This document shows, in pieces, positions 1 to 64,000 of a stretch of DNA of 64,000 nt. Made by a program: the position numbers and the translations under genes. The stretch is from Ensifer adhaerens. GTDB taxonomy: Bacteria > Pseudomonadota > Alphaproteobacteria > Rhizobiales > Rhizobiaceae. The stretch is taken from NCBI RefSeq assembly GCF_028993555.1, contig NZ_CP118610.1, forward strand, positions 1,860,001 to 1,924,000, written 5' to 3'. Each line of letters starts with the position of its first letter. Within the stretch, counting starts at the first letter, position 1. Below the pieces are notes generated by a model that ran no database searches, was not told the DNA's origin, and saw only the letters and a list, made by a program, of their open reading frames with translations.

Positions 1-769
1 TGATGCGCGTCTCGCCCTTGCCGACGGCGCAGTCGAGGCGCTCGCGGTCATCGTCGAGCGAAAAATGGATCGGCACGATGCCGGGGCCGTCGGCAAAGAG
101 CGTCACGGTTACGACCAGATCGACCGAACCGTCGTCCAGCCAGACCTGCTTCGTCGTCACGTGCTCGATGCGGGCGATCTCCAGCCGGCAAAGGGCGATC
201 TCGCCATAGACGCCGAGCGGCGCGATCGCCAGATTCCAATCCCAGCCGAAATGGCACTGGGGCTTGCGCAGCATGTTGCCGTTGGCAATCGGCGAATTGC
301 CGGGATGATAGGGCACGTAGAACGGCTGCTCCGCCTGCCGCCGTGCACCCTCCGCGATTGAGGAACGCAGCACGATGCGGATGCGGTTTTCACCGGCAAC
401 GAGCGCCTTCGAGACATCCGGCCGGTAGCGGCGGAAGCAGTTCTCGGCTTCGAGCACCGCCACGTCGTTGACGAAGACCGAGGCAACCGTATCCAGGCTT
501 TCGAGATCGAGATACCAGTAGCCGGCGAGATCCTGCGCCGAGACGGACACCGTACGTTCGATCACCCAGTCCTTGTGCGCCACCCACTGCACGTCGTTCT
601 CGTTGCGGCCGACATAGGGATCATCGATCACACCGGCCTTCAGCAGTGCCGTGTGCACATCGCCCGGCAACGTCATCGCCAGCGCATGGCTGTTGTCGGC
701 GGAGCTGAGCTTCCAGTCCCCCTGTAAGTCGAGACGGATGGCGGTGCGGGTGTAGTCCTCAGAGAGCAT
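1..769 (-). CDS. Beta-mannosidase (GH2 family), N-terminal part; gene runs off the left edge
   Basis: The reading frame is open from an ATG at 769 to the window edge (256 codons). It starts MLSEDYTRTAIRLDLQGDW and shows the GH2 N-terminal sugar-binding beta-sandwich, including WVIERTVSV, the VFVNDV segment and the family-typical MLRKPQCHFGWDWN stretch near residue 190. The catalytic domain lies outside the window. Members of the family remove terminal beta-mannose residues from oligosaccharides in the cytoplasm. It follows the sugar ABC transporter genes on the same strand (90 bp after the ATPase gene), so it probably processes the imported sugar. The substrate is inferred from the family only. 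Confidence 0.85.
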   Translation of the reverse strand, partial: MLSEDYTRTAIRLDLQGDWKLSSADNSHALAMTLPGDVHTALLKAGVIDDPYVGRNENDVQWVAHKDWVIERTVSVSAQDLAGYWYLDLESLDTVASVFVNDVAVLEAENCFRRYRPDVSKALVAGENRIRIVLRSSIAEGARRQAEQPFYVPYHPGNSPIANGNMLRKPQCHFGWDWNLAIAPLGVYGEIALCRLEIARIEHVTTKQVWLDDGSVDLVVTVTLFADGPGIVPIHFSLDDDRERLDCAVGKGETRI

Positions 770-859
770 TGTCGTATTCCATCGATCGACCGGCAGAGCC
801 GGCGCTGTCATTGCTGGGAAGCGCCAGGCGGCGAAATCCGCCCGGCGCCTCCGCCTTCT

Positions 860-1954
860 TTACAGTCGGTTCTCGCTGGTCGCATCGAAGATCGAGGCGA
901 CGGCCATGTCGAAGGAGAGCGTCACCGCCGTGCCCGGCGCATAGCGCCGCTGGCCGGCGATGCGCACCGACATCGATTGGCCTGCGAGCTTCAGCCACAA
1001 CAGGTTGTCGGCGCCCATCGGTTCCTCGATGTCGACCACTGCCCGGTGCGAGGCCGCAGCGCCGCTTGCCACCTCGTCGACGCGCACATGTTCAGGCCTA
1101 AGGCCGAGCACGACCTTCTGCCCGTGCACGAAGGGTGCGCGAGACGGATAGGCCGACACGTCGAAATCGACGCCATTGACGTGGACATAGGCACGCTGGT
1201 CGCGAAGCTGCAGTTCGCCGCGGAAGAAGTTCATCGACGGCGAGCCGATGAAGCCGGCGACGAACAGGTTTTCCGGCGCGTTGTAGATGGTCATCGGATC
1301 GGCCAGCTGCTGGATCACGCCGCTCTTCATGACCGCGATACGGTCTGCGAGCGTCAGCGCCTCGATCTGGTCGTGGGTGACGTAGATCATCGTGTTCTTC
1401 AGCGACTGGTGCAGCCGCTTGATCTCGACGCGCAGCTCCGAGCGCAGCTTGGCGTCGAGGTTGGAGAGCGGTTCGTCGAAGAGGAACACGTCGACATCGC
1501 GCACCAGCGCCCGGCCGATCGCCACACGCTGGCGCTGGCCGCCCGAAAGCTCCGAAGGTTTGCGCTTCAAGAGCGGCTGGATCTGCAGGATCTCGGCGGC
1601 ACGGCTGACGCGCTTGTCGATCTCCTCCTTCGGAACCTTGGCAACCTGCAGGCCGAAGGAGAGGTTCTTTTCCACCGACATCTGCGGATAGAGCGCGTAG
1701 GACTGGAACACCATGCCGATGCCGCGGTCCTTGGGTTCTTCCCACGTGACGTTCTTGTTCTTGATGAAGATCTGCCCGTCGCTGACGTCGAGCAGGCCTG
1801 CGATGCAGTTGAGCAGGGTCGACTTGCCGCAGCCGGACGAGCCGAGCAGCACCAGGAACTCGCCGTCCTTGATGTCGAGGTTGAGCGTGTCGAGCACAGT
1901 GACGGCACCGAAGCTCAACGACAGGTCTTTTACCGATACGCTGACGTTTTGCAT
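860..1954 (-). CDS. Carbohydrate ABC transporter ATPase (UgpC/MalK type)
   Basis: A 364-residue nucleotide-binding subunit that would power sugar import at the inner membrane. Visible motifs are Walker A GSSGCGKST (about residues 38-46), the signature LSGGQRQRVAIGRAL (about 135-149), Walker B VFLFDEPLSNLD and the switch histidine in YVTHDQ. The C-terminal ~130 residues fit the TOBE/MalK regulatory extension, including GLRPEHV. Length is normal for the family. It lies 4 bp after the MalG-type permease gene and is the fourth gene of the operon binding protein, permease, permease, ATPase. Sugar specificity cannot be read from this subunit. Confidence 0.93.
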   Translation of the reverse strand: MQNVSVSVKDLSLSFGAVTVLDTLNLDIKDGEFLVLLGSSGCGKSTLLNCIAGLLDVSDGQIFIKNKNVTWEEPKDRGIGMVFQSYALYPQMSVEKNLSFGLQVAKVPKEEIDKRVSRAAEILQIQPLLKRKPSELSGGQRQRVAIGRALVRDVDVFLFDEPLSNLDAKLRSELRVEIKRLHQSLKNTMIYVTHDQIEALTLADRIAVMKSGVIQQLADPMTIYNAPENLFVAGFIGSPSMNFFRGELQLRDQRAYVHVNGVDFDVSAYPSRAPFVHGQKVVLGLRPEHVRVDEVASGAAASHRAVVDIEEPMGADNLLWLKLAGQSMSVRIAGQRRYAPGTAVTLSFDMAVASIFDATSENRL

Positions 1955-1958
1955 GTTG

Positions 1959-2909
1959 TTACCCTTTCACTGCGCCGGCGGCGATGCCGCGGACAAAAAG
2001 CCGTCCGGAGACGAAGTAGACGAAGAGCGGCACGGCACCCGTGAGGATCGTCGCTGCCATGTTGACGTTGTATTCCTTCACGCCCTGGACCGAGTTGACG
2101 ATGTTGTTGAGCTGAACCGTCATCGGGTAGTATTCCGGCCGGGTGAACACGACGCCGAACAGGAAGTCGTTCCAGATGCCAGTGACCTGCAGGATCATCG
2201 CCACGACGAAGATCGGCAGCGACATCGGCAGCATGATCTTGAAGTAGATGGTCCAGAAGCCCGCACCATCGACGCGTGCCGCCTTGAACAGTTCCTCCGG
2301 CAGGCCGGCGAAATAGTTGCGGAAGAGCAGCGTCAGGATCGGCATGCCGAAGATGGTGTGCACGATGATGAGGCCCGTCAGCGTGCCGTAGATGCCCATT
2401 TCCCGGAGCACGATGACGATCGGATAGATCATCACCTGATATGGAATGAAGGCGCCGACGATCAGGATGGTGAAGAACAGCTCCGCCCCCTTGAACCGCC
2501 AGTTGGCGAGCGCATAGCCGTTGACCGAGGCGATCGCGATCGAGACGATCGTCGAGGGAACGGTGATGCGCACCGAGTTCCAGAAGCCGCGCGAAAGCCC
2601 GTCGCAGTTGAGCCCCGTGCAGGCGCTCGCCCAGGCCTTGACCCAGGGTTCGAAGGTGATTTCGACCGGTGGCGCAAAGATGTTGCCAAGCCGGATTTCC
2701 GGCATGCCCTTGAGCGAGGTCATCACCATCACATAGAGCGGCAAGAGATAATAGAGCGCCACGACGATCAGGGTGCCGTAGATCATGATATTGCGGCCCG
2801 ACAGCGCCCGGCGGGGTTTTCGCCCACGTGGCCCGGCAATGACGCGGTCCGTCTGCGCCTTTGGTGCAGCCTCTTCGGCCACAGAATTGAAAGCAACGAT
2901 ATCAGACAC
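1959..2909 (-). CDS. Carbohydrate ABC transporter permease, MalG type
   Basis: A 316-residue inner-membrane permease with about six hydrophobic segments. The first follows a basic N-terminus (GRKPRRALSGRN), and the EAA loop is recognisable as EELFKAARVDGAGFW near residues 215-229, which docks on the ATPase. It shares 8 bp with the preceding MalF-type permease gene, so the two are probably translationally coupled. A loop with a cysteine pair (ACTGLNCDGLSRGFWNS) sits after the first membrane span. It forms the transmembrane channel with the neighbouring permease; the substrate is probably a hexose or oligosaccharide. Confidence 0.92.
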   Translation of the reverse strand: MSDIVAFNSVAEEAAPKAQTDRVIAGPRGRKPRRALSGRNIMIYGTLIVVALYYLLPLYVMVMTSLKGMPEIRLGNIFAPPVEITFEPWVKAWASACTGLNCDGLSRGFWNSVRITVPSTIVSIAIASVNGYALANWRFKGAELFFTILIVGAFIPYQVMIYPIVIVLREMGIYGTLTGLIIVHTIFGMPILTLLFRNYFAGLPEELFKAARVDGAGFWTIYFKIMLPMSLPIFVVAMILQVTGIWNDFLFGVVFTRPEYYPMTVQLNNIVNSVQGVKEYNVNMAATILTGAVPLFVYFVSGRLFVRGIAAGAVKG

Positions 2910-3810
2910 GCTTGCGCCCTCCCCCGAATTCCAGATAGGCCCAAGGCACGATGATGATGGCGACGGTGATCAGCATCATGGTCGAGGCGGCAAAGCCCTG
3001 ACCGAGGTTCTGCGCCTGGAACATGTAGTCGTAGACGTATTTGGCGGGGACTTCCGAGGCGATGCCGGGGCCGCCGCTTGTCTGCGCCACGACCAGGTCG
3101 TAGACCTTGACGATGCCGCTGGCGATGATCACCAGCGTCGTGATGAAGACGCCGCGCATCATCGGAATGACGACGAAGATATAGGTCTTCCACATCGGGA
3201 TGCCGTCGACGCGCGCCGCCTTCCAGATGTCCTCGTCGATGCCGCGAAGGCCCGCGAGCATCAGACACATGACGAGCCCGGTGCCCTGCCAGAGTGCGGC
3301 GATCAGAATGCCATAGATGACGATGTCGGCATTATAGAGCGGGTCGAAGGTGAAGGTCTCCCAGCCGAGCGAGCGCACCACCGACTGGATGCCGAATTCC
3401 GGATTGAGCAGCCATTGCCAGACCAGCCCCGTCACGATGAAGGACAGGGCGAAGGGATAGAGCATGATGGTGCGGAAAGTGTTTTCGAAACGGATCTTCT
3501 GATCCATCAGCGCCGCCAGCACGAAGCCGATGACCAGGCTGAAGATCAGCGAAAAGATGCCGTAGATCGCCAGATTCTGCACCGAGACCAGCCAGCGCGG
3601 CGCGTCCCACAGGCGCTCGTACTGATCGAGACCGACGAATGAGAGCCGCGGCAAGAGCTTGGAATTGGTGAAGGAATAGACGACCGTCCAGATCGTGCCA
3701 CCGAGGAAGATCACCACGGCCGTCAGGATCATCGGGACGGAGGCAATCTTCGCATTCAGGTTCCGCAGCCACTGGTTCGGTCGACCCGAACTCTGTGTGT
3801 GACCCGCCAT
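2902..3810 (-). CDS. Carbohydrate ABC transporter permease, MalF type
   Basis: The partner permease of the sugar importer, about 302 residues with six predicted spans and the EAA-like loop EDIWKAARVDGIPMW. The frame is open further upstream to 3882, but the ATG at 3810 (MAGHTQSSGRPNQW) is preceded by a clear GGAGGAAC ribosome-binding site, and the upstream extension is proline/arginine-rich and unlike a protein start, so 3810 is chosen. It overlaps the next permease gene by 8 bp and lies 214 bp after the binding-protein gene, a gap holding a hairpin at 3980-4004. Confidence 0.92.
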   Translation of the reverse strand: MAGHTQSSGRPNQWLRNLNAKIASVPMILTAVVIFLGGTIWTVVYSFTNSKLLPRLSFVGLDQYERLWDAPRWLVSVQNLAIYGIFSLIFSLVIGFVLAALMDQKIRFENTFRTIMLYPFALSFIVTGLVWQWLLNPEFGIQSVVRSLGWETFTFDPLYNADIVIYGILIAALWQGTGLVMCLMLAGLRGIDEDIWKAARVDGIPMWKTYIFVVIPMMRGVFITTLVIIASGIVKVYDLVVAQTSGGPGIASEVPAKYVYDYMFQAQNLGQGFAASTMMLITVAIIIVPWAYLEFGGGRKRV

Positions 3811-3979
3811 GTTTTGTTCCTCCGGAACTGCATTGGGTTTCGGACGATGAGCAGCACCGCGCGGAGATCGCGCCGGTGTCATGCCTCATCAGGGCGACAA
3901 CCGCTCCCGAAGCGCCGCGCAAGACTGGCTCGCGCAGGCTATCGGCACGGCCAGACCGCACCGAAAGGGAGGCCTTGGC

Positions 3980-4004
3980 CGACCCCACCCGTAGGGCGGG
4001 ATCG
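3980..4004 (-). terminator. Intra-operon hairpin after the sugar-binding-protein gene
   Basis: CGACCCCACCC and GGGCGGGATCG can pair over 11 bp (two G-U pairs in RNA) around a 3-base loop, about 20 bp past the stop of the binding-protein gene. There is no following T-run, so it is more likely an mRNA-stabilising or attenuating structure that keeps binding protein in excess over the permeases than a full terminator. Confidence 0.45.
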
Positions 4005-4024
4005 GTCAATCAAGGCAGTTGCGG

Positions 4025-5260
4025 TTACTCCGCGTTCGCGATGATGTCGGCGAAGCGCTTCTGCGCGTCTTCCGGCGTGATCGACGGATTGGCGAAGAAT
4101 TCGGAGAACAGGTCTTCCTTCTGCTTCTGGCTGTCGGCCGAAAGCAGCTGGTCGGTGCCCTGGATCACGTTGCCCTTGGCAAGGATGTCCAGACCCTTCT
4201 TCATGCAGTCGTTGGCGGCAGCCAGATCGACGTCGCCGCGTACCGGCAGCGAGCCCTTCTTGAGGTTGAAGGCGACCTGGGTCTTCGGGTCGAGCAGCGT
4301 CGAAGCCAGTGCTTCCTGCGCCTTCGACTTTTCCTCGTCCTTCAGGAGCGGGAAGTAGAAGGCGTCGCCACCGGTGGAAATGATCTCGTTGACGCCGAGA
4401 CCGGGCAAGCAGGTATAGTCCGTTCCGGCCTTCTGGCCGGCGAGCGCGAATTCGCCCTGCGCCCAGTCACCCATGATCTGGCCGCCGGCCTTGCCGGTGA
4501 TGACCATGTTGGTCGCCTGGTTCCAGTCCTGAACGTTGGTGCCCTTGGACATGCGGCGGGCGTCGTCTGCAGCCTTGAAGACCTTGGCGATCTCAGGGCC
4601 GGCCGCCACTTCCTCGTCCTTGTCGCCGAATACCTTCTGGAAGGTGTCCTTGCCGGCGATCGCCACCATCAAGACGTCGAACGCGCCGGCTGCCTGCCAT
4701 GGCTGGCCACCGACGGCGAGCGGCACGATGCCTGCCTTTTCGAGCGCCGGCGCAGCCGCAACGAATTCATCCCAGTTCTTCGGCACTTCGACGCCAGCCG
4801 TCTTGAAGGCAGCGTTCGAAAGCCACAGCCACTGCCAGGAGTGGATGTTGACCGGTGCGCAATAGATCTTGCCGTCGATGGTGCAGGAATCGAGCAAGCT
4901 TGCCGGCTTGACGATCTCCTTCCACTTCTCGCGGGTCGCAACATCGGTCAGGTCGCGCATCAGCCCGGCCTGAACCAGTTCCTCCGCCTGACGGCCATGG
5001 TTGAACTGGGTGGCGCCCATCGGGTCGCCGCCGGTGATGCGGCTGATCATGATCGGACGGGCCGTGCCACCGGATCCGGCGATCGCGCCGTCAACCCAGT
5101 GATTGCCCGTTGCGTCGAAGGCCTTGGCGAGTTCCGCGACCGCAGCCGCCTCGCCGCCTGACGTCCACCAATGGGTCACTTCAAGATCAGCAGCGCTGGC
5201 CGCACCAAGCGGCAGGGCCACGGCAGTCGCGAGCATGGCGGCGAAAGAACGTAGTTTCAT
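4025..5260 (-). CDS. Sugar ABC transporter substrate-binding protein (GtsA/glucose-binding-like)
   Basis: A 411-residue periplasmic binding protein. The N-terminus is a classical signal peptide (MKLRSFAAMLATAVALPLG, cleavage probably after ASA), and the mature chain begins DLEVTHWWTSGGEAAAVAEL, a pattern typical of glucose/mannose-type family 1 solute-binding proteins. A GAGGGAGGAG ribosome-binding site precedes the ATG at 5260. It is the first gene of the operon and faces the LacI regulator gene across a 0.5-kb intergenic region with palindromic operator candidates. The beta-mannosidase gene downstream suggests a mannose-containing or related sugar, which is inference. Confidence 0.92.
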   Translation of the reverse strand: MKLRSFAAMLATAVALPLGAASAADLEVTHWWTSGGEAAAVAELAKAFDATGNHWVDGAIAGSGGTARPIMISRITGGDPMGATQFNHGRQAEELVQAGLMRDLTDVATREKWKEIVKPASLLDSCTIDGKIYCAPVNIHSWQWLWLSNAAFKTAGVEVPKNWDEFVAAAPALEKAGIVPLAVGGQPWQAAGAFDVLMVAIAGKDTFQKVFGDKDEEVAAGPEIAKVFKAADDARRMSKGTNVQDWNQATNMVITGKAGGQIMGDWAQGEFALAGQKAGTDYTCLPGLGVNEIISTGGDAFYFPLLKDEEKSKAQEALASTLLDPKTQVAFNLKKGSLPVRGDVDLAAANDCMKKGLDILAKGNVIQGTDQLLSADSQKQKEDLFSEFFANPSITPEDAQKRFADIIANAE

Positions 5261-5781
5261 GAGTCTCCTCCCTCACTGTAACGTTACCGTAAAAAACTTA
5301 GTGCAATCGATTACAGGACGCAACACCCACTACAATCGATTTAATCAGAATCTTAAAAAACACCTATTGCGTGCAGATGGCAGCACACATCCAAAGCGCT
5401 TTGCACCCGGCGACGGCCCCTTCGCGTCTCGTTGAAGCTTCATTTATATTGCTGATATTTATAGGTTTTCATCGAGGTCTTTGCGCCGTTGTGGAAATCA
5501 TCATCTCGCAAGCGCAAAAAACACACGCCCGAAAGCGCGATTCAACCAGACCGCTTCATCTTCCGCAGTGCAGCAACGAAAACGCTCGACATCGCAACTG
5601 TATCGTTACAGATTTGAAGCAATTTGATCGATCCGAAGCAGGATAGCCGCTCGCTGCTTTTCGTATATAAGGCGATAAAGTGACGCGGGGTTCCGGCAGT
5701 GGACAGGGCTGAACCAACGCGCTTCGCCGCCGGGCGGGCAAAACGGTTGGCGCGCGGGCAGAGAGTGGGCGGGTGACGGCA
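5261..5781. other. Divergent promoter region between sugar operon and lacI-type regulator gene
   Basis: About 520 bp without a convincing gene; AT-rich compared with its flanks. Besides the operator cluster at 5277-5344, a further palindrome CTGTATCGTTACAG lies at 5598-5611 on the regulator side, matching the TGTAACG half-site and suggesting autoregulation. The short frames here have atypical codon use and are not called. Confidence 0.6.
5277..5344. promoter_or_regulatory. Cluster of LacI-type operator candidates upstream of the sugar operon
   Basis: Three related sites lie just upstream of the binding-protein gene: TGTAACGTTACCGT at 5277-5290, the near-perfect palindrome TGCAATCGATTACA at 5302-5315, and TACAATCGATTTAA at 5331-5344. 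The central-CG dyads with TGTAA/TGCAA arms resemble LacI/GalR-family operators, and a LacI-family gene is divergent from here. Binding is inferred. Confidence 0.5.
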
Positions 5782-6840
5782 ATGGACAGCAAGACGAAAA
5801 ACAGACCACAGACGCCGCCGCCGGACGGCGGCCGGCCGACACTGAAGACGATCGCCTTCATGACCGGGCTCGGCATCACCACGGTGTCGCGAGCACTGAA
5901 GGACGCACCCGATATCGGTGCAGAGACCAAGGAACGCGTGCGTCTCGTTGCCAAGCAGATCGGCTACCAGCCGAACCGCGCCGGCGTGCGCTTGAGAACC
6001 GGCAAGACCAACGTCATCAGCCTGGTGCTCACGCTCGAAGAAGAGATCATGGGCATCACCAGCCCGATGGTCGTCGGTATCACCGAGATCCTCGCCGGCA
6101 CGCCCTATCATCTGGTTGTCACGCCCTATAGTGCCGTCAAGGACGCACTGGCACCGATCCGCTACATCCTGGACACGGGTGCAGCCGATGGCGTCATCAT
6201 CTCGCGCACCGAGCCGCACGATCCGCGCGTCGCACTTCTGACTGAGCGCGGCCTGCCCTTCGTGACGCATGGCCGCACCGAGATGGGCATCATCCACCCC
6301 TATCATGACTTCGACAACGAGCGCTTTGCCTATGAGGCGGTGCGCAAGCTGGTGGCGCGCGGAAGGCGCAAGCTGGTGCTGCTCGAGCCACCGCCGCACC
6401 TCACCTTCTATTCGCACATGCGCGCCGGCTTCGAGCGGGGCCTGCGCGATTTCCAGGCCGATGCGGTTGGCTTCCACCAGACCAACATCGACCATTCGCT
6501 GGTCGAGATCCGCGACGCCTTCGAGGTGCTGATGCGCTCCGAGGATGCGCCTGACGGCATCGTCTCGGGCAGCGGCTCCGGCGCAATCGCGCTGATCGCT
6601 GGCCTCGAAATGGCCAAGAAGAAGCTCGGCGAAGACTGTGACATGGTCTCGAAGTCCCCGAGCGACTTCCTGCGCTGGCTCCGCCCTGAAGTGATGACCA
6701 TGTACGAGGACATCCGCGTTGCCGGTCGCGAATTGGCAAAGGCCGTGATCGGCCATATCGACGGCCAGCCGCCGGAAACGCTGCAGAGCCTCAGCCAGCC
6801 GGAGTTCCAGCCGCCGATCACACGCGGCCTGCGGGCCTGA
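5782..6840 (+). CDS. LacI-family transcriptional regulator
   Basis: About 352 residues. The N-terminal helix-turn-helix and hinge are clear: TLKTIAFMTGLGITTVSRAL followed by IGAETKERVRLVAKQIGY. The rest is the periplasmic-binding-protein-like effector domain (VISLVLTLEEEIMGI, DGVIISRTEPHDPRV). The ATG at 5782 is preceded by GGGCGGGTGACGG; a GTG at 5773 in the same frame is an alternative. It is divergent from the sugar ABC operon and presumably represses it until a sugar binds. Palindromes beside both genes support this. Confidence 0.9.
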   Translation: MDSKTKNRPQTPPPDGGRPTLKTIAFMTGLGITTVSRALKDAPDIGAETKERVRLVAKQIGYQPNRAGVRLRTGKTNVISLVLTLEEEIMGITSPMVVGITEILAGTPYHLVVTPYSAVKDALAPIRYILDTGAADGVIISRTEPHDPRVALLTERGLPFVTHGRTEMGIIHPYHDFDNERFAYEAVRKLVARGRRKLVLLEPPPHLTFYSHMRAGFERGLRDFQADAVGFHQTNIDHSLVEIRDAFEVLMRSEDAPDGIVSGSGSGAIALIAGLEMAKKKLGEDCDMVSKSPSDFLRWLRPEVMTMYEDIRVAGRELAKAVIGHIDGQPPETLQSLSQPEFQPPITRGLRA

Positions 6841-6943
6841 GCCGACAACTGAGCACAACGGCCTGAGGCCGACAGCCGATCCCTCAGAGAAGCGCGGCCG
6901 CGAAAAGACCTTGCCTCACAAGCTGTCGTCTCATTGTGACCGA

Positions 6944-7333
6944 CTATGCTGGCGGTATCTCAAGACCGTTCGGTAGCGAAATCCAGATGACAGTCTGCGC
7001 CTCCGGGGAATGTCGTGACAAATGACCTTTGCCATGGGTATCCTCTACAAGCACGAAGCTGCCCGCCTGAACGTGGCGCACCTCTCCGTCGCTCGTCTCG
7101 TACTCCACTGAACCGTCCAGTCGAACCGTGAGCACCGGCTCCGGCACGTTGTGCCAAGCAACCTCGCGCATCCCCGCTGGAATCTGCGTTATGCGCACGC
7201 GAGATGCTGGATAACTCCCGGTAACGTCGAACGGAACAGCGGCGGGATGTACTGCCCGCTTCGTTGTTGGCAACTCGACTTCATCAAAATGAGACTCGCC
7301 ATCCGGGGTAGCATAGATGCGAAGGCACTTCAT
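6944..7333 (-). CDS. Small cupin-domain protein
   Basis: A 129-residue protein starting MKCLRIYATPDG. The core reads as a single cupin barrel: PAGMREVAWHNVPEPVLTV, then a GSVEYETSDGEVRHVQAGSF turn and a second motif VLVEDTHGKGHLSRH with histidines suited to metal binding. The frame extends to 7399, but the extension is basic and lacks a good start, so the ATG at 7333 with an upstream GAGAGGGAG is chosen. No pathway can be assigned; it stands alone between the lacI-type gene and the ABC-F gene. Confidence 0.75.
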   Translation of the reverse strand: MKCLRIYATPDGESHFDEVELPTTKRAVHPAAVPFDVTGSYPASRVRITQIPAGMREVAWHNVPEPVLTVRLDGSVEYETSDGEVRHVQAGSFVLVEDTHGKGHLSRHSPEAQTVIWISLPNGLEIPPA

Positions 7334-7549
7334 GCGGCTGGCTCCCTCTCTCCGCCTGACGCGGCGAATGCATACCACGACGAAGCCAACAAACACCACG
7401 GTTCAGGCGCGCGAGCGCGGCTACGGCCGATTGCGGGCGGGGAGCGAAAAGGCCTTTGAAGTCTTGCTTGTGACGCAGAAACCTGCGACAGGCCGGGGCA
7501 ACATTCGGGCGCGACTACGCCCCGCTCCTCCCTTCAGGCTACCGCAGAC

Positions 7550-9172
7550 ATGATCCGTATCGAAAATATCAGCAAGCAGCTCAGCCATCGCATCCTCTTC
7601 ATCGAAGCTTCCGCCGCGCTGAACCGCGGCGAAAAGGTCGGTCTCGTCGGCCCCAATGGCGCCGGCAAGACCTCGCTCTTCCGCATGATCACCGGCGAGG
7701 AAGTGCCCGACGAAGGCCAGGTCGCCGTCGATAAGGGCATCACCATCGGCTACTTCAACCAGGACGTCGGCGAAATGGCCGGCGGCAGCGCGGTTGCCGA
7801 AGTCATGAACGGCGCCGGGCCGGTGAGCGAAGTCGCCGCCGAGCTGCGCGAGCTCGAAGCCGCCATGGTCGATCCGGACCGCCTTGATGAAATGGACGCG
7901 ATCATCGAGCGCTACGGCGAGGTGCAAGCGCGCTACGAGGAGCTCGACGGCTACGCATTGGAAGGCCGCGCCCGCGAGGTGCTGGCGGGCTTGAGCTTCA
8001 GCCAGGAAATGATGGACGGTGACGTCGGCGCGCTTTCGGGCGGCTGGAAGATGCGCGTCGCACTCGCCCGCATTCTCCTGATGCGCCCGGACGTGATGCT
8101 GCTCGACGAGCCGAGCAACCATCTCGATCTCGAAAGCCTGATTTGGCTTGAAGACTTCCTCAAGAACTACGACGGTGCGCTGATGATGACCTCGCACGAC
8201 CGCGAGTTCATGAACCGCATCATCACCAAGATCATCGAGATCGACGGCGGCTCGCTCAACGCCTACACGGGCGACTACGGCTTCTACGAGCAGCAGCGCG
8301 CCCAGAACGAAAAGCAGCAGCAGGCGCAGTTCGAGCGCCAGCAGGCGATGCTCGCCAAGGAGATCAAGTTCATCGAGCGCTTCAAGGCCCGCGCCTCGCA
8401 CGCCTCCCAGGTGCAGAGCCGGGTGAAGAAGCTCGAAAAGATCGACCGGGTGGAGCCGCCGAAGCGCCGCCAGACGGTCGCCTTCGAATTCCGCCCGGCG
8501 CCGCGCTCCGGCGAAGACGTCATCAACATCAAGGGTGTGCACAAGAAATATGGCAGCCGCAGCATCTATGAGGGGCTCGACTTCATGGTGCGGCGGCGCG
8601 AGCGCTGGTGCATCATGGGCATCAACGGCGCCGGCAAGTCGACGCTGCTGAAGCTCGTTGCCGGCTCGACCGAACCGGACGAAGGCAATGTCGCGCTCGG
8701 CGCCAGCGTCAAGATGGGCTATTTCGCCCAGCACGCGATGGACGTTCTCGACGGCGATCGCACGGTGCTGCAACAGCTTGAAGACACCTTCCCGCAGGCG
8801 GGCCAGGCGCCGCTTCGGGCGCTTGCCGGCTGCTTCGGCTTTTCCGGCGACGATGTCGAGAAGAAGTGCCGGGTGCTCTCGGGTGGCGAGAAGGCGCGTC
8901 TGGTGATGGCGATCATGCTCTTTGATCCGCCGAACCTGCTGGTCCTCGACGAACCGACCAACCACCTCGACCTCGACACCAAGGAAATGCTGATCAAGGC
9001 GTTGGCGGAGTACGAAGGCACCATGCTTTTCGTCTCGCACGACCGCCACTTCCTGGCAGCCCTTTCGAACCGCGTGCTGGAACTGACGCCCGAAGGCATT
9101 CACCAGTATGGCGGTGGCTATACGGAATATGTCGCTCGCACCGGCCAGGAAGCGCCGGGCCTCAGAAGCTAG
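7550..9172 (+). CDS. ABC-F family ATPase (YbiT/EttA-like ribosome-associated)
   Basis: A 540-residue soluble protein with two ABC domains and no membrane spans. Domain 1 has GPNGAGKTS (about 36-44), signature LSGGWKMRVALARI and DEPSNHLDLE. A charged linker (NEKQQQAQFERQQAMLAKEI, about 247-266) corresponds to the P-site tRNA interaction motif. Domain 2 has NGAGKST, LSGGEKARLVMAIML and DEPTNHLDLD. ABC-F proteins act on the ribosome in translation control or stall rescue. Length and linker fit the YbiT branch. It is monocistronic and convergent with gnd. Confidence 0.9.
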   Translation: MIRIENISKQLSHRILFIEASAALNRGEKVGLVGPNGAGKTSLFRMITGEEVPDEGQVAVDKGITIGYFNQDVGEMAGGSAVAEVMNGAGPVSEVAAELRELEAAMVDPDRLDEMDAIIERYGEVQARYEELDGYALEGRAREVLAGLSFSQEMMDGDVGALSGGWKMRVALARILLMRPDVMLLDEPSNHLDLESLIWLEDFLKNYDGALMMTSHDREFMNRIITKIIEIDGGSLNAYTGDYGFYEQQRAQNEKQQQAQFERQQAMLAKEIKFIERFKARASHASQVQSRVKKLEKIDRVEPPKRRQTVAFEFRPAPRSGEDVINIKGVHKKYGSRSIYEGLDFMVRRRERWCIMGINGAGKSTLLKLVAGSTEPDEGNVALGASVKMGYFAQHAMDVLDGDRTVLQQLEDTFPQAGQAPLRALAGCFGFSGDDVEKKCRVLSGGEKARLVMAIMLFDPPNLLVLDEPTNHLDLDTKEMLIKALAEYEGTMLFVSHDRHFLAALSNRVLELTPEGIHQYGGGYTEYVARTGQEAPGLRS

Positions 9173-9543
9173 AGAGCATCCGCTCTCCCGCGAGTTGGGC
9201 GCTGCGCGCCAGCGCCCAACATTCGCGTTTCCCGCTCACGCTCGGTGAGGATCGGATCAGCAAGCAGGCCTCGGCTCTCGTCGGGGCCCGGCTCTAAATC
9301 GGCTCTTAAAAAACTAGGTATTTTTGAAGAGTTGCCGTAGCAACGCTTTAAGATTAGGAGGCCTGCCGCGCGAAATCGATCGGACTTTGGTCCGATAGGC
9401 GCAGGTCAAAGGTCCCAATTTCGCCGATACCGCTCACCCGCTACTTCCACGGCCGTTTTGATCACGGCACATCACGGTGGCCCCCAAAGCAAAACGGGGC
9501 GACCGGTGGCCGCCCCGCTTCAAACGAACTGTCTCGTCGAACC
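9173..9543. other. Convergent intergenic region between the ABC-F gene and gnd
   Basis: About 370 bp without a supported gene. It holds a perfect 11-bp hairpin (GTTGGGCGCTG/CAGCGCCCAAC, 9194-9220) just after the ABC-F stop and the gnd terminator at 9495-9517. The middle (9300-9360) is AT-rich. None of the paired palindromic repeats seen at other convergent junctions is present. Confidence 0.6.
9487..9517 (-). terminator. Probable Rho-independent terminator of gnd
   Basis: Read on the minus strand, CGGGGCG pairs with CGCCCCG around a 9-base loop (9495-9517) and is followed by TTTTGCTTT. It lies 27 bp after the gnd stop codon. Confidence 0.7.
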
Positions 9544-10974
9544 TTAGCCGTTGAGGCCACTGCCCCACGGGCCATGGTGGCTGTCGGCGCCATCGACGCG
9601 GTCGAAGCCGTGGGCGCCGAAGAAGTCGCGCTGCGCCTGGATGACGTTGGCCGTGCCACGGCCGCGGCGGTAGCTGTCGAAATAGCCGAGCGCCGAGGCG
9701 AGCGCCGGCACCGGCAGGCCGCCGAGAACGGCAGCCGAGACGACACGGCGCAGCGCCCCGTCGGTTTCCTTGACCATCGCGGCAAAGGCCGGGGTGACGA
9801 TCAGGTTGGCGGCGTCAGGCGCCTTGGTGAAGGCAGTGGTGATCTCGTCGAGGAACTGCGAGCGGATGATGCAGCCGGCGCGCCAGATCTTGGCAATGGT
9901 CGGCATCGGCAGGTTCCAGTTGAACTCTTTCGATGCCGCCGACATGACGGCGAAGCCCTGCGCATAGGCGCCGATCTTGGCGGCAAGCAGCGCGCTTTCG
10001 AGATCCTTTATGAAGGCTGCCTTGTCGGCAACCTTGAACTCGCCGACCGCTGGCAGGCCGAGGATCTTTTCAGCCGCTTCGCGCTCGTCCTTCATCGAGG
10101 AGATGCTGCGCGCCGCAACCGCCGCCTCGATGCCGGTCGCCGGCACGCCCATGTTCTGCGCCTCGATCACCGACCACTTGCCGGTGCCCTTCTGGCCGGC
10201 CTTGTCGAGGATCAGGTCGACGATCGGCTTGCCGGTCAGGGGATCGGCAGCCTTCAGCACCTTTTCGGTGATCTCGATCAGGTAGGAGTTCAGGCGACCC
10301 TTGTTCCAGGTGCCGAAGACTTCGCCGATTTCAGTCGCCGACATCTTCAAGCCATCGCGCAGGATGCCGTAGATCTCGGCGATCATCTGCATGTCGGCAT
10401 ATTCGATGCCGTTGTGGATGGTCTTGACGAAGTGGCCGGCGCCGTTTTCGCCGAGCCAGGCGACGCACGGCACGTTGTCGTACTTGGCGGCGATCGAGGT
10501 CAGCACGGTCTCGACGCGCTTCCAGGACTCTTCCTTGCCGCCGACCATGATCGACGGACCGTGGCGCGCACCTTCCTCACCACCGGAAACACCCATGCCG
10601 ATGAAGGTAAGGCCCGAGTCCTTCAGCGCCTCGAAACGGCGCATCGTGTCGCGGAAGTTGGCGTTGCCGGCATCGATCATGATGTCGCCCTTGGAAAGGT
10701 AGGGCTTGAGGATTTCCATCTGCTGATCGACCGGCTCGCCGGCCTTGATCATGATGATGATCGGGCGCGGCGGGCGGATGGCAGCGACGAACTCTTCGAT
10801 CGTATCACAGGGCACGATCTGGCCCTTCAGTTCGCCCGCTTCCGCGTAGAATTTGTGCGTCGCTTCGACGGTGCGGTTGAATACCGCGATCTTGTTGCCT
10901 TTTTCAGCGATGTTGAGCGCCAGGTTCGAGCCCATGACGCCGAGACCGATTAGGCCGATTTCCGCCTGTGACAC
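9544..10974 (-). CDS. gnd: 6-phosphogluconate dehydrogenase, decarboxylating
   Basis: A 476-residue cytoplasmic enzyme that oxidises 6-phosphogluconate to ribulose 5-phosphate with NADP. The Rossmann motif IGLIGLGVMGSNLALNIA is at the N-terminus, VFNRT follows, and the substrate-binding/catalytic signature GMGVSGGEEGARHGPSIM, the catalytic lysine region GAGHFVKTIHNGIEY and the C-terminal domain (SALGYFDSYRRGRGTANVIQ) are intact. The start is the GTG at 10974: it gives the family length, and GGAGG lies 5 bp upstream. The open frame to 11118 is not needed. Confidence 0.96.
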   Translation of the reverse strand: MSQAEIGLIGLGVMGSNLALNIAEKGNKIAVFNRTVEATHKFYAEAGELKGQIVPCDTIEEFVAAIRPPRPIIIMIKAGEPVDQQMEILKPYLSKGDIMIDAGNANFRDTMRRFEALKDSGLTFIGMGVSGGEEGARHGPSIMVGGKEESWKRVETVLTSIAAKYDNVPCVAWLGENGAGHFVKTIHNGIEYADMQMIAEIYGILRDGLKMSATEIGEVFGTWNKGRLNSYLIEITEKVLKAADPLTGKPIVDLILDKAGQKGTGKWSVIEAQNMGVPATGIEAAVAARSISSMKDEREAAEKILGLPAVGEFKVADKAAFIKDLESALLAAKIGAYAQGFAVMSAASKEFNWNLPMPTIAKIWRAGCIIRSQFLDEITTAFTKAPDAANLIVTPAFAAMVKETDGALRRVVSAAVLGGLPVPALASALGYFDSYRRGRGTANVIQAQRDFFGAHGFDRVDGADSHHGPWGSGLNG

Positions 10975-11153
10975 GTGATTGCCTCCATTGGACAGAAGTG
11001 CCGGGCGCGATCGGGATAAGCGCGTCAAAGCCGGCCCTTCGAATTGAACTTCGCCGCTCGCGCGGGGCTCTGTCGAAGGCCCTGGCGCGAGAAGCGACGG
11101 CGGAGGATGTTTTGGCATTCAAATCGATTAACGACAAGCGATTCCTGACAAAA

Positions 11154-11312
11154 TCACTTCTTTTCAGGCTTGCCGTCGCCATCGTCGAGCACGCGCCACG
11201 CAGCCCCTTCGAGGTCCTCGTACTGGCCGCTCTTCAGCGCCCAGAGGAAGGCGACGAGACCGATCCCACCGAGAAACAATGCGATCGGAATGAGATAGAT
11301 CAGCGTGTTCAT
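11154..11312 (-). CDS. fixS: cbb3-type oxidase assembly protein FixS/CcoS
   Basis: A 52-residue single-span membrane protein (MNTLIYLIPIALFLGGIGLV then FLWALKSGQYEDLEG), the typical CcoS pattern with a short cytoplasmic tail. It is needed for cofactor insertion into the cbb3 oxidase. The ATG overlaps the fixI stop codon as ATGA, so translation is coupled; it is the last gene of fixGHIS. A longer overlapping frame to 11741 is a shadow of fixI. Confidence 0.93.
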   Translation of the reverse strand: MNTLIYLIPIALFLGGIGLVAFLWALKSGQYEDLEGAAWRVLDDGDGKPEKK

Positions 11313-13600
11313 CAGGCGCTCCCGAGCGGCCGCAGGCTTGCAGGCGCTTGGCCGTCGCGCGCCTTCTCTGCAACATTGCCGGTGGCAGCGCGCAGGCGCA
11401 AGGCGTTGGCAACCACGATCACCGACGAGGTCGACATGGCGACGGCCGCGATCAGCGGCGTCGCATAGCCGAGGATCGCGATCGGCACGGCGATCACGTT
11501 GTAGCCGATCGCCAGCGCGAAGTTCTGGCGGATGAGCCGACCGGCCCGGCGCGACGTATCGATCGCCATCGGCACGGCGTTGAGCCCCTGATGCAGGAAG
11601 ACGAAATCTGCCGCCTGGCGTCCGACATCGGCCGCCGTAGCCGGCGCCATCGAGACGTGGGCCGCGCGCAACGCCGGCGCGTCGTTGATACCGTCGCCGA
11701 CCATCAGCACGCGGTGCCCGCCTTCGGCTGCAAGAGCACACTCGTCGACCTTGCCACGCGGTGTCAGCTCGGCCTTGAAGCGCTCTATGCCGACCCGGCG
11801 GGCAAGGGCCGCCACGACAGGCTCTCGGTCGCCGGAGAGAATACCGGTCGACAGGCCCAGGTGGCCGAGCTCATCGATGCTTTCGCGGGCGAACGGCCGC
11901 AAGCGGTCCTCGAAGCGGAAGTGGCCAAGTTCTCGGCCATCGAGCGACAGGATCACCTCCGACTGGCCGCTGGCCTCGCCGGCGTCGCCGCAGGCGAATG
12001 CGCGGCTGCCGAGCCTGTAGATTCCCGAGTCTGTGCTCGCTTCGATGCCGGCACCGGGGATTTCGCGGATCTCGCCGGCAATGACCGGGGCAATCTTCGC
12101 CGCATCGTGGATGGCCATCGCCAAAGGATGGCGCGAATGCACGGCAAGCCCGGCCGCAGTCGCAAGGGTCGATGGCTGGATCTCCTGACCGTTGACGAGC
12201 CGCGGCTCGCCCACAGTCAGCGTGCCGGTCTTGTCGAGCAGAACGGTATCGATCTCGGCGAGCCGCTCCATGGCCGAGCCATCCTTGACCATGACGCCGT
12301 TCTGGAAGAGCCTCCCGGCGGCAATGACCTGCACCACCGGCACCGCGAGGCCGAGCGCGCAGGGGCAGGTGATGATCAGGACCGCGACGGCCACCAGCAT
12401 CGCGTGGTGGAAGTCGCCGTTGACGAACATCCAGCCGATGAAGCTGACCAGTGCCAGCAGGTGCACCGCAGGCGAATAATATTGCGCCGCCCGGTCGGCA
12501 ATGCGGCGGTAGCGCGCCCTGCCCCCTTCGGCGGCCTCCATCAGCCCCATGATCTCGGCAAGCAGCGAATCGCGTGCTGCAGCCGTCGCCTCGATGGTCA
12601 GTGGTCCCGTGAGGTTGAGCGTGCCGGCCTCGACCGTGTCGCCAACCCTGACGGGTGCCGGCGCGCTCTCGCCATTGACGATCGAGCGGTCGAGATCGCT
12701 GGCGCCGACGAGAATGAGGCCATCGACGGGAACGCGCTCGCCGGCTGATATCGCCAGTTTTTCGCCCGGCCTGATTTCATCGACGGGGCGATACTCGCGC
12801 CCGCCTTCCGCATCGAGCACCATGGCGCCGCGCGGCGAAAGCCTGGCCAAGCTGCTGATCGCCGAGCGCGCGCGTCCGCGCATCATGTGGTCGAGCGTGC
12901 GGCCGATCAGCAGGAAGAACAAAAGCATCACCGTGCCGTCGAACCAGGCATGGGTGCCGTGCGTGATCGTCTCATAGAGCGAGATCGAGAAGGAGAGCGT
13001 GATCGCGAGCGCGATCGGCACATCCATGTTGGTGCGGCCGTGCTTCAGCGCGTTCCAGGCAGACGCGTAGAAAAAGCGCCCGGCATAGATCAACGTCGGG
13101 GCGGCAATGAGCGCCGAGATCCAGTGAAAGAGATCGCGGGTGGCCGCCTCCGCGCCCGACCAGACGGAAACGGACAAGAGCATGATGTTGGCCGAGGCGA
13201 AACCTGCCACGGCAACGGCACGCACCAGTTTCTTCAACGTCTGGTCGCCGTCTTCCTCGCCCGGCGCAAAAAGATGTGTCTCGTAGCCGCGAGCGCGGAT
13301 CGCCCGCGCCAGTTCCCGCGGATCGGTACGGGTCCCATCGAGCTCTTCCTTCCACACGATCGAGACGCGCCGCGACGAGAGGTTCACGCGTGCCCGATCA
13401 ACCTCCGGACGGGCTTTCAGTGCGCCTTCGAGCGTGGTGATGCAGGCGCCGCAATGCACGCCGGGCACGCTGAGATCGGTCTGGCGCAGTCCCCCGCCGA
13501 GCGAGCGGCTCGTCAGCCAAAGCTCTTCCGATGTCGGCAGACCCTGCCCGGCCCTGTCGATCTCCAGAGCCATTTCGGTTCCGGGAGCGCAGCAGCTCAT
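11312..13600 (-). CDS. fixI: Copper-translocating P1B-type ATPase FixI/CcoI
   Basis: A 762-residue membrane pump that supplies copper for the binuclear centre of the cbb3 oxidase. Seen in order: an N-terminal heavy-metal domain with GVHCGACITTLEGAL, membrane spans, the CPC ion motif in TCPCALGLAVPV, the phosphorylation site DKTGTLTVGEP, and the hinge MVGDGINDAPALRAAHVSMA. The ATG at 13600 overlaps the fixH stop (ATGA) and begins MSCCAPGTEMALEI; the frame upstream to 13684 lies within fixH and is ignored. It overlaps fixS downstream in the same way. Confidence 0.95.
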   Translation of the reverse strand: MSCCAPGTEMALEIDRAGQGLPTSEELWLTSRSLGGGLRQTDLSVPGVHCGACITTLEGALKARPEVDRARVNLSSRRVSIVWKEELDGTRTDPRELARAIRARGYETHLFAPGEEDGDQTLKKLVRAVAVAGFASANIMLLSVSVWSGAEAATRDLFHWISALIAAPTLIYAGRFFYASAWNALKHGRTNMDVPIALAITLSFSISLYETITHGTHAWFDGTVMLLFFLLIGRTLDHMMRGRARSAISSLARLSPRGAMVLDAEGGREYRPVDEIRPGEKLAISAGERVPVDGLILVGASDLDRSIVNGESAPAPVRVGDTVEAGTLNLTGPLTIEATAAARDSLLAEIMGLMEAAEGGRARYRRIADRAAQYYSPAVHLLALVSFIGWMFVNGDFHHAMLVAVAVLIITCPCALGLAVPVVQVIAAGRLFQNGVMVKDGSAMERLAEIDTVLLDKTGTLTVGEPRLVNGQEIQPSTLATAAGLAVHSRHPLAMAIHDAAKIAPVIAGEIREIPGAGIEASTDSGIYRLGSRAFACGDAGEASGQSEVILSLDGRELGHFRFEDRLRPFARESIDELGHLGLSTGILSGDREPVVAALARRVGIERFKAELTPRGKVDECALAAEGGHRVLMVGDGINDAPALRAAHVSMAPATAADVGRQAADFVFLHQGLNAVPMAIDTSRRAGRLIRQNFALAIGYNVIAVPIAILGYATPLIAAVAMSTSSVIVVANALRLRAATGNVAEKARDGQAPASLRPLGSA

Positions 13601-14094
13601 TGCGCTGCTCCCGGCACCATGAAGCGGACCGCCTGGCGGTAGACGACCGTTTCGCCCTTGGTCGCGGTGATATCGGCAATCCACTGGCCGCGCTTCAGCG
13701 TCGCCGCGGCAATGAAGACGCCCTCGCCCTGATGCGCCATCTCGACCGTGACGTCCTCATGCTCCTCGACCGGACGCTTCAGAACCGCGACCACCTTGTC
13801 GGCGGTCAGTTCCGGCTTGCCCTGTCGCGTCAGCGTGTAGCGCAGCGCCTCGTTCTCGACACTGAGCTTGCCTTCGAGCCCGCTGGCGGCAAAGGCCTTT
13901 GCCTCCTTCACCTTGCCATTGAACTGCTGGCTGGCGACATAGGTGTTCTGCACCACGAGCCCGCTCCAGCTATGGCTGGCGTTCCAGGCCATGATCAGGT
14001 TGACGGTGATGATGGTGCCGAAGAACAGCACCATGACGCCGAGCATATGCCAGCCGGTGAAGGGCCTCGGTGCTTTTGCCTGTCTCATCGTCAT
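13597..14094 (-). CDS. fixH: cbb3 oxidase assembly protein FixH/CcoH
   Basis: A 165-residue protein with one N-terminal membrane anchor (HMLGVMVLFFGTIITVNLIM) and a periplasmic beta-rich domain of the FixH family (ASHSWSGLVVQNTYVASQQF). FixH stabilises early cbb3 assembly intermediates and interacts with the FixI copper pathway. It overlaps fixG by 4 bp upstream and fixI by 4 bp downstream. Confidence 0.93.
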   Translation of the reverse strand: MTMRQAKAPRPFTGWHMLGVMVLFFGTIITVNLIMAWNASHSWSGLVVQNTYVASQQFNGKVKEAKAFAASGLEGKLSVENEALRYTLTRQGKPELTADKVVAVLKRPVEEHEDVTVEMAHQGEGVFIAAATLKRGQWIADITATKGETVVYRQAVRFMVPGAAQ

Positions 14095-15665
14095 TTCGCG
14101 GCTCCCGGGCTGTTGAAGTTGGCCTTGTAGACGTCGCGCTCGTGGCTCGACGGATCCTCGACGATGAGGCTGAAGCCATCGGCCGCTTCGGAAAGCTTGT
14201 CCTTTGGCAGCGTCACGAAGACCTTAACCGCCGTCACCTTGTCCGGATCGACCCCGACGGCAAAAGTGCGACCATCGCCCGGCGCATGACCGGCGAGACG
14301 CATCGTCGCCGAGGGCATGCCGTCGATCGCGAGCGTGATCGTGCGTTGTTCGGGGATCATGTTCAAGAGCTTGACCATGTAGCCGTTGCGCACCGAACCG
14401 TCGGATTCGACGACGAATTGCGGGTTGCGGTCGTGCAGCACGTTGAGCTCCAGCCGGTCACGCGACAGGAGCGCATAGAGCAGCCCGATGCCGACGAGCG
14501 TCCAGACGCCGAGATAGACGAGAACGCGCGGACGGAAGACGATCTTCCAGTTGAAGTGGCGTACCTTGTCGGAGAAATTGCCTTCGGCGTCGCGCACGCG
14601 ACCGGGGTCGATCGCAGCCGTGCCGCCATTGGTGGCAAGCGCCATATTGGCGGCATAGTCGTTCAGCGTCGCATAGGAGATCAGTCCGCGTTCGCGGCCA
14701 ACCTTGTCCATGACGCTGTTGCAGGCGTCGATGCAGAGCGCGCAGGTGATGCATTCGAGCTGCTGGCCGTCGCGAATGTCGATGCCCATCGGACAGACGA
14801 CGACGCAGGCGTTGCAATCGACGCAATCGCCCACGGCCTCCCCGGCTGCCACCGCCTTCTTCTGGTGGCGCGAGCGCGGCTCGCCGCGCCAATCGTTGTA
14901 GGTGACCACCAGCGAGTTTTCATCGAGCATCGCCGCCTGTATGCGCGGCCATGGGCACATATAGGTGCAGACCTGCTCGCGCATGAGGCCGCCGAAGACA
15001 TAGGTGGTGGCGGTCAGGATGCCGACGGTCATGTAGGCAACGGTCGGTGCTTCCAGCGAGACGAAGCTTTTGAGCAGCGTTGGTGCATCGGCAAAATAGA
15101 AGATCCAGGCACCGCCGGTGGCAATGCCGATCAGGATCCAGATCGTATGCTTCGACACCCGCTTGACGATCTTGTCGAATGTCCAGGGGCCGGCATCGAG
15201 CTTCATGCGGGCGTTGCGGTCGCCTTCGATGTAGCGCTCGACCACCAGAAAGAGATCGACCCAGACCGTTTGCGGACAGGTATAGCCACACCAGGCGCGC
15301 CCGACGGCCGAGGTCACCAGGAACAGGCCGAAACCCGCCATCACCAACAGGCCGGCGACGAAGAAGAACTCCTGCGGCCAGATCTCGATGAAGAAGAAGT
15401 AGAAGCGCCGGGCGGCGAGATCGACGAGCACCGCCTGGTCCGGCGCGTGCTCGCCGCGATCCCAGCGGATCCATGGCGTCAGATAGTAGATGCCGAGCGT
15501 CACCAGCATCACCAGCCACTTGAAGCGGCGGAAACTGCCTTCGGCGCGTTTCGGGAAGATCTTCCTGCGTTTTTCGTAAAGCGGCTTGCGCACATGCGCC
15601 GCATTGACTGGTTCGGCCTCGTGGCGTTCGACGGAGGCTGGATTTGCGGCGGATTGAGGGCTCAT
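14091..15665 (-). CDS. fixG: cbb3 oxidase accessory membrane iron-sulfur protein FixG/CcoG
   Basis: A 524-residue membrane protein with about five spans and a ferredoxin-like domain. The cluster motifs are CVDCNACVVVCP and CITCALCIDAC; conserved CGYTCPQTVWVDLF and CTYMCPWPRIQ segments are also present. CcoG is linked to copper reduction for cbb3 maturation. Two in-frame ATGs are possible, 15695 and 15665. The second has GGGGA upstream and leaves room for a leader if transcription starts about 41 bp from the anaerobox centre, so it is preferred. First gene of fixGHIS. Confidence 0.95.
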   Translation of the reverse strand: MSPQSAANPASVERHEAEPVNAAHVRKPLYEKRRKIFPKRAEGSFRRFKWLVMLVTLGIYYLTPWIRWDRGEHAPDQAVLVDLAARRFYFFFIEIWPQEFFFVAGLLVMAGFGLFLVTSAVGRAWCGYTCPQTVWVDLFLVVERYIEGDRNARMKLDAGPWTFDKIVKRVSKHTIWILIGIATGGAWIFYFADAPTLLKSFVSLEAPTVAYMTVGILTATTYVFGGLMREQVCTYMCPWPRIQAAMLDENSLVVTYNDWRGEPRSRHQKKAVAAGEAVGDCVDCNACVVVCPMGIDIRDGQQLECITCALCIDACNSVMDKVGRERGLISYATLNDYAANMALATNGGTAAIDPGRVRDAEGNFSDKVRHFNWKIVFRPRVLVYLGVWTLVGIGLLYALLSRDRLELNVLHDRNPQFVVESDGSVRNGYMVKLLNMIPEQRTITLAIDGMPSATMRLAGHAPGDGRTFAVGVDPDKVTAVKVFVTLPKDKLSEAADGFSLIVEDPSSHERDVYKANFNSPGAAK

Positions 15666-15731
15666 TTGTGGGAAATCCCCGGATATGTCATGCATTGCAC
15701 CACCTTTTGCCCGATTTGGCCGCCGAAAACG

Positions 15732-15745
15732 TTGATCTGTGTCAA
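15732..15745. promoter_or_regulatory. FNR/FixK-type anaerobox upstream of fixG
   Basis: TTGATCTGTGTCAA fits TTGAT-N4-GTCAA, the target of FnrN/FixK proteins. Its centre is about 74 bp from the preferred fixG ATG, which places a class II start near 15697. Confidence 0.8.
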
Positions 15746-15774
15746 GTTTGCGGGCTAAAGCGCCTGCATGCGGC

Positions 15775-15860
15775 GAAACGCCCGGGGGCCGTTGCAGGAA
15801 ATACCCGGGGCTTCGTACGAAATGCGCAGGCTTTCACGAGAAATGCCCGGGCTTTTCCAT
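15775..15860. repeat. Tandem ~21-nt repeats between fixG and the symporter gene
   Basis: Three consecutive 21-nt units begin at 15798, 15819 and 15840, each opening GAAAT(A/G)C and carrying a GGGCTT/AGGCTT core; a more diverged 23-nt unit starts at 15775. They lie between the fixG anaerobox and the symporter start. The function is unknown; a protein-binding array or a mRNA-leader structure are possibilities. Confidence 0.7.
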
Positions 15861-15919
15861 CCGATCCGCCCTCGCGGTTCGATACATCACCACATCCAGC
15901 AATACCGAAGAGGAACCGC

Positions 15920-17373
<1,454 letters not shown>

Positions 17374-17398
<25 letters not shown>

Positions 17399-18186
17399 CA
17401 CCTACAGGGCTGACACTGGCCAAGCGGCGCGGCATCTATCGCGAGCGTGCCGCGCCAGGCGCGCTTGACGGCCATGTCGAATGCCTCTGGAGCCACCAGA
17501 TGCCGGACGCGCCGCCCGCGCCGATCGCGGTCGTGCCCGACGGTTGCGTCGATATCCTCTGGTCGGATCGCGGTCTCGTGGTTGCCGGTCCTGACCGGGT
17601 AGCTGCCTTTCCGGTCATCGCGCCGGGTGCCAAGGTCATCGGCCTGCGCTTTCGCCCGGGCGTCGCCGCGTCGTTTCTGCGCGCGTCGCTTTCGGAAATC
17701 ACCGGCGAGATCGTCCCGCTCGATACCTTCTGGGGCAAGGCCGCGCGCGAACTGGATGCCAAGCTTCAGGACGCGCCGGATGCGATCCGCACCGCTATCT
17801 TGACGGCAGCCGTGCTGGAGCGATCACCAGCCGTCTCCCCGCCTCCTGGCGATGTCGCAGCCGCCCTCGCCCGTCTCCGGCAACGGTATGAACCGTCCGA
17901 CAACCCCATCCGCGCATTGGCCACCGCCACCGGCACCAGCGAGCGAACGCTGCGCCGCCGCTGCCACGAGCATTTCGGCTATGGTGCCAAGACGCTCGAC
18001 CGTATCCTGCGTCTGCAACGTTTCCTCAAGGCCTGCCAAAGAGAACCATCCGCCACACTCGGCTTGCTCGCCTTCGATGCCGGTTACGCCGATCAGGCGC
18101 ATCTTTCGCGCGAGGCCCGGGAACTGACGTCGCTCTCACCCGCCGAAATCCGCCGCCAGCTCTCCGTCGTCCGGCAAGCCGCCTGA
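17374..18186 (+). CDS. AraC-family transcriptional regulator
   Basis: About 270 residues. The N-terminal ~150 residues fit the DUF6597 sensor domain (HVECLWSHQ, PDGCVDILW, GLRFRPGVAASFL). The C-terminal AraC DNA-binding domain has RALATATGTSERTLRRRCHE and LAFDAGYADQAHLSREARE. The ATG at 17374 lies inside the end of the symporter gene, so the two are probably co-transcribed and coupled. It may regulate the symporter or the small genes downstream; no target can be proven here. Confidence 0.88.
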
Positions 18187-18250
18187 TTGGCCGTTTCGTT
18201 CAAGACCGGTGAGATCAGCCGTGCTACTCCTTCGTTCAGGAGAACAGAGC

Positions 18251-18661
18251 ATGGCAACACTTGAAGCAAAGATCGTTCACACCACGATCAACCGCGACTG
18301 GCGCGAGGTCTATGCCTTCATGGCCAGGCCAGAAAACATGCCGCGCTGGGCGTCCGGCCTCTCGTTGGGCCTGACACGCGCGGGCGATCATTGGCTGGCG
18401 CCGGGGCCGCTCGGCAACGCCCGCGTGCACTTTGCTCCCGCCAACGACTTCGGCGTCGTCGATCATCTGGTGACGCTCGAAGATGGCACGAAGGTACACA
18501 ACGCGCTGCGCGTCGTGCCGAACGGCGATGGCGCGGAGGTGATGTTCACGCTTCTGCGGCAGCCCGGCATGAGCGGGGAACAGTTTGCCGGCGACGCCAG
18601 CTGGGTGGAGAAGGATCTCGCCACCCTGAAATCGATCATGGAATCGGGAAAAGACAGGTAG
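18251..18661 (+). CDS. SRPBCC (START-like) family protein
   Basis: A 136-residue soluble protein (MATLEAKIVHTTINRDWREV) with the SRPBCC pattern: an N-terminal strand, the helix VYAFMARPENMPRWASGL, a beta sheet (VHFAPANDFGVVDHLVTLED) and a long C-terminal helix (VEKDLATLKSIMESG). The fold forms a hydrophobic ligand pocket. The ATG at 18251 follows CAGGAGAACAG; the open frame from 18209 is longer without support. It is followed after 4 bp by the VOC gene and probably shares its transcript. Ligand unknown. Confidence 0.82.
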   Translation: MATLEAKIVHTTINRDWREVYAFMARPENMPRWASGLSLGLTRAGDHWLAPGPLGNARVHFAPANDFGVVDHLVTLEDGTKVHNALRVVPNGDGAEVMFTLLRQPGMSGEQFAGDASWVEKDLATLKSIMESGKDR

Positions 18662-18665
18662 GAAA

Positions 18666-19019
18666 ATGGGTAACAAGGGCAACGACAGCCGAATCGACTA
18701 TGTCGAATTCAACGTCTCGGACATCACTGCCACCAAGGCATTCTACGGCAGCGCCTTCGGCTGGACCTTCACCGACTACGGCCCGGAATATTGCGAATTC
18801 CAGGACGGCCGGCTGACCGGCGGCTTTACCACCACCGGTCCGGTTCGAAGCGGCGGCCCGCTGATCATCCTCTATGCCGACAATCTCGAGGACATGCTGG
18901 TCCGCGTCGAAAAGGCCGGCGGCAAGATCGTCAAGCCAATCTTCTCCTTCCCCGGCGGTCGCCGCTTCCACTTCGCCGATCCCGATGGATACGAACTGGC
19001 GGTCTGGTCCACACAATGA
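18666..19019 (+). CDS. VOC (glyoxalase/bleomycin-resistance) family protein
   Basis: A 117-residue protein with the paired beta-alpha-beta-beta-beta modules of the VOC fold: DYVEFNVSDITATKAFYGSA and, near the end, RRFHFADPDGYELAVWS with the usual metal-binding glutamate and aromatic terminus. Similar small VOC proteins are metal enzymes or binding proteins; the substrate cannot be told. It follows the SRPBCC gene and is closed by a terminator 3 bp after the stop. Confidence 0.87.
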   Translation: MGNKGNDSRIDYVEFNVSDITATKAFYGSAFGWTFTDYGPEYCEFQDGRLTGGFTTTGPVRSGGPLIILYADNLEDMLVRVEKAGGKIVKPIFSFPGGRRFHFADPDGYELAVWSTQ

Positions 19020-19022
19020 CAA

Positions 19023-19055
19023 ACAAGCCCGTCAACGTCCCTGTGGACGGGCTTT
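19023..19055 (+). terminator. Rho-independent terminator after the VOC gene
   Basis: AAGCCCGTC pairs with GACGGGCTT around a 12-base loop (19023-19052), followed by TTTT. It ends the symporter-araC-SRPBCC-VOC unit. Confidence 0.85.
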
Positions 19056-19124
19056 TCCGCTTTACGTCGGCTTAATCTCTACACGCCAGAATTGCACGCG
19101 AAGAACAAGAAGGGCGCAAGAGCA

Positions 19125-20021
19125 ATGGCCGACACACACGATTTCCTGAAAAACTCCGTCATCATCGGCGCCCATCCCGACGACGAGCTCCTGTGGTTCA
19201 CCTCGATCCTCAACAAGGTTGATCAGGTCATCATCCTTTACCGCGACATCTGGTCGGAGCCGCAGATGGGCGATGCGCGCGCTGCCGCGATCAAGGCCTA
19301 TCCGCGCGGCAACGTGCGTTTCCTGGAGATGGAGGAAACCGGCTCGTTCGACTGCGCCGACTGGAGCAACCCGAAGCCCGGCCCCTTCGGCATGGAGTTC
19401 GGCACCGAAGGTACGCGCCGCGAAGCCAAGCGCATCGTCAAGAAGTCGCTGTCGCAGATCATGCCCGGCAACTTCCGCCATTCGAACCGGCCGATCGCCC
19501 AGGCCTATCGCGACAACTACGAGACGCTCTACCGAACGCTGCGGCCGCTGCTCAAACCCGACATGAACGTCTTCACCCACAATCCCTGGGGCGAATACGG
19601 CCATGAGGACCATGTGCAGGTCTTCCGTGTGCTCGACCGGCTGCGCCACGAGATCGGCTTCAAGCTGTGGATGTCCAACTACTGCACCGAGCGCTCGATG
19701 CCGCTTGCCATGCAGTATTTCAGCCGCAAGCCGACCGACTATATCCGCCTGCCCGCTGACAAGGCCTTCGCCGAACAGGTCGCCTCCGTCTATCGCGAAC
19801 ACGGCTGCTGGACCTGGCGCGACGACTGGATCTGGTTCGACGACGAATGCTTCATGGAAGCACCGCGCAGTAAGCCGGAAGGCGGCGGATTTCATCTGCT
19901 GCCGATGAACTTCTTCAACTTCGGCACCGTGGTCAAGAAGCCGGTCAACACCTCGCTGCTTCTCGGCACGGCGCTTTCGAGCGTCGTCGTCGGCGCGACG
20001 ATCGCGGCGGCACTGGAATGA
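19125..20021 (+). CDS. PIG-L family (GlcNAc deacetylase-like) protein with C-terminal membrane tail
   Basis: A 298-residue protein with the PIG-L/LmbE zinc motif IIGAHPDDELLWF near residues 14-26 and the downstream histidine motif NPWGEYGHEDHVQV near 157-170. These residues bind zinc and catalyse N-deacetylation in characterised members. The C-terminus is hydrophobic (SLLLGTALSSVVVGATIAAAL) and could anchor the protein in the membrane. The start MADTHDFLKNS at 19125 is chosen over 19092, which lacks a ribosome-binding site. Monocistronic; it ends at a convergent junction carrying paired palindromes. Confidence 0.8.
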   Translation: MADTHDFLKNSVIIGAHPDDELLWFTSILNKVDQVIILYRDIWSEPQMGDARAAAIKAYPRGNVRFLEMEETGSFDCADWSNPKPGPFGMEFGTEGTRREAKRIVKKSLSQIMPGNFRHSNRPIAQAYRDNYETLYRTLRPLLKPDMNVFTHNPWGEYGHEDHVQVFRVLDRLRHEIGFKLWMSNYCTERSMPLAMQYFSRKPTDYIRLPADKAFAEQVASVYREHGCWTWRDDWIWFDDECFMEAPRSKPEGGGFHLLPMNFFNFGTVVKKPVNTSLLLGTALSSVVVGATIAAALE

Positions 20022-20080
20022 GAAAGGCCGCGTCTTTCGACGCGGCCCTCAGCCCTCACCGCCCTGCGCCTTTCGGCTCG

Positions 20081-20297
20081 CCCCTCACTGGCTGCCGGAC
20101 ATGTCTCCCCGCACGCGGGGAGAGAAACGCTGGGCGCGCCCTCGAACGCGAACCGCAGCATTTCTAAACCGCAGCGTTCCATGACCCGGCCGCAGTGTCC
20201 GAGCTTGGCGACACGCCGAGATGAGCAAAGCCGGTGCGGCTGGCTCGGTTCTCCCCGTCATGACGGGGAGAAGGTTCCGGCAGGCGGATGAAGGGCA
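20081..20297. repeat. Pair of inverted palindromic repeats at a convergent junction (copy 1)
   Basis: Unit A (20081-20128) starts CCCCTCAC and holds TCTCCCCGC/GCGGGGAGA at 20104-20123. Unit B (about 20249-20297) is in the opposite sense and holds a perfect 24-bp palindrome built from TTCTCCCCGTCA and its complement, followed by GGCGGATGAAGGG. They fill the ~300-bp gap between the PIG-L gene (+) and ccoP (-). The layout resembles RIME-like rhizobial intergenic repeats. Confidence 0.75.
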
Positions 20298-20322
20298 AGC
20301 GCTAGAGCTCGGTCGCAAGCCC

Positions 20323-21186
20323 TCACTCACCGCCGCCCAACGAATGCACGAAGACGGCAAGCTGCTTGACCGTGGTGTCGCCGAGGCGTGGAAGCCAGGC
20401 GGGCATGACACCGTGCTTCGGCGCCCTCATCTGGGCGATGATCGCCTGCTCGCCCTCGCCGTTCAGCCACAGGGCGTCGGCCAGGTTCGGGGCGCCGAAC
20501 TCGCGGTTGCCCTTGGCGTCGGGGCCGTGGCACGAGGCGCAGTTGGCGGCGAACAGGGCCTTGCCCGGCTCGACCATCGAGACGTCCGACGGCGTACCGG
20601 TGAGGCTGACGACGTAGGCGGCCGTCTGCTTGATCTCTTCGGGCTTCAGGATTTCGGTAAAGGCCGGCATTTCCGAAACGCGGGTCTCGCCGTCACCGTT
20701 GTAACGAATGCCGTGGGCGATCGTCTGGTAGATCTCCTCGGGCTTGCCGCCCCAGAGCCAGTCGTCGTCGTTGAGGTTCGGGAAGCCGGCAGAACCGGCC
20801 GCACCCGAGCCGTGGCACTGGGCACAGTTGACCTTGAAGGCCGAGGCGCCGCCGGAAACGGCGAACTGCTGCAGCTGCGGATCGGCAATGATCTGCTCGA
20901 TCGAGCTCTCGGCGATCTTTTCGAGATTGCCGGCCTGTGCCGCCTTGGCGCTTGCGAGTTCCGCACTCACCTCGGCGCGGCTCGAATAGCCGAGCACGCC
21001 CTTGGTCGCGTCCGTCAGCAGCGGCACCGCCGGATAGACGATCATGTAGCCAATCGCCCAGACGATGGTCGCGTAGAAGGTATAGACCCACCAGCGCGGC
21101 ATCGGGTTGTTGAGCTCGCGGATACCGTCCCATTCGTGGCCGGTGGTCTCGACGCCGCTGATTTCGTCGACGTGTTTGTCCGCCAT
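20323..21186 (-). CDS. ccoP: cbb3 cytochrome c oxidase diheme subunit III
   Basis: A 287-residue membrane-anchored cytochrome. It has an N-terminal span (YATIVWAIGYMIVYPAVPLL) and two heme c sites, CAQCHGSGAAG near residue 130 and CASCHGPDAKGN near 220, in two cytochrome c domains. It passes electrons from the bc1 complex or soluble cytochromes to CcoO and the catalytic subunit. Last gene of ccoNOQP (fixNOQP). The stop lies next to a palindromic repeat pair. Confidence 0.96.
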   Translation of the reverse strand: MADKHVDEISGVETTGHEWDGIRELNNPMPRWWVYTFYATIVWAIGYMIVYPAVPLLTDATKGVLGYSSRAEVSAELASAKAAQAGNLEKIAESSIEQIIADPQLQQFAVSGGASAFKVNCAQCHGSGAAGSAGFPNLNDDDWLWGGKPEEIYQTIAHGIRYNGDGETRVSEMPAFTEILKPEEIKQTAAYVVSLTGTPSDVSMVEPGKALFAANCASCHGPDAKGNREFGAPNLADALWLNGEGEQAIIAQMRAPKHGVMPAWLPRLGDTTVKQLAVFVHSLGGGE

Positions 21187-21190
21187 TCTA

Positions 21191-21343
21191 TTAATCCTCC
21201 TTCAGGGGGATGGCTGCGGCATCATCGGCGGCCTTCTTGGCGCCGGGCCGGAAGATGAAACCGACGACGCCCAGGAAGAAGAGCGTCATGGCAAGGAGCG
21301 CCCAGCTATCGGCGAACTGGCGCATGGCCGTGTAGGTTTCCAT
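21191..21343 (-). CDS. ccoQ: cbb3 oxidase small subunit CcoQ/FixQ
   Basis: A 50-residue single-span protein: METYTAMRQFADSWALLAMT, then a hydrophobic stretch (LFFLGVVGFIFRPG) and a charged tail ending LKED. This is the standard CcoQ pattern, and the gene sits between ccoO and ccoP with short gaps of 12 and 4 bp. CcoQ stabilises the assembled oxidase. Found by translating the gap between its neighbours. Confidence 0.93.
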   Translation of the reverse strand: METYTAMRQFADSWALLAMTLFFLGVVGFIFRPGAKKAADDAAAIPLKED

Positions 21344-21355
21344 GTGCGTTTCTCC

Positions 21356-22087
21356 TCAGCGATAGCCTGTCGTGTCGTCGTAGGTGGAGAAGTCGACCAG
21401 CGTGCCAAGCATCTGCAGATAGGCGATAAGCGCGTCCATCTCCGTCAGCTTCTGCGGGTTGCCGTCGAAGTCGCCGAGCTTGGCCTTCGGATAGCGCGCC
21501 TCGACGCCGGACGTGTCCGCGTTGGGATCGGCCTGCGCCTTGATGTCGGCGAGCGCGCTGTCGATCATCTCGTCCGTATAGGGAACGCCGACCGCCTTGT
21601 TCGCCTTCAGGTTGGCAGCGATGTTGTTCACGTCGAGCGTCGTGTCCTTGAGGAAGGCGTAGCTCGGCATGACCGATTCCGGCACGACCGAGCGCGGCTC
21701 GATCATGTGCTGCACGTGCCACTCGTTGGAGTAACGGTCGCCGACGCGGGCGAGATCCGGCCCGGTGCGCTTGGAGCCCCACTGGAACGGATGGTCGTAC
21801 ATGGATTCTGCCGCCAGCGAGTAGTGGCCGTAGCGCTCCACTTCGTCGCGGAACGGACGGATCATCTGGCTGTGACAGACGTAGCAGCCTTCACGGACAT
21901 AGATGTCGCGACCGGCAAGTTCCAGCGGCGAATAGGGCCGCATGCCTTCCACCTTCTCGATGGTGTTTTCGAGATAGAAGAGCGGCGCGATTTCCACGAT
22001 GCCGCCGATGGAGACGACGAGCAGCGAGCCGACGAGCAGCAGCGTCGCGTTGCGTTCAAGGGTCGCGTGTTTGTCGAGAATGGACAT
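21356..22087 (-). CDS. ccoO: cbb3 cytochrome c oxidase monoheme subunit II
   Basis: A 243-residue membrane-anchored cytochrome with one N-terminal span ([20 protein letters not shown]) and one heme c site in [14 protein letters not shown] near residues 71-84; the axial methionine region [10 protein letters not shown] follows. It transfers electrons to CcoN. It lies 13 bp after ccoN and 12 bp before ccoQ. Confidence 0.96.
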
Positions 22088-22100
22088 GGTCTATGCCCTC

Positions 22101-23732
22101 CTATTCCGCAGCTTTCAGCGCGGGCTGAGCAGCACCGAAAATCGGAGCTTCGTCGCGCACGCGGCCGAGGATGGTCATTGTTACGTTGAAGGCCATGAGC
22201 AGAGCCCCGGCGAGGAACAGTGCGCCGCCAAGAGCACGTAGCACGTAGTAGGGAACCATGGCCGCGACCGATTCCGCGAAGGAATAGACGAGGAAGCCCT
22301 GGTCGTCGTACTCGCGCCACATCAGGCCCTGCTGGATGCCGGCGACCCACATGACCGCCGCGTAGACGACGATGCCGAGCGTGGCGAGCCAGAAGTGCCA
22401 GTTGACCATGCGCACGCTGTAGAGGCGCTCGCGGTTCCACAGCTTCGGAACGAGATAGTAGATCGCACCGAAGGTGATGAGGCCGTTCCAGCCGAGCGCG
22501 CCGGAATGCACGTGGCCGATCGTCCAGTCGGTGTAGTGGCTGAGCGAGTTGACCGTCTTGATCGACATCATCGGACCTTCGAAGGTCGCCATGCCGTAGA
22601 AGGCAACCGCCATCACCATCATGCGGATGATCGGATCGGTACGGATCTTGTCCCAGGCGCCGGACAGCGTCATCAGGCCGTTGATCATGCCGCCCCAGGA
22701 GGGCATCCACAGCATGACCGAGAACACCATGCCGAGCGTCTGCGCCCAGTCGGGCAGCGCCGTATAATGCAGGTGGTGCGGGCCCGCCCAGATATACATG
22801 AAGATCAGCGACCAGAAGTGGATGATCGACAGACGGTAGGAATAGACGGGGCGGTTCGCCTGCTTCGGGATGAAGTAATACATCATGCCGAGGAAGCCCG
22901 CCGTCAGGAAGAAGCCAACGGCGTTATGCCCGTACCACCATTGCGTCAGCGCATCCTGCACCCCGGAGAAAGCCGAATAGCTCTTCGAGCCGAGGAAGGA
23001 CACCGGTACCGCCAGGTTGTTGACGATGTGCAGCATCGCGATCGTGACGATGAAGGCGAGGTAAAACCAGTTGGCCACATAGATATGCGGCTCCTTGCGC
23101 GTCAGAAGCGTGCCGAGGAAGGCGATGAGATAGGCAACCCAGACGATCGTCAGCCAGAGGTCGACGTACCATTCCGGCTCCGCATATTCCTTCGACTGGG
23201 TGATGCCCAGGAGATAGCCGGTGGCGGCCATGACGATGAACAGCTGGTAGCCCCAGAACACGAACCAGCCGAGATTGCCACCGAAAAGGCGCGCGCGGCT
23301 GGTGCGCTGGACGATATAGAACGAAGTCGCAATGAGCGCGTTGCCGCCGAAGGCGAAGATCACTGCCGAGGTGTGAAGCGGCCGCATGCGGCCGAAGTTG
23401 AACCAGGGCTCGATGTTGAGGTCCGGAAAGGCGAGCTGGAGCGCAACCACGACGCCCACGAGAAAGCCGACGACGCCCCAGAAGACGGTGGCGATCACGC
23501 CATACTTGACCACGTCGTCGAAATATTCCGACTGCGGCGGTGGTGGTGGCGCCCTGCCTGCGGAAACCGGGCTGAACTCGATGCGTCGCATCAGCACGAT
23601 GGTGCCGGCAAGAAGCACGAAGAACAGCACCCACATATGGGCTTCAAAGTGCCGGTCCTGGGCAAACCCGGCGCCGACAAGCGCCAGGAAAGCACCGACC
23701 CCGAGCAGGATCATCTCGAATGTGTATTTCAT
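22101..23732 (-). CDS. ccoN: cbb3 cytochrome c oxidase catalytic subunit I
   Basis: A 543-residue subunit with about twelve spans and the conserved histidines for heme b, heme b3 and CuB, including [39 protein letters not shown] and [17 protein letters not shown]. It reduces oxygen at high affinity. The ATG at 23732 ([13 protein letters not shown]) follows GGGGACCC and gives the usual length; the frame upstream to 23789 is not used. First gene of ccoNOQP, about 104 bp after an anaerobox. Confidence 0.97.
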
Positions 23733-23835
23733 GGTTGGGTCCCCAACTTGGTCCGATCGCACGCGGAGACACGCCCCGGAACGAGGCACGCCACTGCAGC
23801 TTGCCGGAAAGTGTCAGAATCGGGGCAGCCTGGCC

Positions 23836-23849
23836 TTGATTCAGATCAA
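23836..23849. promoter_or_regulatory. FNR/FixK-type anaerobox shared by ccoN and the hemerythrin gene
   Basis: TTGATTCAGATCAA is a perfect TTGAT-N4-ATCAA site, extended to CCTTGAT...ATCAAGG. It lies 104 bp upstream of ccoN and 73 bp upstream of the divergent hemerythrin ATG, so one dimer could serve both genes. Confidence 0.85.
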
Positions 23850-23921
23850 GGCTGGAGCGCCTCGATTGGATCATCCTCGGCAAACAATAGGGAGCGCCAT
23901 GGGAGCTGGCGTCTGAAGCCG

Positions 23922-24422
23922 ATGAAAAAGACTTTTGAGGATGGACGAATCCGGAGCCGGCCCGAGCCGCCCCCCCGCCCTGTCCCGGCGGCCGAGCCCT
24001 TCGCCTGGCTCGCCCGCGCGCATGAAGAACAACTCGCACTCTGCCACAGCCTGGAAGAAATCGCCGACAGCCTGCCCGCCGAAATCGACCGGCAGAAATG
24101 CGTCTACGCCGCCAAGGTGCTCGGACCGATGATCCGCGAAATGCACTCCGGCGAGGAAAGCCTGGTGTTCCCGTGGATCGAACGCACGTTCCGTGGCGAC
24201 CCGACGATCGGCGCGACGCTGGAGCGGCTGAAATACGAGCATTGCGAGGACGAATGCTTCGCCGAAGAACTGACGGAAATGCTGGAGCGCCTCGGCGCCG
24301 CTGACCAGACGGTCAATGCCGAAACCGCCGGCTACATGCTGCGCGGCTTCTTCACGAGCCTAAGGCGGCACGTGGGCTTCGAGCAGGAATGTCTGCGCAG
24401 CATCACCGCACCGGCGGGGTGA
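23922..24422 (+). CDS. Hemerythrin-domain protein
   Basis: A 166-residue soluble protein. The four-helix HHE pattern is seen as ARAHEEQLALCHSLEEI, MIREMHSGEESLVFPWIE, LKYEHCEDECFAEEL and SLRRHVGFEQECL, giving the histidine/glutamate set expected for a di-iron site. Such proteins bind or sense oxygen, nitric oxide or iron. The ATG at 23922 starts MKKTFEDGRIRSRPEPP; a five-codon frame (MGAGV) with a better ribosome-binding site ends 5 bp before it. It is divergent from ccoN and probably shares its anaerobox. Confidence 0.85.
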   Translation: MKKTFEDGRIRSRPEPPPRPVPAAEPFAWLARAHEEQLALCHSLEEIADSLPAEIDRQKCVYAAKVLGPMIREMHSGEESLVFPWIERTFRGDPTIGATLERLKYEHCEDECFAEELTEMLERLGAADQTVNAETAGYMLRGFFTSLRRHVGFEQECLRSITAPAG

Positions 24423-24453
24423 CGCTAGCGAACAGGGCGACAGGTGAAACAGA

Positions 24454-24492
24454 ATAAGGCGCGACCGACTTCCGGTCGCGCCTTATCACTTT
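24454..24492. terminator. Bidirectional terminator hairpin
   Basis: ATAAGGCGCGACCG and CGGTCGCGCCTTAT form a perfect 14-bp stem around ACTTC (24454-24486), followed by CACTTTT on the plus strand and TCTGTTT on the minus strand. It separates the hemerythrin gene from the convergent PAS-protein gene. Confidence 0.85.
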
Positions 24493-24548
24493 TGAATTCG
24501 ACTTTCCGGGCAGCACCGGCTTCCTGCCAGTGCCGACGGCTCGCGCCC

Positions 24549-25259
24549 TCATGCGGCAATCGCGCGGCGGCGGTCGGCGTGTTCCTGGATCACCAGGATA
24601 GCACCGATGAGCTTGCCGGTGCTGGACGTGCACGGCGTCAGCCGGCAGCGCACGACGACCGTGCGCGCATCGACGGTCTTGGCGAAGGTATAGTCGACCA
24701 CTTCGCCCGAAAAACACCGATCGAGGTAGGACTTCACACGCTGCTCGAAACGCTGGATGCCGATGAACTCGACGATGTGCCGGCCGATCAGATCCATCGG
24801 ACGGCTCGCCAGATGGTTGGCATTCAGCGGATTGGTATAGAGGTAGCGGTAGTCGGGCGTGATCACCGCAATGCGATCCGGGAAGCTGTCGAGGATCGCC
24901 TCGTTGAGCAGGCCTTCATCCGCCCTGCCCTTGCTCGGCTGGGCCGGCAGGCGCTCGAGCTGGAGGTCGGCGAACTTCTCCGCACCGGTCGCTGCGAAAT
25001 AGCGGTTGATCAGCGACTGCAGCAATTGTGAGTGTCTGAGCACACAGGAGATGTCGTCGGCTTCGACGCGCAGGATGTCGATCAGGAACTGGAATTGAAG
25101 TCGGGCATCTTCGACGCTCACCGCCTTCTCGTCGTAGACGGATCTGAGGATCGGATCCAATTCGCGATCCAGAATGCCGATCAAATGCTCGTCTGCCGTA
25201 CGTACGGCATACTGCAGCTGCGAATATTTGAACCAGAACAGCTCAATCAGTGCGTTCAA
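24549..25259 (-). CDS. PAS-domain sensory protein
   Basis: About 236 residues from the TTG at 25259. The N-terminal half is helical (FKYSQLQYAVRTADEHLIGI, VEDARLQFQFLIDILRVEAD). The C-terminal half is a PAS domain: LDSFPDRIAVITPDYRYLYT, then RPMDLIGRHIVEFIGIQRFE and a final sheet (VVRCRLTPCTSSTGKLIGAI). There is no kinase or output domain, so it may act through a partner. The frame is open to a GTG at 25391, but the extra 44 residues look non-conserved and no ATG is available, so the start is uncertain. It ends at the hairpin shared with the hemerythrin gene. Confidence 0.72.
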   Translation of the reverse strand: MNALIELFWFKYSQLQYAVRTADEHLIGILDRELDPILRSVYDEKAVSVEDARLQFQFLIDILRVEADDISCVLRHSQLLQSLINRYFAATGAEKFADLQLERLPAQPSKGRADEGLLNEAILDSFPDRIAVITPDYRYLYTNPLNANHLASRPMDLIGRHIVEFIGIQRFEQRVKSYLDRCFSGEVVDYTFAKTVDARTVVVRCRLTPCTSSTGKLIGAILVIQEHADRRRAIAA

Positions 25260-25626
25260 TTCGAAACCCCAATTCCCCCACGGCAGAGCCGCTTCGATGC
25301 ACTTACAAGATAGGCGTTGATGCTGCAGACACTGATTTAGTTTTTGATGCTTCCCCACCCCTTCCGTGTAAAACCACACCGCTCCGGCCACCCAAAGCGC
25401 TTGCAGTCTTCCCCTCGCGAAGACAACGTTGAGTTTACACTCATTGCGTTAGCGTTCAACAGCAGAAAGAAAAACTTAACCTTTTGAAGCATTTTCACGG
25501 CAAATTCGGCACACGGTGCCGCAGGCGGGCCACGCGCGTGGCGACCGCCGAGCCGATATCGGCACGCGTCGAATTTTCATGCGGCAAGGAACGACGCGCA
25601 GGCGCGATCGTCCGTGCGGAGGGGAA

Positions 25627-26556
25627 TCAGTCCTTGAGGTAGCGCTTGATGTGCCAGCGGTCGTGATACCACAGCCACTGACCGGGATACTCGCGTACCC
25701 AGCTTTCCACCTTGTCGTTCAGCACCTGCGCCGTCGCGGTGACGTCGACATTGCCGTCAGGCTTGCGGGGAATAGCGATCGCCGGTTCCAGCTCCAGCCG
25801 GAAACGGCCGCCCGGCAACCTTATGCAACGGGCCGGATAGACTTCGCAGTTGAACTGGCGCACCAGCTTGGCCAGCAGCGGATTGGTCTGCACGTCTTGG
25901 CCGAAGAACTTGGTCTTCAGGCCCTTGCGGAACTTCTGGTCGACGAGAACGCCGACGCCCAGGCCCCGTTCGAGCTGGCGGGCGAGCGCGAAGGACGAGC
26001 CGGCATGCGACGGCACGAGGTTGCCCATCCGCTCCTCGCGGAACTTGAACACCTTCTCGGCCACGTAAGGGTTGTTCGGCGGCCGGAAGAGCACCGTCAC
26101 GTCGAGGCCGAATGAGGAGCCTGCAACCGGCAGCATCTCGAAGTTGCCGCTATGTGCCGTAAAGACGATGAACGGCCGCGGATTGTCGCGAAGCTCAAGG
26201 AACAGCGGAATGCCCGACACCTCGACGCGACCGGGCGTCGTGCGCTCGGGGTCGAAGTCGAACAGACGGTCGAGGAACACATATTCGGCCGCCATGCGGC
26301 CCATGTTGCCCCAGCTCTCAAGCGCAATCTCGTTGATCTCCGCTTCGCTCTTCTCCGGAAAAGCGTTGCGCAGGTTGGTGAGCGTCAGCTTCTGCCGGCT
26401 GGTCTTCGGGCCGATGAACCGCAGGGCGCGATCCATGAAATTGATCGCGCCATCGGCTGGAAACATCTTCAGGATCGTCAGCAGCAGGAAAACGAACTGC
26501 GCAATCAGCCACTGGCGGGTACGATCCGCCGCCAGCACCAGCCGTGTGATCAGCAT
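25627..26556 (-). CDS. lpxXL: Lipid A very-long-chain fatty acid acyltransferase
   Basis: A 309-residue membrane-associated LpxL/HtrB-family acyltransferase. The catalytic HX4E motif is HSGNFE in IVFTAHSGNFEML, and the second conserved block is PSHAGSSFALARQLERG with VLVDQKF. In rhizobia LpxXL transfers the 28-carbon hydroxylated chain from AcpXL to lipid A. The ATG at 26556 is used; a GTG 6 bp upstream is possible, and the long frame to 26727 overlaps the adh gene. It is the last gene of the acpXL cluster and follows the adh stop by 11 bp. Confidence 0.93.
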   Translation of the reverse strand: MLITRLVLAADRTRQWLIAQFVFLLLTILKMFPADGAINFMDRALRFIGPKTSRQKLTLTNLRNAFPEKSEAEINEIALESWGNMGRMAAEYVFLDRLFDFDPERTTPGRVEVSGIPLFLELRDNPRPFIVFTAHSGNFEMLPVAGSSFGLDVTVLFRPPNNPYVAEKVFKFREERMGNLVPSHAGSSFALARQLERGLGVGVLVDQKFRKGLKTKFFGQDVQTNPLLAKLVRQFNCEVYPARCIRLPGGRFRLELEPAIAIPRKPDGNVDVTATAQVLNDKVESWVREYPGQWLWYHDRWHIKRYLKD

Positions 26557-26567
26557 GCGCACGTCGA

Positions 26568-27596
26568 TCAATCCATCTTCAGGATGATCTTGCCGAAGAT
26601 CTGGCGCGATTCCATGCGCTCGAGCGCCCGGTCGATCTGATCGAGGGTGATTTCGGTGTCGATGACCGGATGGACGAGGCCGCGGGCCATCTTCTGCATG
26701 GCGTTGGCCATGTTCTCCATGCGGCAACCGAAGGAGCCGAGCAGCTTCAGCTGCTGCTGGAACAGCATCATCAGGTTCATGTCGGTGGACACGCCCGAGG
26801 TCGAGCCGCAGGTGACGAGACGTCCGCCGCGCTTCATGCAGAGCATCGAGCCCGCCCAGGTGTCCTTGCCGACATGTTCGAAGACGACGTCGACGCCCTT
26901 CTTCTTGGTGAGCTTGCGCACCACGCCTTCGAAGCGGTCGGTGCGGTAGTTGATGACGTGATCGGCGCCAAGCGCCTTTGCCTTCTCGATCTTGTCGTCG
27001 GAGCCGACGGTGGTGATCACCGTGCAGCCGATCTTCTTGGCAAGCTGGATCGCCGCCGAACCGATGCCGGAGCCGCCGGCATGCACGAGAATGGTTTCGC
27101 CGGGCTCAAGCTTGGCGTTGTCGAAGAGCATGTGCTCGACGGTACCGAAAGTAACCGGCGCAAGCGCTGCTGCAACGGCATCGACACCTGGAGGGGCCGG
27201 AACCAGCAGGCGGGCCGGAAGATTGATCTTTTCCTGTGCGAAGCCGTCGAGGTGGAAGCCGTGCACGCCGCCGACATGTTCGCAGAGATTGTCACGGCCT
27301 TCCTTGCACGGACGGCAGAGACCGCAGGTGCGCGCGCCATAGATCGAGACGAGCTGGCCCGGAAGCACGCTCGAAACGCCCGGACCGATGCTGTCGACGA
27401 CACCCGAGGCTTCGGCGCCGATCACGAGCGGCATCTTGCGCTTGGCAAAGGCCATGCCGCGCCAGCCCCAGACGTCGATATGGTTGAGTGCCACCGCCTT
27501 GACGCGCAGGGTCACCTCGCCCGGGCCGGGTGCTTCCGGTTCAGGAATGTCGGTGATTTCGAGCTTGCGGTCATCGAGCAGTTGCAGGGCGCGCAT
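26568..27596 (-). CDS. Zinc-binding dehydrogenase of the VLCFA cluster
   Basis: A 342-residue medium-chain dehydrogenase/reductase. It has an N-terminal GroES-like domain, a structural-zinc cysteine set CGLCRPCKEGRDNLC near residues 97-111, and a nucleotide-binding domain with HAGGSGIGSAAIQLAKKIG. The gene lies between fabF1XL and lpxXL, the position called adh2XL in other rhizobia, and is thought to help make the very-long-chain acyl group; its exact reaction is not established. The gap to fabF1XL is 100 bp. Confidence 0.88.
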   Translation of the reverse strand: MRALQLLDDRKLEITDIPEPEAPGPGEVTLRVKAVALNHIDVWGWRGMAFAKRKMPLVIGAEASGVVDSIGPGVSSVLPGQLVSIYGARTCGLCRPCKEGRDNLCEHVGGVHGFHLDGFAQEKINLPARLLVPAPPGVDAVAAALAPVTFGTVEHMLFDNAKLEPGETILVHAGGSGIGSAAIQLAKKIGCTVITTVGSDDKIEKAKALGADHVINYRTDRFEGVVRKLTKKKGVDVVFEHVGKDTWAGSMLCMKRGGRLVTCGSTSGVSTDMNLMMLFQQQLKLLGSFGCRMENMANAMQKMARGLVHPVIDTEITLDQIDRALERMESRQIFGKIILKMD

Positions 27597-27696
27597 GGTT
27601 CTTCCTCTGCCTTGGCGGCATGTTTACGTCTTGAATTTTCACAGCGCCGCGCATCCATCGGGACGCGCAAGAGGCGCTGCAACTCATGTTTCCGGC

Positions 27697-28980
27697 TTAG
27701 GCCGGCTCGGCGGTCATGACAAGGCTGGCGTTCTGGCCGCCGAAGCCGAAGGAGTTCGACAGCACCGCAGTCACCTGCTGGCTGCGCTTCACGTTCGGCA
27801 CCACGTCGAGCACGATCGCCGGATCGGGGTTCTGGTAGTTGATCGTCGGCGGCAGCGTGCCGGTCAGCATAGTCTGGATCGAGAACACTGCCTCGACGGC
27901 ACCGGCTGCCGTCAGCGTATGGCCGATCATCGACTTGTTGGACGAGACCGGGATCGACGGCAGGCGCTCGCCGAAGACGTTCGACATCGACAGATATTCC
28001 ATCTTGTCATTCTCGGGCGTCGAGGTGCCGTGCGCGTTGATGTAGCCGATGCCGTCCTCGTCGATGCCGGCGTCGGCGAGAGCCGCACGGATCGTCGCGA
28101 TCGCCGGGCCACCGTCCGGCGAGGAGCGCGTGCGGTGGAAGAGGTCGGCCTTTTCGCCGCAGCCCTTGAGGATGCCGTAGACGCGGGCACCGCGGGCGAC
28201 CGCAGCTTCCAGCGATTCCAGCACCAGCGTCGCTGCACCTTCGGCGATGACGAAGCCGTCGCGATCCTTGGTGAAGGGCTTGGAGGCCTTCTCCGGCGGA
28301 TCGTTCTGGGTGGAGAGCGCCGAGAGCAGCGCAAAGCGGATCAGTGCCTCGGCGCTGACCGAACCGTCCGTCGCAACCGTCAGCGCCCGATCGGTGCGGC
28401 CCTGGCGGATCGCTTCGACGCCGAGCTGGATCGCGGTCGCACCCGATGCGCAAGCCGTCGACAGCGTCACCGGCAGGCCGCGCGTGCCAAAACGATCGGC
28501 AAGGCGTTCCGAAATCGAGCCGAACAGCACGGCTTCGTGGAACACCGGATCGGCCTTCTGGCGCATCGCGGCGAGGAAGCGGTTATAGGCGTCGCCCGGG
28601 CGCTCGGACGGCGGCGAACGGTCGGCAAGCTCGAAACGGGCGCTCCATTCCGGCTCGACCGGCGGGGCGGCCAGGAACAGCGGGCCGTTGAAGTCACCGG
28701 AAATGCCGGCCTGCGCCAGCGCTTCCAGCGTCGTTTCGCGCGCCATGGCGTAGGAACGCTCGACGGAATTGTCAGCCGGAATGTCGATGAAATCGACTGT
28801 ACCGGAAATGCGGGTGTTGAGACCTTCCGTCGGGAAGCGGGTGATCTTGTGGATACCCGAGACACCACCGGACAGGGCTGCCCAGTTGTCTTCGACGCCC
28901 TGGCCGAGCGAGGTGATGACGCCCATGCCGGTAACGGCGATGATCGGGCGGCCGAGGTGATCCTTGTAAGCGTTGCTCAT
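27697..28980 (-). CDS. fabF1XL: Beta-ketoacyl-ACP synthase FabF1XL
   Basis: A 427-residue KAS II-type enzyme. All catalytic residues are visible: the nucleophile Cys177 in LSTACASGATA, a histidine in NAHGTSTPENDK and a second in SNKSMIGHTLTAAGA. It should extend acyl chains on AcpXL. It starts 12 bp after the fabF2XL stop. The 1/2 numbering is assigned from gene order in other rhizobia and could be reversed in a given database. Confidence 0.88.
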   Translation of the reverse strand: MSNAYKDHLGRPIIAVTGMGVITSLGQGVEDNWAALSGGVSGIHKITRFPTEGLNTRISGTVDFIDIPADNSVERSYAMARETTLEALAQAGISGDFNGPLFLAAPPVEPEWSARFELADRSPPSERPGDAYNRFLAAMRQKADPVFHEAVLFGSISERLADRFGTRGLPVTLSTACASGATAIQLGVEAIRQGRTDRALTVATDGSVSAEALIRFALLSALSTQNDPPEKASKPFTKDRDGFVIAEGAATLVLESLEAAVARGARVYGILKGCGEKADLFHRTRSSPDGGPAIATIRAALADAGIDEDGIGYINAHGTSTPENDKMEYLSMSNVFGERLPSIPVSSNKSMIGHTLTAAGAVEAVFSIQTMLTGTLPPTINYQNPDPAIVLDVVPNVKRSQQVTAVLSNSFGFGGQNASLVMTAEPA

Positions 28981-28992
28981 CGTCCGCTCCTG

Positions 28993-30195
28993 TTATTCCG
29001 CCGAAAGCACGGCGACGCCTTCGCCGCGCGAGTGGCCGATGGTGGTGACCACGGCGGCCTTGGCCACTGCCGTCATCGGCTTTTCCGCGCCGGCATCGAA
29101 GGCAGGCACCTTGGCGCCCTCACCCAGCGTCAGCGCCGCCAGCGCCAGCCCCAGCGGGAACTGCGCCTCGATGCTGTGACCGACAAGGCCGCCATAGGCA
29201 CGCACGGGCGCGCCTGCGAATTTTTCCTCGAGGAACGCCTTCTCGCGCGCCACCAGATCGTGGAAGCCGGATGTACCGGAGAAGACGACGGTCGAGGCCG
29301 CATCGAGCTTTTCCGCAGGTTTGGCGAGATCGCCAAGGCGGGCTTCCAGCTTGCCGCCGTCACGCGCGCCGCGGTCACCGCCGATCGCGTCGATCGTGGC
29401 ATAGATGCGGGCGCCGCGAGCTTCGGCAAATTCGCGTGATTCCAGCACCAGGAAGGCGCCGACCGAACCGAGGATCATGCCGCCGCCATTATCCTTGCTG
29501 CGCGACCAGATCGGGTGCCAGTCGCCGAGCGCATGGCCCTGGATGGCTTCGATCAGGAGGATGATGTCGAGACGCTCGGCCGAGAACGCACCGCCGACGA
29601 GCGTGTGCGTAGACTGGCCGGCCTTGATGCGGGCAAAGGCGGTTTCAATCGCCGAGATGCCGGCCGCCTCTTCACCCATGAAGGTGCGCGACGAACCGGT
29701 GACCTTGTGCACGATCGAGATGTTGCCGGCGAGAAGGTTCGAAAGCTGGGCGAGAAACAGCGTCGGGCGCAGCTCGGTCGTCAGCTTCTCGTTCAGAAGC
29801 TGTTCGCGGTCATTGCGCTTCAGCGCTTCGTCGACGATCAGCGAATCGACGTTGATGTCGCGCTCGCCGCCGCCGGCAGCGACGATCATGTCCATGCTGC
29901 CGCAGGCTTCGAGATTGTCCTTGAGACCGGCATCATCGAGCGCGAGACCAGCGGCAAAGACGCCGAGGCGTTGCCAGTTTTCCATCTGGCGCTGGTCGCC
30001 ACGCTTGGCGATCTGCTGCGACCAGTCGATTTCCGGCAGCGGATGCACCGGATAGGGGCTGAACTTCTCGGTCTCGACCCGCACGGCCGGCGATGTGCCG
30101 GCGGTGAGCAGCGCCATATGCGGCTCGACGCCGACGCCCTGGCTGGTGACGATACCGACGCCTGTAATGACAACGTCGTTTGCAGATTTGCTCAT
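28993..30195 (-). CDS. fabF2XL: Ketosynthase-like protein FabF2XL lacking the active-site cysteine
   Basis: A 400-residue protein of the KAS fold, from VVITGVGIVTSQGVGVE at the N-terminus to VGHSIEAQFPLGLALAAL near the C-terminus. At the nucleophile position the chain reads VTGSSRTFMGEEAAG (residues 165-179), without cysteine, and the HGTST histidine motif is FSGTSGFHD instead. The only cysteine I see is residue 98. It is therefore probably a partner subunit of FabF1XL, like the chain-length factor of type II polyketide synthases. It lies 1 bp after fabZXL. Confidence 0.88.
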   Translation of the reverse strand: MSKSANDVVITGVGIVTSQGVGVEPHMALLTAGTSPAVRVETEKFSPYPVHPLPEIDWSQQIAKRGDQRQMENWQRLGVFAAGLALDDAGLKDNLEACGSMDMIVAAGGGERDINVDSLIVDEALKRNDREQLLNEKLTTELRPTLFLAQLSNLLAGNISIVHKVTGSSRTFMGEEAAGISAIETAFARIKAGQSTHTLVGGAFSAERLDIILLIEAIQGHALGDWHPIWSRSKDNGGGMILGSVGAFLVLESREFAEARGARIYATIDAIGGDRGARDGGKLEARLGDLAKPAEKLDAASTVVFSGTSGFHDLVAREKAFLEEKFAGAPVRAYGGLVGHSIEAQFPLGLALAALTLGEGAKVPAFDAGAEKPMTAVAKAAVVTTIGHSRGEGVAVLSAE

Positions 30196-30196
30196 C

Positions 30197-30682
30197 TTAC
30201 TTCTCCGAACCGGCTGCCGCCGAAAGAGCTGCCATCAGGCCCACTTCTCCAGCCCGCTTGCGCACGATATCGCCGAGCGGAACCTGATCGAACGGCATGG
30301 TCCGCAGTTTCAGCTGGGCGTCGCAGACCTTCTTGCCGGCGGACGTGATCTTGGCCTTGGTCACCGCAAAGCCCGAACCCTCGTGCTCGAGGAAGGCCTC
30401 GATCTCGAGTTCGGCACTGGGCTCGACGAAGGTGCGCATCTTGGCGCCGTCGACCGACATCAGGAAGGGCATGGCGGCGAAATTGGTGGCAGCGAGCACC
30501 AGGAAACCGGACGCCTGCGCCATGGTCTCGATCAGAAGCACGCCCGGCACCAGCGGGTAGCCTGGAAAATGGCCTTCGAACACCGGGCTCTTTTCAGGAA
30601 CCACGGACCGCGCCGTCAGCCGGCCAGCCGAAAGATCGACCGTTTCGACACGATCGATCATCTGGAAGTATTCAAGGAGCAT
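30197..30682 (-). CDS. fabZXL: 3-hydroxyacyl-ACP dehydratase FabZXL
   Basis: A 161-residue hot-dog-fold protein with the FabZ/FabA catalytic signature GHFPGYPLVPGVLLIETMAQ (histidine about residue 38 and glutamate about 52). It dehydrates hydroxyacyl chains during very-long-chain fatty acid synthesis on AcpXL. It follows acpXL after a 143-bp gap that holds a terminator, and is adjacent to fabF2XL. Confidence 0.92.
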   Translation of the reverse strand: MLLEYFQMIDRVETVDLSAGRLTARSVVPEKSPVFEGHFPGYPLVPGVLLIETMAQASGFLVLAATNFAAMPFLMSVDGAKMRTFVEPSAELEIEAFLEHEGSGFAVTKAKITSAGKKVCDAQLKLRTMPFDQVPLGDIVRKRAGEVGLMAALSAAAGSEK

Positions 30683-30742
30683 TGAGGCTCACCCTGTTCG
30701 TTTTCTGGGTTCGTTTTCTGGCCGTTCGTTTCGGGCTCAAGT

Positions 30743-30792
30743 AAAAACGCCAATGCCGCCTGTCAAGCGCGGGGCGCGACGGGCGGCATTGG
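30743..30792 (-). terminator. Rho-independent terminator between acpXL and fabZXL
   Basis: On the minus strand CCAATGCCGCC pairs with GGCGGCATTGG over 11 bp (21-base loop), followed by CGTTTTT. It lies 33 bp after the acpXL stop and would end or strongly attenuate transcription before the biosynthetic genes. Confidence 0.85.
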
Positions 30793-30825
30793 AAATCGAG
30801 TGGCAAGGCTCGGGCGAAAGCCCGA

Positions 30826-31110
30826 TCAGCCCTTGGCAGCCCGCAGTTCGTCGATCTTGGCGCAGAGGTTCTTCAGAACGAAGTACTCTTCGGTCGAAAC
30901 CTTGCCTTCGTTGACTTCCTGCGTCCACTGCTCGAGCGGGATCTTGATGCCGAATTCCTTGTCGATCGCAAACACGATGTCGAGGAAGTCCAGGCTGTCG
31001 ATGCCGAGATCGTCGATCGTGTGGCTTTCCGGCGTAATCGTCTCGCGATCGATCTCGCTCGTTTCCGCGATGATGTCGGCAACCTTGTCGAATGTAGCTG
31101 TCACGCGCAT
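30826..31110 (-). CDS. acpXL: Specialised acyl carrier protein AcpXL
   Basis: A 94-residue acidic carrier protein with the phosphopantetheine site [14 protein letters not shown] (Ser39). The C-terminal part ([20 protein letters not shown], then [19 protein letters not shown]) is typical of AcpXL, which carries the very-long-chain hydroxy fatty acid for lipid A. First gene of the cluster, separated from the rest by a terminator-like hairpin. Confidence 0.95.
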
Positions 31111-31232
31111 ACCTCTTTATTCTATGTCGAGTCTCGGCGATCCTATAGGTAAATGCGCCGCAAAAGCCAATGGCCTTGATTGCAACGGCTTGCGAATTGA
31201 AAGCGGTGTTGCCAGAGCGCCGCGCGCCGATG

Positions 31233-31330
31233 GCGCGCATAAGGCGCTCTGCCTACTTGAAGCGCATAAGCCTTCGCGAAAGCCAGGCCTGGATTTCGCG
31301 GTTATGCGCAGCGCCGCGCGCATAAGGCGC
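31233..31330. repeat. Short direct repeats between acpXL and hemN
   Basis: GCGCGCATAAGGCGC occurs twice, at 31233-31247 and 31316-31330, with a shorter partial copy (AGCGCATAAG) at 31261-31270. The segment is intergenic. It looks like a small repeat remnant; no function is evident. Confidence 0.55.
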
Positions 31331-31351
31331 CCGCTCCAAGATGCGCATTGA

Positions 31352-32701
31352 TCACACGGCGACCGAATGCCGACCGCGGCCGTTGCCGAGATAGGCATCG
31401 AAGGCGGCTGCCACCGAGCGTGCAAAGGGCCGGCCGCGCTCGGTCAGACGGAAGACGCCGTTTTCGATCGTCGTCAGACCATCGGCATCGCGCGCCCGAA
31501 ACAGCCGCGCCTCCTCGATCACCGCACCGGCCAGGTCAGGAAATGCCTGCTCGACTTCGTCGAAGGCGAAGGCGAACCGGCACATGATGTCGGCGATCAC
31601 TTTTGCTCTCAACTGGTCGTCGGGCGTGAAACGATAGCCGCGAACGGCGGCGATCCCGGCGCTTTCCACATGGCGCAGATATTCGCCGGTTGCCGGCATG
31701 TTTTGGACGTAACCTTGACGAAACTGGCCGATCGCCGAAGCGCCAAGGCCGACAAGCGTTTCGGCCGCATCGTCGGTGTAACCCTGGAAATTACGGCGCA
31801 AGCGCCCTTCCCGGCTGGCACGCGCCAGACTGTCCGCAGGTTTTGCGAAGTGATCGATGCCGATGGCCTCGTAGCCGGCCGCAATCAGCATCTCACCGGC
31901 GCGGGTCATCTGGGCAAAGCGCTCGACGATGCCGGGTAGGCTCTCGTCGGGGATCATCTTCTGGTGCGTCTTCATCCACGGCACATGCGCATAGCCGAAG
32001 AGCGCGACACGATCGGGGTTGAGCGTCAGCACCGCCTCCATCGTCCGCTCCAGCGACTGCAGGCTTTGATAGGGCAAGCCATAGAGCACGTCGCAATTGA
32101 CCGAGTGCACACCCCTTGCCCGCGATGCCTCGATTGCATCGCGCGTCTGTTCATAGGTCTGGATGCGATTGATCGCCTTCTGCACCTCAGGATCGAAATC
32201 CTGGATGCCGAAGCTTGCCCGCGTCATGCCAATCGCGGCCAGCGCGTCATGGCGCGCCTCGTCGAGATCGTTCGGATCCATCTCGACGCTGATCTCGCAA
32301 TCGGGCGCGAAGGTGAAGTGATCCGTGAAACTGCGCATGAGCGCGATCATGTCATCCGGCCGGACAAGCGTCGGCGACCCGCCGCCGAGATGCAGCGCCG
32401 ATACCCTCGCTTCGCGGTTTACCCGACCGCCGATTTCCGCAACCTCTCGATGCAGGCCCTGCAGATAGGTCGCGACGGGATCGTAGCGCAGCGTCTGCTT
32501 GGTGTGGCAGGCACAGAACCAACAGAGCCGGTCGCAATAGGGCACATGGGCATAGAGCGAAATCGTCTCCCCCGCACCGATCGCACCGAGCCAGCTTTCA
32601 TAGTCCGCGGAGCCCACCGCCTCGGAAAAATGCGGGGCTGTCGGGTAGCTGGTGTAGCGCGGCACCGGGCCTGAATGTTTGAGGATAAGCGCGTCTTCCA
32701 T
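31352..32701 (-). CDS. hemN: Oxygen-independent coproporphyrinogen III oxidase
   Basis: A 449-residue radical-SAM enzyme that converts coproporphyrinogen III to protoporphyrinogen IX without oxygen. The cluster motif CxxxCxxC appears in PYCDRLCWFCACH; HLGGGSPTLV and the C-terminal HemN domain (GVFRLTERGRPFARSVAAAF) are present. The ATG at 32701 (MEDALILKHSG) has GGAGAG upstream and fits transcription from the anaerobox at 32754-32767; the ATG at 32719 would sit at the expected transcript start. Divergent from fnrN. Confidence 0.95.
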   Translation of the reverse strand: MEDALILKHSGPVPRYTSYPTAPHFSEAVGSADYESWLGAIGAGETISLYAHVPYCDRLCWFCACHTKQTLRYDPVATYLQGLHREVAEIGGRVNREARVSALHLGGGSPTLVRPDDMIALMRSFTDHFTFAPDCEISVEMDPNDLDEARHDALAAIGMTRASFGIQDFDPEVQKAINRIQTYEQTRDAIEASRARGVHSVNCDVLYGLPYQSLQSLERTMEAVLTLNPDRVALFGYAHVPWMKTHQKMIPDESLPGIVERFAQMTRAGEMLIAAGYEAIGIDHFAKPADSLARASREGRLRRNFQGYTDDAAETLVGLGASAIGQFRQGYVQNMPATGEYLRHVESAGIAAVRGYRFTPDDQLRAKVIADIMCRFAFAFDEVEQAFPDLAGAVIEEARLFRARDADGLTTIENGVFRLTERGRPFARSVAAAFDAYLGNGRGRHSVAV

Positions 32702-32753
32702 CGGTCTCTCCGCTGTCATGAAGATGGCATAGGACGGATGGGCAAGGGCGCCA

Positions 32754-32767
32754 TTGATTTTGATCAA
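32754..32767. promoter_or_regulatory. FNR-type anaerobox between hemN and fnrN
   Basis: TTGATTTTGATCAA is a perfect TTGAT-N4-ATCAA site. Its centre lies about 59 bp from the hemN ATG, ideal for FnrN activation, and about 157 bp from the fnrN start, from where it could serve autoregulation. Confidence 0.87.
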
Positions 32768-32917
32768 GTTGCCGAATTAACACGTTAAAATTGACAATGC
32801 GCAATTCAACATGAGACATTGTTTCGCGCCTTTGAAATTAGCACCTGTCAACTCTTGATTTAACGACCCGCATCCTCTTTGGTCATCCGGAGAGCAACGA
32901 CATGCAGGTAGAAAGAA

Positions 32918-33655
32918 TTGCAGATCGTGAACGAACATCGCCGCAAGGATATCCATAACTCGGACATTCCAACCGTCTGCGCAGCCTGCGAGGCGCGTCA
33001 TGGCGGCGTATGCGGAACGCTCACCCCGGATCAGCTTCTCGACCTCAGCCGCCACTCGACTCGCCGCAGCATCGAGCCGGGCCGCGAGGTCGTCGGCCAG
33101 GGTGAGACAACCGACAGCTACGCCAACATCATCTCTGGCGTCGTCAAGCTCAGCAAGGTTCTGGCCGATGGACGCCAGCAGATCGTCGGCCTGCAGTTCG
33201 CGCCCGATTTCATGGGCCGCCCCTTCACCCGCGAAAGCGCGCTGACGGCGGAAGCGGCTGTCGACACCGACATCTGTTGCTTCCCGCGCACCGTCATCGA
33301 TCGCCTCGTTTCGGAAGCGCCAGGGCTGGAACATCGGCTGCACGAACAGGCGCTGAAAGAGCTCGACGAGGCGCGCGACTGGATGCTGACGCTCGGCCGC
33401 AAGACCGCCCAGGAAAAGGTGGCGAGCTTCCTCTACATCATCGCCACCCATATCGACCCTGAACAGGGAACCGCGAACGAATTCGACCTGCCGCTCTCGC
33501 GCGCCGACATCGCCGACTATCTGGGCCTGACGATCGAAACCGTCAGCCGCCAGATTACCAAGCTGCGCAAGGAAAACGTCATCCGCATCGAAAACAGCCG
33601 CCACGTTACCGTGCCGAGCCTCGACCGCCTGATGCACGTCGGCGGGATCGATTGA
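32918..33655 (+). CDS. fnrN: Oxygen-sensing transcriptional regulator FnrN (CRP/FNR family)
   Basis: A 245-residue regulator. The N-terminal CAACEARHGGVC (Cys21, Cys24, Cys32) and a central cysteine in TDICCFPR supply the four ligands of an oxygen-labile 4Fe-4S cluster, which separates FnrN from cysteine-poor FixK. A cyclic-nucleotide-binding-like fold follows, and the C-terminal helix-turn-helix is ADIADYLGLTIETVSRQITK. The start is a TTG at 32918 with AGGTAG upstream; GTG at 32927 is an alternative. An out-of-frame 18-codon ORF (ATG at 32902) overlaps the start. Likely activator of fixGHIS, ccoNOQP and hemN. Confidence 0.93.
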   Translation: MQIVNEHRRKDIHNSDIPTVCAACEARHGGVCGTLTPDQLLDLSRHSTRRSIEPGREVVGQGETTDSYANIISGVVKLSKVLADGRQQIVGLQFAPDFMGRPFTRESALTAEAAVDTDICCFPRTVIDRLVSEAPGLEHRLHEQALKELDEARDWMLTLGRKTAQEKVASFLYIIATHIDPEQGTANEFDLPLSRADIADYLGLTIETVSRQITKLRKENVIRIENSRHVTVPSLDRLMHVGGID

Positions 33656-33712
33656 GCGGCGCTCGACGGCGCCCGCGCGGATTTGTCGCCAAAACCCAAA
33701 GTCAGTGAATTG

Positions 33713-33890
33713 CCCCTCACCCCAACCCTCTCCCCGCCGGCGGGAAGAGGGAACGAGGGCAGTCGCAACGGTCTTGCCTGCGGGCGCGGGCGCCGGCACG
33801 AGAATCAAGCGATCAATTTGAGAACGAACACGCGCCCTTGGGCCAGTCTCCCCGTCCGCGGGGAGAAGATGGCTGCAGCCAGATGAGGGG
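33713..33890. repeat. Pair of inverted palindromic repeats at a convergent junction (copy 2)
   Basis: Unit A starts CCCCTCACCCC at 33713 and carries CCCTCTCCCCGCC facing GGCGGGAAGAGGG (33726-33751, one mismatch). Unit B is inverted, with TCTCCCCG/CGGGGAGA at 33847-33866 and ending AGATGAGGGG at 33890. They sit between fnrN (+) and the L,D-transpeptidase gene (-), as in copy 1. Confidence 0.75.
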
Positions 33891-33919
33891 CGGCTTCCGT
33901 CGGCAGCCGGGAACGCGGA

Positions 33920-34348
33920 TTAACGCGTGATGACGATGCGCGTGTTTGCCAGCCCATGCTCCTGCGTCAGCGCAAAAAACTCCGCCGCATTGTTGGGATG
34001 CAGCCGCACGCAGCCATGCGATGCCGGGCGCCCGAGCCGCTTGATGTCGTAGGTGGCGTGGATGGCGTAACCGCCGTTGAAAAACACGGCGTAAGGCATC
34101 GGCGCGTCGTCGTATTTGCGCGAACGATGGTTGCGGGAGAGCCACTTGGCGCTCCAGCTGCCGCGCGGTGTGACATAGCCCCTGCGGGCGGTAGACACCT
34201 TCCACCGATACATGACGACGCCGTACTGTTTGACGGTCATGGTCTGCGACGACAGGCTGATATTGGCAATGAGATTGGCGGCGTTCGCCGGCTGAACGGA
34301 AAACTGCATCAAAGCGGCAACGAGCACAGTCAAAAACGCATTCCGCAT
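33920..34348 (-). CDS. L,D-transpeptidase (ErfK/YbiS family), exported
   Basis: A 142-residue exported protein with a signal peptide (MRNAFLTVLVAALMQFSVQP, ending ANA) and one YkuD catalytic domain. The active-site motif is present as GGYAIHATYDIKRLGRPASH followed by GCVRLHP, giving the catalytic His, Gly and Cys. It may cross-link peptidoglycan or attach proteins to it in the periplasm. The ATG at 34348 follows GGAGAGAGAAG; the longer frame to 34426 is not needed. Confidence 0.88.
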   Translation of the reverse strand: MRNAFLTVLVAALMQFSVQPANAANLIANISLSSQTMTVKQYGVVMYRWKVSTARRGYVTPRGSWSAKWLSRNHRSRKYDDAPMPYAVFFNGGYAIHATYDIKRLGRPASHGCVRLHPNNAAEFFALTQEHGLANTRIVITR

Positions 34349-34496
34349 GCTTCTCTCTCCGGGATGACAAACATTTACCGGCGGAACCAGACGTCCGAAG
34401 AGAATAACCGGGCAAATATGAAGCAATCTTAATACATATGGAAAGCAAAGTCTTAATGCGAAGCCCGATTTCGCAAGACGGGCGCCGCCGAAACGA

Positions 34497-35468
34497 TCAA
34501 ATCATCGCGACGGCAAGAACAAACCCGGTCATCACCGTGCAGGCGCCATAGAATACAGCGATGCCGGCATCGATATCTTCGCTTTGCGCAACCGCGCGAC
34601 CCGGACCGTTGATCATCGGTTCGCTGACCTTGACGCCGCCATAGATGCGCGGGCCGGCCAGTTGCAGATCGAGCGCGCCGGCCATGGCCGCTTCCGGCCA
34701 GCCGGAATTCGGCGAGCGGTGCAGGCCGTGGTCGCGCAGCGCTGTCGTCAGCGCGTCCTTTGCGGCACGCACCCCACGGTGGATCAGAGCACCGGCGGCG
34801 ATCAAAAGGATCGAAAGCCTTGCCGCCGGCAAGTTGGCGAGATCGTCGAGCCGCGCCGAAGCCCAGCCGAAATGCAGATATTTCGGCGATTTGTGACCGA
34901 TCATCGAATCGGCCGTGTTCAACATCTTGTAGGCAAGCAAACCGGGCAAACCGGCAACCGCATACCAGAAGGCCGGCGCCACGACGCCGTCGGAGAAGTT
35001 TTCGGCGAGGCTTTCGATCGCCGCGCGGCAGACCGCCGGCTCGTCGAGCGTCTTCGGATCGCGACCGACGATCATCGAAACGGCTCTTCGCCCGCCGTCG
35101 AGCCCGCCCTGCCTTAAGCCGTCAGCAACACGGCGCACATGATCGGCAAGGCTCTTCTGCGCCAGGAAGACGGCGACCAGCACCGCCTCCAGCAGGAAGC
35201 CGACCGGACCGAAGGCGGAAAACAGGCGGTGCAGCAGGTGACCGAACCAGGCACTGAAGCCAAGCAGCAGCACGATCGAAACAACGCCGCGAAGCCTGGC
35301 CGCACCTGCCTCCAGTCCCTCGCGGTTCAGCCGGTCGTCGAAGAAGCCGATCGCCTTGCCGAAGAAGACGACCGGATGCGGCAGGCGCGCCCACAGCCAA
35401 TCCGGATCACCGACGATGCGGTCGATCACCAGCGCCAGAACGAGGATGAAAAGGATGGTCTCCGACAT
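34497..35468 (-). CDS. cobD: Adenosylcobinamide-phosphate synthase CobD (CbiB)
   Basis: A 323-residue membrane enzyme that joins the aminopropanol phosphate arm to adenosylcobyric acid. Family features: the N-terminal LALVIDRIVGDPDWLWARLP, a membrane-embedded middle, and SLAENFSDGVVAPAFWYAVA with KMLNTADSMIGHKSPKYL. It begins directly after the cobC stop with no gap. Last gene of cobE-A-B-C-D. Confidence 0.95.
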   Translation of the reverse strand: MSETILFILVLALVIDRIVGDPDWLWARLPHPVVFFGKAIGFFDDRLNREGLEAGAARLRGVVSIVLLLGFSAWFGHLLHRLFSAFGPVGFLLEAVLVAVFLAQKSLADHVRRVADGLRQGGLDGGRRAVSMIVGRDPKTLDEPAVCRAAIESLAENFSDGVVAPAFWYAVAGLPGLLAYKMLNTADSMIGHKSPKYLHFGWASARLDDLANLPAARLSILLIAAGALIHRGVRAAKDALTTALRDHGLHRSPNSGWPEAAMAGALDLQLAGPRIYGGVKVSEPMINGPGRAVAQSEDIDAGIAVFYGACTVMTGFVLAVAMI

Positions 35469-36530
35469 TCAGAGCTCCATCCGGGCAAGCGCATCCGCCA
35501 GTCGCCGGTCCCCCGTCGCATCCGGCGCAAGCCCGATCCTCAGCCACGTCGGCGCATAGTCGAACTTGCGCGTGAGGATGTGTGCCTCGCAGAGTCGCTC
35601 CTGCAGCAGCGCGGCGCGCGGATGCTCGACCAGCACGAAAAGCCCTGTGCCGCCGATCCGCTTGAGCCCTGCCCCGTCGAGTGCCGCATCGAGGCCGGCG
35701 CGCCGCTCGAGGATACCGGCCGCAATCGCCTTGTTATCGCCCTGCATCTGCGCTTTCGAGATCGTCAGCGCCGGACCGGAAACCGCCCAGGGACCGAGCC
35801 AATCGGCAAAGGACGCAAGCACCGGCTCCGTCGCGACGACGAAACCGAGGCGCAAGCCCGCAAGCCCGAAGAACTTTCCGAAGGAGCGAAAGACGATGAG
35901 ATTGCCGTGCTCACGCACATGGCCGGCAACGCTCAATTCCGGCTGAAGATCGCCGAAGGCTTCGTCGACCAGCAGCAACCCGCCGCATGCCTTTTGCCTC
36001 GCCGCCATCGCCAGAAGTTCGGCAGGCGCGAAAGCGCGGCCGGTCGGGTTGTTGGGGTTCACCACGATGACCAGGGCATGCTCGGCGCTGAGCGCATCGG
36101 CATCGCCGACCCGATCGACGGCAAACCCGGCTGCCGACAGGACGCGGGCATATTCACCATAGGTCGGCCCGAAGATCGCGACGCGCCTTTCTGCCGGCGT
36201 TTCCCTGTTTTCATGCAATCCCGGGCGCAAAACCGCTTCGTACTCTTGCTGGAATCGCATGAGACGCGGCAGCAACTGGATCACCGATTGGGTGCCGGGC
36301 ACCGGCAACGGCAGCACGCCATTGGTACGGTAATATTCTGCCGCTGCGAGGCGTGCATCATCCACCGTCTGCCGATCCGGCAGCCGGTGCCACGCGCGCT
36401 CCGGCACCGGCGGCACGGCGACGGGGCACGGATTGATGCCGGTCGAAAGATCGAGCCAGTCTTCGAGGCGGCCGCCGAAGCGGGCTGCGGCTTCGGTGAT
36501 GCCGCCACCGTGAACGATCGGTGCGCTCAT
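35469..36530 (-). CDS. cobC: CobC, threonine-phosphate decarboxylase-like aminotransferase with an in-frame repeat insertion
   Basis: A 353-residue PLP-dependent protein that supplies the aminopropanol part of cobalamin together with CobD. Visible are LDLSTGINPCPV, NPNNPTGRAF and the PLP lysine in FRSFGKFFGLAGLRLGF. Between SVIQLLPRLM and RRVAIFGPTYGEYAR lies an unusual ~24-residue segment (RFQQEYEAVLRPGLHE...) encoded by a palindromic repeat element (36208-36254). The ATG at 36530 overlaps the cobB stop by 4 bp; the frame upstream to 36857 is a shadow of cobB. Confidence 0.93.
   Translation of the reverse strand: MSAPIVHGGGITEAAARFGGRLEDWLDLSTGINPCPVAVPPVPERAWHRLPDRQTVDDARLAAAEYYRTNGVLPLPVPGTQSVIQLLPRLMRFQQEYEAVLRPGLHENRETPAERRVAIFGPTYGEYARVLSAAGFAVDRVGDADALSAEHALVIVVNPNNPTGRAFAPAELLAMAARQKACGGLLLVDEAFGDLQPELSVAGHVREHGNLIVFRSFGKFFGLAGLRLGFVVATEPVLASFADWLGPWAVSGPALTISKAQMQGDNKAIAAGILERRAGLDAALDGAGLKRIGGTGLFVLVEHPRAALLQERLCEAHILTRKFDYAPTWLRIGLAPDATGDRRLADALARMEL
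36208..36254 (-). repeat. Palindromic repeat element inside cobC
   Basis: 47 bp matching the copy 5' of cobE at 40 of 47 positions. In cobC it is translated as FQQEYEAVLRPGLHE, the same frame as FQQKCAAVLRPELRE in the copy near cobE. It interrupts an otherwise contiguous conserved region of CobC. Confidence 0.8.
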
Positions 36531-37831
36531 GGCTGGGCCGCGATGTCGACGAGATGCATGAAGGAGCCGGCGACATTGCCGCGTTTCAAGCCGGCTTGGC
36601 CAAGATCCTCGCCGGCCGCGTCGCTCACCGAAAACAGCCGATCGGCCGCACCTTCGGCGACGATGGTCGCATAGTGGAATTCGTGCGCCGTCATGGGTCC
36701 ATCGAAGAAGGCGTTGTCGACAGGCACGACGCGGCGATAGCCGAGGTGCCGCCTGCGCTCGGCAAAACTGGTGGTCAGCGGCAGCAGGCCGAGCATGTCG
36801 TAGCGTGCGCCATCGGCGGCGACAAGCCCTTCGCCGAGCACCATGTAGCCACCGCATTCACCGAAGATCCGGGCGCCGCGCTCCGCGGCTGAATGCAGGC
36901 CGGAGCGGAAGGTCGAAGCGGCGCTCAACTGCCCCGCATGCAGTTCCGGATAGCCGCCCGGCAGATAGACGGCATCGGCCGAAGGATCGGGGCTCTCGTC
37001 CGCCAGCGGAGAGAAGAACGAAACCTCTGCCCCGCGCCTGCGCCAGCCGAACAGCAGGTGCTCGTAGGAAAAGGCAAAAGCAATATCGCGAGCGACAGCG
37101 ATGCGCTGGCCGAGCGGACGCAGCCTCTCGATATTTGCTGGCGCCGGGTCCTGCGGGAAGATAGTTGCGGCGCGGCGGATCGCATCGAGGTCGCAGGCGC
37201 GCTCCACCCGTTCGGCCGCCGCCTCTATGAAGCCCTCAAGTGCACCATGCTCACCCGCCTGCACCAACCCAAGGTGCCGCTCGGGCAGTTGCAGCGCACT
37301 GTCCTGCCGGAGCACGCCGAACACCGGCATCCGCACGCGATCGAGCGCGTCGAGAAGCATCTTCTCGTGCCGGTCGCTGCCAACCTTGTTGAGAATGACG
37401 CCTGCCACCCGGATATCGTTTCGATGATCCGCATAGCCGCGCACCAGTGCTGCCACCGACTGGGACATCCGGGCGCAATCGACGACGAGAATGACCGCAA
37501 GATTGAGCGTTGCGGCAAGATCGGCCGGCGTGCCGGATCCGTCCGCCGCGCCGTCATGCAGCCCCATCATCGCCTCGATGATCAGCGTGCGGCCACCGGC
37601 TGCCGCGTGCGAAGCGTTGGCCATCAAGAGATCGGGCCGCATCGCCCAGGGATCGAAGTTGAAACAGGGTTCGCCCGTTGCCGCCGCGTGGAAGGCGGGG
37701 TCGATGTAATCGGGCCCGGCCTTGCCCGGCGCGATCGCAATACCCTGCTTCTTCAGTGCCCGCATCAGCCCCAGCGTCACCGTCGTCTTGCCGGAGCCCG
37801 ACGACGGTGCGGCGATCAGCAGTCCGCTCAT
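36527..37831 (-). CDS. cobB: Cobyrinate a,c-diamide synthase CobB (CbiA)
   Basis: A 434-residue glutamine-dependent amidase that amidates the a and c carboxylates of hydrogenobyrinic acid (aerobic pathway). The N-terminal P-loop is APSSGSGKTTVTLGLM; the C-terminal glutamine amidotransferase domain has the nucleophile in IFGECGGYMVLGEG and a catalytic histidine in TAHEFHYA. It overlaps cobA by 4 bp upstream and cobC by 4 bp downstream, so the three are translationally coupled. Confidence 0.95.
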   Translation of the reverse strand: MSGLLIAAPSSGSGKTTVTLGLMRALKKQGIAIAPGKAGPDYIDPAFHAAATGEPCFNFDPWAMRPDLLMANASHAAAGGRTLIIEAMMGLHDGAADGSGTPADLAATLNLAVILVVDCARMSQSVAALVRGYADHRNDIRVAGVILNKVGSDRHEKMLLDALDRVRMPVFGVLRQDSALQLPERHLGLVQAGEHGALEGFIEAAAERVERACDLDAIRRAATIFPQDPAPANIERLRPLGQRIAVARDIAFAFSYEHLLFGWRRRGAEVSFFSPLADESPDPSADAVYLPGGYPELHAGQLSAASTFRSGLHSAAERGARIFGECGGYMVLGEGLVAADGARYDMLGLLPLTTSFAERRRHLGYRRVVPVDNAFFDGPMTAHEFHYATIVAEGAADRLFSVSDAAGEDLGQAGLKRGNVAGSFMHLVDIAAQP

Positions 37832-38670
37832 GCCGGGTTCCTGAGAATGCGATTGGCGAAAGGGTCGGCCGAAAGCTCGCGCCCGTCGAGCGCCCCGATC
37901 CAGTCGAGTGCCGCCCTCAGCCGCACCACTTCGCCGACGACGACGATCGCCGGCGGTTCGAGACCTGCCGCCTCGACATCGGCCTCGGCGCGCGACAGCG
38001 TCGTTTCGAGCACCGTCTGGTCAGGCGTCGCCGCATTGCAGACGAAGGCGACCGGTTCGTCCGGCGAGCGGCCGCCGGCGATGAGATTGGCGGTAATCGC
38101 GCCGATATGCTTCATCGCCATGTACATGACGATGACGGGCGAGCCGCTGGCAATCCCCTGCCAGTTGATGCGATCCGGAACCAGGCCGGAGGAATCATGG
38201 CCGGTGAGGAAGGTAACGGCGTGGTTGACCTCGCGGTGGGTGACGGGAATGCCGGCATAGGCAAGGCCGCCGATACCGGCGGTGATGCCGGGCACGATGC
38301 GGAACGGGATCTGGTGCTCGACCAGCGTCAGCGCCTCCTCGCCGCCGCGGCCAAAGACGAAGGGATCGCCGCCCTTCAGCCTGAGCACGCGGTTGCCGGC
38401 GCGTGCGAGCTCCACCAGTCGCAGCGAGATGTCGCGCTGCTTCGGCGACGGCTTGCCGCCACGTTTTCCCGCAAACTCGAGCACGGCGCCCGGCCGCGCG
38501 AGCTTGAGGCAATCCTCGTTGACCAACGCGTCGTGCACGATGACATCCGCCTGGCGCAGCGCGTTGGCCGCATGCAGCGTCAAAAGGCCCGGATCTCCCG
38601 GACCGGCACCGACCAGCCAGACCGAACCTTTCTCGAGCGCCGGCAATCCGGCAAAGAAGTCGTCGATCAT
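37828..38670 (-). CDS. cobA: Uroporphyrinogen-III C-methyltransferase (SUMT)
   Basis: A 280-residue SAM-dependent enzyme that makes precorrin-2, the entry point to cobalamin. Motifs: VWLVGAGPGDPGLLTLHAA at the N-terminus, RLKGGDPFVFGRGGEEAL in the middle, and GIPVTHREVNHAVTFLTGH. It overlaps cobB by 4 bp downstream. Its ATG overlaps the stop of a 43-codon ORF upstream (ATGA). Confidence 0.96.
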   Translation of the reverse strand: MIDDFFAGLPALEKGSVWLVGAGPGDPGLLTLHAANALRQADVIVHDALVNEDCLKLARPGAVLEFAGKRGGKPSPKQRDISLRLVELARAGNRVLRLKGGDPFVFGRGGEEALTLVEHQIPFRIVPGITAGIGGLAYAGIPVTHREVNHAVTFLTGHDSSGLVPDRINWQGIASGSPVIVMYMAMKHIGAITANLIAGGRSPDEPVAFVCNAATPDQTVLETTLSRAEADVEAAGLEPPAIVVVGEVVRLRAALDWIGALDGRELSADPFANRILRNPA

Positions 38671-38798
38671 GCGTGCTGCCTCACCTGTATCCCGGCACCG
38701 CCTGACGGTGCACCTGACGCGAACTCTAAAGAACCGGATTCCGTTTCAGAGCAAACCCGGGCAAAAGATTGATTCAATTCAACAACATAGAAGCGCAT
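38667..38798 (-). CDS. 43-residue ORF bridging cobE and cobA
   Basis: This frame starts with the ATG overlapping the cobE stop (ATGA) and stops with the TGA overlapping the cobA ATG (ATGA). The peptide starts MRFYVVELNQSFARVCSETE and ends IQVRQHA. It has no recognisable domain. Codon use is unlike its neighbours (TTA, TCT, AAT and CAA occur), so it may be a coupling device or a remnant that keeps ribosomes moving into cobA rather than a conserved protein. Confidence 0.4.
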   Translation of the reverse strand: MRFYVVELNQSFARVCSETESGSLEFASGAPSGGAGIQVRQHA

Positions 38799-39226
38799 CA
38801 GACGACCTCTGCGGCCAGACGGCGCGCCTCGACACGCGCCGGCCCGGCAAGGGCCGCCGTCGCATGCGCGGAGACGATCTTCGGTACAATCAGCATCGCC
38901 TCGCTTCCGGCGCCGACAAGGGCTGCCCCTTCGGCCACGCCATGGCAACCGGTGTGGGCAAAGACGATCTCGGAGGGGTTGGCGAGCCGGGACGCTTCGG
39001 CTTCGAGCGTGGCCGCATCGTAGAAGACGGCGGGAACGGCGAAATGCTTCGCGGCCGCAAGGATCGCCGGCTCCTCGGCGCGGGCATCGAGCGACGCGAC
39101 CAGCCGCAGGTCCCCGGCATTGGCACCGGCGTCAGCCAAGGCGCGTTCGGCAAGCGCGATCACCTCTTCGGCCGGCGTCCGACGCTCGCAGCCAAGCCCG
39201 AGCACCAGCCCGGCCTCTTCCGTCAT
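38798..39226 (-). CDS. cobE: Cobalamin biosynthesis protein CobE (CbiG C-terminal-like)
   Basis: A 142-residue protein with the CbiG/CobE pattern EAGLVLGLGCERRTPAEEVI at the start, LRLVASLDARAEEPAI in the middle and IVPKIVSAHATAALA near the end. Its role in corrin synthesis is not fully defined. I chose the ATG at 39226 because the family begins there. An ATG at 39319 with GGGAG upstream would add 31 residues, most of them encoded by a palindromic repeat. First gene of cobE-A-B-C-D. Confidence 0.88.
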   Translation of the reverse strand: MTEEAGLVLGLGCERRTPAEEVIALAERALADAGANAGDLRLVASLDARAEEPAILAAAKHFAVPAVFYDAATLEAEASRLANPSEIVFAHTGCHGVAEGAALVGAGSEAMLIVPKIVSAHATAALAGPARVEARRLAAEVV

Positions 39227-39776
39227 CGTCTGTGCGAGAGAGTTTTTTTCACGCAGTTCCGGACGCAAAACCGCTGCGCACTTTTGCTGGAACTGCTTCG
39301 ATCCCCTAACCGATGCCATCGGCGGCCGGCTCCCTTCGTCGGTTCTCCTTAACGAAGCGCCGGCTGGAACGAACCGTTCCGGCCGATCTGGACAGCACCG
39401 GCTGATGGCCCCCTGGCTGGGTCGGCCGCACCGGACGCTCTTTCAGTCCACCGAAGCGGACGCCGTCGCATGATTGTCATTTTTACCGGAGCGCGGGAGA
39501 CCGGTCAAACCGGATTGCGCCATCGCCATGTCGCGATTGGGGAAGACATGCATCCGGCCTCGACCAAGAAGCGCGCCCGTCATAAACAGCAGCGCCCCGG
39601 CAAAAGACGCAGGACCCAAAATCGAGCGACTCAGGACAAGGCACTGATTTTCTGCAGGATTCGCGATCTGGCCAAGTGCGGCGCGAAGGCATGGCGACAG
39701 AAGGCTTTGCATTTCCCCGCCGGCTCTGACACAAGGCGGAAAAATCTCCCTCTGCGACCTCCCCCCGAGTCCTCCC
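39227..39776. other. Intergenic region between cobE and the TSUP permease gene
   Basis: About 550 bp between divergent genes. It holds the repeat element at 39246-39292 and must contain both promoters. I looked for a cobalamin riboswitch for cobE and found only a weak B12-box-like string, so none is called. The overlapping short frames have no recognisable product. Confidence 0.5.
39246..39292 (-). repeat. Palindromic repeat element at the 5' end of cobE
   Basis: A 47-bp element, 40/47 identical to the copy in cobC and in the same orientation relative to the gene. It lies 20 bp upstream of the family-type cobE start and is open in the cobE frame (FQQKCAAVLRPELRE). Confidence 0.8.
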
Positions 39777-40562
39777 GTGCAAGACCTCGCCTTCCACCTG
39801 CTCGCCTTCCTGTTCGTTGCCGCCTTCATCGCCGGCTTCATCGATTCGATCGCCGGCGGCGGCGGCATGATCACCATTCCCGCCATGCTGATCGCCGGCA
39901 TCCCGCCCTTGCAAACGCTTGGCACCAACAAGCTGCAGGGATTGTTCGGTTCGGGCTCGGCTAGCCTTTCCTATGCCCGGCGCGGTCACGTGAACCTGAA
40001 AGAGCAATTGCCGATGGCGTTGACGTCGGCGGCAGGCTCCGTGTTGGGGGCGCTGCTCGCAACCATCGTTCCCGGCGATGTCCTGAAGGCCGTCCTGCCC
40101 TTCCTGCTGATCGCCATCGCACTCTATTTCGGGCTGAAGCCGAACATGGGTGATGTCGACCAGCACAGCCGCGTCACGCCCTTCGTCTTCACGCTGACGC
40201 TGGTACCGCTGATCGGCTTTTACGACGGCGTCTTCGGCCCCGGCACCGGCTCCTTCTTCATGCTCGGCTTCGTGACACTCGCCGGCTTCGGCGTCTTGAA
40301 GGCGACGGCGCACACGAAGTTTCTCAACTTCGGCTCCAACATCGGCGCCTTCGGCGTCTTCCTGTTCTTCGGCGCCATCCTCTGGAAGGTCGGCCTGTTG
40401 ATGGGCGTCGGCCAGTTCCTCGGCGCCCAGGTCGGCTCGCGCTACGCCATGGCCAAGGGCGCCAAGATCATCAAGCCGCTGCTGGTCATCGTCTCGATCG
40501 CGCTCGCGATCCGGCTGCTCGCCGATCCGACGCATCCCTTGAGGATCTGGCTGGGACTTTGA
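39777..40562 (+). CDS. TSUP family (TauE/SafE) membrane permease
   Basis: A 261-residue protein with about eight hydrophobic spans and the two TSUP signatures: AGFIDSIAGGGGMITIPAML near residues 19-38 and the repeat GFYDGVFGPGTGSFFMLGF near 148-166. Family members export or import sulfite, sulfonates or other small anions. The start is the GTG at 39777 (MQDLAFHLL). It stands between two cob operons in divergent orientation to cobE; a link to cobalamin or cobalt is possible but not shown. Confidence 0.85.
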   Translation: MQDLAFHLLAFLFVAAFIAGFIDSIAGGGGMITIPAMLIAGIPPLQTLGTNKLQGLFGSGSASLSYARRGHVNLKEQLPMALTSAAGSVLGALLATIVPGDVLKAVLPFLLIAIALYFGLKPNMGDVDQHSRVTPFVFTLTLVPLIGFYDGVFGPGTGSFFMLGFVTLAGFGVLKATAHTKFLNFGSNIGAFGVFLFFGAILWKVGLLMGVGQFLGAQVGSRYAMAKGAKIIKPLLVIVSIALAIRLLADPTHPLRIWLGL

Positions 40563-40611
40563 GACGCGGCGTGCTCCTGGCTTGCCGTGACGGCCGCGCC
40601 TTAAGCGAACG

Positions 40612-40938
40612 TCACTTGACTGTCACACCGACGTCGGGGGCGCCTGTGGTTGACCAGCATGAGCATTCTTCGCCCGCTGGCCCCGCGCCGTAGCCGCATA
40701 CCTGCTTCGGGGTCTTGCATTGCCGCGGGCTGCGCGCTTCGGCAAGCGCCTTTGCCTCGGATTCGGCCGCAGCTTTTTGCTTGCGGCTCATCTTTGCCGT
40801 CGGAGCCGCCTTCGCTTTTGCGGTCTGCTGGACCACGGCTGCGCTGGCCTTGGTCGCTTGGGCCGAGCCGGTTTCACTGCATGATGCGATTAGGAAAAGC
40901 GATGCGATAACAAACGCAACTCTGGCAACGGTCTTCAA
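40612..40938 (-). CDS. Small alanine/lysine-rich lipoprotein
   Basis: A 108-residue protein starting at a TTG (MKTVARVAFVIASL). A lipobox LIASC places the lipid-modified cysteine at residue 20. The mature part is rich in Ala and Lys (KAKAAPTAKMSRKQKAAAES) and ends with a cysteine-containing segment (CKTPKQVCGYGAGPAGEECS) that could form disulfides. I do not recognise a family. It is convergent with the TSUP gene, 49 bp apart. Confidence 0.65.
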   Translation of the reverse strand: MKTVARVAFVIASLFLIASCSETGSAQATKASAAVVQQTAKAKAAPTAKMSRKQKAAAESEAKALAEARSPRQCKTPKQVCGYGAGPAGEECSCWSTTGAPDVGVTVK

Positions 40939-41090
40939 GTTTCACCCGCGATCTATACCATGTGGAGCATCTATATGCGTGCTTGCAGAAGCCTCATCAA
41001 GGGGTGACCACCCCGCCGCACGGAGGGCAAGCCAAAACCCGGACGTGCTGCCGCCTCGATTTGCCCACATTGAACGTCTGATGTCAGGGC

Positions 41091-41231
41091 ATGGACAAAG
41101 CTGGCATCGCCTTCCTCATACTCATCTGCATTCTCGTCGCTCTCGTCGTAAGCATTCTGGCGCTCCGGCCCGATTTGGAGACCGCCCCATCGCAAACGCC
41201 TGCAATCATTCCTGGCAACCAGACCAAATAA
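41091..41231 (+). CDS. Small single-span membrane protein (46 aa)
   Basis: The frame starts MDKAGIAFLILICILVALVV and has one strong hydrophobic span followed by a short polar tail ending PGNQTK. The ribosome-binding site (CAGGG) is modest. No family recognised. It is 59 bp upstream of another small membrane-protein ORF. Confidence 0.45.
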   Translation: MDKAGIAFLILICILVALVVSILALRPDLETAPSQTPAIIPGNQTK

Positions 41232-41290
41232 GGGAACCAAGGCCCTCGCCGGGTGTTGCTGTGGATCGCAACAACCGCTGGGAAAGCCGA

Positions 41291-41413
41291 ATGCGTATAG
41301 TCGTGATTGCAATAGTCGCCTCGATCATCAGCATACTTGTCTTCAAGTATGCCGACGGCACGTTCGGTGGCTCCGAGATCACCGCAACGGCCGAGGAACT
41401 ATCGGACAAGTGA
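41291..41413 (+). CDS. Small single-span membrane protein (40 aa)
   Basis: MRIVVIAIVASIISILVFKY forms a membrane span, followed by an acidic tail ending ATAEELSDK. A GGGAAAG ribosome-binding site lies 5 bp upstream of the ATG. No family recognised. It may be co-transcribed with the 46-residue ORF before it. Confidence 0.5.
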   Translation: MRIVVIAIVASIISILVFKYADGTFGGSEITATAEELSDK

Positions 41414-41748
41414 AAAATGTCCAGGACGAACCAGCGCCGGATCGCTTCCTGGAACGGCAACCACCCTGCGCATAGACAGCGGTTATTGGATGGTCGTGGG
41501 GCAACATTCTCTGAATCCAAGCAATGTGCGGTTATGGCGGCGACACCCTCCCCAAGACCGGGCGGGCATTCCCTGCCGCACTCGCCGATTCAACATCCGG
41601 TGACCAAAACGGAAATCGCGTACTCAACCCCTTGAATCTCTAGCCACTAGAGATTGCAGACTACAGAAAATACGTCGCGGAGGTCGGGCAAGTCAGGGAC
41701 TCGGCAGCCCAGCCGCAAGCGCCATCCTGTCATTGCCCAGAGGTTCCG
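41414..41748. other. Intergenic region, nothing recognised
   Basis: 335 bp before the methyltransferase-like gene. I see no gene with supportable codon use, no repeat and no clear terminator. An AGAGG ribosome-binding site precedes the next ATG. Confidence 0.5.
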
Positions 41749-42342
41749 ATGTCCGCCATCCTTCCCGCAATCCTGATGCTTTTCGTCGGCCTGTTCACCC
41801 TGGCGCTGGCGATCCTGCGCCGCCTGCAATCCGGCCGTTCACCTGTGGTGCTGACCTATGGCGACGATGCCGAGGGGTTTGCCGGCAAACTCTTTCGTCT
41901 GATCGTGGCGGCGCTCGTCGTTCACCTCCTGGCCGTCGCTGCCTTGCCGCAAACCGTTGATGCCGCGCTCGGCCGCATCCCGCTGCTCGACGGGCCGGTT
42001 CTTCACGCCGTCGGCCTTTTCCTTATGGCGCTCGGCGGCGGGCTGACGATGCTGTCGCAATGGGCGATGCGCCATTCCTGGAAGATCGGCATCCCCGAAA
42101 AGCAGGACGCGCCGCTCGTGACCTCAGGTCTCTACGCCTTCTCCCGCAACCCGATCTATGTCGGCATGGTGACCGCGCTGATCGGCACGGTGCTGGCGGT
42201 ACCAAACGTCGTCTCGGTGGCACTGGCTCTTTCCGCCTGGATTTCGATCTCCTACCAGATCCGCATGGAGGAAGCCCACCTCGGCCGGTCTTTCGGAGAG
42301 GCATATGCCGCCTATTGCCAGTGCGTCCGCAGGTGGATCTGA
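41749..42342 (+). CDS. Isoprenylcysteine carboxyl methyltransferase-like membrane protein
   Basis: A 197-residue membrane protein with about five spans. The C-terminal half carries the PEMT/ICMT signature [19 protein letters not shown] and [19 protein letters not shown], which binds S-adenosylmethionine. Bacterial members methylate small lipophilic or unknown substrates. It is convergent with the next membrane-protein gene, with 14 bp between stops. Confidence 0.85.
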
Positions 42343-42356
42343 CTGAAGCGTCGCCC

Positions 42357-43787
42357 TCAGGCAGCGACGCTCTCGCCGCCGGTCGAACTGCACGACGTGC
42401 GCCGCCGGGTCAGCAAAACCACCGAAAGAGCCGCAACGACGCTGGACAAACCAAGTCCGAGGAAGGAGCCCGTTGAAATCGGCACGCTCTTCCGCAGCAC
42501 GTCTTCATTCAGGCTATGGACCATGGCACCTCCGACGAGAAAGGCCGAAAGAGAGACGATGACGAGGGCTAAACCCGGCCGGGCGGCTCTGTGCTTGAGA
42601 AAGCCGTGAAGCAGCATGGTCAGCAATGACACGACCGCCCAGACCCGATAGTTCAAAAGCCATGTCTCGATGGCGCCGACGTGCAGAGCGGTGTCGGGGT
42701 CCGCCTGCGTCTTGATGTCTAGCATGTGCGCGAGGGCGGCGAAAACAGGGTATGAGAGAGCCGCGACGGCCGGTGCGGCAAAGCCGGCGGTCCGCAGGAT
42801 GCGCATCGATTCCCGCGCGGAAGCAGCCTGTTGCGCACTTTGCGCTCCGAGGCCGCGGCGATCGGGGAACCAGATGGCGGTGCAAATGGCAGCCGACAGG
42901 GCACCAACGAGGCCGCCGAAAGGCAGCAGAAACGCCTGATTACTGGTGGTGTCGTCTGCATAGTCAAACAGAAGCGTGAAGATTGCGCCGACGTGCAGAC
43001 CGACGAAAAAAGCGGCAACCCAGGCCGAGCGGCGTGAGCGGTTGGAGACGAGCGCAAGAACGAGCACGGCGCTGATCGCCGCCGCGTAAACGCCGCCGAA
43101 GTAGTATCGCAGCACTGCCCATGGCAGTTTCGAAGCGCCGAGCGCGGTTTCCGGGCTGAAGATCATCTCCAGAAAGATCAGCGGGAGGATAACGACGACC
43201 GGACCGACCAAGATAGAGAGCCAGAAATAGTGCTCTTCCACCCGCGATTGCCGACTGCGAACGAATGCACGCTCGTGCGGGGCAAGCGGGAGCACCGAAG
43301 CAGTCCCGTCCCCGGGGTCAGCACTGTTGCGTTCCATTCTCTTCTCGCGCAGCAGCCACAGTCCGAAGGTCGCACCAGCGAAGAGCGCACCGGCTCCCGA
43401 AAACATCGGGAAACCGGGCGTTAGAAAACTGTGCGTCAGCACTGGGTAGGGCACGGCATATCCACCCGGATCCCAACTCGCGAAACTCATGGTCAGAACG
43501 TAGACGCCAATCAGGCCGGCGACCGCGGCGAAACCCCAGCCGGACGAAAGCGCCATCAGTCGCCAAGGGCTGTGGCTGGATCGGCTGAACGCGATCGTCA
43601 ACCGCGCCGTAGCCATCGCCGGGAAAATACCAAGGAGAATCAAGAGAAGTCCGATGGGGCAGCCCTCGGCCGGCGTAGCGAGATAGTAGACGGCAGCGCA
43701 GAATGCCGACAGCACTGCCGTCATCCAGGCTGCGAAGAAAAGATAATCGCTTTCAAGGCGCTCGCGCCAATTGCCGTCAACCTGCAT
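42357..43787 (-). CDS. Polytopic membrane protein of unknown function
   Basis: A 476-residue protein with roughly twelve hydrophobic stretches, such as LLLILLGIFPAMATARLTIA and LSILVGPVVVILPLIFLEMI, joined by short loops with a few arginines. No enzyme or transporter motif is recognised. The ATG at 43787 (MQVDGNWRERLESD) follows GGGAGGGTGGT, a strong ribosome-binding site; the frame upstream to 44141 is a shadow of the EamA gene. It lies on the same strand 95 bp after the EamA gene and might be part of the same transcript. Confidence 0.7.
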   Translation of the reverse strand: MQVDGNWRERLESDYLFFAAWMTAVLSAFCAAVYYLATPAEGCPIGLLLILLGIFPAMATARLTIAFSRSSHSPWRLMALSSGWGFAAVAGLIGVYVLTMSFASWDPGGYAVPYPVLTHSFLTPGFPMFSGAGALFAGATFGLWLLREKRMERNSADPGDGTASVLPLAPHERAFVRSRQSRVEEHYFWLSILVGPVVVILPLIFLEMIFSPETALGASKLPWAVLRYYFGGVYAAAISAVLVLALVSNRSRRSAWVAAFFVGLHVGAIFTLLFDYADDTTSNQAFLLPFGGLVGALSAAICTAIWFPDRRGLGAQSAQQAASARESMRILRTAGFAAPAVAALSYPVFAALAHMLDIKTQADPDTALHVGAIETWLLNYRVWAVVSLLTMLLHGFLKHRAARPGLALVIVSLSAFLVGGAMVHSLNEDVLRKSVPISTGSFLGLGLSSVVAALSVVLLTRRRTSCSSTGGESVAA

Positions 43788-43882
43788 ACCACCCTCCCGA
43801 CAATCACAACCACTGCATGTACCGGGATTGCGACTTGATTGAGTCGAACATTCAGTGAACAAATCGCAGGAGGCAGGCGCGC

Positions 43883-44308
43883 TCAAAACACCGCCAGAAG
43901 CAGCGCCCCCGCAGCGATGAACACGACGCCGAGCCAGTTCATCAGGTTGAGCTTTTCGCCGAGAAAGAGCACGCCGAAGATGGCGACCATGACGATCGAC
44001 AATTTGTCGAGTGGCGCGACGCGGGCGGCGTCGCCGAGTTTCAGCGCGCGGAAATAGGCAAGCCAGGAAGCGCCGGTGGCAAGGCCGGAGAGTGTCAGGA
44101 ACAGCCAGGTGCGGCCGGGAATTTCCGACGGCTTCTGCCATTGCCCGGTCGCCACCACGATGCCGGCGAGCACGCAGAGGATGACGACGGTGCGGATCAG
44201 CGTCGCGAAGTCGGAATTGACCTGCGCGACGCCGACCTTGGCGAAGATCGCCGTCAAGGCAGCAAAGGCCGCCGAAAGCAGTGCCCAGAACTGCCAGCTC
44301 TGGCTCAT
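43883..44308 (-). CDS. Small EamA/DMT-family transporter at the end of the cobP operon
   Basis: A 141-residue protein with four to five spans and one EamA repeat (WQFWALLSAAFAALTAIFAK, GASWLAYFRALKLGDAARVA, GVLFLGEKLNLMNWLGVVFI). Half-size DMT transporters usually act as dimers. Its ATG overlaps the cobO stop (ATGA), which ties it to the cobalamin operon; it might move cobalt, a precursor or an end product, but this is inference. Confidence 0.85.
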   Translation of the reverse strand: MSQSWQFWALLSAAFAALTAIFAKVGVAQVNSDFATLIRTVVILCVLAGIVVATGQWQKPSEIPGRTWLFLTLSGLATGASWLAYFRALKLGDAARVAPLDKLSIVMVAIFGVLFLGEKLNLMNWLGVVFIAAGALLLAVF

Positions 44309-44952
44309 CAGAACTCCACGCCCTGCTGCGCCTTGATGCCGGAACGGAACGGATGCTTGATCAGTTCCATCTCGGTCACCAGATCGGCGATCTCGATCAG
44401 GTCTTCCTTGGCGTTACGGCCGGTCAGGACCACGTGGGTCATGTGCGGCTTTTCCTCCTTGAGGAAGCGCACGACCTCGGCGACGTCGATATAATCATAG
44501 CGCAGCGCGATGTTGATCTCGTCGAGCAGCACCATCGAGTTGCGCTCGTCGCGGATCAGTTCCTTCGCCTTTTCCCAGGCCCTTTCCGCCATCGCCACGT
44601 CGCGGGCGCGGTCCTGCGTTTCCCAGGTGAAGCCTTCGCCCAGCGTGTAGAACTGGCAGACATCGCCGAAATGCTTCTCGATCAGTTCGCGCTCGCCGGT
44701 CGCCATCGCACCCTTGATGAACTGCACGACGGCGCAGGGCATGCCGTGGGCGATATGGCGGAAAATCATGCCGAAGCCGGCGGTCGACTTGCCCTTGCCC
44801 TTGCCGGTGTTGACGATGATCAGACCCTTCTCGTCGGTCTTCGTCGCCATGATCTTTTCGCGGGCGGCCTTCTTCTTCGCCATCTTCATGGCGTGGCGGG
44901 CATCATCCTTCTCGGCAGGCACTTCGCCGCTGTTTGTCGTCTCTTCGCTCAT
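44308..44952 (-). CDS. cobO: Cob(I)yrinic acid a,c-diamide adenosyltransferase
   Basis: A 214-residue enzyme that adds the adenosyl ligand to cobalt. The P-loop is VNTGKGKGKSTAGFGM; GEGFTWETQDRARD and VLLDEINIALRYDYIDV are typical of the CobA/CobO family. The ATG at 44952 follows GAGGGAG; the frame upstream to 45015 is not used. It overlaps the EamA gene by 1 bp plus the shared stop/start (ATGA) and follows cobN by 157 bp. Confidence 0.96.
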   Translation of the reverse strand: MSEETTNSGEVPAEKDDARHAMKMAKKKAAREKIMATKTDEKGLIIVNTGKGKGKSTAGFGMIFRHIAHGMPCAVVQFIKGAMATGERELIEKHFGDVCQFYTLGEGFTWETQDRARDVAMAERAWEKAKELIRDERNSMVLLDEINIALRYDYIDVAEVVRFLKEEKPHMTHVVLTGRNAKEDLIEIADLVTEMELIKHPFRSGIKAQQGVEF

Positions 44953-45071
44953 GATAACTCCCTCGATTTCCGGTGGCCGGCTGCGGTCTGACCCACGCAC
45001 ACGCCCTCGTTCCACATCCGTTCATTTCCGTGTTTCACTGAACAGCGAAAGTGAACCCAAGTCTTTGTTTC

Positions 45072-45108
45072 CACGCAATTCCGGGCGGAAAACATCGCCC
45101 GGAACCGC
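45072..45108. repeat. Short copy of the cob-region palindromic element between cobN and cobO
   Basis: ACGCAATTCCGGGCGGAAAA and CGCCCGGAACCGC form inverted arms just after the cobN stop. It matches the left arm of the element near cobE and looks internally shortened. It may act as an intra-operon hairpin. Confidence 0.6.
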
Positions 45109-45109
45109 T

Positions 45110-48100
45110 CTATTCGTTGCCGGCGCGAAGCCGGGTTTCGGCTTTGCCGATGCCAGAAAGCTCAAATCGTGCCGAGTTCGAGCGCGGGGTCCACAGGCTG
45201 CGGTCGATCGCTTCGAGCAGTCGTTCGGCAAGCTCGGCAAAGGCGGCCGGGTTCCTGTCGCGCAGGAAGTCCGCCACCCGCTCGTCGACGACGAAAGCCT
45301 GATAGGCGGCCTCGAAGTGATGATCGCGGACCGCCCCCGTGGTTGCGGCGAAGGCGAACATGTAGTCGACCGTGGCGGCGATCTCGAAGGCGCCCTTGTA
45401 GCCGTGGCGCATGACGCCATCGATCCACTTGGGATTGACGACGCGGGCCCGGACGACACGGCCGATTTCCTCCTCCAGCGAGCGGATGACGGGCTTTTCC
45501 GGGCGGGAATGGTCGTTGTGGTAGATCGCCGGCCGGTTGCCACCAAGATGTTCGGCAGCCGCACTCATGCCGCCTTCAAACTGGTAGTAGTCGTCGCTGT
45601 CGAGCAGGTCGTGCTCGCGGTTATCCTGATTCTGCACCACGGCTTCGATCGTGCGCAGCCGTTCCTCGAAGAGATCGCGCTCGGCCTTGCCCTCTTCGCC
45701 GGCACCATAGGCATAGGCGCCCCAGGTGAGATAAGCCTCGGCGAGATCAGCTTTGCTCTCCCAGCCCTTCTCGTCGATCAGCGCCTGCAGGCCGGCGCCA
45801 TAGGCCCCGGGCTTGGCGCCGAAGACGCGGTAGGAGGCACGCCGCGCGGCCTCCTGCGCCTCGACTCCTTCCGCCTCCAGCCGCCGAGCCTCGGCGCGCA
45901 TGCGTGCGGCGATCATGTTGTCGGCATCGTCTTCTTCCAGCGCGCCGACGGCGCGGATCGCCTTGTCGAACAGCGCGATCTGGTCGGGGAAGGCATCGCG
46001 GAAGAAGCCGGAGATGCGCAGCGTCACGTCGACGCGCGGCCGGCCGAGCACGGCCAGCGGCACGATCTCGTAGCCCATCACCCGGCGCGAAACCATGTCC
46101 CAGGTGGGCCTTGCGCCGATCAGCGCCAGCGCCTGGGCGATATCGTCGCCGCCGGTGCGCATGTTCGCCGTGCCCCAGGCCGTGAGCCCGAAGGAGGATG
46201 GCCACTCGCCGTGATCCTGCAGATAGCGGCGGATCAGGAGTTCAGCCGATTTCTTGCCGAGCTCGTAAGCCGCCGGCGTCGGCACCGAGCGGCTGTCGAC
46301 GGAATAGAAATTGCGGCCGGTCGGCAGCACGTCTGGGCGGCCACGGGTTGGCGCGCCGGAGGGACCGGGTGCGACGAAGCGGCCGTCGAGACCGGTGAGG
46401 AAACCCGCCATTTCGGCAGCGCCGGAGTTTGCGATCGAGGGCTTGAGGCGGGTTTCGATTTCGTCGAGCACGGCTTGCGTGTTGGTCCAATCGTCTGGGC
46501 AAGACTGCTCGCCCGAAACGAGCTTCGCTGCCAGCAGCTCGATACGCTCGACCGTGTCACCGTTTGTGCGCCAGGGAGCGTCCGAGAGGTCGGCGAGGAT
46601 CGATGGTGTCGGGCCGGTCCAGGCATCCGACATCACGCAATCGAGCGGGTCGAAGTCCGCCCCAGCATCCGCGGCGATCGCCCGCTGCAGGCTCTGGTCG
46701 CCGCCTTCGCCGAGGCCACGTGGGACGCGCGCCAGCGCCACCGTGAGATCGGTCAGCAACCGCCCCTCCGGGGCCACGCCGAAGATGTGCAGGCCGTCGC
46801 GGATCTGCATTTCCTTGAGGTCGCAGAGATAGGCGTCGAGCTTTTCCAGCGCCTTGTCGTCACTGTCGCCCTTGTTAATGCCGGCGTCGCTGTCGAGGCC
46901 GATGTCGCGCACGAGGTCGAGGATCTGACGGCTGAGCAGACGCAGGCGACGCGGGTCACCGCCGGCGGCATCGTAATACTCGTCGACGAGCGCCTCGAGA
47001 TCCTTGAGCGGCCCATAGGATTCCGCGCGCGTCAAAGGGGGTGTCAGGTGGTCGATGATAACCGCGCTGGTGCGGCGCTTGGCCTGCGTGCCTTCGCCCG
47101 GATCGTTGACGATGAAGGGATAGATGTGCGGCAGCGGCCCGAAGATCGCCTCGGGGTAGCAGGTCTCTGATAGCGCCAGGGCCTTGCCGGGCAGCCATTC
47201 GAGATTGCCGTGCTTGCCCATGTGCACGATCGCCTGCGCACTGAACTGCCGGCGGAGGAAGGCATAGAAGGCGAGATAACCGTGCGGCGGCACGAGGTCC
47301 GGCGAATGGTAGCTTTCCTTCGGATCGATGTTGTAGCCGCGTGCCGGCTGGATACCGACGACAACTTCGCCGAAGCGGGCGAGCGGCAGCGCGAAACCGC
47401 CGTCGAGGAAGAACGGATCGGCTTCCGGCGCACCCCAGCGACCACCGACTTCATCCTGAATCCGTTTCGGAAGCGAATCGAAGAAGATCTTGTAATCGCT
47501 GAGCGAAATCCTCTCGCGGATTTCACGGTCGTGGCTTGCGGCATTGGTCGGCCCGGCCATCAGGTAACGCATCAGCGCGTCGCCATCCTCCGGGACTTCG
47601 CCCACCGCATAACCTTCTGCCGTCATGGCGTTGAGCACCTCGACGGTACCGGCCGGGGTATCAAGACCGACGCCGTTGCCGAGCCGCCCGTCGCGGTTCG
47701 GATAATTGGCCATGACGATGGCGATCCGCCGCTCGGCCGGCTCTGCCCGGCGAAGCTTTGCCCAATTGACGGCAAGGTTCGCGGCAAAGCGCACCCGGTC
47801 TTCGAGCGGCTCATGGCCGACAATGTTAGCCTCGACTTTCGCATCGTAAATCGACGCCGCCTTGAAGGAGACGGCGCGCGCGAGAATGCGGCCATCGACC
47901 TCCGGCAGGGCGACGTTCATGGCGAGATCGCGCGCCATCAACCCTTGCGGCGATGTTTCCCATTGCGCCCGAGAGGAACCGGAGAAGATCACCTGCAGCA
48001 CTGGCGCGCCGGTTGATTCCAGCACCGTCGGCTGCCGATCGGCGCCGGGCGAAGAAACGGCAAAGCCGGTGGCGTTCATCACCACGTCGGGTGCGGCCTC

Positions 48101-48889
48101 GGCGAAGATCGCCTGCAGTGTGCCGACGGAAACGACATCCTTGAGGCTGGAGACAAACACCGGCAGTGCCCGCACGCCTTCCGCGGCAAGCGCCGTGATC
48201 AGCGCCTCCACCGGCCGCGTCTCGCCGCTCTGGACGAGGGCGCGGTAGAAGCAGATGGCGACGGTCGGTTCAAATGCCTTCGTCTCCGTCGAACCGCCCG
48301 GCGCTGCGTTTGTCGCCTGCCATTCCGAAACCCCGATCACGCCCCTGCCCGGCCACCAGATTCCGGCCTTGAGCAACGGCTTGGCCGGTTGCGGCTTCTC
48401 GGCACCGGTGACCAGCGCCTCGGCATAGTCGAGGAACAGGCCGGCGTTGTCGGCGCCGCCTTCGGTGAAATAGGCCCAGAGGCGCTGACGGTCGTCGGCC
48501 GCAACCGTGGAAAACGGTTCGAGGCCCGGATCCGGCTTGTCGTCGCCTGGGAGCACCGCGATCTGGAACTGGTGGGTGACGGCGGCGGCGTGCAGGGCTT
48601 CCAGCAGATAACGGAAATAGCTGGCGCCACCGAGCGGCCGGACCACGATCAGCTTCGCATGACGCGCCGTGCGCTCGACATAGGTGTCGACCGACATCGG
48701 GTGCATCAGGCTCATCAGGCTGGCGATGCGCAGGCTCATGCCGCCATCGCGGCGGCCGTGGGCTGCGGCGATTGAGGAGAGCTCGGTGTCGGCGGCAGAC
48801 AGAAACAGGATGTCGGCCGGCGTTTGCCCCAGGTCGATCGCTTCGTTGCCGTCGGCGATCGTTCCTTTCTGGGCGAGAAGCAGATGCAT
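45110..48889 (-). CDS. cobN: Cobaltochelatase large subunit CobN
   Basis: A 1259-residue protein, normal for the family, that with CobS and CobT inserts cobalt into hydrogenobyrinic acid a,c-diamide (aerobic pathway). Recognised segments include MHLLLAQKGTIADGNEAIDL at the start, GKHGNLEWLPGKALALSETC (the conserved HGNLEWLPGK block), and WGTANMRTGGDDIAQALALI. CobS and CobT are not in the window. It follows cobW by 77 bp, a gap that contains a palindromic element. Confidence 0.97.
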   Translation of the reverse strand: MHLLLAQKGTIADGNEAIDLGQTPADILFLSAADTELSSIAAAHGRRDGGMSLRIASLMSLMHPMSVDTYVERTARHAKLIVVRPLGGASYFRYLLEALHAAAVTHQFQIAVLPGDDKPDPGLEPFSTVAADDRQRLWAYFTEGGADNAGLFLDYAEALVTGAEKPQPAKPLLKAGIWWPGRGVIGVSEWQATNAAPGGSTETKAFEPTVAICFYRALVQSGETRPVEALITALAAEGVRALPVFVSSLKDVVSVGTLQAIFAEAAPDVVMNATGFAVSSPGADRQPTVLESTGAPVLQVIFSGSSRAQWETSPQGLMARDLAMNVALPEVDGRILARAVSFKAASIYDAKVEANIVGHEPLEDRVRFAANLAVNWAKLRRAEPAERRIAIVMANYPNRDGRLGNGVGLDTPAGTVEVLNAMTAEGYAVGEVPEDGDALMRYLMAGPTNAASHDREIRERISLSDYKIFFDSLPKRIQDEVGGRWGAPEADPFFLDGGFALPLARFGEVVVGIQPARGYNIDPKESYHSPDLVPPHGYLAFYAFLRRQFSAQAIVHMGKHGNLEWLPGKALALSETCYPEAIFGPLPHIYPFIVNDPGEGTQAKRRTSAVIIDHLTPPLTRAESYGPLKDLEALVDEYYDAAGGDPRRLRLLSRQILDLVRDIGLDSDAGINKGDSDDKALEKLDAYLCDLKEMQIRDGLHIFGVAPEGRLLTDLTVALARVPRGLGEGGDQSLQRAIAADAGADFDPLDCVMSDAWTGPTPSILADLSDAPWRTNGDTVERIELLAAKLVSGEQSCPDDWTNTQAVLDEIETRLKPSIANSGAAEMAGFLTGLDGRFVAPGPSGAPTRGRPDVLPTGRNFYSVDSRSVPTPAAYELGKKSAELLIRRYLQDHGEWPSSFGLTAWGTANMRTGGDDIAQALALIGARPTWDMVSRRVMGYEIVPLAVLGRPRVDVTLRISGFFRDAFPDQIALFDKAIRAVGALEEDDADNMIAARMRAEARRLEAEGVEAQEAARRASYRVFGAKPGAYGAGLQALIDEKGWESKADLAEAYLTWGAYAYGAGEEGKAERDLFEERLRTIEAVVQNQDNREHDLLDSDDYYQFEGGMSAAAEHLGGNRPAIYHNDHSRPEKPVIRSLEEEIGRVVRARVVNPKWIDGVMRHGYKGAFEIAATVDYMFAFAATTGAVRDHHFEAAYQAFVVDERVADFLRDRNPAAFAELAERLLEAIDRSLWTPRSNSARFELSGIGKAETRLRAGNE

Positions 48890-48904
48890 GGTCTTGTCCG
48901 TTCG

Positions 48905-48952
48905 GGCAGTTCCGGACGGAAGATGCGTGCTGCGCCTTCCCTCCGGAATTGC
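48905..48952. repeat. Copy of the cob-region palindromic element between cobW and cobN
   Basis: GGCAGTTCCGGACGGAAG and CTTCCCTCCGGAATTGC form inverted arms. The left arm shares GCAGTTCCGGACG with the copy near cobE, and the whole aligns with it with a small indel. It fills most of the 77-bp gap. Confidence 0.65.
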
Positions 48953-48966
48953 GTTATTTCAAAGTA

Positions 48967-50031
48967 TTAGACGAGCGCCGTGATGGCGGCGCGCACCGCC
49001 GCTTCGTCCATGTCGTGCAGGCCGATGACGACGAGGCGCGTGCCGCGCTTTTCGCCGGCAGCCCAGGCACGATCGTAATACTGGTCGACGCGGGCGCCGA
49101 CGGCCTGGATCAAAAGGCGCATCGGCTTGCCGGGCACGTCGGCAAAGCCTTTCAGCCGCAGCACGTCGTGTTCTGCGATCACGCCCTTGAGGCGATCGAT
49201 GAAGGCGGCCGGATCGGCGATGGCGCCAAGCTCGACGACGAAGCTGTCGAACTCGTCGTGGTCGTGCTCCTCGCCGGCCTCGTGCTCCATCTCGTGATGC
49301 GACTTGCGGTTGGCGATATCGCTTTCGGTGCCGACGCCGAGGCCGAGCAGGATGGCGGCGGCAACTTCGCCGTTCTTCGCCTCGATCATCGCCGGCTTGC
49401 GGCTGGTGCGCGAGGAGACCTCGTCGCGCACGGCCTTGAGGCCGGAGGCATCGATCAGATCGGTCTTGTTGAGAACGATGAGGTCGGCAGCCGTCAGCTG
49501 GTCCTCGAACAGCTCCTCGATCGGGCTTTCGTGGTCGAGATTGTCGTCCTCGACGCGCAGCGCATCGACCTTGTCATGGTCGTCGGCAAAGCGGCCGGCG
49601 GCCACGGCGGCGCTGTCGACCACGGTGACGACGCCATCGACGGTCACTTCGCTGCGGATATCCGGCCAGTTGAAGGCGGCGATCAGCGGCTGCGGCAAAG
49701 CCAGACCCGAGGTCTCGATGATGATGTGGTCCGGGCGGTTTTCGCGCTCGAGCAGCTTGGTCATGGTCGGGATGAAATCATCGGCAACCGTGCAGCAGAT
49801 GCAGCCATTGGTAAGCTCGATGATATCGTCCTCGGTGCAGGCCTCCGCGCCGCAGCCCTTGAGCACGTCGCCATCGACGCCGAGATCGCCGAACTCGTTG
49901 ATGATCAGGGCGATGCGCTTGCCGTCGGCGTTCTGCAGCAGATTGCGGATCATCGTCGTCTTGCCGGCGCCGAGGAAGCCGGTGATGACAGTCGCCGGGA
50001 TCTTGCCGTGGCTGGTTCTCGCAGTGGTCAT
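48967..50031 (-). CDS. cobW: CobW-type metallochaperone GTPase
   Basis: A 354-residue COG0523 GTPase. Walker A is TGFLGAGKTTMIRN, the metal-binding CxCC motif is NGCICCTVADD, the guanine-specificity motif is LNKTDLI, and a His/Glu-rich loop (HEMEHEAGEEHDHDEF) lies near residue 248. CobW is thought to deliver cobalt to the chelatase. It follows cobP by 3 bp. Confidence 0.96.
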   Translation of the reverse strand: MTTARTSHGKIPATVITGFLGAGKTTMIRNLLQNADGKRIALIINEFGDLGVDGDVLKGCGAEACTEDDIIELTNGCICCTVADDFIPTMTKLLERENRPDHIIIETSGLALPQPLIAAFNWPDIRSEVTVDGVVTVVDSAAVAAGRFADDHDKVDALRVEDDNLDHESPIEELFEDQLTAADLIVLNKTDLIDASGLKAVRDEVSSRTSRKPAMIEAKNGEVAAAILLGLGVGTESDIANRKSHHEMEHEAGEEHDHDEFDSFVVELGAIADPAAFIDRLKGVIAEHDVLRLKGFADVPGKPMRLLIQAVGARVDQYYDRAWAAGEKRGTRLVVIGLHDMDEAAVRAAITALV

Positions 50032-50034
50032 TAT

Positions 50035-50559
50035 TCAACCCTTCATTTTCAGCGGCAAACCGGCCGCGATAAAGTAAACTTCAGCGGATTTCTCCGCAAC
50101 GATCTGGTGAAGCCGGCCGGCATGGTCGCGAAACTCGCGCGCCATGCGGTTCTCGGGCACGATGCCGAGGCCGACCTCGTTGGAAACAAAGACAAGGCGC
50201 GCTCGCGCCTCAGGCAGGGAGGCGGCAAGGGCCGCAAACTCCGCCTCGATGTCGCGCTCCTCGAGCATCAGATTGGTGACCCACAGGGTCAGGCAGTCGA
50301 TCAGCACCACATGATGGGCGTCGTCTATGCGCCGGAGCACGCCGACGAGATCGACAGGCTCCTCATGCGTCGTCCAGCCTTCACCGCGCCTGGTCCGGTG
50401 ATGGTCGATGCGTTCACGCATTTCATCATCCCAGGCGCGGCCCGTGGCGACATAATGCTTGATGAGACCGGACGCTTCGACAAGCTTCTCGGAAAAAGCG
50501 GATTTGCCGGAACGGGCGCCGCCAAGGACCAGAACAGGCCCGGGGCTTTGATTGCTCAT
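50035..50559 (-). CDS. cobP: Adenosylcobinamide kinase / GTP:adenosylcobinamide-phosphate guanylyltransferase
   Basis: A 174-residue bifunctional enzyme that phosphorylates adenosylcobinamide and attaches GMP. The P-loop is [15 protein letters not shown]; the guanylylation histidine lies in [15 protein letters not shown], and [20 protein letters not shown] is the family C-terminal signature. First gene of cobP-W-N-O-EamA, about 140 bp downstream of a cobalamin riboswitch. Confidence 0.96.
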
Positions 50560-50671
50560 CGCTGCCGCCTCAGAACTCAGTGGTCATTGGCATGCGGCAA
50601 CAGCCGTTCGGCGCGCCGGCGGCGCGTTCGGAAAAATATCTGAAAGCCAAAACAACCTCCGTGATGGCATT

Positions 50672-50870
50672 GGGAAGCGGGCTTCCCTTCGGGCGGAATG
50701 CCCCTGTCGGACGGCAGGTCTCCTGGCTCACGGCGTCACGAGGCCCGTCATCGCCTCGCCCCAAAGGGCGAGGTTCCGATGTCAGGACCCGAGCGGCCCG
50801 CCTCACCTTCCCGGCGTTTTTCAAGTTCGTGAAAGGCGGACGATTCGTAGCAGAAGAGGCGTCCAACCCG
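50672..50870 (-). promoter_or_regulatory. Cobalamin riboswitch upstream of cobP
   Basis: On the minus strand a perfect B12 box, AGCCAGGAGACCTGCC, lies at 50713-50728. Upstream of it are CGCCGGGAAGGTGAGGCGG and a GAACCTCGCCC...GGGCGAGG hairpin as in the aptamer core. Downstream, GGGAAG/CTTCCC (50672-50687) could be part of the expression platform. Cobalamin binding should lower expression of the cobP operon. The 5' boundary is approximate. Confidence 0.85.
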
Positions 50871-51218
50871 GCTGATCACGATGCCACGCCAGTGGCTTTT
50901 CCGGCTCGATCCCAACCTTGGCGTCGATTGCCCCATGCAATCGCCTGACAAAGCTGAACTTGAGCCCGATGGCGAACCCTGACCGTTCTACAGTCGCGGG
51001 GTCGGCTGCGATAAGGATGCCCGGTTTGGGTCCATCCGTCACATTCCCAATTATTCCCCCGTGTCGCCACGACGCGGAGGAACCATCCAACATCCGATGA
51101 TTAGGAAGCGGGCGTCGCAAAGTCAATCGACGCTTGCGACACCTCCCCGGCCGACTTGCGTCGCGCGACGTTTTGTCGGACGGGGCGGCGCCGGTCTAGA
51201 CAAATCGGAATCTCGTTC
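50871..51218. other. Intergenic region upstream of the cobP riboswitch
   Basis: About 350 bp between the riboswitch and the end of a secreted-protein gene. The cobP operon promoter should lie near its left end. I see no supportable gene, repeat or terminator in it. Confidence 0.45.
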
Positions 51219-51650
51219 TCACTTGGCCGCGCCAAGCAGGTAGCCTCCGTCCCAGTGCCAGATCTGCTTGTCGTCGACCGTGACCTTGACGATCGCCTGG
51301 AATCCGGCAAGCGTCCCGCTGCCGGCATGGAACGCGCAGGTTCCGAGCGGCGGACTGGCCGTGTCGTAGACGACGCAGTAGCCGACCGCCGAGTCTCCGT
51401 TCCCGACGGCAATGACCGCCGTGCTGCTGGAGAAAATGGGATTGGCAACCACCGGTCCATAGTAGAGGATTTTTGTGCCCGCCGGGATCGCCGCGAGGTT
51501 CGATTCCGTAATGGTGCAGAAGCTCGGGGTATCGCCGGTGAACTGACTGCATTCCTTGGCGATCTTGAGTGGTTGGGTGGCCGGCGCTGCGGACGCCATG
51601 GATGTCAGTGCCAGAATGGCACCAGCCGACAGGATCAAGAGTCTGCTCAT
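51219..51650 (-). CDS. Small secreted protein with four cysteines, function unknown
   Basis: A 143-residue protein with a signal peptide (MSRLLILSAGAILALTSMAS, ending ASA). The mature chain is predicted mainly beta (ILYYGPVVANPIFSSSTAVI, LAGFQAIVKVTVDDKQIWHW) and has four cysteines (KECSQF, SFCTIT, GYCVVY, GTCAFH) that could form two disulfides in the periplasm. No family recognised. A promoter would face the cyclase gene. Confidence 0.68.
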   Translation of the reverse strand: MSRLLILSAGAILALTSMASAAPATQPLKIAKECSQFTGDTPSFCTITESNLAAIPAGTKILYYGPVVANPIFSSSTAVIAVGNGDSAVGYCVVYDTASPPLGTCAFHAGSGTLAGFQAIVKVTVDDKQIWHWDGGYLLGAAK

Positions 51651-51881
51651 TGCCTACTCCTTAAAGTTGATTTGTCTATTTAGCTTCTACTGCGTGCTTC
51701 CTCCCCAGCAATTCGCTGTCTTGAATCCTCCGGGCAAGGGCTTGCCGTCAGCCTCGCCCCCCGCCGGCCTGCTGCGAGACCGGACCTCGGCGAATGCGGC
51801 ATGGCGGACGAACATATTTTAGCAATGACGGATGTTGAGATAAACTGCCCACCCGAGGGGCTTCGTTTGTCCGGTAAACAC

Positions 51882-54113
51882 ATGGAACGCAGGCTCGCCG
51901 CCGTGATGATTGCCGATGTTTGCGGCTATGGATTGCTCACCCAGGCCGACGAAGAGGGTACCTGCGCCCGCTTTCAGACTGATCTGCATGAATTGTTCGA
52001 ACAAAGGATCGCCGCACATCGTGGTCGCTTGATCAAGACCATGGGCGACGGCCTGCTGGTCGAATTCCATAGCGTCGTCGAGGCCGTGCGATGTGCGGTC
52101 GAGGTGCAGCGCGCCAAATCTGAAAGTCGCGGCACGGATACGGGCCGGCTGGAATTCCGCATCGGCATCAATCTTGGCGATGTGATCGTCGAGGGCGACG
52201 ATATCCAGGGGGATGGCGTCATCATCGCCGAGCGCCTGCAGAACCTCGCCGAGCCCGGCGGCATCGTCATCTCCGGCACCGCCTATGACCAGGTCGAGAA
52301 GCATCTCGATGTCGGATTCGTCTTTCTCGGCGAGCAGCGCCTGAAACATGTCGAAAAACCGATTCGGACCTACCGTATCTCGATCGACGAAGCCTACGCC
52401 CGAAAGCCTAAAACCAGGGCGCACAGCGGGCGACGCTGGGCCGCCCTGGCAGCGGCATCTGCCCTGACATTCGCCGCCGCCGTCGGTGTCGCCTGGTGGC
52501 GCCCTTGGCAGCCGCCTGCCGACGTCCGTCCGCCTCAGGCCGTGGAGCTTGGCGAGGCAGACAAGCCCTCGATCGCGGTGCTTCCGTTTGCCAATGTCAG
52601 CGATGACCCCAAGCAGGAATTTTTCGCCAATGGCATGACCGACGGCCTCGTCACCGAACTGGCCCAGATCTCAGGCCTGTTCGTCATCGCCCGCAACTCG
52701 ACCTTCACCTACAAGGGCAGATCGGTCACAGCCAGGCAGGTGTCGGAGGAGCTCGGCGTCAGATATGTGCTTGAAGGCAGCGTCCAGCGCGCGGGAGAGC
52801 AGCTCCGCATCAATGCCCAGCTCATAGATTCCCATGATGGCGGACACGTCTGGGCCGGGAAGTTCGACGGATCGCTCACCGATGCCTTTGCGCTGCAGGA
52901 CGAAGTGATGCGTGGCATTGCCGAAGCGCTTGCGTTGCGGCTCGATCCTGACCAGCAGATGGCCTTCGGGCGCAAGGAAACGGTCGTTCCGGCCGCCTTC
53001 GATGCGTTCCTGCGCGGCTGGGAACATCACCGGCGCACCACGCCCGAAGACTTCGCCAGGGCACTGCCCTACTTCGACCAAGCCATTGCGCTCGATCCCG
53101 CCTATGGACGCGCCTATGCCGCCGCAGCCATGGTCTATGCGCGCATCTATTTGTGGCGCTGGCACTATCAGCTGGGCATCACGCGCTTCGAGGCGCGAGC
53201 CAAGGCGCGGCAGTTCCTGCGCACGGCGCAGAAACATAGGACGGCCCTCGCCTATCAGGCATCGGCCCTCCTTGCCGAAGCGGATCAGCGGCATGCCGAC
53301 GCGCTTACAGAACTCAAGGAAGCAATCGCGCTCGAACCCGGTGACTCCTGGAGCTACGCATTGACGGCCTTCGTGCTGACTTCCGCCGGCCGGCCGGAGG
53401 AGGCCCTGCCCTATATCCGTACGGCGATCCGCCTCGATCCGCACTCCCCGTCCTTCTTCCACTACGTCCTCGGCCTGACCCAGTTCAGCCTGGAGGATTT
53501 CGAGGCGGCAGCGGCGGCGGCGAGAAGCAGCATCGCACTCAACCCCCAGGATGACGGCCCTTTCCTTCTCCTTGCCTCTGCCGCCGGACATCTCGGTCAC
53601 CGCGCGGAGGCCGAGACGGCAATCGCCCGCTATGACGCGCTTCGCGTCAGCCGTGGCGGAACCGCCGTCTGCATTTCGGAGCATCCACCGCTGGACCTGG
53701 CACAGCCGCATGCCAGCGAGAGGTTCTATGAGGGACTGCGCCTGGCGGGCGTGCCCGAAACCGTGCTGAACACCGAAGTCGGCATCCGCAACAGGCTGTC
53801 GGCCCACGAAGCCCGTGCGTTGCTTTTCGGGCACCGGCTGCGTGGACGCATGCTGGATTCAGGGGAAGAACACGAAGCCGTCGTTTCGCCCGAGGGCATT
53901 GCCACCTTGACGGGAGGCTGGGCCTCGCTTGGCGCCGGGCGGATGAGCAACGTCGAGGTCCGGTTTGAGAAGGATGAAGTTTGCTTCCTCTGGCTGCAGA
54001 CGACGAACCTTTGTGGGGTGCTGTTGCGAAATCCCGGAGGACTGAGCGCCCGGGAAAACGAATTCTTCTGGTACCACGGCGACAGAGCCTTCACCTTCTC
54101 GCAGGTGCGCTAG
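51882..54113 (+). CDS. Class III adenylate cyclase-like protein with TolB-like and TPR domains
   Basis: A 743-residue protein. Residues 1-165 form a class III cyclase domain (MERRLAAVMIADVCGYGLLT; KTMGDGLLVEF with the second metal Asp; FRIGINLGDVIVEGDDIQGD). A membrane span follows (WAALAAASALTFAAAVGVAW), then a TolB-like region (SIAVLPFANVSDDPKQEFFA) and TPR helices. In the N-x3-R catalytic motif the Asn position reads Ile (GVIIAERLQ). The start is uncertain: family proteins begin at MERRLAA (51882), but the frame is open from 51801; no candidate has a clear ribosome-binding site. Convergent with a methyltransferase gene. Confidence 0.85.
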   Translation: MERRLAAVMIADVCGYGLLTQADEEGTCARFQTDLHELFEQRIAAHRGRLIKTMGDGLLVEFHSVVEAVRCAVEVQRAKSESRGTDTGRLEFRIGINLGDVIVEGDDIQGDGVIIAERLQNLAEPGGIVISGTAYDQVEKHLDVGFVFLGEQRLKHVEKPIRTYRISIDEAYARKPKTRAHSGRRWAALAAASALTFAAAVGVAWWRPWQPPADVRPPQAVELGEADKPSIAVLPFANVSDDPKQEFFANGMTDGLVTELAQISGLFVIARNSTFTYKGRSVTARQVSEELGVRYVLEGSVQRAGEQLRINAQLIDSHDGGHVWAGKFDGSLTDAFALQDEVMRGIAEALALRLDPDQQMAFGRKETVVPAAFDAFLRGWEHHRRTTPEDFARALPYFDQAIALDPAYGRAYAAAAMVYARIYLWRWHYQLGITRFEARAKARQFLRTAQKHRTALAYQASALLAEADQRHADALTELKEAIALEPGDSWSYALTAFVLTSAGRPEEALPYIRTAIRLDPHSPSFFHYVLGLTQFSLEDFEAAAAAARSSIALNPQDDGPFLLLASAAGHLGHRAEAETAIARYDALRVSRGGTAVCISEHPPLDLAQPHASERFYEGLRLAGVPETVLNTEVGIRNRLSAHEARALLFGHRLRGRMLDSGEEHEAVVSPEGIATLTGGWASLGAGRMSNVEVRFEKDEVCFLWLQTTNLCGVLLRNPGGLSARENEFFWYHGDRAFTFSQVR

Positions 54114-54130
54114 AGCCTTTGCGCAACAGG

Positions 54131-54754
54131 CTACCCCACCCGCTCCAGCACGCTGAACTGGAAAGCCTGTGTCGAGTTCCACGGCGTCGTGTGCTGGTGC
54201 ATTAATTGTTCAACCAGCCGGAACGACGGTCCGATCATCTCGGCCAGTGCCGCAGGGTCGTAGCGCACCACCGGCAGGCCGCTGCAGCGCTCCGGCCCGT
54301 CGGGGGCGAAGGTGGCGATGACCGCGTGCCCGCCAAGCGCCACGGCTGCCGTCAACCGCTCGATATAGGCGGCTCTGTCTTCCGGATCGGTCAGGAAATG
54401 AAAGGCGGCGCGATCGTGCCAGATGTCGTAGCTTTGATCCGGCTCCCACTCTGTCACATCGGCGGCAATCCACTGCACGTCATCAGCCCGTAACCCAAGC
54501 CTCGCCTTGGCCGCCTCAAGTGCCGACGGAGACAGATCGAGCACCGTGACCATCTTCACGCCCTCGTCAAGCAACGCGTCCACCAGCCGCGAGGCGCCAC
54601 CACCGACATCGATCAGCGACGTCGAAGCAATTGTCGCATGCTTGCGGATCAGCTCGAGCGAAATTGCCGGCGTATCCTCGAACCAGCTGACCCCCGCCTC
54701 GCCCTTGGTTTGATAGGCATTGTCCCACTGAGCCTGCCTGTTTTTGTTCTGCAT
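54131..54754 (-). CDS. Class I SAM-dependent methyltransferase
   Basis: A 207-residue soluble protein. Motif I is SLIDVGGGASRLVDALLDEG, followed by VTVLDLSPSALEAAK, WIAADVTEWEP and DIWHDRAAFHFLTD, the order of the Rossmann methyltransferase fold. The N-terminal AQWDNAYQTKGEAGVSWFED is common in a bacterial subgroup of unknown substrate. It ends 17 bp from the cyclase stop. Confidence 0.85.
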   Translation of the reverse strand: MQNKNRQAQWDNAYQTKGEAGVSWFEDTPAISLELIRKHATIASTSLIDVGGGASRLVDALLDEGVKMVTVLDLSPSALEAAKARLGLRADDVQWIAADVTEWEPDQSYDIWHDRAAFHFLTDPEDRAAYIERLTAAVALGGHAVIATFAPDGPERCSGLPVVRYDPAALAEMIGPSFRLVEQLMHQHTTPWNSTQAFQFSVLERVG

Positions 54755-54877
54755 TGAAGCATCCGCTCTGTTCGCGCCCGGCCTCTGCCTTAAAGGAAAC
54801 AGTCTAGAGCAGAACGGCCAAAACCGCGTGTGGTTTCGACTTGCACGCCCTGCACCGGTTTCGGCGAAAAGGTCGTC

Positions 54878-56335
54878 TTATCGCCCCAACAGCCCATCCA
54901 GCCAGCGCCGGTCAAGCACCGTCTCCAGTTCGTTCGCGACATCGTCGAGCGCCGCATCGACCGACTGGCGATAGTTGCCGGCGCCGCCTTCGATGCCGAA
55001 ACTTTCGAGCAGTGCCGTGCGATAGGCATCGCTCGAAAACAGACCATGCAGATAGGTGCCCATCACCCGGCCATCCGCGGAAAGCGCGCCGTCCGGACGA
55101 TTGTCGATGCGGACCGAAGGACGGTCGCAGTCAGCACCTTGCGTCTTGCCCAGATGGATCTCGTAGCCCTCGAGCGCCACGTCGTGCTCCAGCGACCAGG
55201 CGCGGCTGTTGCGCACCGTCTTTTCCGGCGCCATTTCGGTTTCAACATCGAGCAGGCCGAGGCCTTCGACCGCACGCTCGCCACCTTCGATGCCGAGCGG
55301 ATCGGTCACGCGGCGGCCGAGCATCTGGTAGCCGCCGCAAATGCCGATGACCCGGCCGCCGCGGCGCACATGGCGCTCAAGATCGCGGTCCCAGCCCTGC
55401 GCCCGGAAATCGATGAGGTCGCCGATGGTCGATTTCGACCCGGGGATGACGACGAGGCCGGCGTCAGCGGGGATCGGGCTTCCCGGCCGGACGAAGACGA
55501 GATCGACCTCGGGCTCAGTGGCCAGCGGATCGAGATCGTCGAAGTTGGCGATGCGTGACAGCACGGGGACGGCAACCTTCAGCGCCCGCCCCTCGCCACG
55601 TGTCAGCTTCTCCAGAACGACGGAATCTTCGGCCGGCAGCCGTGCCGCCGCCTTCAGCCACGGCACGACGCCGAAACAGGGCCAGCCGGTGTAGCGATTG
55701 ACGGCGGCAATGCCATCGTCAAACAGCGTGACGTCTCCACGGAACTTGTTGATGAGATAGCCGGTCACCATGCGCCGGTCTTCGTCCGGCAGGATCGCAT
55801 GGGTGCCGACGAGCGAGGCGATCACCCCGCCGCGATCGATGTCGCCGACAAGCACGACCGGCACGTCGGCGCGTGTCGCAAAACCCATATTGGCGATATC
55901 GCCGGCCCGGAGGTTGATTTCCGCCGGCGAGCCGGCGCCTTCCACCACCACGAGATCAGCGCCGGCCGAGATCTGCTCGAAGCTTTCCATCACGGCGCCA
56001 AGAAGTTTCGGCTTCAATGCCTGGTATTCCCGCCCCTTGGCCTGCCCCGCCACCTTGCCCTGGACGACGATCTGGCTGCCGACATCGGATTGCGGCTTCA
56101 GCAATACCGGGTTCATGTGCACCGACGACGGCACGCGGGCCGCGAGCGCCTGCAGCCATTGCGCGCGGCCGATCTCGCCGCCGTCATCGGAAACGGCGGC
56201 GTTGTTCGACATGTTCTGCGGCTTGAACGGCCGGACCCTCAAGCCCTGATTGGAAGCGAGCCGGCAGAGCCCCGCCACCAGTACCGATTTTCCGACATCC
56301 GAGCCGGTTCCCTGCAACATGATCCTGCGTGTCAT
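54878..56335 (-). CDS. cobQ: Cobyric acid synthase CobQ (CbiP)
   Basis: A 485-residue glutamine-dependent enzyme that amidates the b, d, e and g side chains of adenosylcobyrinic acid a,c-diamide. The N-terminal domain starts [20 protein letters not shown] (P-loop), with [20 protein letters not shown] next; the amidotransferase nucleophile is in [14 protein letters not shown], with the catalytic histidine in TYLHGLF. The ATG at 56335 fits the family; the frame to 56386 adds 17 unneeded residues. It stands apart from the other cob operons. Confidence 0.96.
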
Positions 56336-56584
56336 GGGACAACCGGTAACACTGAAACGGTCAGCGGCAAAGGTCTGTTTCGACACGATTTCGCCGCAAT
56401 TGAGCGAGGCTTCTCACGCATTGTTTCGACCTTTCGCAAGGCTTGTCGAAAATGCCGCGGCTGGTAGCCAAAATGCGACATGGCGTGGCGAGTTTGGTAT
56501 TCAGTTTTTCGCAGTGCACACCTATATCAGCGCCATAGCAACAAGCCCGGAGCAAAGGCCTCCGGCCTCTCAAGGTTTACGTCC

Positions 56585-56728
56585 ATGCTGTACATCTTCA
56601 GCAAGCCCAATTTCGTCCAGATCGCCTGGAACTCCAAGGTTCCGTCCAGCCAGTCGCGCGTGCGCAACCTCGTCGTCGACGCGCCCTTCGGCCCGCTCGG
56701 CGTCATCCGTACGTCGAACGTCGGCTAA
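56585..56728 (+). CDS. Conserved-looking 47-residue protein, function unknown
   Basis: The frame begins MLYIFSKPNFVQIAWNSKVP and ends PFGPLGVIRTSNVG. 44 of its 47 codons end in G or C, as in real genes of this genome, and a strong terminator follows 54 bp after the stop. It has no signal peptide or membrane span. Divergent from cobQ. I do not recognise a family. Confidence 0.65.
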   Translation: MLYIFSKPNFVQIAWNSKVPSSQSRVRNLVVDAPFGPLGVIRTSNVG

Positions 56729-56781
56729 GTCTGCGATCGGGGCGGAATGCCCCTTCGAGCTCTCCTCCCAGAGCCTCTCCA

Positions 56782-56807
56782 CCGCCCCCATCCGGGGCGG
56801 TTTTTTT
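56782..56807 (+). terminator. Rho-independent terminator after the 47-residue gene
   Basis: CCGCCCC pairs with GGGGCGG around a 5-base loop (56782-56800), followed by seven T residues. Confidence 0.88.
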
Positions 56808-57031
56808 ATGGCGACGACGAATGGCACCGAAACGCCGAGTGCCGCAGTGGCTCGCCGTTTTCCGCAACCGGTCTGCTCAGGATAGGACAAACCCATGCGA
56901 TGGGGTCGACCATCGGTAGGGCAACTGCGTCTCTCCAACGCTCCCGCCAACGCCTGCACGGTCGACGGCCGGAAAGCCTCATTCAGGTGAAGTTGCCGAT
57001 CGGGGTACGGCAACTCGCTGAAGTGCACCCT

Positions 57032-57124
57032 CAGGCTGGAGAGCGTTCCGACTGCGTCAGCGTCCAGGAGGCGGCTTAAGCCGACGGCGTCAGCGGCAAA
57101 GATAGCTACCAGTCTCCGCTCCAT
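57032..57124 (-). pseudogene. 5' relic of an adenylate-cyclase-like gene
   Basis: After a strong ribosome-binding site (GGGAGGGGG) and ATG, the frame reads MERRLVAIFAADAVGLSRLL then DADAVGTLSSL, matching the start of class III cyclase/TPR proteins such as the gene at 51882. The rest of the frame (to 56570) no longer resembles a cyclase and runs over a terminator on the other strand. Probably a remnant. Confidence 0.6.
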
Positions 57125-57905
57125 CGAGACCCCCTCCCGAATTGCGGCAACGAGAGTGCGATAAAAGGCTTGGATGCGGCCCGAAAGAGCGGGCGGCGTT
57201 GTTGGCGGATGCCCTGAAATGCGAAGGCCGCATCAACCTCGAAACGAGGGATGCGGCCGCCAAAAAAACGCCTGGTCACTTCGGGGTAACGCACCGAAGG
57301 TTCGCGTGAGATCCGGGACGCACAACCTGATCCGGATCTGCGGCAGTCCCCCGCCGCGAGAAGAACAATTAGCCGGACATCGTTACCGGATGGTTATTGA
57401 GGATTTAACCAAAGATGAATTTCGGCTTTTTTTGAATTTTTTTCGCGACATGCGTGGCAATCGCCGTGGCGCAATCACGACAGGAAACTTCAGGATCTCG
57501 ACAGGGATCCGAGCGACGTGGCGCATAGCGCCATTTTTTGCGGCAGGAATTGTCGTTATTGCTTAAATTCGGCCTTTCTGATGCTCGAAAAACGCGCGCC
57601 GAAGATGTCGCAGACAGAATGCGCGCCGCGCGGCGGCGACCCGACCTTCCGATTGAAGAGGTTGATTTCTCAACAAGAATACTTAGGCTTGGCTGGCGGT
57701 ATAAGAGGAGATTGGCTGGCGACAGGGTTCCGCGGCCAGGGCTGAAAACGAACTCCCGCACCGTCCGCAGCAAGGGTGAACCTTGGCTTGTTTGATGCCG
57801 AAACCCAGGCTGCATAGTTGCTCCGGGCGACGGAGGATGCTCGGCATCCGCCGGAGGTTCCCGTTTGGATATTGGCTGCAAATAAAGACTGGGAGGTCTT
57901 GCAAC
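57125..57905. other. Long non-coding region upstream of the ABC binding-protein gene
   Basis: About 780 bp. It contains a nested hairpin (GGCCGCATC...GATGCGGCC with CCTCG/CGAGG inside, 57226-57258), an AT-rich stretch at 57390-57450, a possible -10 element TATAAG near 57700, and hairpins GGATGC/GCATCC and CAAGG/CCTTG in the likely mRNA leader. No supportable gene. The leader could hold a regulatory RNA, but I cannot match it to a known riboswitch. Confidence 0.45.
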
Positions 57906-58904
57906 ATGAAGAAACTCCTCGCTTCCACCATTCTCGCCGCGGGCCTCTACGCTCTGGCGGGTTCCGCGCAGGCTGCGGAATGCGGTGAAGTCAGCATTGC
58001 CGAAATGAACTGGGCTTCCGCCGGCGTTGCCGCCCAGGTGGACAAGTTCATTCTCGAAAACGGTTACGGCTGCACCGTGACGCTGGTCACCGGCGACACC
58101 ATGCCGACCTTCGCTTCGATGAACGAGAAGGCGCAGCCCGACATGGCGCCGGAACTCTGGGTCAACGCGGTGCGCACGCCGCTCGACGCAGCGATCAAGG
58201 AAGGCCGACTGATCGAAGCGGCCAAGATCCTGAGCGAAGGCGGTGTCGAGGGATGGTGGATCCCGAAATTCCTCGCCGACGCGCATCCGGACATCAAGAC
58301 GGTGCAGGACGCGCTGAAGCACCCGGAACTCTTCCCGGCACCGGAAGACTCGAGCAAGGCTGCGGTTCACAACTGCCCGTCCGGCTGGAACTGCCAGGTC
58401 TCGACCGCCAATCTCTACAAGGCGCTGAACGCGGAGAAGGACGGCTTCCTTTTGGTTGATACCGGCTCGGCCGCCGGCCTCGACGGCTCGATCGCCAACG
58501 CCTTTGAAAAGAAGACCGGCTGGCTCGGTTACTACTGGGCACCGACCGCCATCCTCGGCAAATACGAGATGACCCGCCTCTCCTTCGGCGTCGATCACGA
58601 CAAGGCCGACTGGGATGCCTGCACCGCCGTTCCGGATTGCCCGAACCCGAAGGTCAACTCCTATCCGGTCTCCGACGTCTACACGGTCGTGACCAAGTCC
58701 TTCGCCGACAAGGCGAGTGTTGCCATGGACTACGTCAAGGCACGCAAGTGGGACAACGGCACGGTCAACAAGGTTCTCGCCTGGATGGACCAGAACCAGG
58801 GCACCAACGAGGATGGTGCCAAGCACTTCCTCGCCGAGTTCCCGGACATGTGGACACAGTGGGTGAGCCCGGAAGTGGCCGAGAAGGTCAAGGCCGCACT
58901 CTGA
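57906..58904 (+). CDS. proX: Glycine betaine/proline-type ABC transporter substrate-binding protein
   Basis: A 332-residue periplasmic OpuAC-family protein. The signal peptide is MKKLLASTILAAGLYALAGS (cleavage after AQA). The mature chain reads CGEVSIAEMNWASAGVAAQV and has tryptophan/aromatic-rich segments (VEGWWIPKFLADAHP, GWLGYYWAPTAILG) suited to cation-pi binding of quaternary amines. GGGAGG precedes the ATG at 57906; the upstream frame is dropped. First of three genes in the order X-W-V. Choline, glycine betaine or proline betaine are all possible ligands. Confidence 0.9.
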   Translation: MKKLLASTILAAGLYALAGSAQAAECGEVSIAEMNWASAGVAAQVDKFILENGYGCTVTLVTGDTMPTFASMNEKAQPDMAPELWVNAVRTPLDAAIKEGRLIEAAKILSEGGVEGWWIPKFLADAHPDIKTVQDALKHPELFPAPEDSSKAAVHNCPSGWNCQVSTANLYKALNAEKDGFLLVDTGSAAGLDGSIANAFEKKTGWLGYYWAPTAILGKYEMTRLSFGVDHDKADWDACTAVPDCPNPKVNSYPVSDVYTVVTKSFADKASVAMDYVKARKWDNGTVNKVLAWMDQNQGTNEDGAKHFLAEFPDMWTQWVSPEVAEKVKAAL

Positions 58905-58913
58905 TTGAGCGGA

Positions 58914-58969
58914 TGGCAGGCGGTGATTCAAGATCGCCGCCTGCCAGCTCCGGTCGGCTTGTGCCGGAG
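58914..58969 (+). terminator. Intra-operon hairpins after the binding-protein gene
   Basis: TGGCAGGCGG pairs with CCGCCTGCCA (58914-58946), and CTCCGG with CCGGAG follows directly (58948-58969). There is no T-run, so they probably stabilise the proX transcript or attenuate read-through into the permease gene. Confidence 0.55.
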
Positions 58970-59196
58970 TACGAACAAGAAGGCAGCCTCGTGGCGGTTG
59001 CGCCTGGCGTCTATCGTTCAAGAGGCGGCGAACCGTGGCCCTGAGCGTCGCAATCAGTAAAGCGGACGCCACATTTCGCTGACACAGTTTACGTGCCGGG
59101 GCCCGAAGAGGTCACCCAAATGTGCGCCGTCCTCGACACGATCGATGACGAGACGCAGCCGGCTTCATAAAACTTCCGGCCAAGAAGGGGAAACAT

Positions 59197-60108
59197 ATGG
59201 CATCCATCTGCAGTGTCTTGCCAGCTTTGCTCTGCAAGTTCCCTGCCATTGACGAGAGCACGATCCGCTTGGCGCGCAAGGCCGTCGACGATAGCTTCAA
59301 GGGTTTCGTTCGATCGTACGGTAACGCCATCGACACGGTGGTCCAGCCGCTTCAATGGTTTTTGAATTACCTGGAGAGTCTGTTCGTCAGCTCGCCCTGG
59401 GTCGTCATCCTGGCTTTGATGATCGCGGTCGTCTATTTCAGCAGCCGCAACATCAACGTCACCATCGGAACCGCGCTGTCGATGATCGCCATCGGGCTCG
59501 TCGGCCTCTGGAACGACACGATGATCACGCTTGCGATGGTCACCGTCTGTACGTTGATATCGATCCTGATCGGCATTCCGATCGGCATCCTGATGGCGCG
59601 CTCGGACCGGGTGCAGGCTTTCGTCAATCCGATCCTCGACGTCATGCAGACGATGCCGAGCTTCGTGTACCTGATCCCAGTCGTCATGATCTTCGGCATC
59701 GGCAAGGTGCCCGGCCTCATCGCCGTCGTCATTTACGCCGTTCCGCCGATGATCCGTCTTACCAATCTCGGCATCCGCCTCGTCGACAAGGAAGTGCTGG
59801 AAGCGGCCGACGCCTTCGGCTCGTCCACCTGGCAGAAACTGAAGAACGTGCAGATGCCGCTGGCGCTGCCGACCATCATGGCCGGCATCAACCAGACCAT
59901 CATGATGTCGCTGGCGATGGTGGTGGTCGCGTCGATGATCGGCGTCGGCGGCCTCGGCAAGAACGTTCTGCAGGCGATCGCCAACCAGTTCTTCACCGTC
60001 GGCTTCCTCAACGGCTTTGCCCTTGTCGGCATCGCCATCATTTTCGACCGTACCAGCCAGGCTTTCGGCAAGCGGCTGCAAAAGCACTCGGAGGTTATCC
60101 ATGGCTAG
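59197..60108 (+). CDS. proW: Quaternary-amine ABC transporter permease (ProW type)
   Basis: A 303-residue inner-membrane permease with six or seven spans. An N-terminal extension (FPAIDESTIRLARKAVDDSF) precedes the membrane domain; the coupling loop is KEVLEAADAFGSSTWQKLKN, and ARSDRVQAFVNPILDVMQTM is typical of ProW/OpuAB. It overlaps the ATPase gene by 8 bp and follows the binding-protein gene after a 292-bp gap with hairpins. Confidence 0.92.
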   Translation: MASICSVLPALLCKFPAIDESTIRLARKAVDDSFKGFVRSYGNAIDTVVQPLQWFLNYLESLFVSSPWVVILALMIAVVYFSSRNINVTIGTALSMIAIGLVGLWNDTMITLAMVTVCTLISILIGIPIGILMARSDRVQAFVNPILDVMQTMPSFVYLIPVVMIFGIGKVPGLIAVVIYAVPPMIRLTNLGIRLVDKEVLEAADAFGSSTWQKLKNVQMPLALPTIMAGINQTIMMSLAMVVVASMIGVGGLGKNVLQAIANQFFTVGFLNGFALVGIAIIFDRTSQAFGKRLQKHSEVIHG

Positions 60109-61147
60109 TCACGCGATCGAGGTGAAGAACCTCTACAAGATCTTCGGACCCCGCGGCGGCGACTTTGTCGACGCCGTCAAGAAGGGCATGGGCAAGGCCG
60201 AGCTCAACGAGAAGCACGGCCACGTGCTCGGCCTGCAGGACATCAACATCTCCATGCCCCCCGGTGGCGTCATGGTGGTCATGGGTCTTTCCGGCTCCGG
60301 CAAGTCGACGCTCATCCGCCACATCAACCGGCTGATCGACCCGACCTCGGGCGAAGTGCTCTATGACGGCGTCGACGTCTGCAAGATGAACGACGCCGCG
60401 CTCAGGGAATTCCGCCGCCACAAGACGGCGATGGTCTTCCAGAAGTTCGCGCTGCTGCCGCACCGCACCGTGCTCGACAACACCGTCTACGGCCTCGAGA
60501 TCCAGGGCGTGGAGCCCAAGGAGAGCGAGAAGCGCGCGCGTGGCTGGATCGAGCGTGTCGGCTTGAAGGGCTTTGAGAACCACTATCCGAACCAGCTTTC
60601 GGGCGGCATGCAGCAGCGCGTCGGCCTTGCCCGCGCGCTCACCAACGATGCCGACATCCTGTTGATGGACGAAGCCTATTCGGCGCTCGATCCGCTGATC
60701 CGCGTCGACATGCAGACCGTGCTTCTCGACCTGCAGAAGGAACTGAAGAAGACCGTCGTCTTCATTACCCACGACCTCGACGAGGCACTGCGCCTCGGCG
60801 ACAAGATCGCCATCCTGCGCGATGGCCGCGTGGTGCAGCAGGGCACCGGCCAGGAGATCGTGCTGTCGCCTGCCGACGACTACATCACCGCCTTCGTCAA
60901 GGAAGTGAACCGTGGCCGGGTGATCAATGTCGAGACGATCATGCGACCGCTCTCAGGGAACGCCGAAGGCGTGCCGCTCGTGAGCGGTACGGTCCTGGAA
61001 GCGGCAGCCCGCACCATGACCGCCGCCCGCGTCGCAAGCGCTCATGTGGTCGATGCGAATGGCCGCCCGATCGGCGCCCTCGACCTGTCCTCCGTCATCG
61101 CCGCCATGGTGACGCCGGTAAGCCATGAGGATCGCGCAGCCGCGTAA
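60101..61147 (+). CDS. proV: Quaternary-amine ABC transporter ATPase (ProV type)
   Basis: A 348-residue ATPase. Walker A is MGLSGSGKSTLIRHI, the signature LSGGMQQRVGLARAL, and Walker B ILLMDEAYSALDPL (Asp-Glu-Ala, as in ProV/OpuAA). The C-terminal ~70 residues are CBS-like (VVDANGRPIGALDLSSVIAA) but short, about one module. The ATG at 60101 lies inside the end of the permease gene; the earlier frame start at 60017 is a shadow. The stop is followed by a paired palindromic repeat. Confidence 0.93.
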   Translation: MASHAIEVKNLYKIFGPRGGDFVDAVKKGMGKAELNEKHGHVLGLQDINISMPPGGVMVVMGLSGSGKSTLIRHINRLIDPTSGEVLYDGVDVCKMNDAALREFRRHKTAMVFQKFALLPHRTVLDNTVYGLEIQGVEPKESEKRARGWIERVGLKGFENHYPNQLSGGMQQRVGLARALTNDADILLMDEAYSALDPLIRVDMQTVLLDLQKELKKTVVFITHDLDEALRLGDKIAILRDGRVVQQGTGQEIVLSPADDYITAFVKEVNRGRVINVETIMRPLSGNAEGVPLVSGTVLEAAARTMTAARVASAHVVDANGRPIGALDLSSVIAAMVTPVSHEDRAAA

Positions 61148-61199
61148 TCAAAAGGGCAATCGAGGAGGTCCGTCCTCATCGGCGCGGTCAAGGAAATAG

Positions 61200-61370
61200 C
61201 CCCTCATCCGCCTGCCCGCACCTTCTCCCCGTTCTGACGGGGAGAAGGGACTCGTGGCGGCATCTGCAATCCCCCGCAAGACTTTATGAATAGCCAGCCC
61301 AAAATCCGGCCGCCCGCAGCAGTCCTCGTCCCCTCGCCCCGTCTGCGGGGAGAGGGTTAGGGTGAGGGCA
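61200..61370. repeat. Pair of inverted palindromic repeats at a convergent junction (copy 3)
   Basis: Unit A starts CCCCTCATCC near 61200 and carries CCTTCTCCCCGT/ACGGGGAGAAGG (61221-61248, 12 bp). Unit B is inverted, with CCCTCGCCCCG facing CGGGGAGAGGG (61331-61355) and ending GGGTGAGGG. They lie between proV (+) and the D-Ala-D-Ala carboxypeptidase gene (-). Confidence 0.77.
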
Positions 61371-61394
61371 GGCTCAGAGGATACAGTCAGGCGA

Positions 61395-62264
61395 TCAGTT
61401 CGTCGTGGTGGTCGCCGTCGCCGCAGCGACCGGCTCGGCAACGCTTGCGGCGCTCGCGTCCTGCTTCGGCGGCAGGAACTTGTCGAGCAGGCCGATCATC
61501 TCGTCGTCACGCGCTTGCGCTGTCTTGCCGCCCATGACGACGGCGACGAGCCGGGTGCCACCGCGCTTGGCCGACGTGACGAGGTTGTAGCCGGACGCGT
61601 CGGTATAGCCGGTCTTGATGCCGTCGACGCCTTCGTAGCGCTTCATCACGCCGTTGTGGCCGCGCAGCTTCATGCCGCGAAACTCGATCGTCTTGTTGGC
61701 GAAAAGCTGGAACTCGGTCGGAAAGTCGCGCATCAGCGCGAGGCCCAGCGTCGCCATGTCGCGCGCCGTCGTCACCTGGACCGGGTCCGGCAGACCGTTG
61801 GCGTTCTTGAACACCGTGCGGCTCATGCCGAGCGCCTTGGCCTTCTGCGTCATCATCTCGCCGAAAGCGGGCTCGTTGCCGGCAAGCGTCTCGCCGATGA
61901 CGACCGCCGCGTCATTGGCGGAAAGCACGACCATGCCCATGACGGCTTCGCGCACGGTGATCTGGCGACCGGCGCCGACGGCCAGCTTGAACGGCTCGAG
62001 GCCGTTGGCATGTTCGGAAACCGTCAGCTTCTGATCCCACTTGAGCGTGCCGTTCTTCAGCGCTTCGAAAGCGAGATAGATCGTCATCATCTTCGTCAGC
62101 GAGGCCGGAAAGTTCAGCTCGTCGGCATTCTCGGCTTCGAGGATCGAGCCGGTCTCGGCATTGACGACAAAATGCGCCTGCCCGGCTGCGGCATAGGATG
62201 CGCTGCCAAGGAGCAGGCTCAGGGAGACCGCGGTGGACGCGACCAAACGGTATAGGGACTGCAT
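61395..62264 (-). CDS. D-alanyl-D-alanine carboxypeptidase (PBP5/6 type)
   Basis: A 289-residue exported peptidase that trims peptidoglycan pentapeptides. The signal peptide is MQSLYRLVASTAVSLSLLLG (cleavage after YAAA). Active-site motifs: SLTK (Ser55, Lys58) in FPASLTKMMTIYL, SAN in VVLSANDAAVVIGE, and KTG in GIKTGYTDASGYNLV. The tail is alanine/threonine-rich and lacks the long C-terminal domain of PBP5. The ATG at 62264 is used; the frame to 62438 adds an unlikely basic leader. Confidence 0.93.
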   Translation of the reverse strand: MQSLYRLVASTAVSLSLLLGSASYAAAGQAHFVVNAETGSILEAENADELNFPASLTKMMTIYLAFEALKNGTLKWDQKLTVSEHANGLEPFKLAVGAGRQITVREAVMGMVVLSANDAAVVIGETLAGNEPAFGEMMTQKAKALGMSRTVFKNANGLPDPVQVTTARDMATLGLALMRDFPTEFQLFANKTIEFRGMKLRGHNGVMKRYEGVDGIKTGYTDASGYNLVTSAKRGGTRLVAVVMGGKTAQARDDEMIGLLDKFLPPKQDASAASVAEPVAAATATTTTN

Positions 62265-62647
62265 ATCGTGTTTTCTCGTTTCGACGCTCTCGAACGATCT
62301 CGGGAGGAGGATCGTGATCGCATAATGGAAGACATGCCGCAGATTACGGCAACGGCCCGGTTTTCGCGGCCGACACACCCCCGTCTTTTTACGGGCGGGA
62401 GCGCCAGGCGGCAAGCACCTGCGGCAATCGGCGCGCATTTATCGACGCCTGGGACATAAAGGACACGGGAGCCGGCGGAGGGTGAAGCGCCCACGCCTCG
62501 CCTGCCGGTTTCACCGAGACTTAACCTCATTGCGCCAAGGTGACATCGCATCCCTGCCCGGCCAGTGCCCGCACGGTCACCGGACGGGGCCCGCAATCGA
62601 CGCCGCCCGGGATCGCGGCAAACTTGCTCAACCCGTTTCGGCACGCC
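62265..62647. other. Divergent intergenic region, nothing specific recognised
   Basis: About 380 bp between the carboxypeptidase and O-antigen ligase genes. It must contain both promoters. I see no gene, repeat or terminator that I can support. Confidence 0.45.
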
Positions 62648-64000
62648 ATGCACTCGAACCCAGCCACGGCAAACCTATCCACCGCGCGTCAGCGGGTGCC
62701 TGCCGCCTTCGATGCCGGACTGGCGGAGCTCGTGAATGGCCTTGCCGCACTGCTCTCGGGCCTTGGCCTGTTTCTCATCGTCTTCACGCTGATCCCGTTT
62801 CAGGGCGCAGTAACCACGGACCCCAACGCCGCCAACGAAGGCAACATCATCAACCAGGTCGGCTACCTGGTACTCGGCGCGATCTATCTGTTCGCCATGT
62901 TCCTTACCGTCGACCGGCGGATATTGACGCGCCTCGTCTCGCCAAGCTGGATCGCGATCTTCGCGATCGCTTATCTCTCGTGCCTGCAATCCTATGACCC
63001 TGCCGCATCTGCCCGCGGCCTGACGCTGAGCCTGATCGCGATGATCATGGTGGCGGGCGTGCTGGTGCTGCCGAGGAGCGAACGGGATTTCGTCAATGCC
63101 GGCGCCAACGCCATCCTGCTTCTGATCCTGATCGACTATGCCGCGCTCTTCGTGGCCCCGGATCGCGCCATCCATTCCGCCTTCGGCGACGAGCCCTGGC
63201 ACGCGGGTTTCTGGCGCGGACATCTGCTGCACAAGAACGTCTCGGCGCCGGTCTTTTCCATCCTCTGCATGTTCGGCATCTATTGCCTGCGCGCGGGAGC
63301 GCCGCTGCGAGGTTGGGCGATCACGCTTCTTGCCGCCAATTTCGTGCTTCATACCGGCTCGAAGACGACGATCGGCTTTCTGCCGATTGCGATCGGTCTG
63401 GTCTTTGCCGGGCGCGCCGTGCGCAGCCCCGGCCTGATGATCCTTGCCCATCTGGCCATGTCGGTTCTGGTCTTCGGCCTGACCCTCGGCAGCATCTATT
63501 TCGACACGCTGCTGTCCATTACCAAGGCGCTGATCGACGATCCGACATTTACCGGCCGCGACGACATCTGGAAATTCGCCAGTGCCAGCATCGCCGAACG
63601 CCCCTGGCTCGGCCAAGGCTATGCCAGCTTCTGGCTGTCGCCGGTGATCATGGGCATGGAAGCGAATTTCGAGGCGAGCTGGGACGTGCGCGGCATCGTC
63701 ACCGGCCACAACAGCTACCTCGACGCGGTGCTGATGTTCGGCGTGCCGGGCGGCATCCTGATGACGGCCCTGCTCTTCATCAAGCCGCTCTTCGACTATA
63801 GGCGGGCCTATCGCCGCCCGCAGGCGCGCATCTTTGCCGACTTCTGCGTGATGGTGGTGATCTTCATGACCTATAACGCCATGCTCGAAAGCTTCTTCCT
63901 CAACCGCGCCGACCCGATGTGGCTGCTGACCGCGCTTGTCGTCTTCGGGCTCGGGCTTGCGGGTCGCATGGGCATGCGCGCACAAGCAACAACCTCCCGC
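62648..64000 (+). CDS. O-antigen ligase / polysaccharide polymerase family protein (Wzy_C), truncated at the window edge
   Basis: The frame is open from the ATG at 62648 (MHSNPATANLSTARQRVPAA) to the right edge, 451 codons. The protein has ten or more membrane spans. The Wzy_C domain appears as FTGRDDIWKFASASIAERPW, with LGQGYASFW and the loop GHNSYLDAVLMFGVPGG, the conserved ligase/polymerase region. Related rhizobial proteins act in LPS or exopolysaccharide assembly at the inner membrane. No clear ribosome-binding site is seen. The C-terminus may lie just outside. Confidence 0.85.
   Translation, partial: MHSNPATANLSTARQRVPAAFDAGLAELVNGLAALLSGLGLFLIVFTLIPFQGAVTTDPNAANEGNIINQVGYLVLGAIYLFAMFLTVDRRILTRLVSPSWIAIFAIAYLSCLQSYDPAASARGLTLSLIAMIMVAGVLVLPRSERDFVNAGANAILLLILIDYAALFVAPDRAIHSAFGDEPWHAGFWRGHLLHKNVSAPVFSILCMFGIYCLRAGAPLRGWAITLLAANFVLHTGSKTTIGFLPIAIGLVFAGRAVRSPGLMILAHLAMSVLVFGLTLGSIYFDTLLSITKALIDDPTFTGRDDIWKFASASIAERPWLGQGYASFWLSPVIMGMEANFEASWDVRGIVTGHNSYLDAVLMFGVPGGILMTALLFIKPLFDYRRAYRRPQARIFADFCVMVVIFMTYNAMLESFFLNRADPMWLLTALVVFGLGLAGRMGMRAQATTSR

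What the first reader, a model, noticed from the sequence alone, without database searches (positions are those of the whole stretch)
36208..36254. Palindromic repeat element inserted in frame within cobC, with a sister copy in the same frame at cobE
A 47-bp element inside cobC matches a copy at 39246-39292 at 40 of 47 positions. Both are read in the same frame of their gene, giving FQQEYEAVLRPGLHE and FQQKCAAVLRPELRE. In CobC it adds about 24 residues between two conserved blocks (SVIQLLPRL and VAIFGPTYGEYAR) without breaking the frame. Related copies lie between cobW-cobN and cobN-cobO. This resembles the protein-embedded palindromic elements of Rickettsia, here in a biosynthetic enzyme of a rhizobium.
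Basis: partly seen in the sequence, partly recalled or inferred. Interest (0 to 1): 0.75.

Follow-up and report, generated by a model that had tools for sequence, protein, structure and literature searches.

The report
Mobile DNA hairpin inside vitamin-B12 genes
A short hairpin-forming repeat that rhizobia normally keep between genes has slipped, without breaking the reading frame, into two vitamin-B12 genes of this Ensifer-like genome, and relatives show empty sites and partly lost copies.

Summary
In detail: the cobC and cobE stretches match at 40 of 47 positions, same strand, same frame. Both are copies of a 44-nt hairpin repeat with compensatory base changes, 103 matches in this genome, found in 16 of 16 genus genomes. 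Relatives show insertion. CobC: 60-bp in-frame insert in 3 of 16 genomes, remnants in 4, empty in 9. CobE: full length in 5, remnant in 1, absent in 10. A third copy entered thiB in 1 of 16 genomes, at CTAG. The CobC insert sits in a turn where 35 of 120 homologues are lengthened; a solved CobC about 91% identical lacks it.

The Rickettsia comparison fits the effect, not the habit. Of 73 copies examined here, cobC and cobE are the convincing genic ones; most lie between genes, 20 of 67 within 2 nt after a stop codon. Best reading: a non-autonomous REP/MITE-like element, tolerated where it lands in an open frame at a permissive place, later shed by in-frame deletions. Intragenic REPs are already published. 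New member of a known kind.

The parts
36214..36258 (-).
   Evidence: cmsearch with model R1: 59.3 bits, E 1e-15; 16 of 17 pairs standard in the count
36201..36260 (-). 60-bp in-frame insert in cobC relative to empty sites (ends uncertain by a few nt; placed by eye on the alignment)
   Evidence: Alignment with 15 other genus genomes: 24 nt between LLP and the conserved block when empty, 84 nt when full
35469..36530 (-). cobC, threonine-phosphate decarboxylase, 353 aa, intact ORF through the insert
   Evidence: TIGR01140 316.8 bits above cut-off 290.55; Pfam Aminotran_1_2
39252..39296 (-). Hairpin repeat core in the N-terminal coding part of cobE
   Evidence: R1 73.8 bits, E 3e-20; 17 of 17 pairs
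39250..39309 (-). About 60-bp in-frame insert near the start of cobE (ends uncertain; placed by eye)
   Evidence: Start-to-VLGLGC distance 37-38 codons when full, 17 in empty G001, G004 and G009
38798..39319 (-). cobE, read from the ATG at the aligned position in all 16 genomes (GTG in G011); CbiG_C domain starts at residue 38, after the insert
   Evidence: Pfam PF01890 104.6 bits, residues 38-158; start codon comparison
45074..45108 (-). Degenerate, shortened relative of the repeat, 1 nt after the cobN stop codon
   Evidence: R1 20.3 bits, E 0.0013 in the window; sequence GAATAG-AGCGGTTCC
48905..48953 (.). Degenerate relative with matching outer arms between cobW and cobN
   Evidence: R1 23.4 bits on - and 21.0 bits on +

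Best explanation
The segment is one copy of a non-autonomous, hairpin-forming repeat (REP/MITE-like, about 55-80 bp with its tail) that is widespread in rhizobia and normally lies between genes. In an ancestor of one clade of this genus, copies entered cobC and the start of cobE. Each copy became protein sequence because its second sense frame has no stop (QFQQKCxAVLRPELREN). Each was tolerated because it fell at a permissive place: a helix-to-strand turn in CobC, and the tail before the domain in CobE. Later the inserts drifted and were partly or wholly lost by in-frame deletions, including an exact 42-bp loss of the hairpin between TGC repeats at its base. A separate insertion into thiB, seen in genome G008 alone and at a CTAG site, shows the event cleanly. 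Shown: repeat family, insertion polymorphism, frame, position in the CobC model, partial losses. Inferred: mobility by an unknown transposase, near-neutrality in the protein, ancestral timing, slippage as the deletion mechanism.
Against: No transposase was linked to the element. A clear target duplication is seen only in thiB (CTA/CTAG); the cobC and cobE junctions show no CTAG. If each insertion happened once, the tree needs at least five losses at cobC and three at cobE (my count), so recombination or repeated insertion may have contributed. In this genome's cobE an internal ATG 7 codons before VLGLGC could be used instead, and the codon-usage gene caller did choose a start after the element; the first V of VLGLGC is itself GTG in 8 of 16 genomes, this one and G008 among them. 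The cobE copy of G003 is much changed (30.4 bits). Variable columns do not favour third codon positions in cobC (1st/2nd/3rd = 1/3/2) and hardly in cobE (6/3/7), so there is no sign of selection on the peptide. Expression of the inserted peptides was not tested.
Confidence: 0.85

Rival explanations
1. The inserts are kept for an RNA function: the hairpins inside the cob transcripts act in mRNA processing or stability, and the coding is a by-product.
For: Two strong and two degenerate copies lie within about 13 kb of cob genes, and the repeat usually lies in gaps, often right after genes, as transcript hairpins do. The cobE hairpin is fully paired in two genomes, the cobC one in G003.
Against: The hairpin itself is missing from cobC in G008, G010 and G014 while its tail stays, and both sites are empty in G001 and G009. 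The cobC hairpin of this genome is not clearly more stable than shuffles (z -0.83; 38 of 200 shuffles fold as well; the other three copies folded had z -2.3 to -4.0).
Confidence: 0.08
2. The CobE copy is only in the 5' leader; CobC is the single protein-embedded copy in this genome and the shared frame is coincidence.
For: The gene caller chose a start downstream of the element; an internal ATG exists after the element in G000, G010 and G014; GTG encodes the first V of VLGLGC in 8 of 16 genomes; the element is stop-free in 5 of 6 frames.
Against: The upstream start is at the aligned position in 16 of 16 genomes, behind GGAGCC in 8 of the 9 clade genomes (GGGGCC in G014). In G008 and G003 no ATG or GTG lies between the end of the element and VLGLGC. 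Start and domain stay in register through full insert, remnant and empty states.
Confidence: 0.15
3. Not exclusive with the best explanation: the short CobC and CobE forms in G001 and G009 (and CobE of G004) are clean deletions or alleles brought in by recombination rather than never-filled sites; or the element entered more than once.
For: On the concatenated tree these genomes nest inside the clade with inserts. G000 and G004 share changes in the cobC element that G003, sister of G004, lacks.
Against: Nothing here tells these apart. None of them denies insertion: 7 of 7 genomes of the other clade are empty at both genes.
Confidence: 0.5
4. Chance similarity of two GC-rich stretches.
For: None found.
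Against: E 7.7e-6 within the window; model scores 59-74 bits; covariation; same repeat in 16 of 16 genomes.
Confidence: 0.005

Closest known systems
Rickettsia palindromic elements (RPE)
   Same: Palindromic repeat inserted in frame in unrelated, metabolic genes and apparently tolerated (PMC10969869, passages; PMC3733652, passages and sections 6 and 15).
   Different: Review: about 150 bp and nearly half inserted in ORFs. Here about 60-80 bp, with three embedded genes found in the genus (cobC, cobE, thiB); sequence relation not tested.
Intragenic GTAG/CGTC-tagged REPs (PMC3733652)
   Same: Short palindromes, mostly between genes and near 3' ends; some entirely inside ORFs in several species, with those at N-termini often doubtful (section 15).
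   Different: Our repeat has a two-tier stem starting GC and no terminal CGTC or GTAG tag with an AT-leading stem. S. meliloti is named there as a CGTC host (section 6); its figures and supplements were not seen, so I cannot say whether our sequence is shown.
Rhizobium-specific intergenic mosaic elements (RIME; Osteras 1995)
   Same: Recalled: rhizobial intergenic repeat with large palindromes in modules; by eye at least two copies here (L006, L023) continue into a second palindrome.
   Different: The defining paper is not held, so sequence identity could not be tested; it may be the same family or a module of it.
IS5-type MITEs
   Same: The thiB insertion is at CTAG with CTA repeated; IS5 insertions carry the duplication motif YTAR (PMC10359306, passages).
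   Different: Only one clean junction; no parent IS found or sought; no terminal inverted repeats established for the whole unit.

Membership tests
Protein-embedded palindromic repeat (general kind) | Copy of a dispersed palindromic repeat inside an intact ORF, in frame, absent from homologues | tested here: met
   cobC 60 bp, cobE about 60 bp, thiB 81 bp, with empty sites in 9, 10 and 15 of 16 genomes
Rickettsia palindromic element (RPE) | A large share of copies inside ORFs | tested here: not met
   2 convincing genic copies of 73 examined in the own genome; thiB and cobE of 79 examined in G008; no interior copy of 106 in named genomes; N-terminal cases are lower bounds
Rickettsia palindromic element (RPE) | Sequence relation to RPE families | not tested
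   No RPE sequence was fetched
CGTC-tagged REP | Stem of 8-9 bp with AT in first and second position, loop of 4-5 nt, terminal CGTC, CCA-like tail (section 6) | tested here: not met
   Consensus outer stem starts GC; inner stem plus 3-nt loop and a one-sided internal bulge
RIME1 | Sequence match to the published element with two palindromes | not testable with these tools
   Osteras 1995 not held
MITE with YTAR target (IS5 type) | Target-site duplication of YTAR type | tested here: inconclusive
   One clean case, CTA/CTAG in thiB; YTAR in the 7 nt before 15 of 49 own copies of 45 bits or more, against 0.6% of windows, partly because stop codons lie there
MITE with YTAR target (IS5 type) | Terminal inverted repeats shared with an autonomous IS | not tested
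   No IS search was made

The most novel reading that the evidence does not exclude
Target choice and genetic code together decide where this element can live. It inserts at CTAG-like sites. With the junction seen in thiB (CTAAAGC) and in the sense orientation: if the site is a stop codon (xxC TAG) the copy sits harmlessly just behind the gene; if the phase is xCT AGx, the consensus frame AIPAKV...IA* closes on the element's own TGA; only the phase CTA Gxx stays open, always adding the same peptide (K)QFQQKCxAVLRPELREN. That would explain both the copies abutting stop codons and why cobC, cobE and thiB share one frame, making the element a mobile, frame-selected peptide module, so far seen in vitamin B12 and B1 genes. 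Weak points: the cobC and cobE junctions show no CTAG, other junction lengths shift the phases, and the 45-nt core is open in the AIPAKV frame in 34 of 49 copies.
Probability: 0.25. Interest if true: 0.65.

Novelty: new member of a known kind. Interest (0 to 1): 0.45.

Why it matters
Protein-embedded palindromes are best known from obligate intracellular Rickettsia. Here free-living rhizobia show the same event with empty, filled and partly lost stages side by side in related genomes, in an enzyme with a crystal structure lacking the insert. That makes the tolerance of selfish DNA inside proteins directly testable: the same enzyme can be assayed with the insert, with the remnants and without.

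Tried and rejected
Rejected: a first view that the CobE copy is merely upstream of the gene (from ORF inspection and the gene caller), overturned by the start-codon comparison. CGTC-REP membership, first suspected because the repeat contains CGTC, rejected on the published definition. Rfam: no family in the window at gathering score; in L272, L031 and L116 only a TPP riboswitch in L272. A search for the element's letters in papers found none (six exact words of 17-19 letters). Open-frame lengths from a peptide search looked suggestive for other genes, but the gene caller on 50 loci (30 brought in by that search plus 20 chosen for long open frames) found thiB and two low-scoring ORFs inside, 2 overlaps and 45 intergenic, the three cobE copies among the latter. 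Besides cobE, four own copies could be read through from an upstream start into the next gene (L068, L071 twice, L100). I set them aside by eye: the L068 product looks like Rpe, whose start I recall as lying downstream; none was tested against relatives. In the named loci 12 further copies could be so read and were not followed up; G008 was not tested this way. Not done: dN/dS, IS ancestry, structure of CobE, plasmid and phage collections, the 40 further named loci L212-L251, the 30 weakest own matches and the 33 weakest of G008.

Limits: context calls use my own codon-usage gene finder trained on this window, not an annotation. It called the cobE copies intergenic, so counts of genic copies at gene starts are lower bounds. 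The CobC query P0001, and so the homologue search, carries one extra residue before the start methionine, by my choice of coordinates; the model does too.

Full report
Observation. The two 47-bp stretches match at 40 of 47 positions on the minus strand. Both are read in the frame of their gene. The cobC stretch plus flanks has 20 places at E <= 1e-3 in the whole genome, itself included.

The repeat. Nineteen copies of this genome were aligned (A2; two rows of a first alignment of 21 were left out). They form a hairpin: an 8-bp outer stem GCAATTCC/GGAATTGC, an inner stem GSAAAA/TTTTSC and a small apical stem. On A2 the structure pairs 97.5% of 323 cells, 7 of 17 pairs have changes on both sides, and none of 500 shuffles reached the observed values; slid versions pair 39-47%. 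The tool warns that such shuffles do not correct for relatedness. A model of it (R1) finds 103 matches at E <= 1 in the genome and 10-120 matches per genome at E <= 1e-8 in 16 of 16 genus genomes; at most 150 candidates per genome were scored, so these are lower bounds. It has matches in 21 of 121 genomes drawn from the order, this one included, at E <= 1e-10 with stricter filters.

Where copies lie. I examined 73 of the 103 own matches (28.8 bits and above): 68 on contig C1, 5 on C2. My gene caller put 67 between genes (29 convergent, 34 in tandem, 4 divergent), 4 over gene ends and 2 inside: cobC, and a weak match 5 nt from the end of an antisense gene. The caller counts the cobE copy as intergenic; correct that. 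Four more copies upstream of three genes could be read through from an earlier start; they were set aside by eye and not tested. Twenty of the 67 start 0-2 nt after a stop codon. In 80 of 120 named loci R1 found 110 copies at E <= 1e-6; 4 lay at locus ends and were dropped, and of the other 106, 101 were intergenic, 4 overlapped gene ends and 1 ended 3 nt before a gene's end; 12 of the intergenic ones could be read through into a neighbouring gene and were not followed up. In G008, 79 of 112 matches at E <= 1e-3 were examined: 68 intergenic, 6 overlapping ends, 4 in two short low-scoring ORFs, 1 in thiB; the cobE copy is again among the intergenic ones. So embedding in gene interiors is rare; at gene starts my counts are lower bounds.

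CobC across the genus. All 16 genomes searched have cobC. Between LLP and VA.FGPTYGEY, full inserts occur in G000, G003 and G004 (84 nt). Tail-only remnants occur in G008, G010 and G014 (42 nt), a different remnant in G011 (48 nt), and empty sites in the other nine (24 nt). In G008 the missing 42 bp run from one TGC at the hairpin base to the other, leaving CTCCTGCATGAAAAC; slippage or hairpin excision is inferred. On the concatenated tree the clade is G011, then G008, then the rest. G009 and G001 (empty at both genes) nest inside, so losses or recombination must be assumed (ultrafast bootstrap 85-100 on the nodes used).

CobC protein. Among the 120 best of 7560 homologues, 85 have a 6-residue turn here and 35 have 12-34 residues (a first, narrower pattern matched 90 of 121). 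Two of the 35 carry the full insert (P0002, P0003). Many of P0086-P0120, named Rhizobium leguminosarum and relatives where a name is given, carry runs like VAVTDNR at the same place. This turn therefore accepts length changes repeatedly. The AlphaFold model (mean pLDDT 89.6, 47 sequences) continues helix 88-102 into the insert and then becomes uncertain, with a block mean of 61 at residues 101-110 of the model (the model has one extra leading residue). The CobC crystal structures 9jff and 9jfb lack the insert and superpose at 1.3 A over 331 and 330 of 333 residues, low-confidence stretches trimmed.

CobE. A start codon lies at the aligned position in 16 of 16 genomes (ATG, GTG in G011), behind GGAGCC in 8 of the 9 clade genomes. 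From it to VLGLGC there are 37-38 codons in G000, G003, G008, G010 and G014, 18 in G011, 17 in G001, G004 and G009, and 12-14 in the other clade. The CbiG_C domain begins at residue 38, so the insert lengthens the tail in front of it. In G008 nothing but two TTG inside the element, or the GTG that encodes the first V of VLGLGC, could start after the conserved ATG. In this genome an internal ATG leaves some doubt.

thiB. In G008 an 81-nt insert lies in the N-terminus of the thiamine-binding protein, behind a TPP riboswitch. The other 15 genomes read CCGGCTAGC without it; the filled site reads CCGG-CTA-AAGCAATTCC...GCGCT-CTAG. It is the same strand and frame as in cobC and cobE. IS5 insertions are described with the duplication motif YTAR (PMC10359306, passages). 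The link to IS5 is only a lead.

Frame. The C-type consensus is stop-free in 5 of 6 frames, so an in-frame passage is not remarkable by itself; three of three in the same frame is suggestive only. Variable columns by codon position (1st/2nd/3rd) are 1/3/2 in cobC and 6/3/7 in cobE: no clear selection on the peptide. The two cob copies lie 2,994 bp apart; two random chromosomal points are that close with probability 0.0014. This is a post-hoc figure, and I have no tested explanation for it.

Known and new. Intragenic REPs, including in-frame ones, are reported for several species in PMC3733652 (passages plus sections 6 and 15 read). Rickettsia elements are reviewed in PMC10969869 (passages). 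Searches of the held open-access library for rhizobial protein-embedded palindromes, for CobC, for YTAR-type elements and for the letters showed no report of this case in the titles and abstract openings listed; most subscription papers are not held, Osteras 1995 among them.

Verdict. A real, well-resolved insertion of a known kind of element into proteins, in a lineage where I found no report of it. Moderately interesting, chiefly for its series of empty, filled and partly lost sites.

Noticed in passing
L272 1460-2569 (genome G008); empty counterparts in L323-L337: A third protein-embedded copy: 81-nt in-frame insert ahead of what looks like the signal peptide of ThiB, at a CTAG site, behind a TPP riboswitch; 15 of 16 genomes are empty.
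   Followed up: yes
many of P0086-P0120 (Rhizobium CobC proteins): The same CobC turn carries tandem runs of about 7 residues (VAVTDNR-like) of variable number in Rhizobium leguminosarum relatives.
   Followed up: partly
window 36214-36258 and 39252-39296: The two genic copies of this genome lie only 2,994 bp apart on a 4.2-Mb replicon, which random placement gives with probability about 0.0014 (post hoc); unexplained.
   Followed up: no
own genome, contig C1 against C2: 68 of 73 examined copies lie on the 4.2-Mb replicon and 5 on the 2.8-Mb one.
   Followed up: no
G004:C1:365447-365772, L161 679-839, L151 1226-1459, L204 1790-2009: Tandem arrays of the repeat, mostly with a spacing of about 55-63 bp.
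   Followed up: no
own genome, 20 copies listed: Copies start 0-2 nt after a stop codon of the gene in front, often as CTAAAGC or CTAGAGC.
   Followed up: partly
L068, L071, L100 (own genome); L139, L163, L186, L206, L151, L199, L156, L180, L147 (named genomes): Copies just upstream of genes that could be read through in frame from an earlier start codon; possible further N-terminal cases.
   Followed up: no
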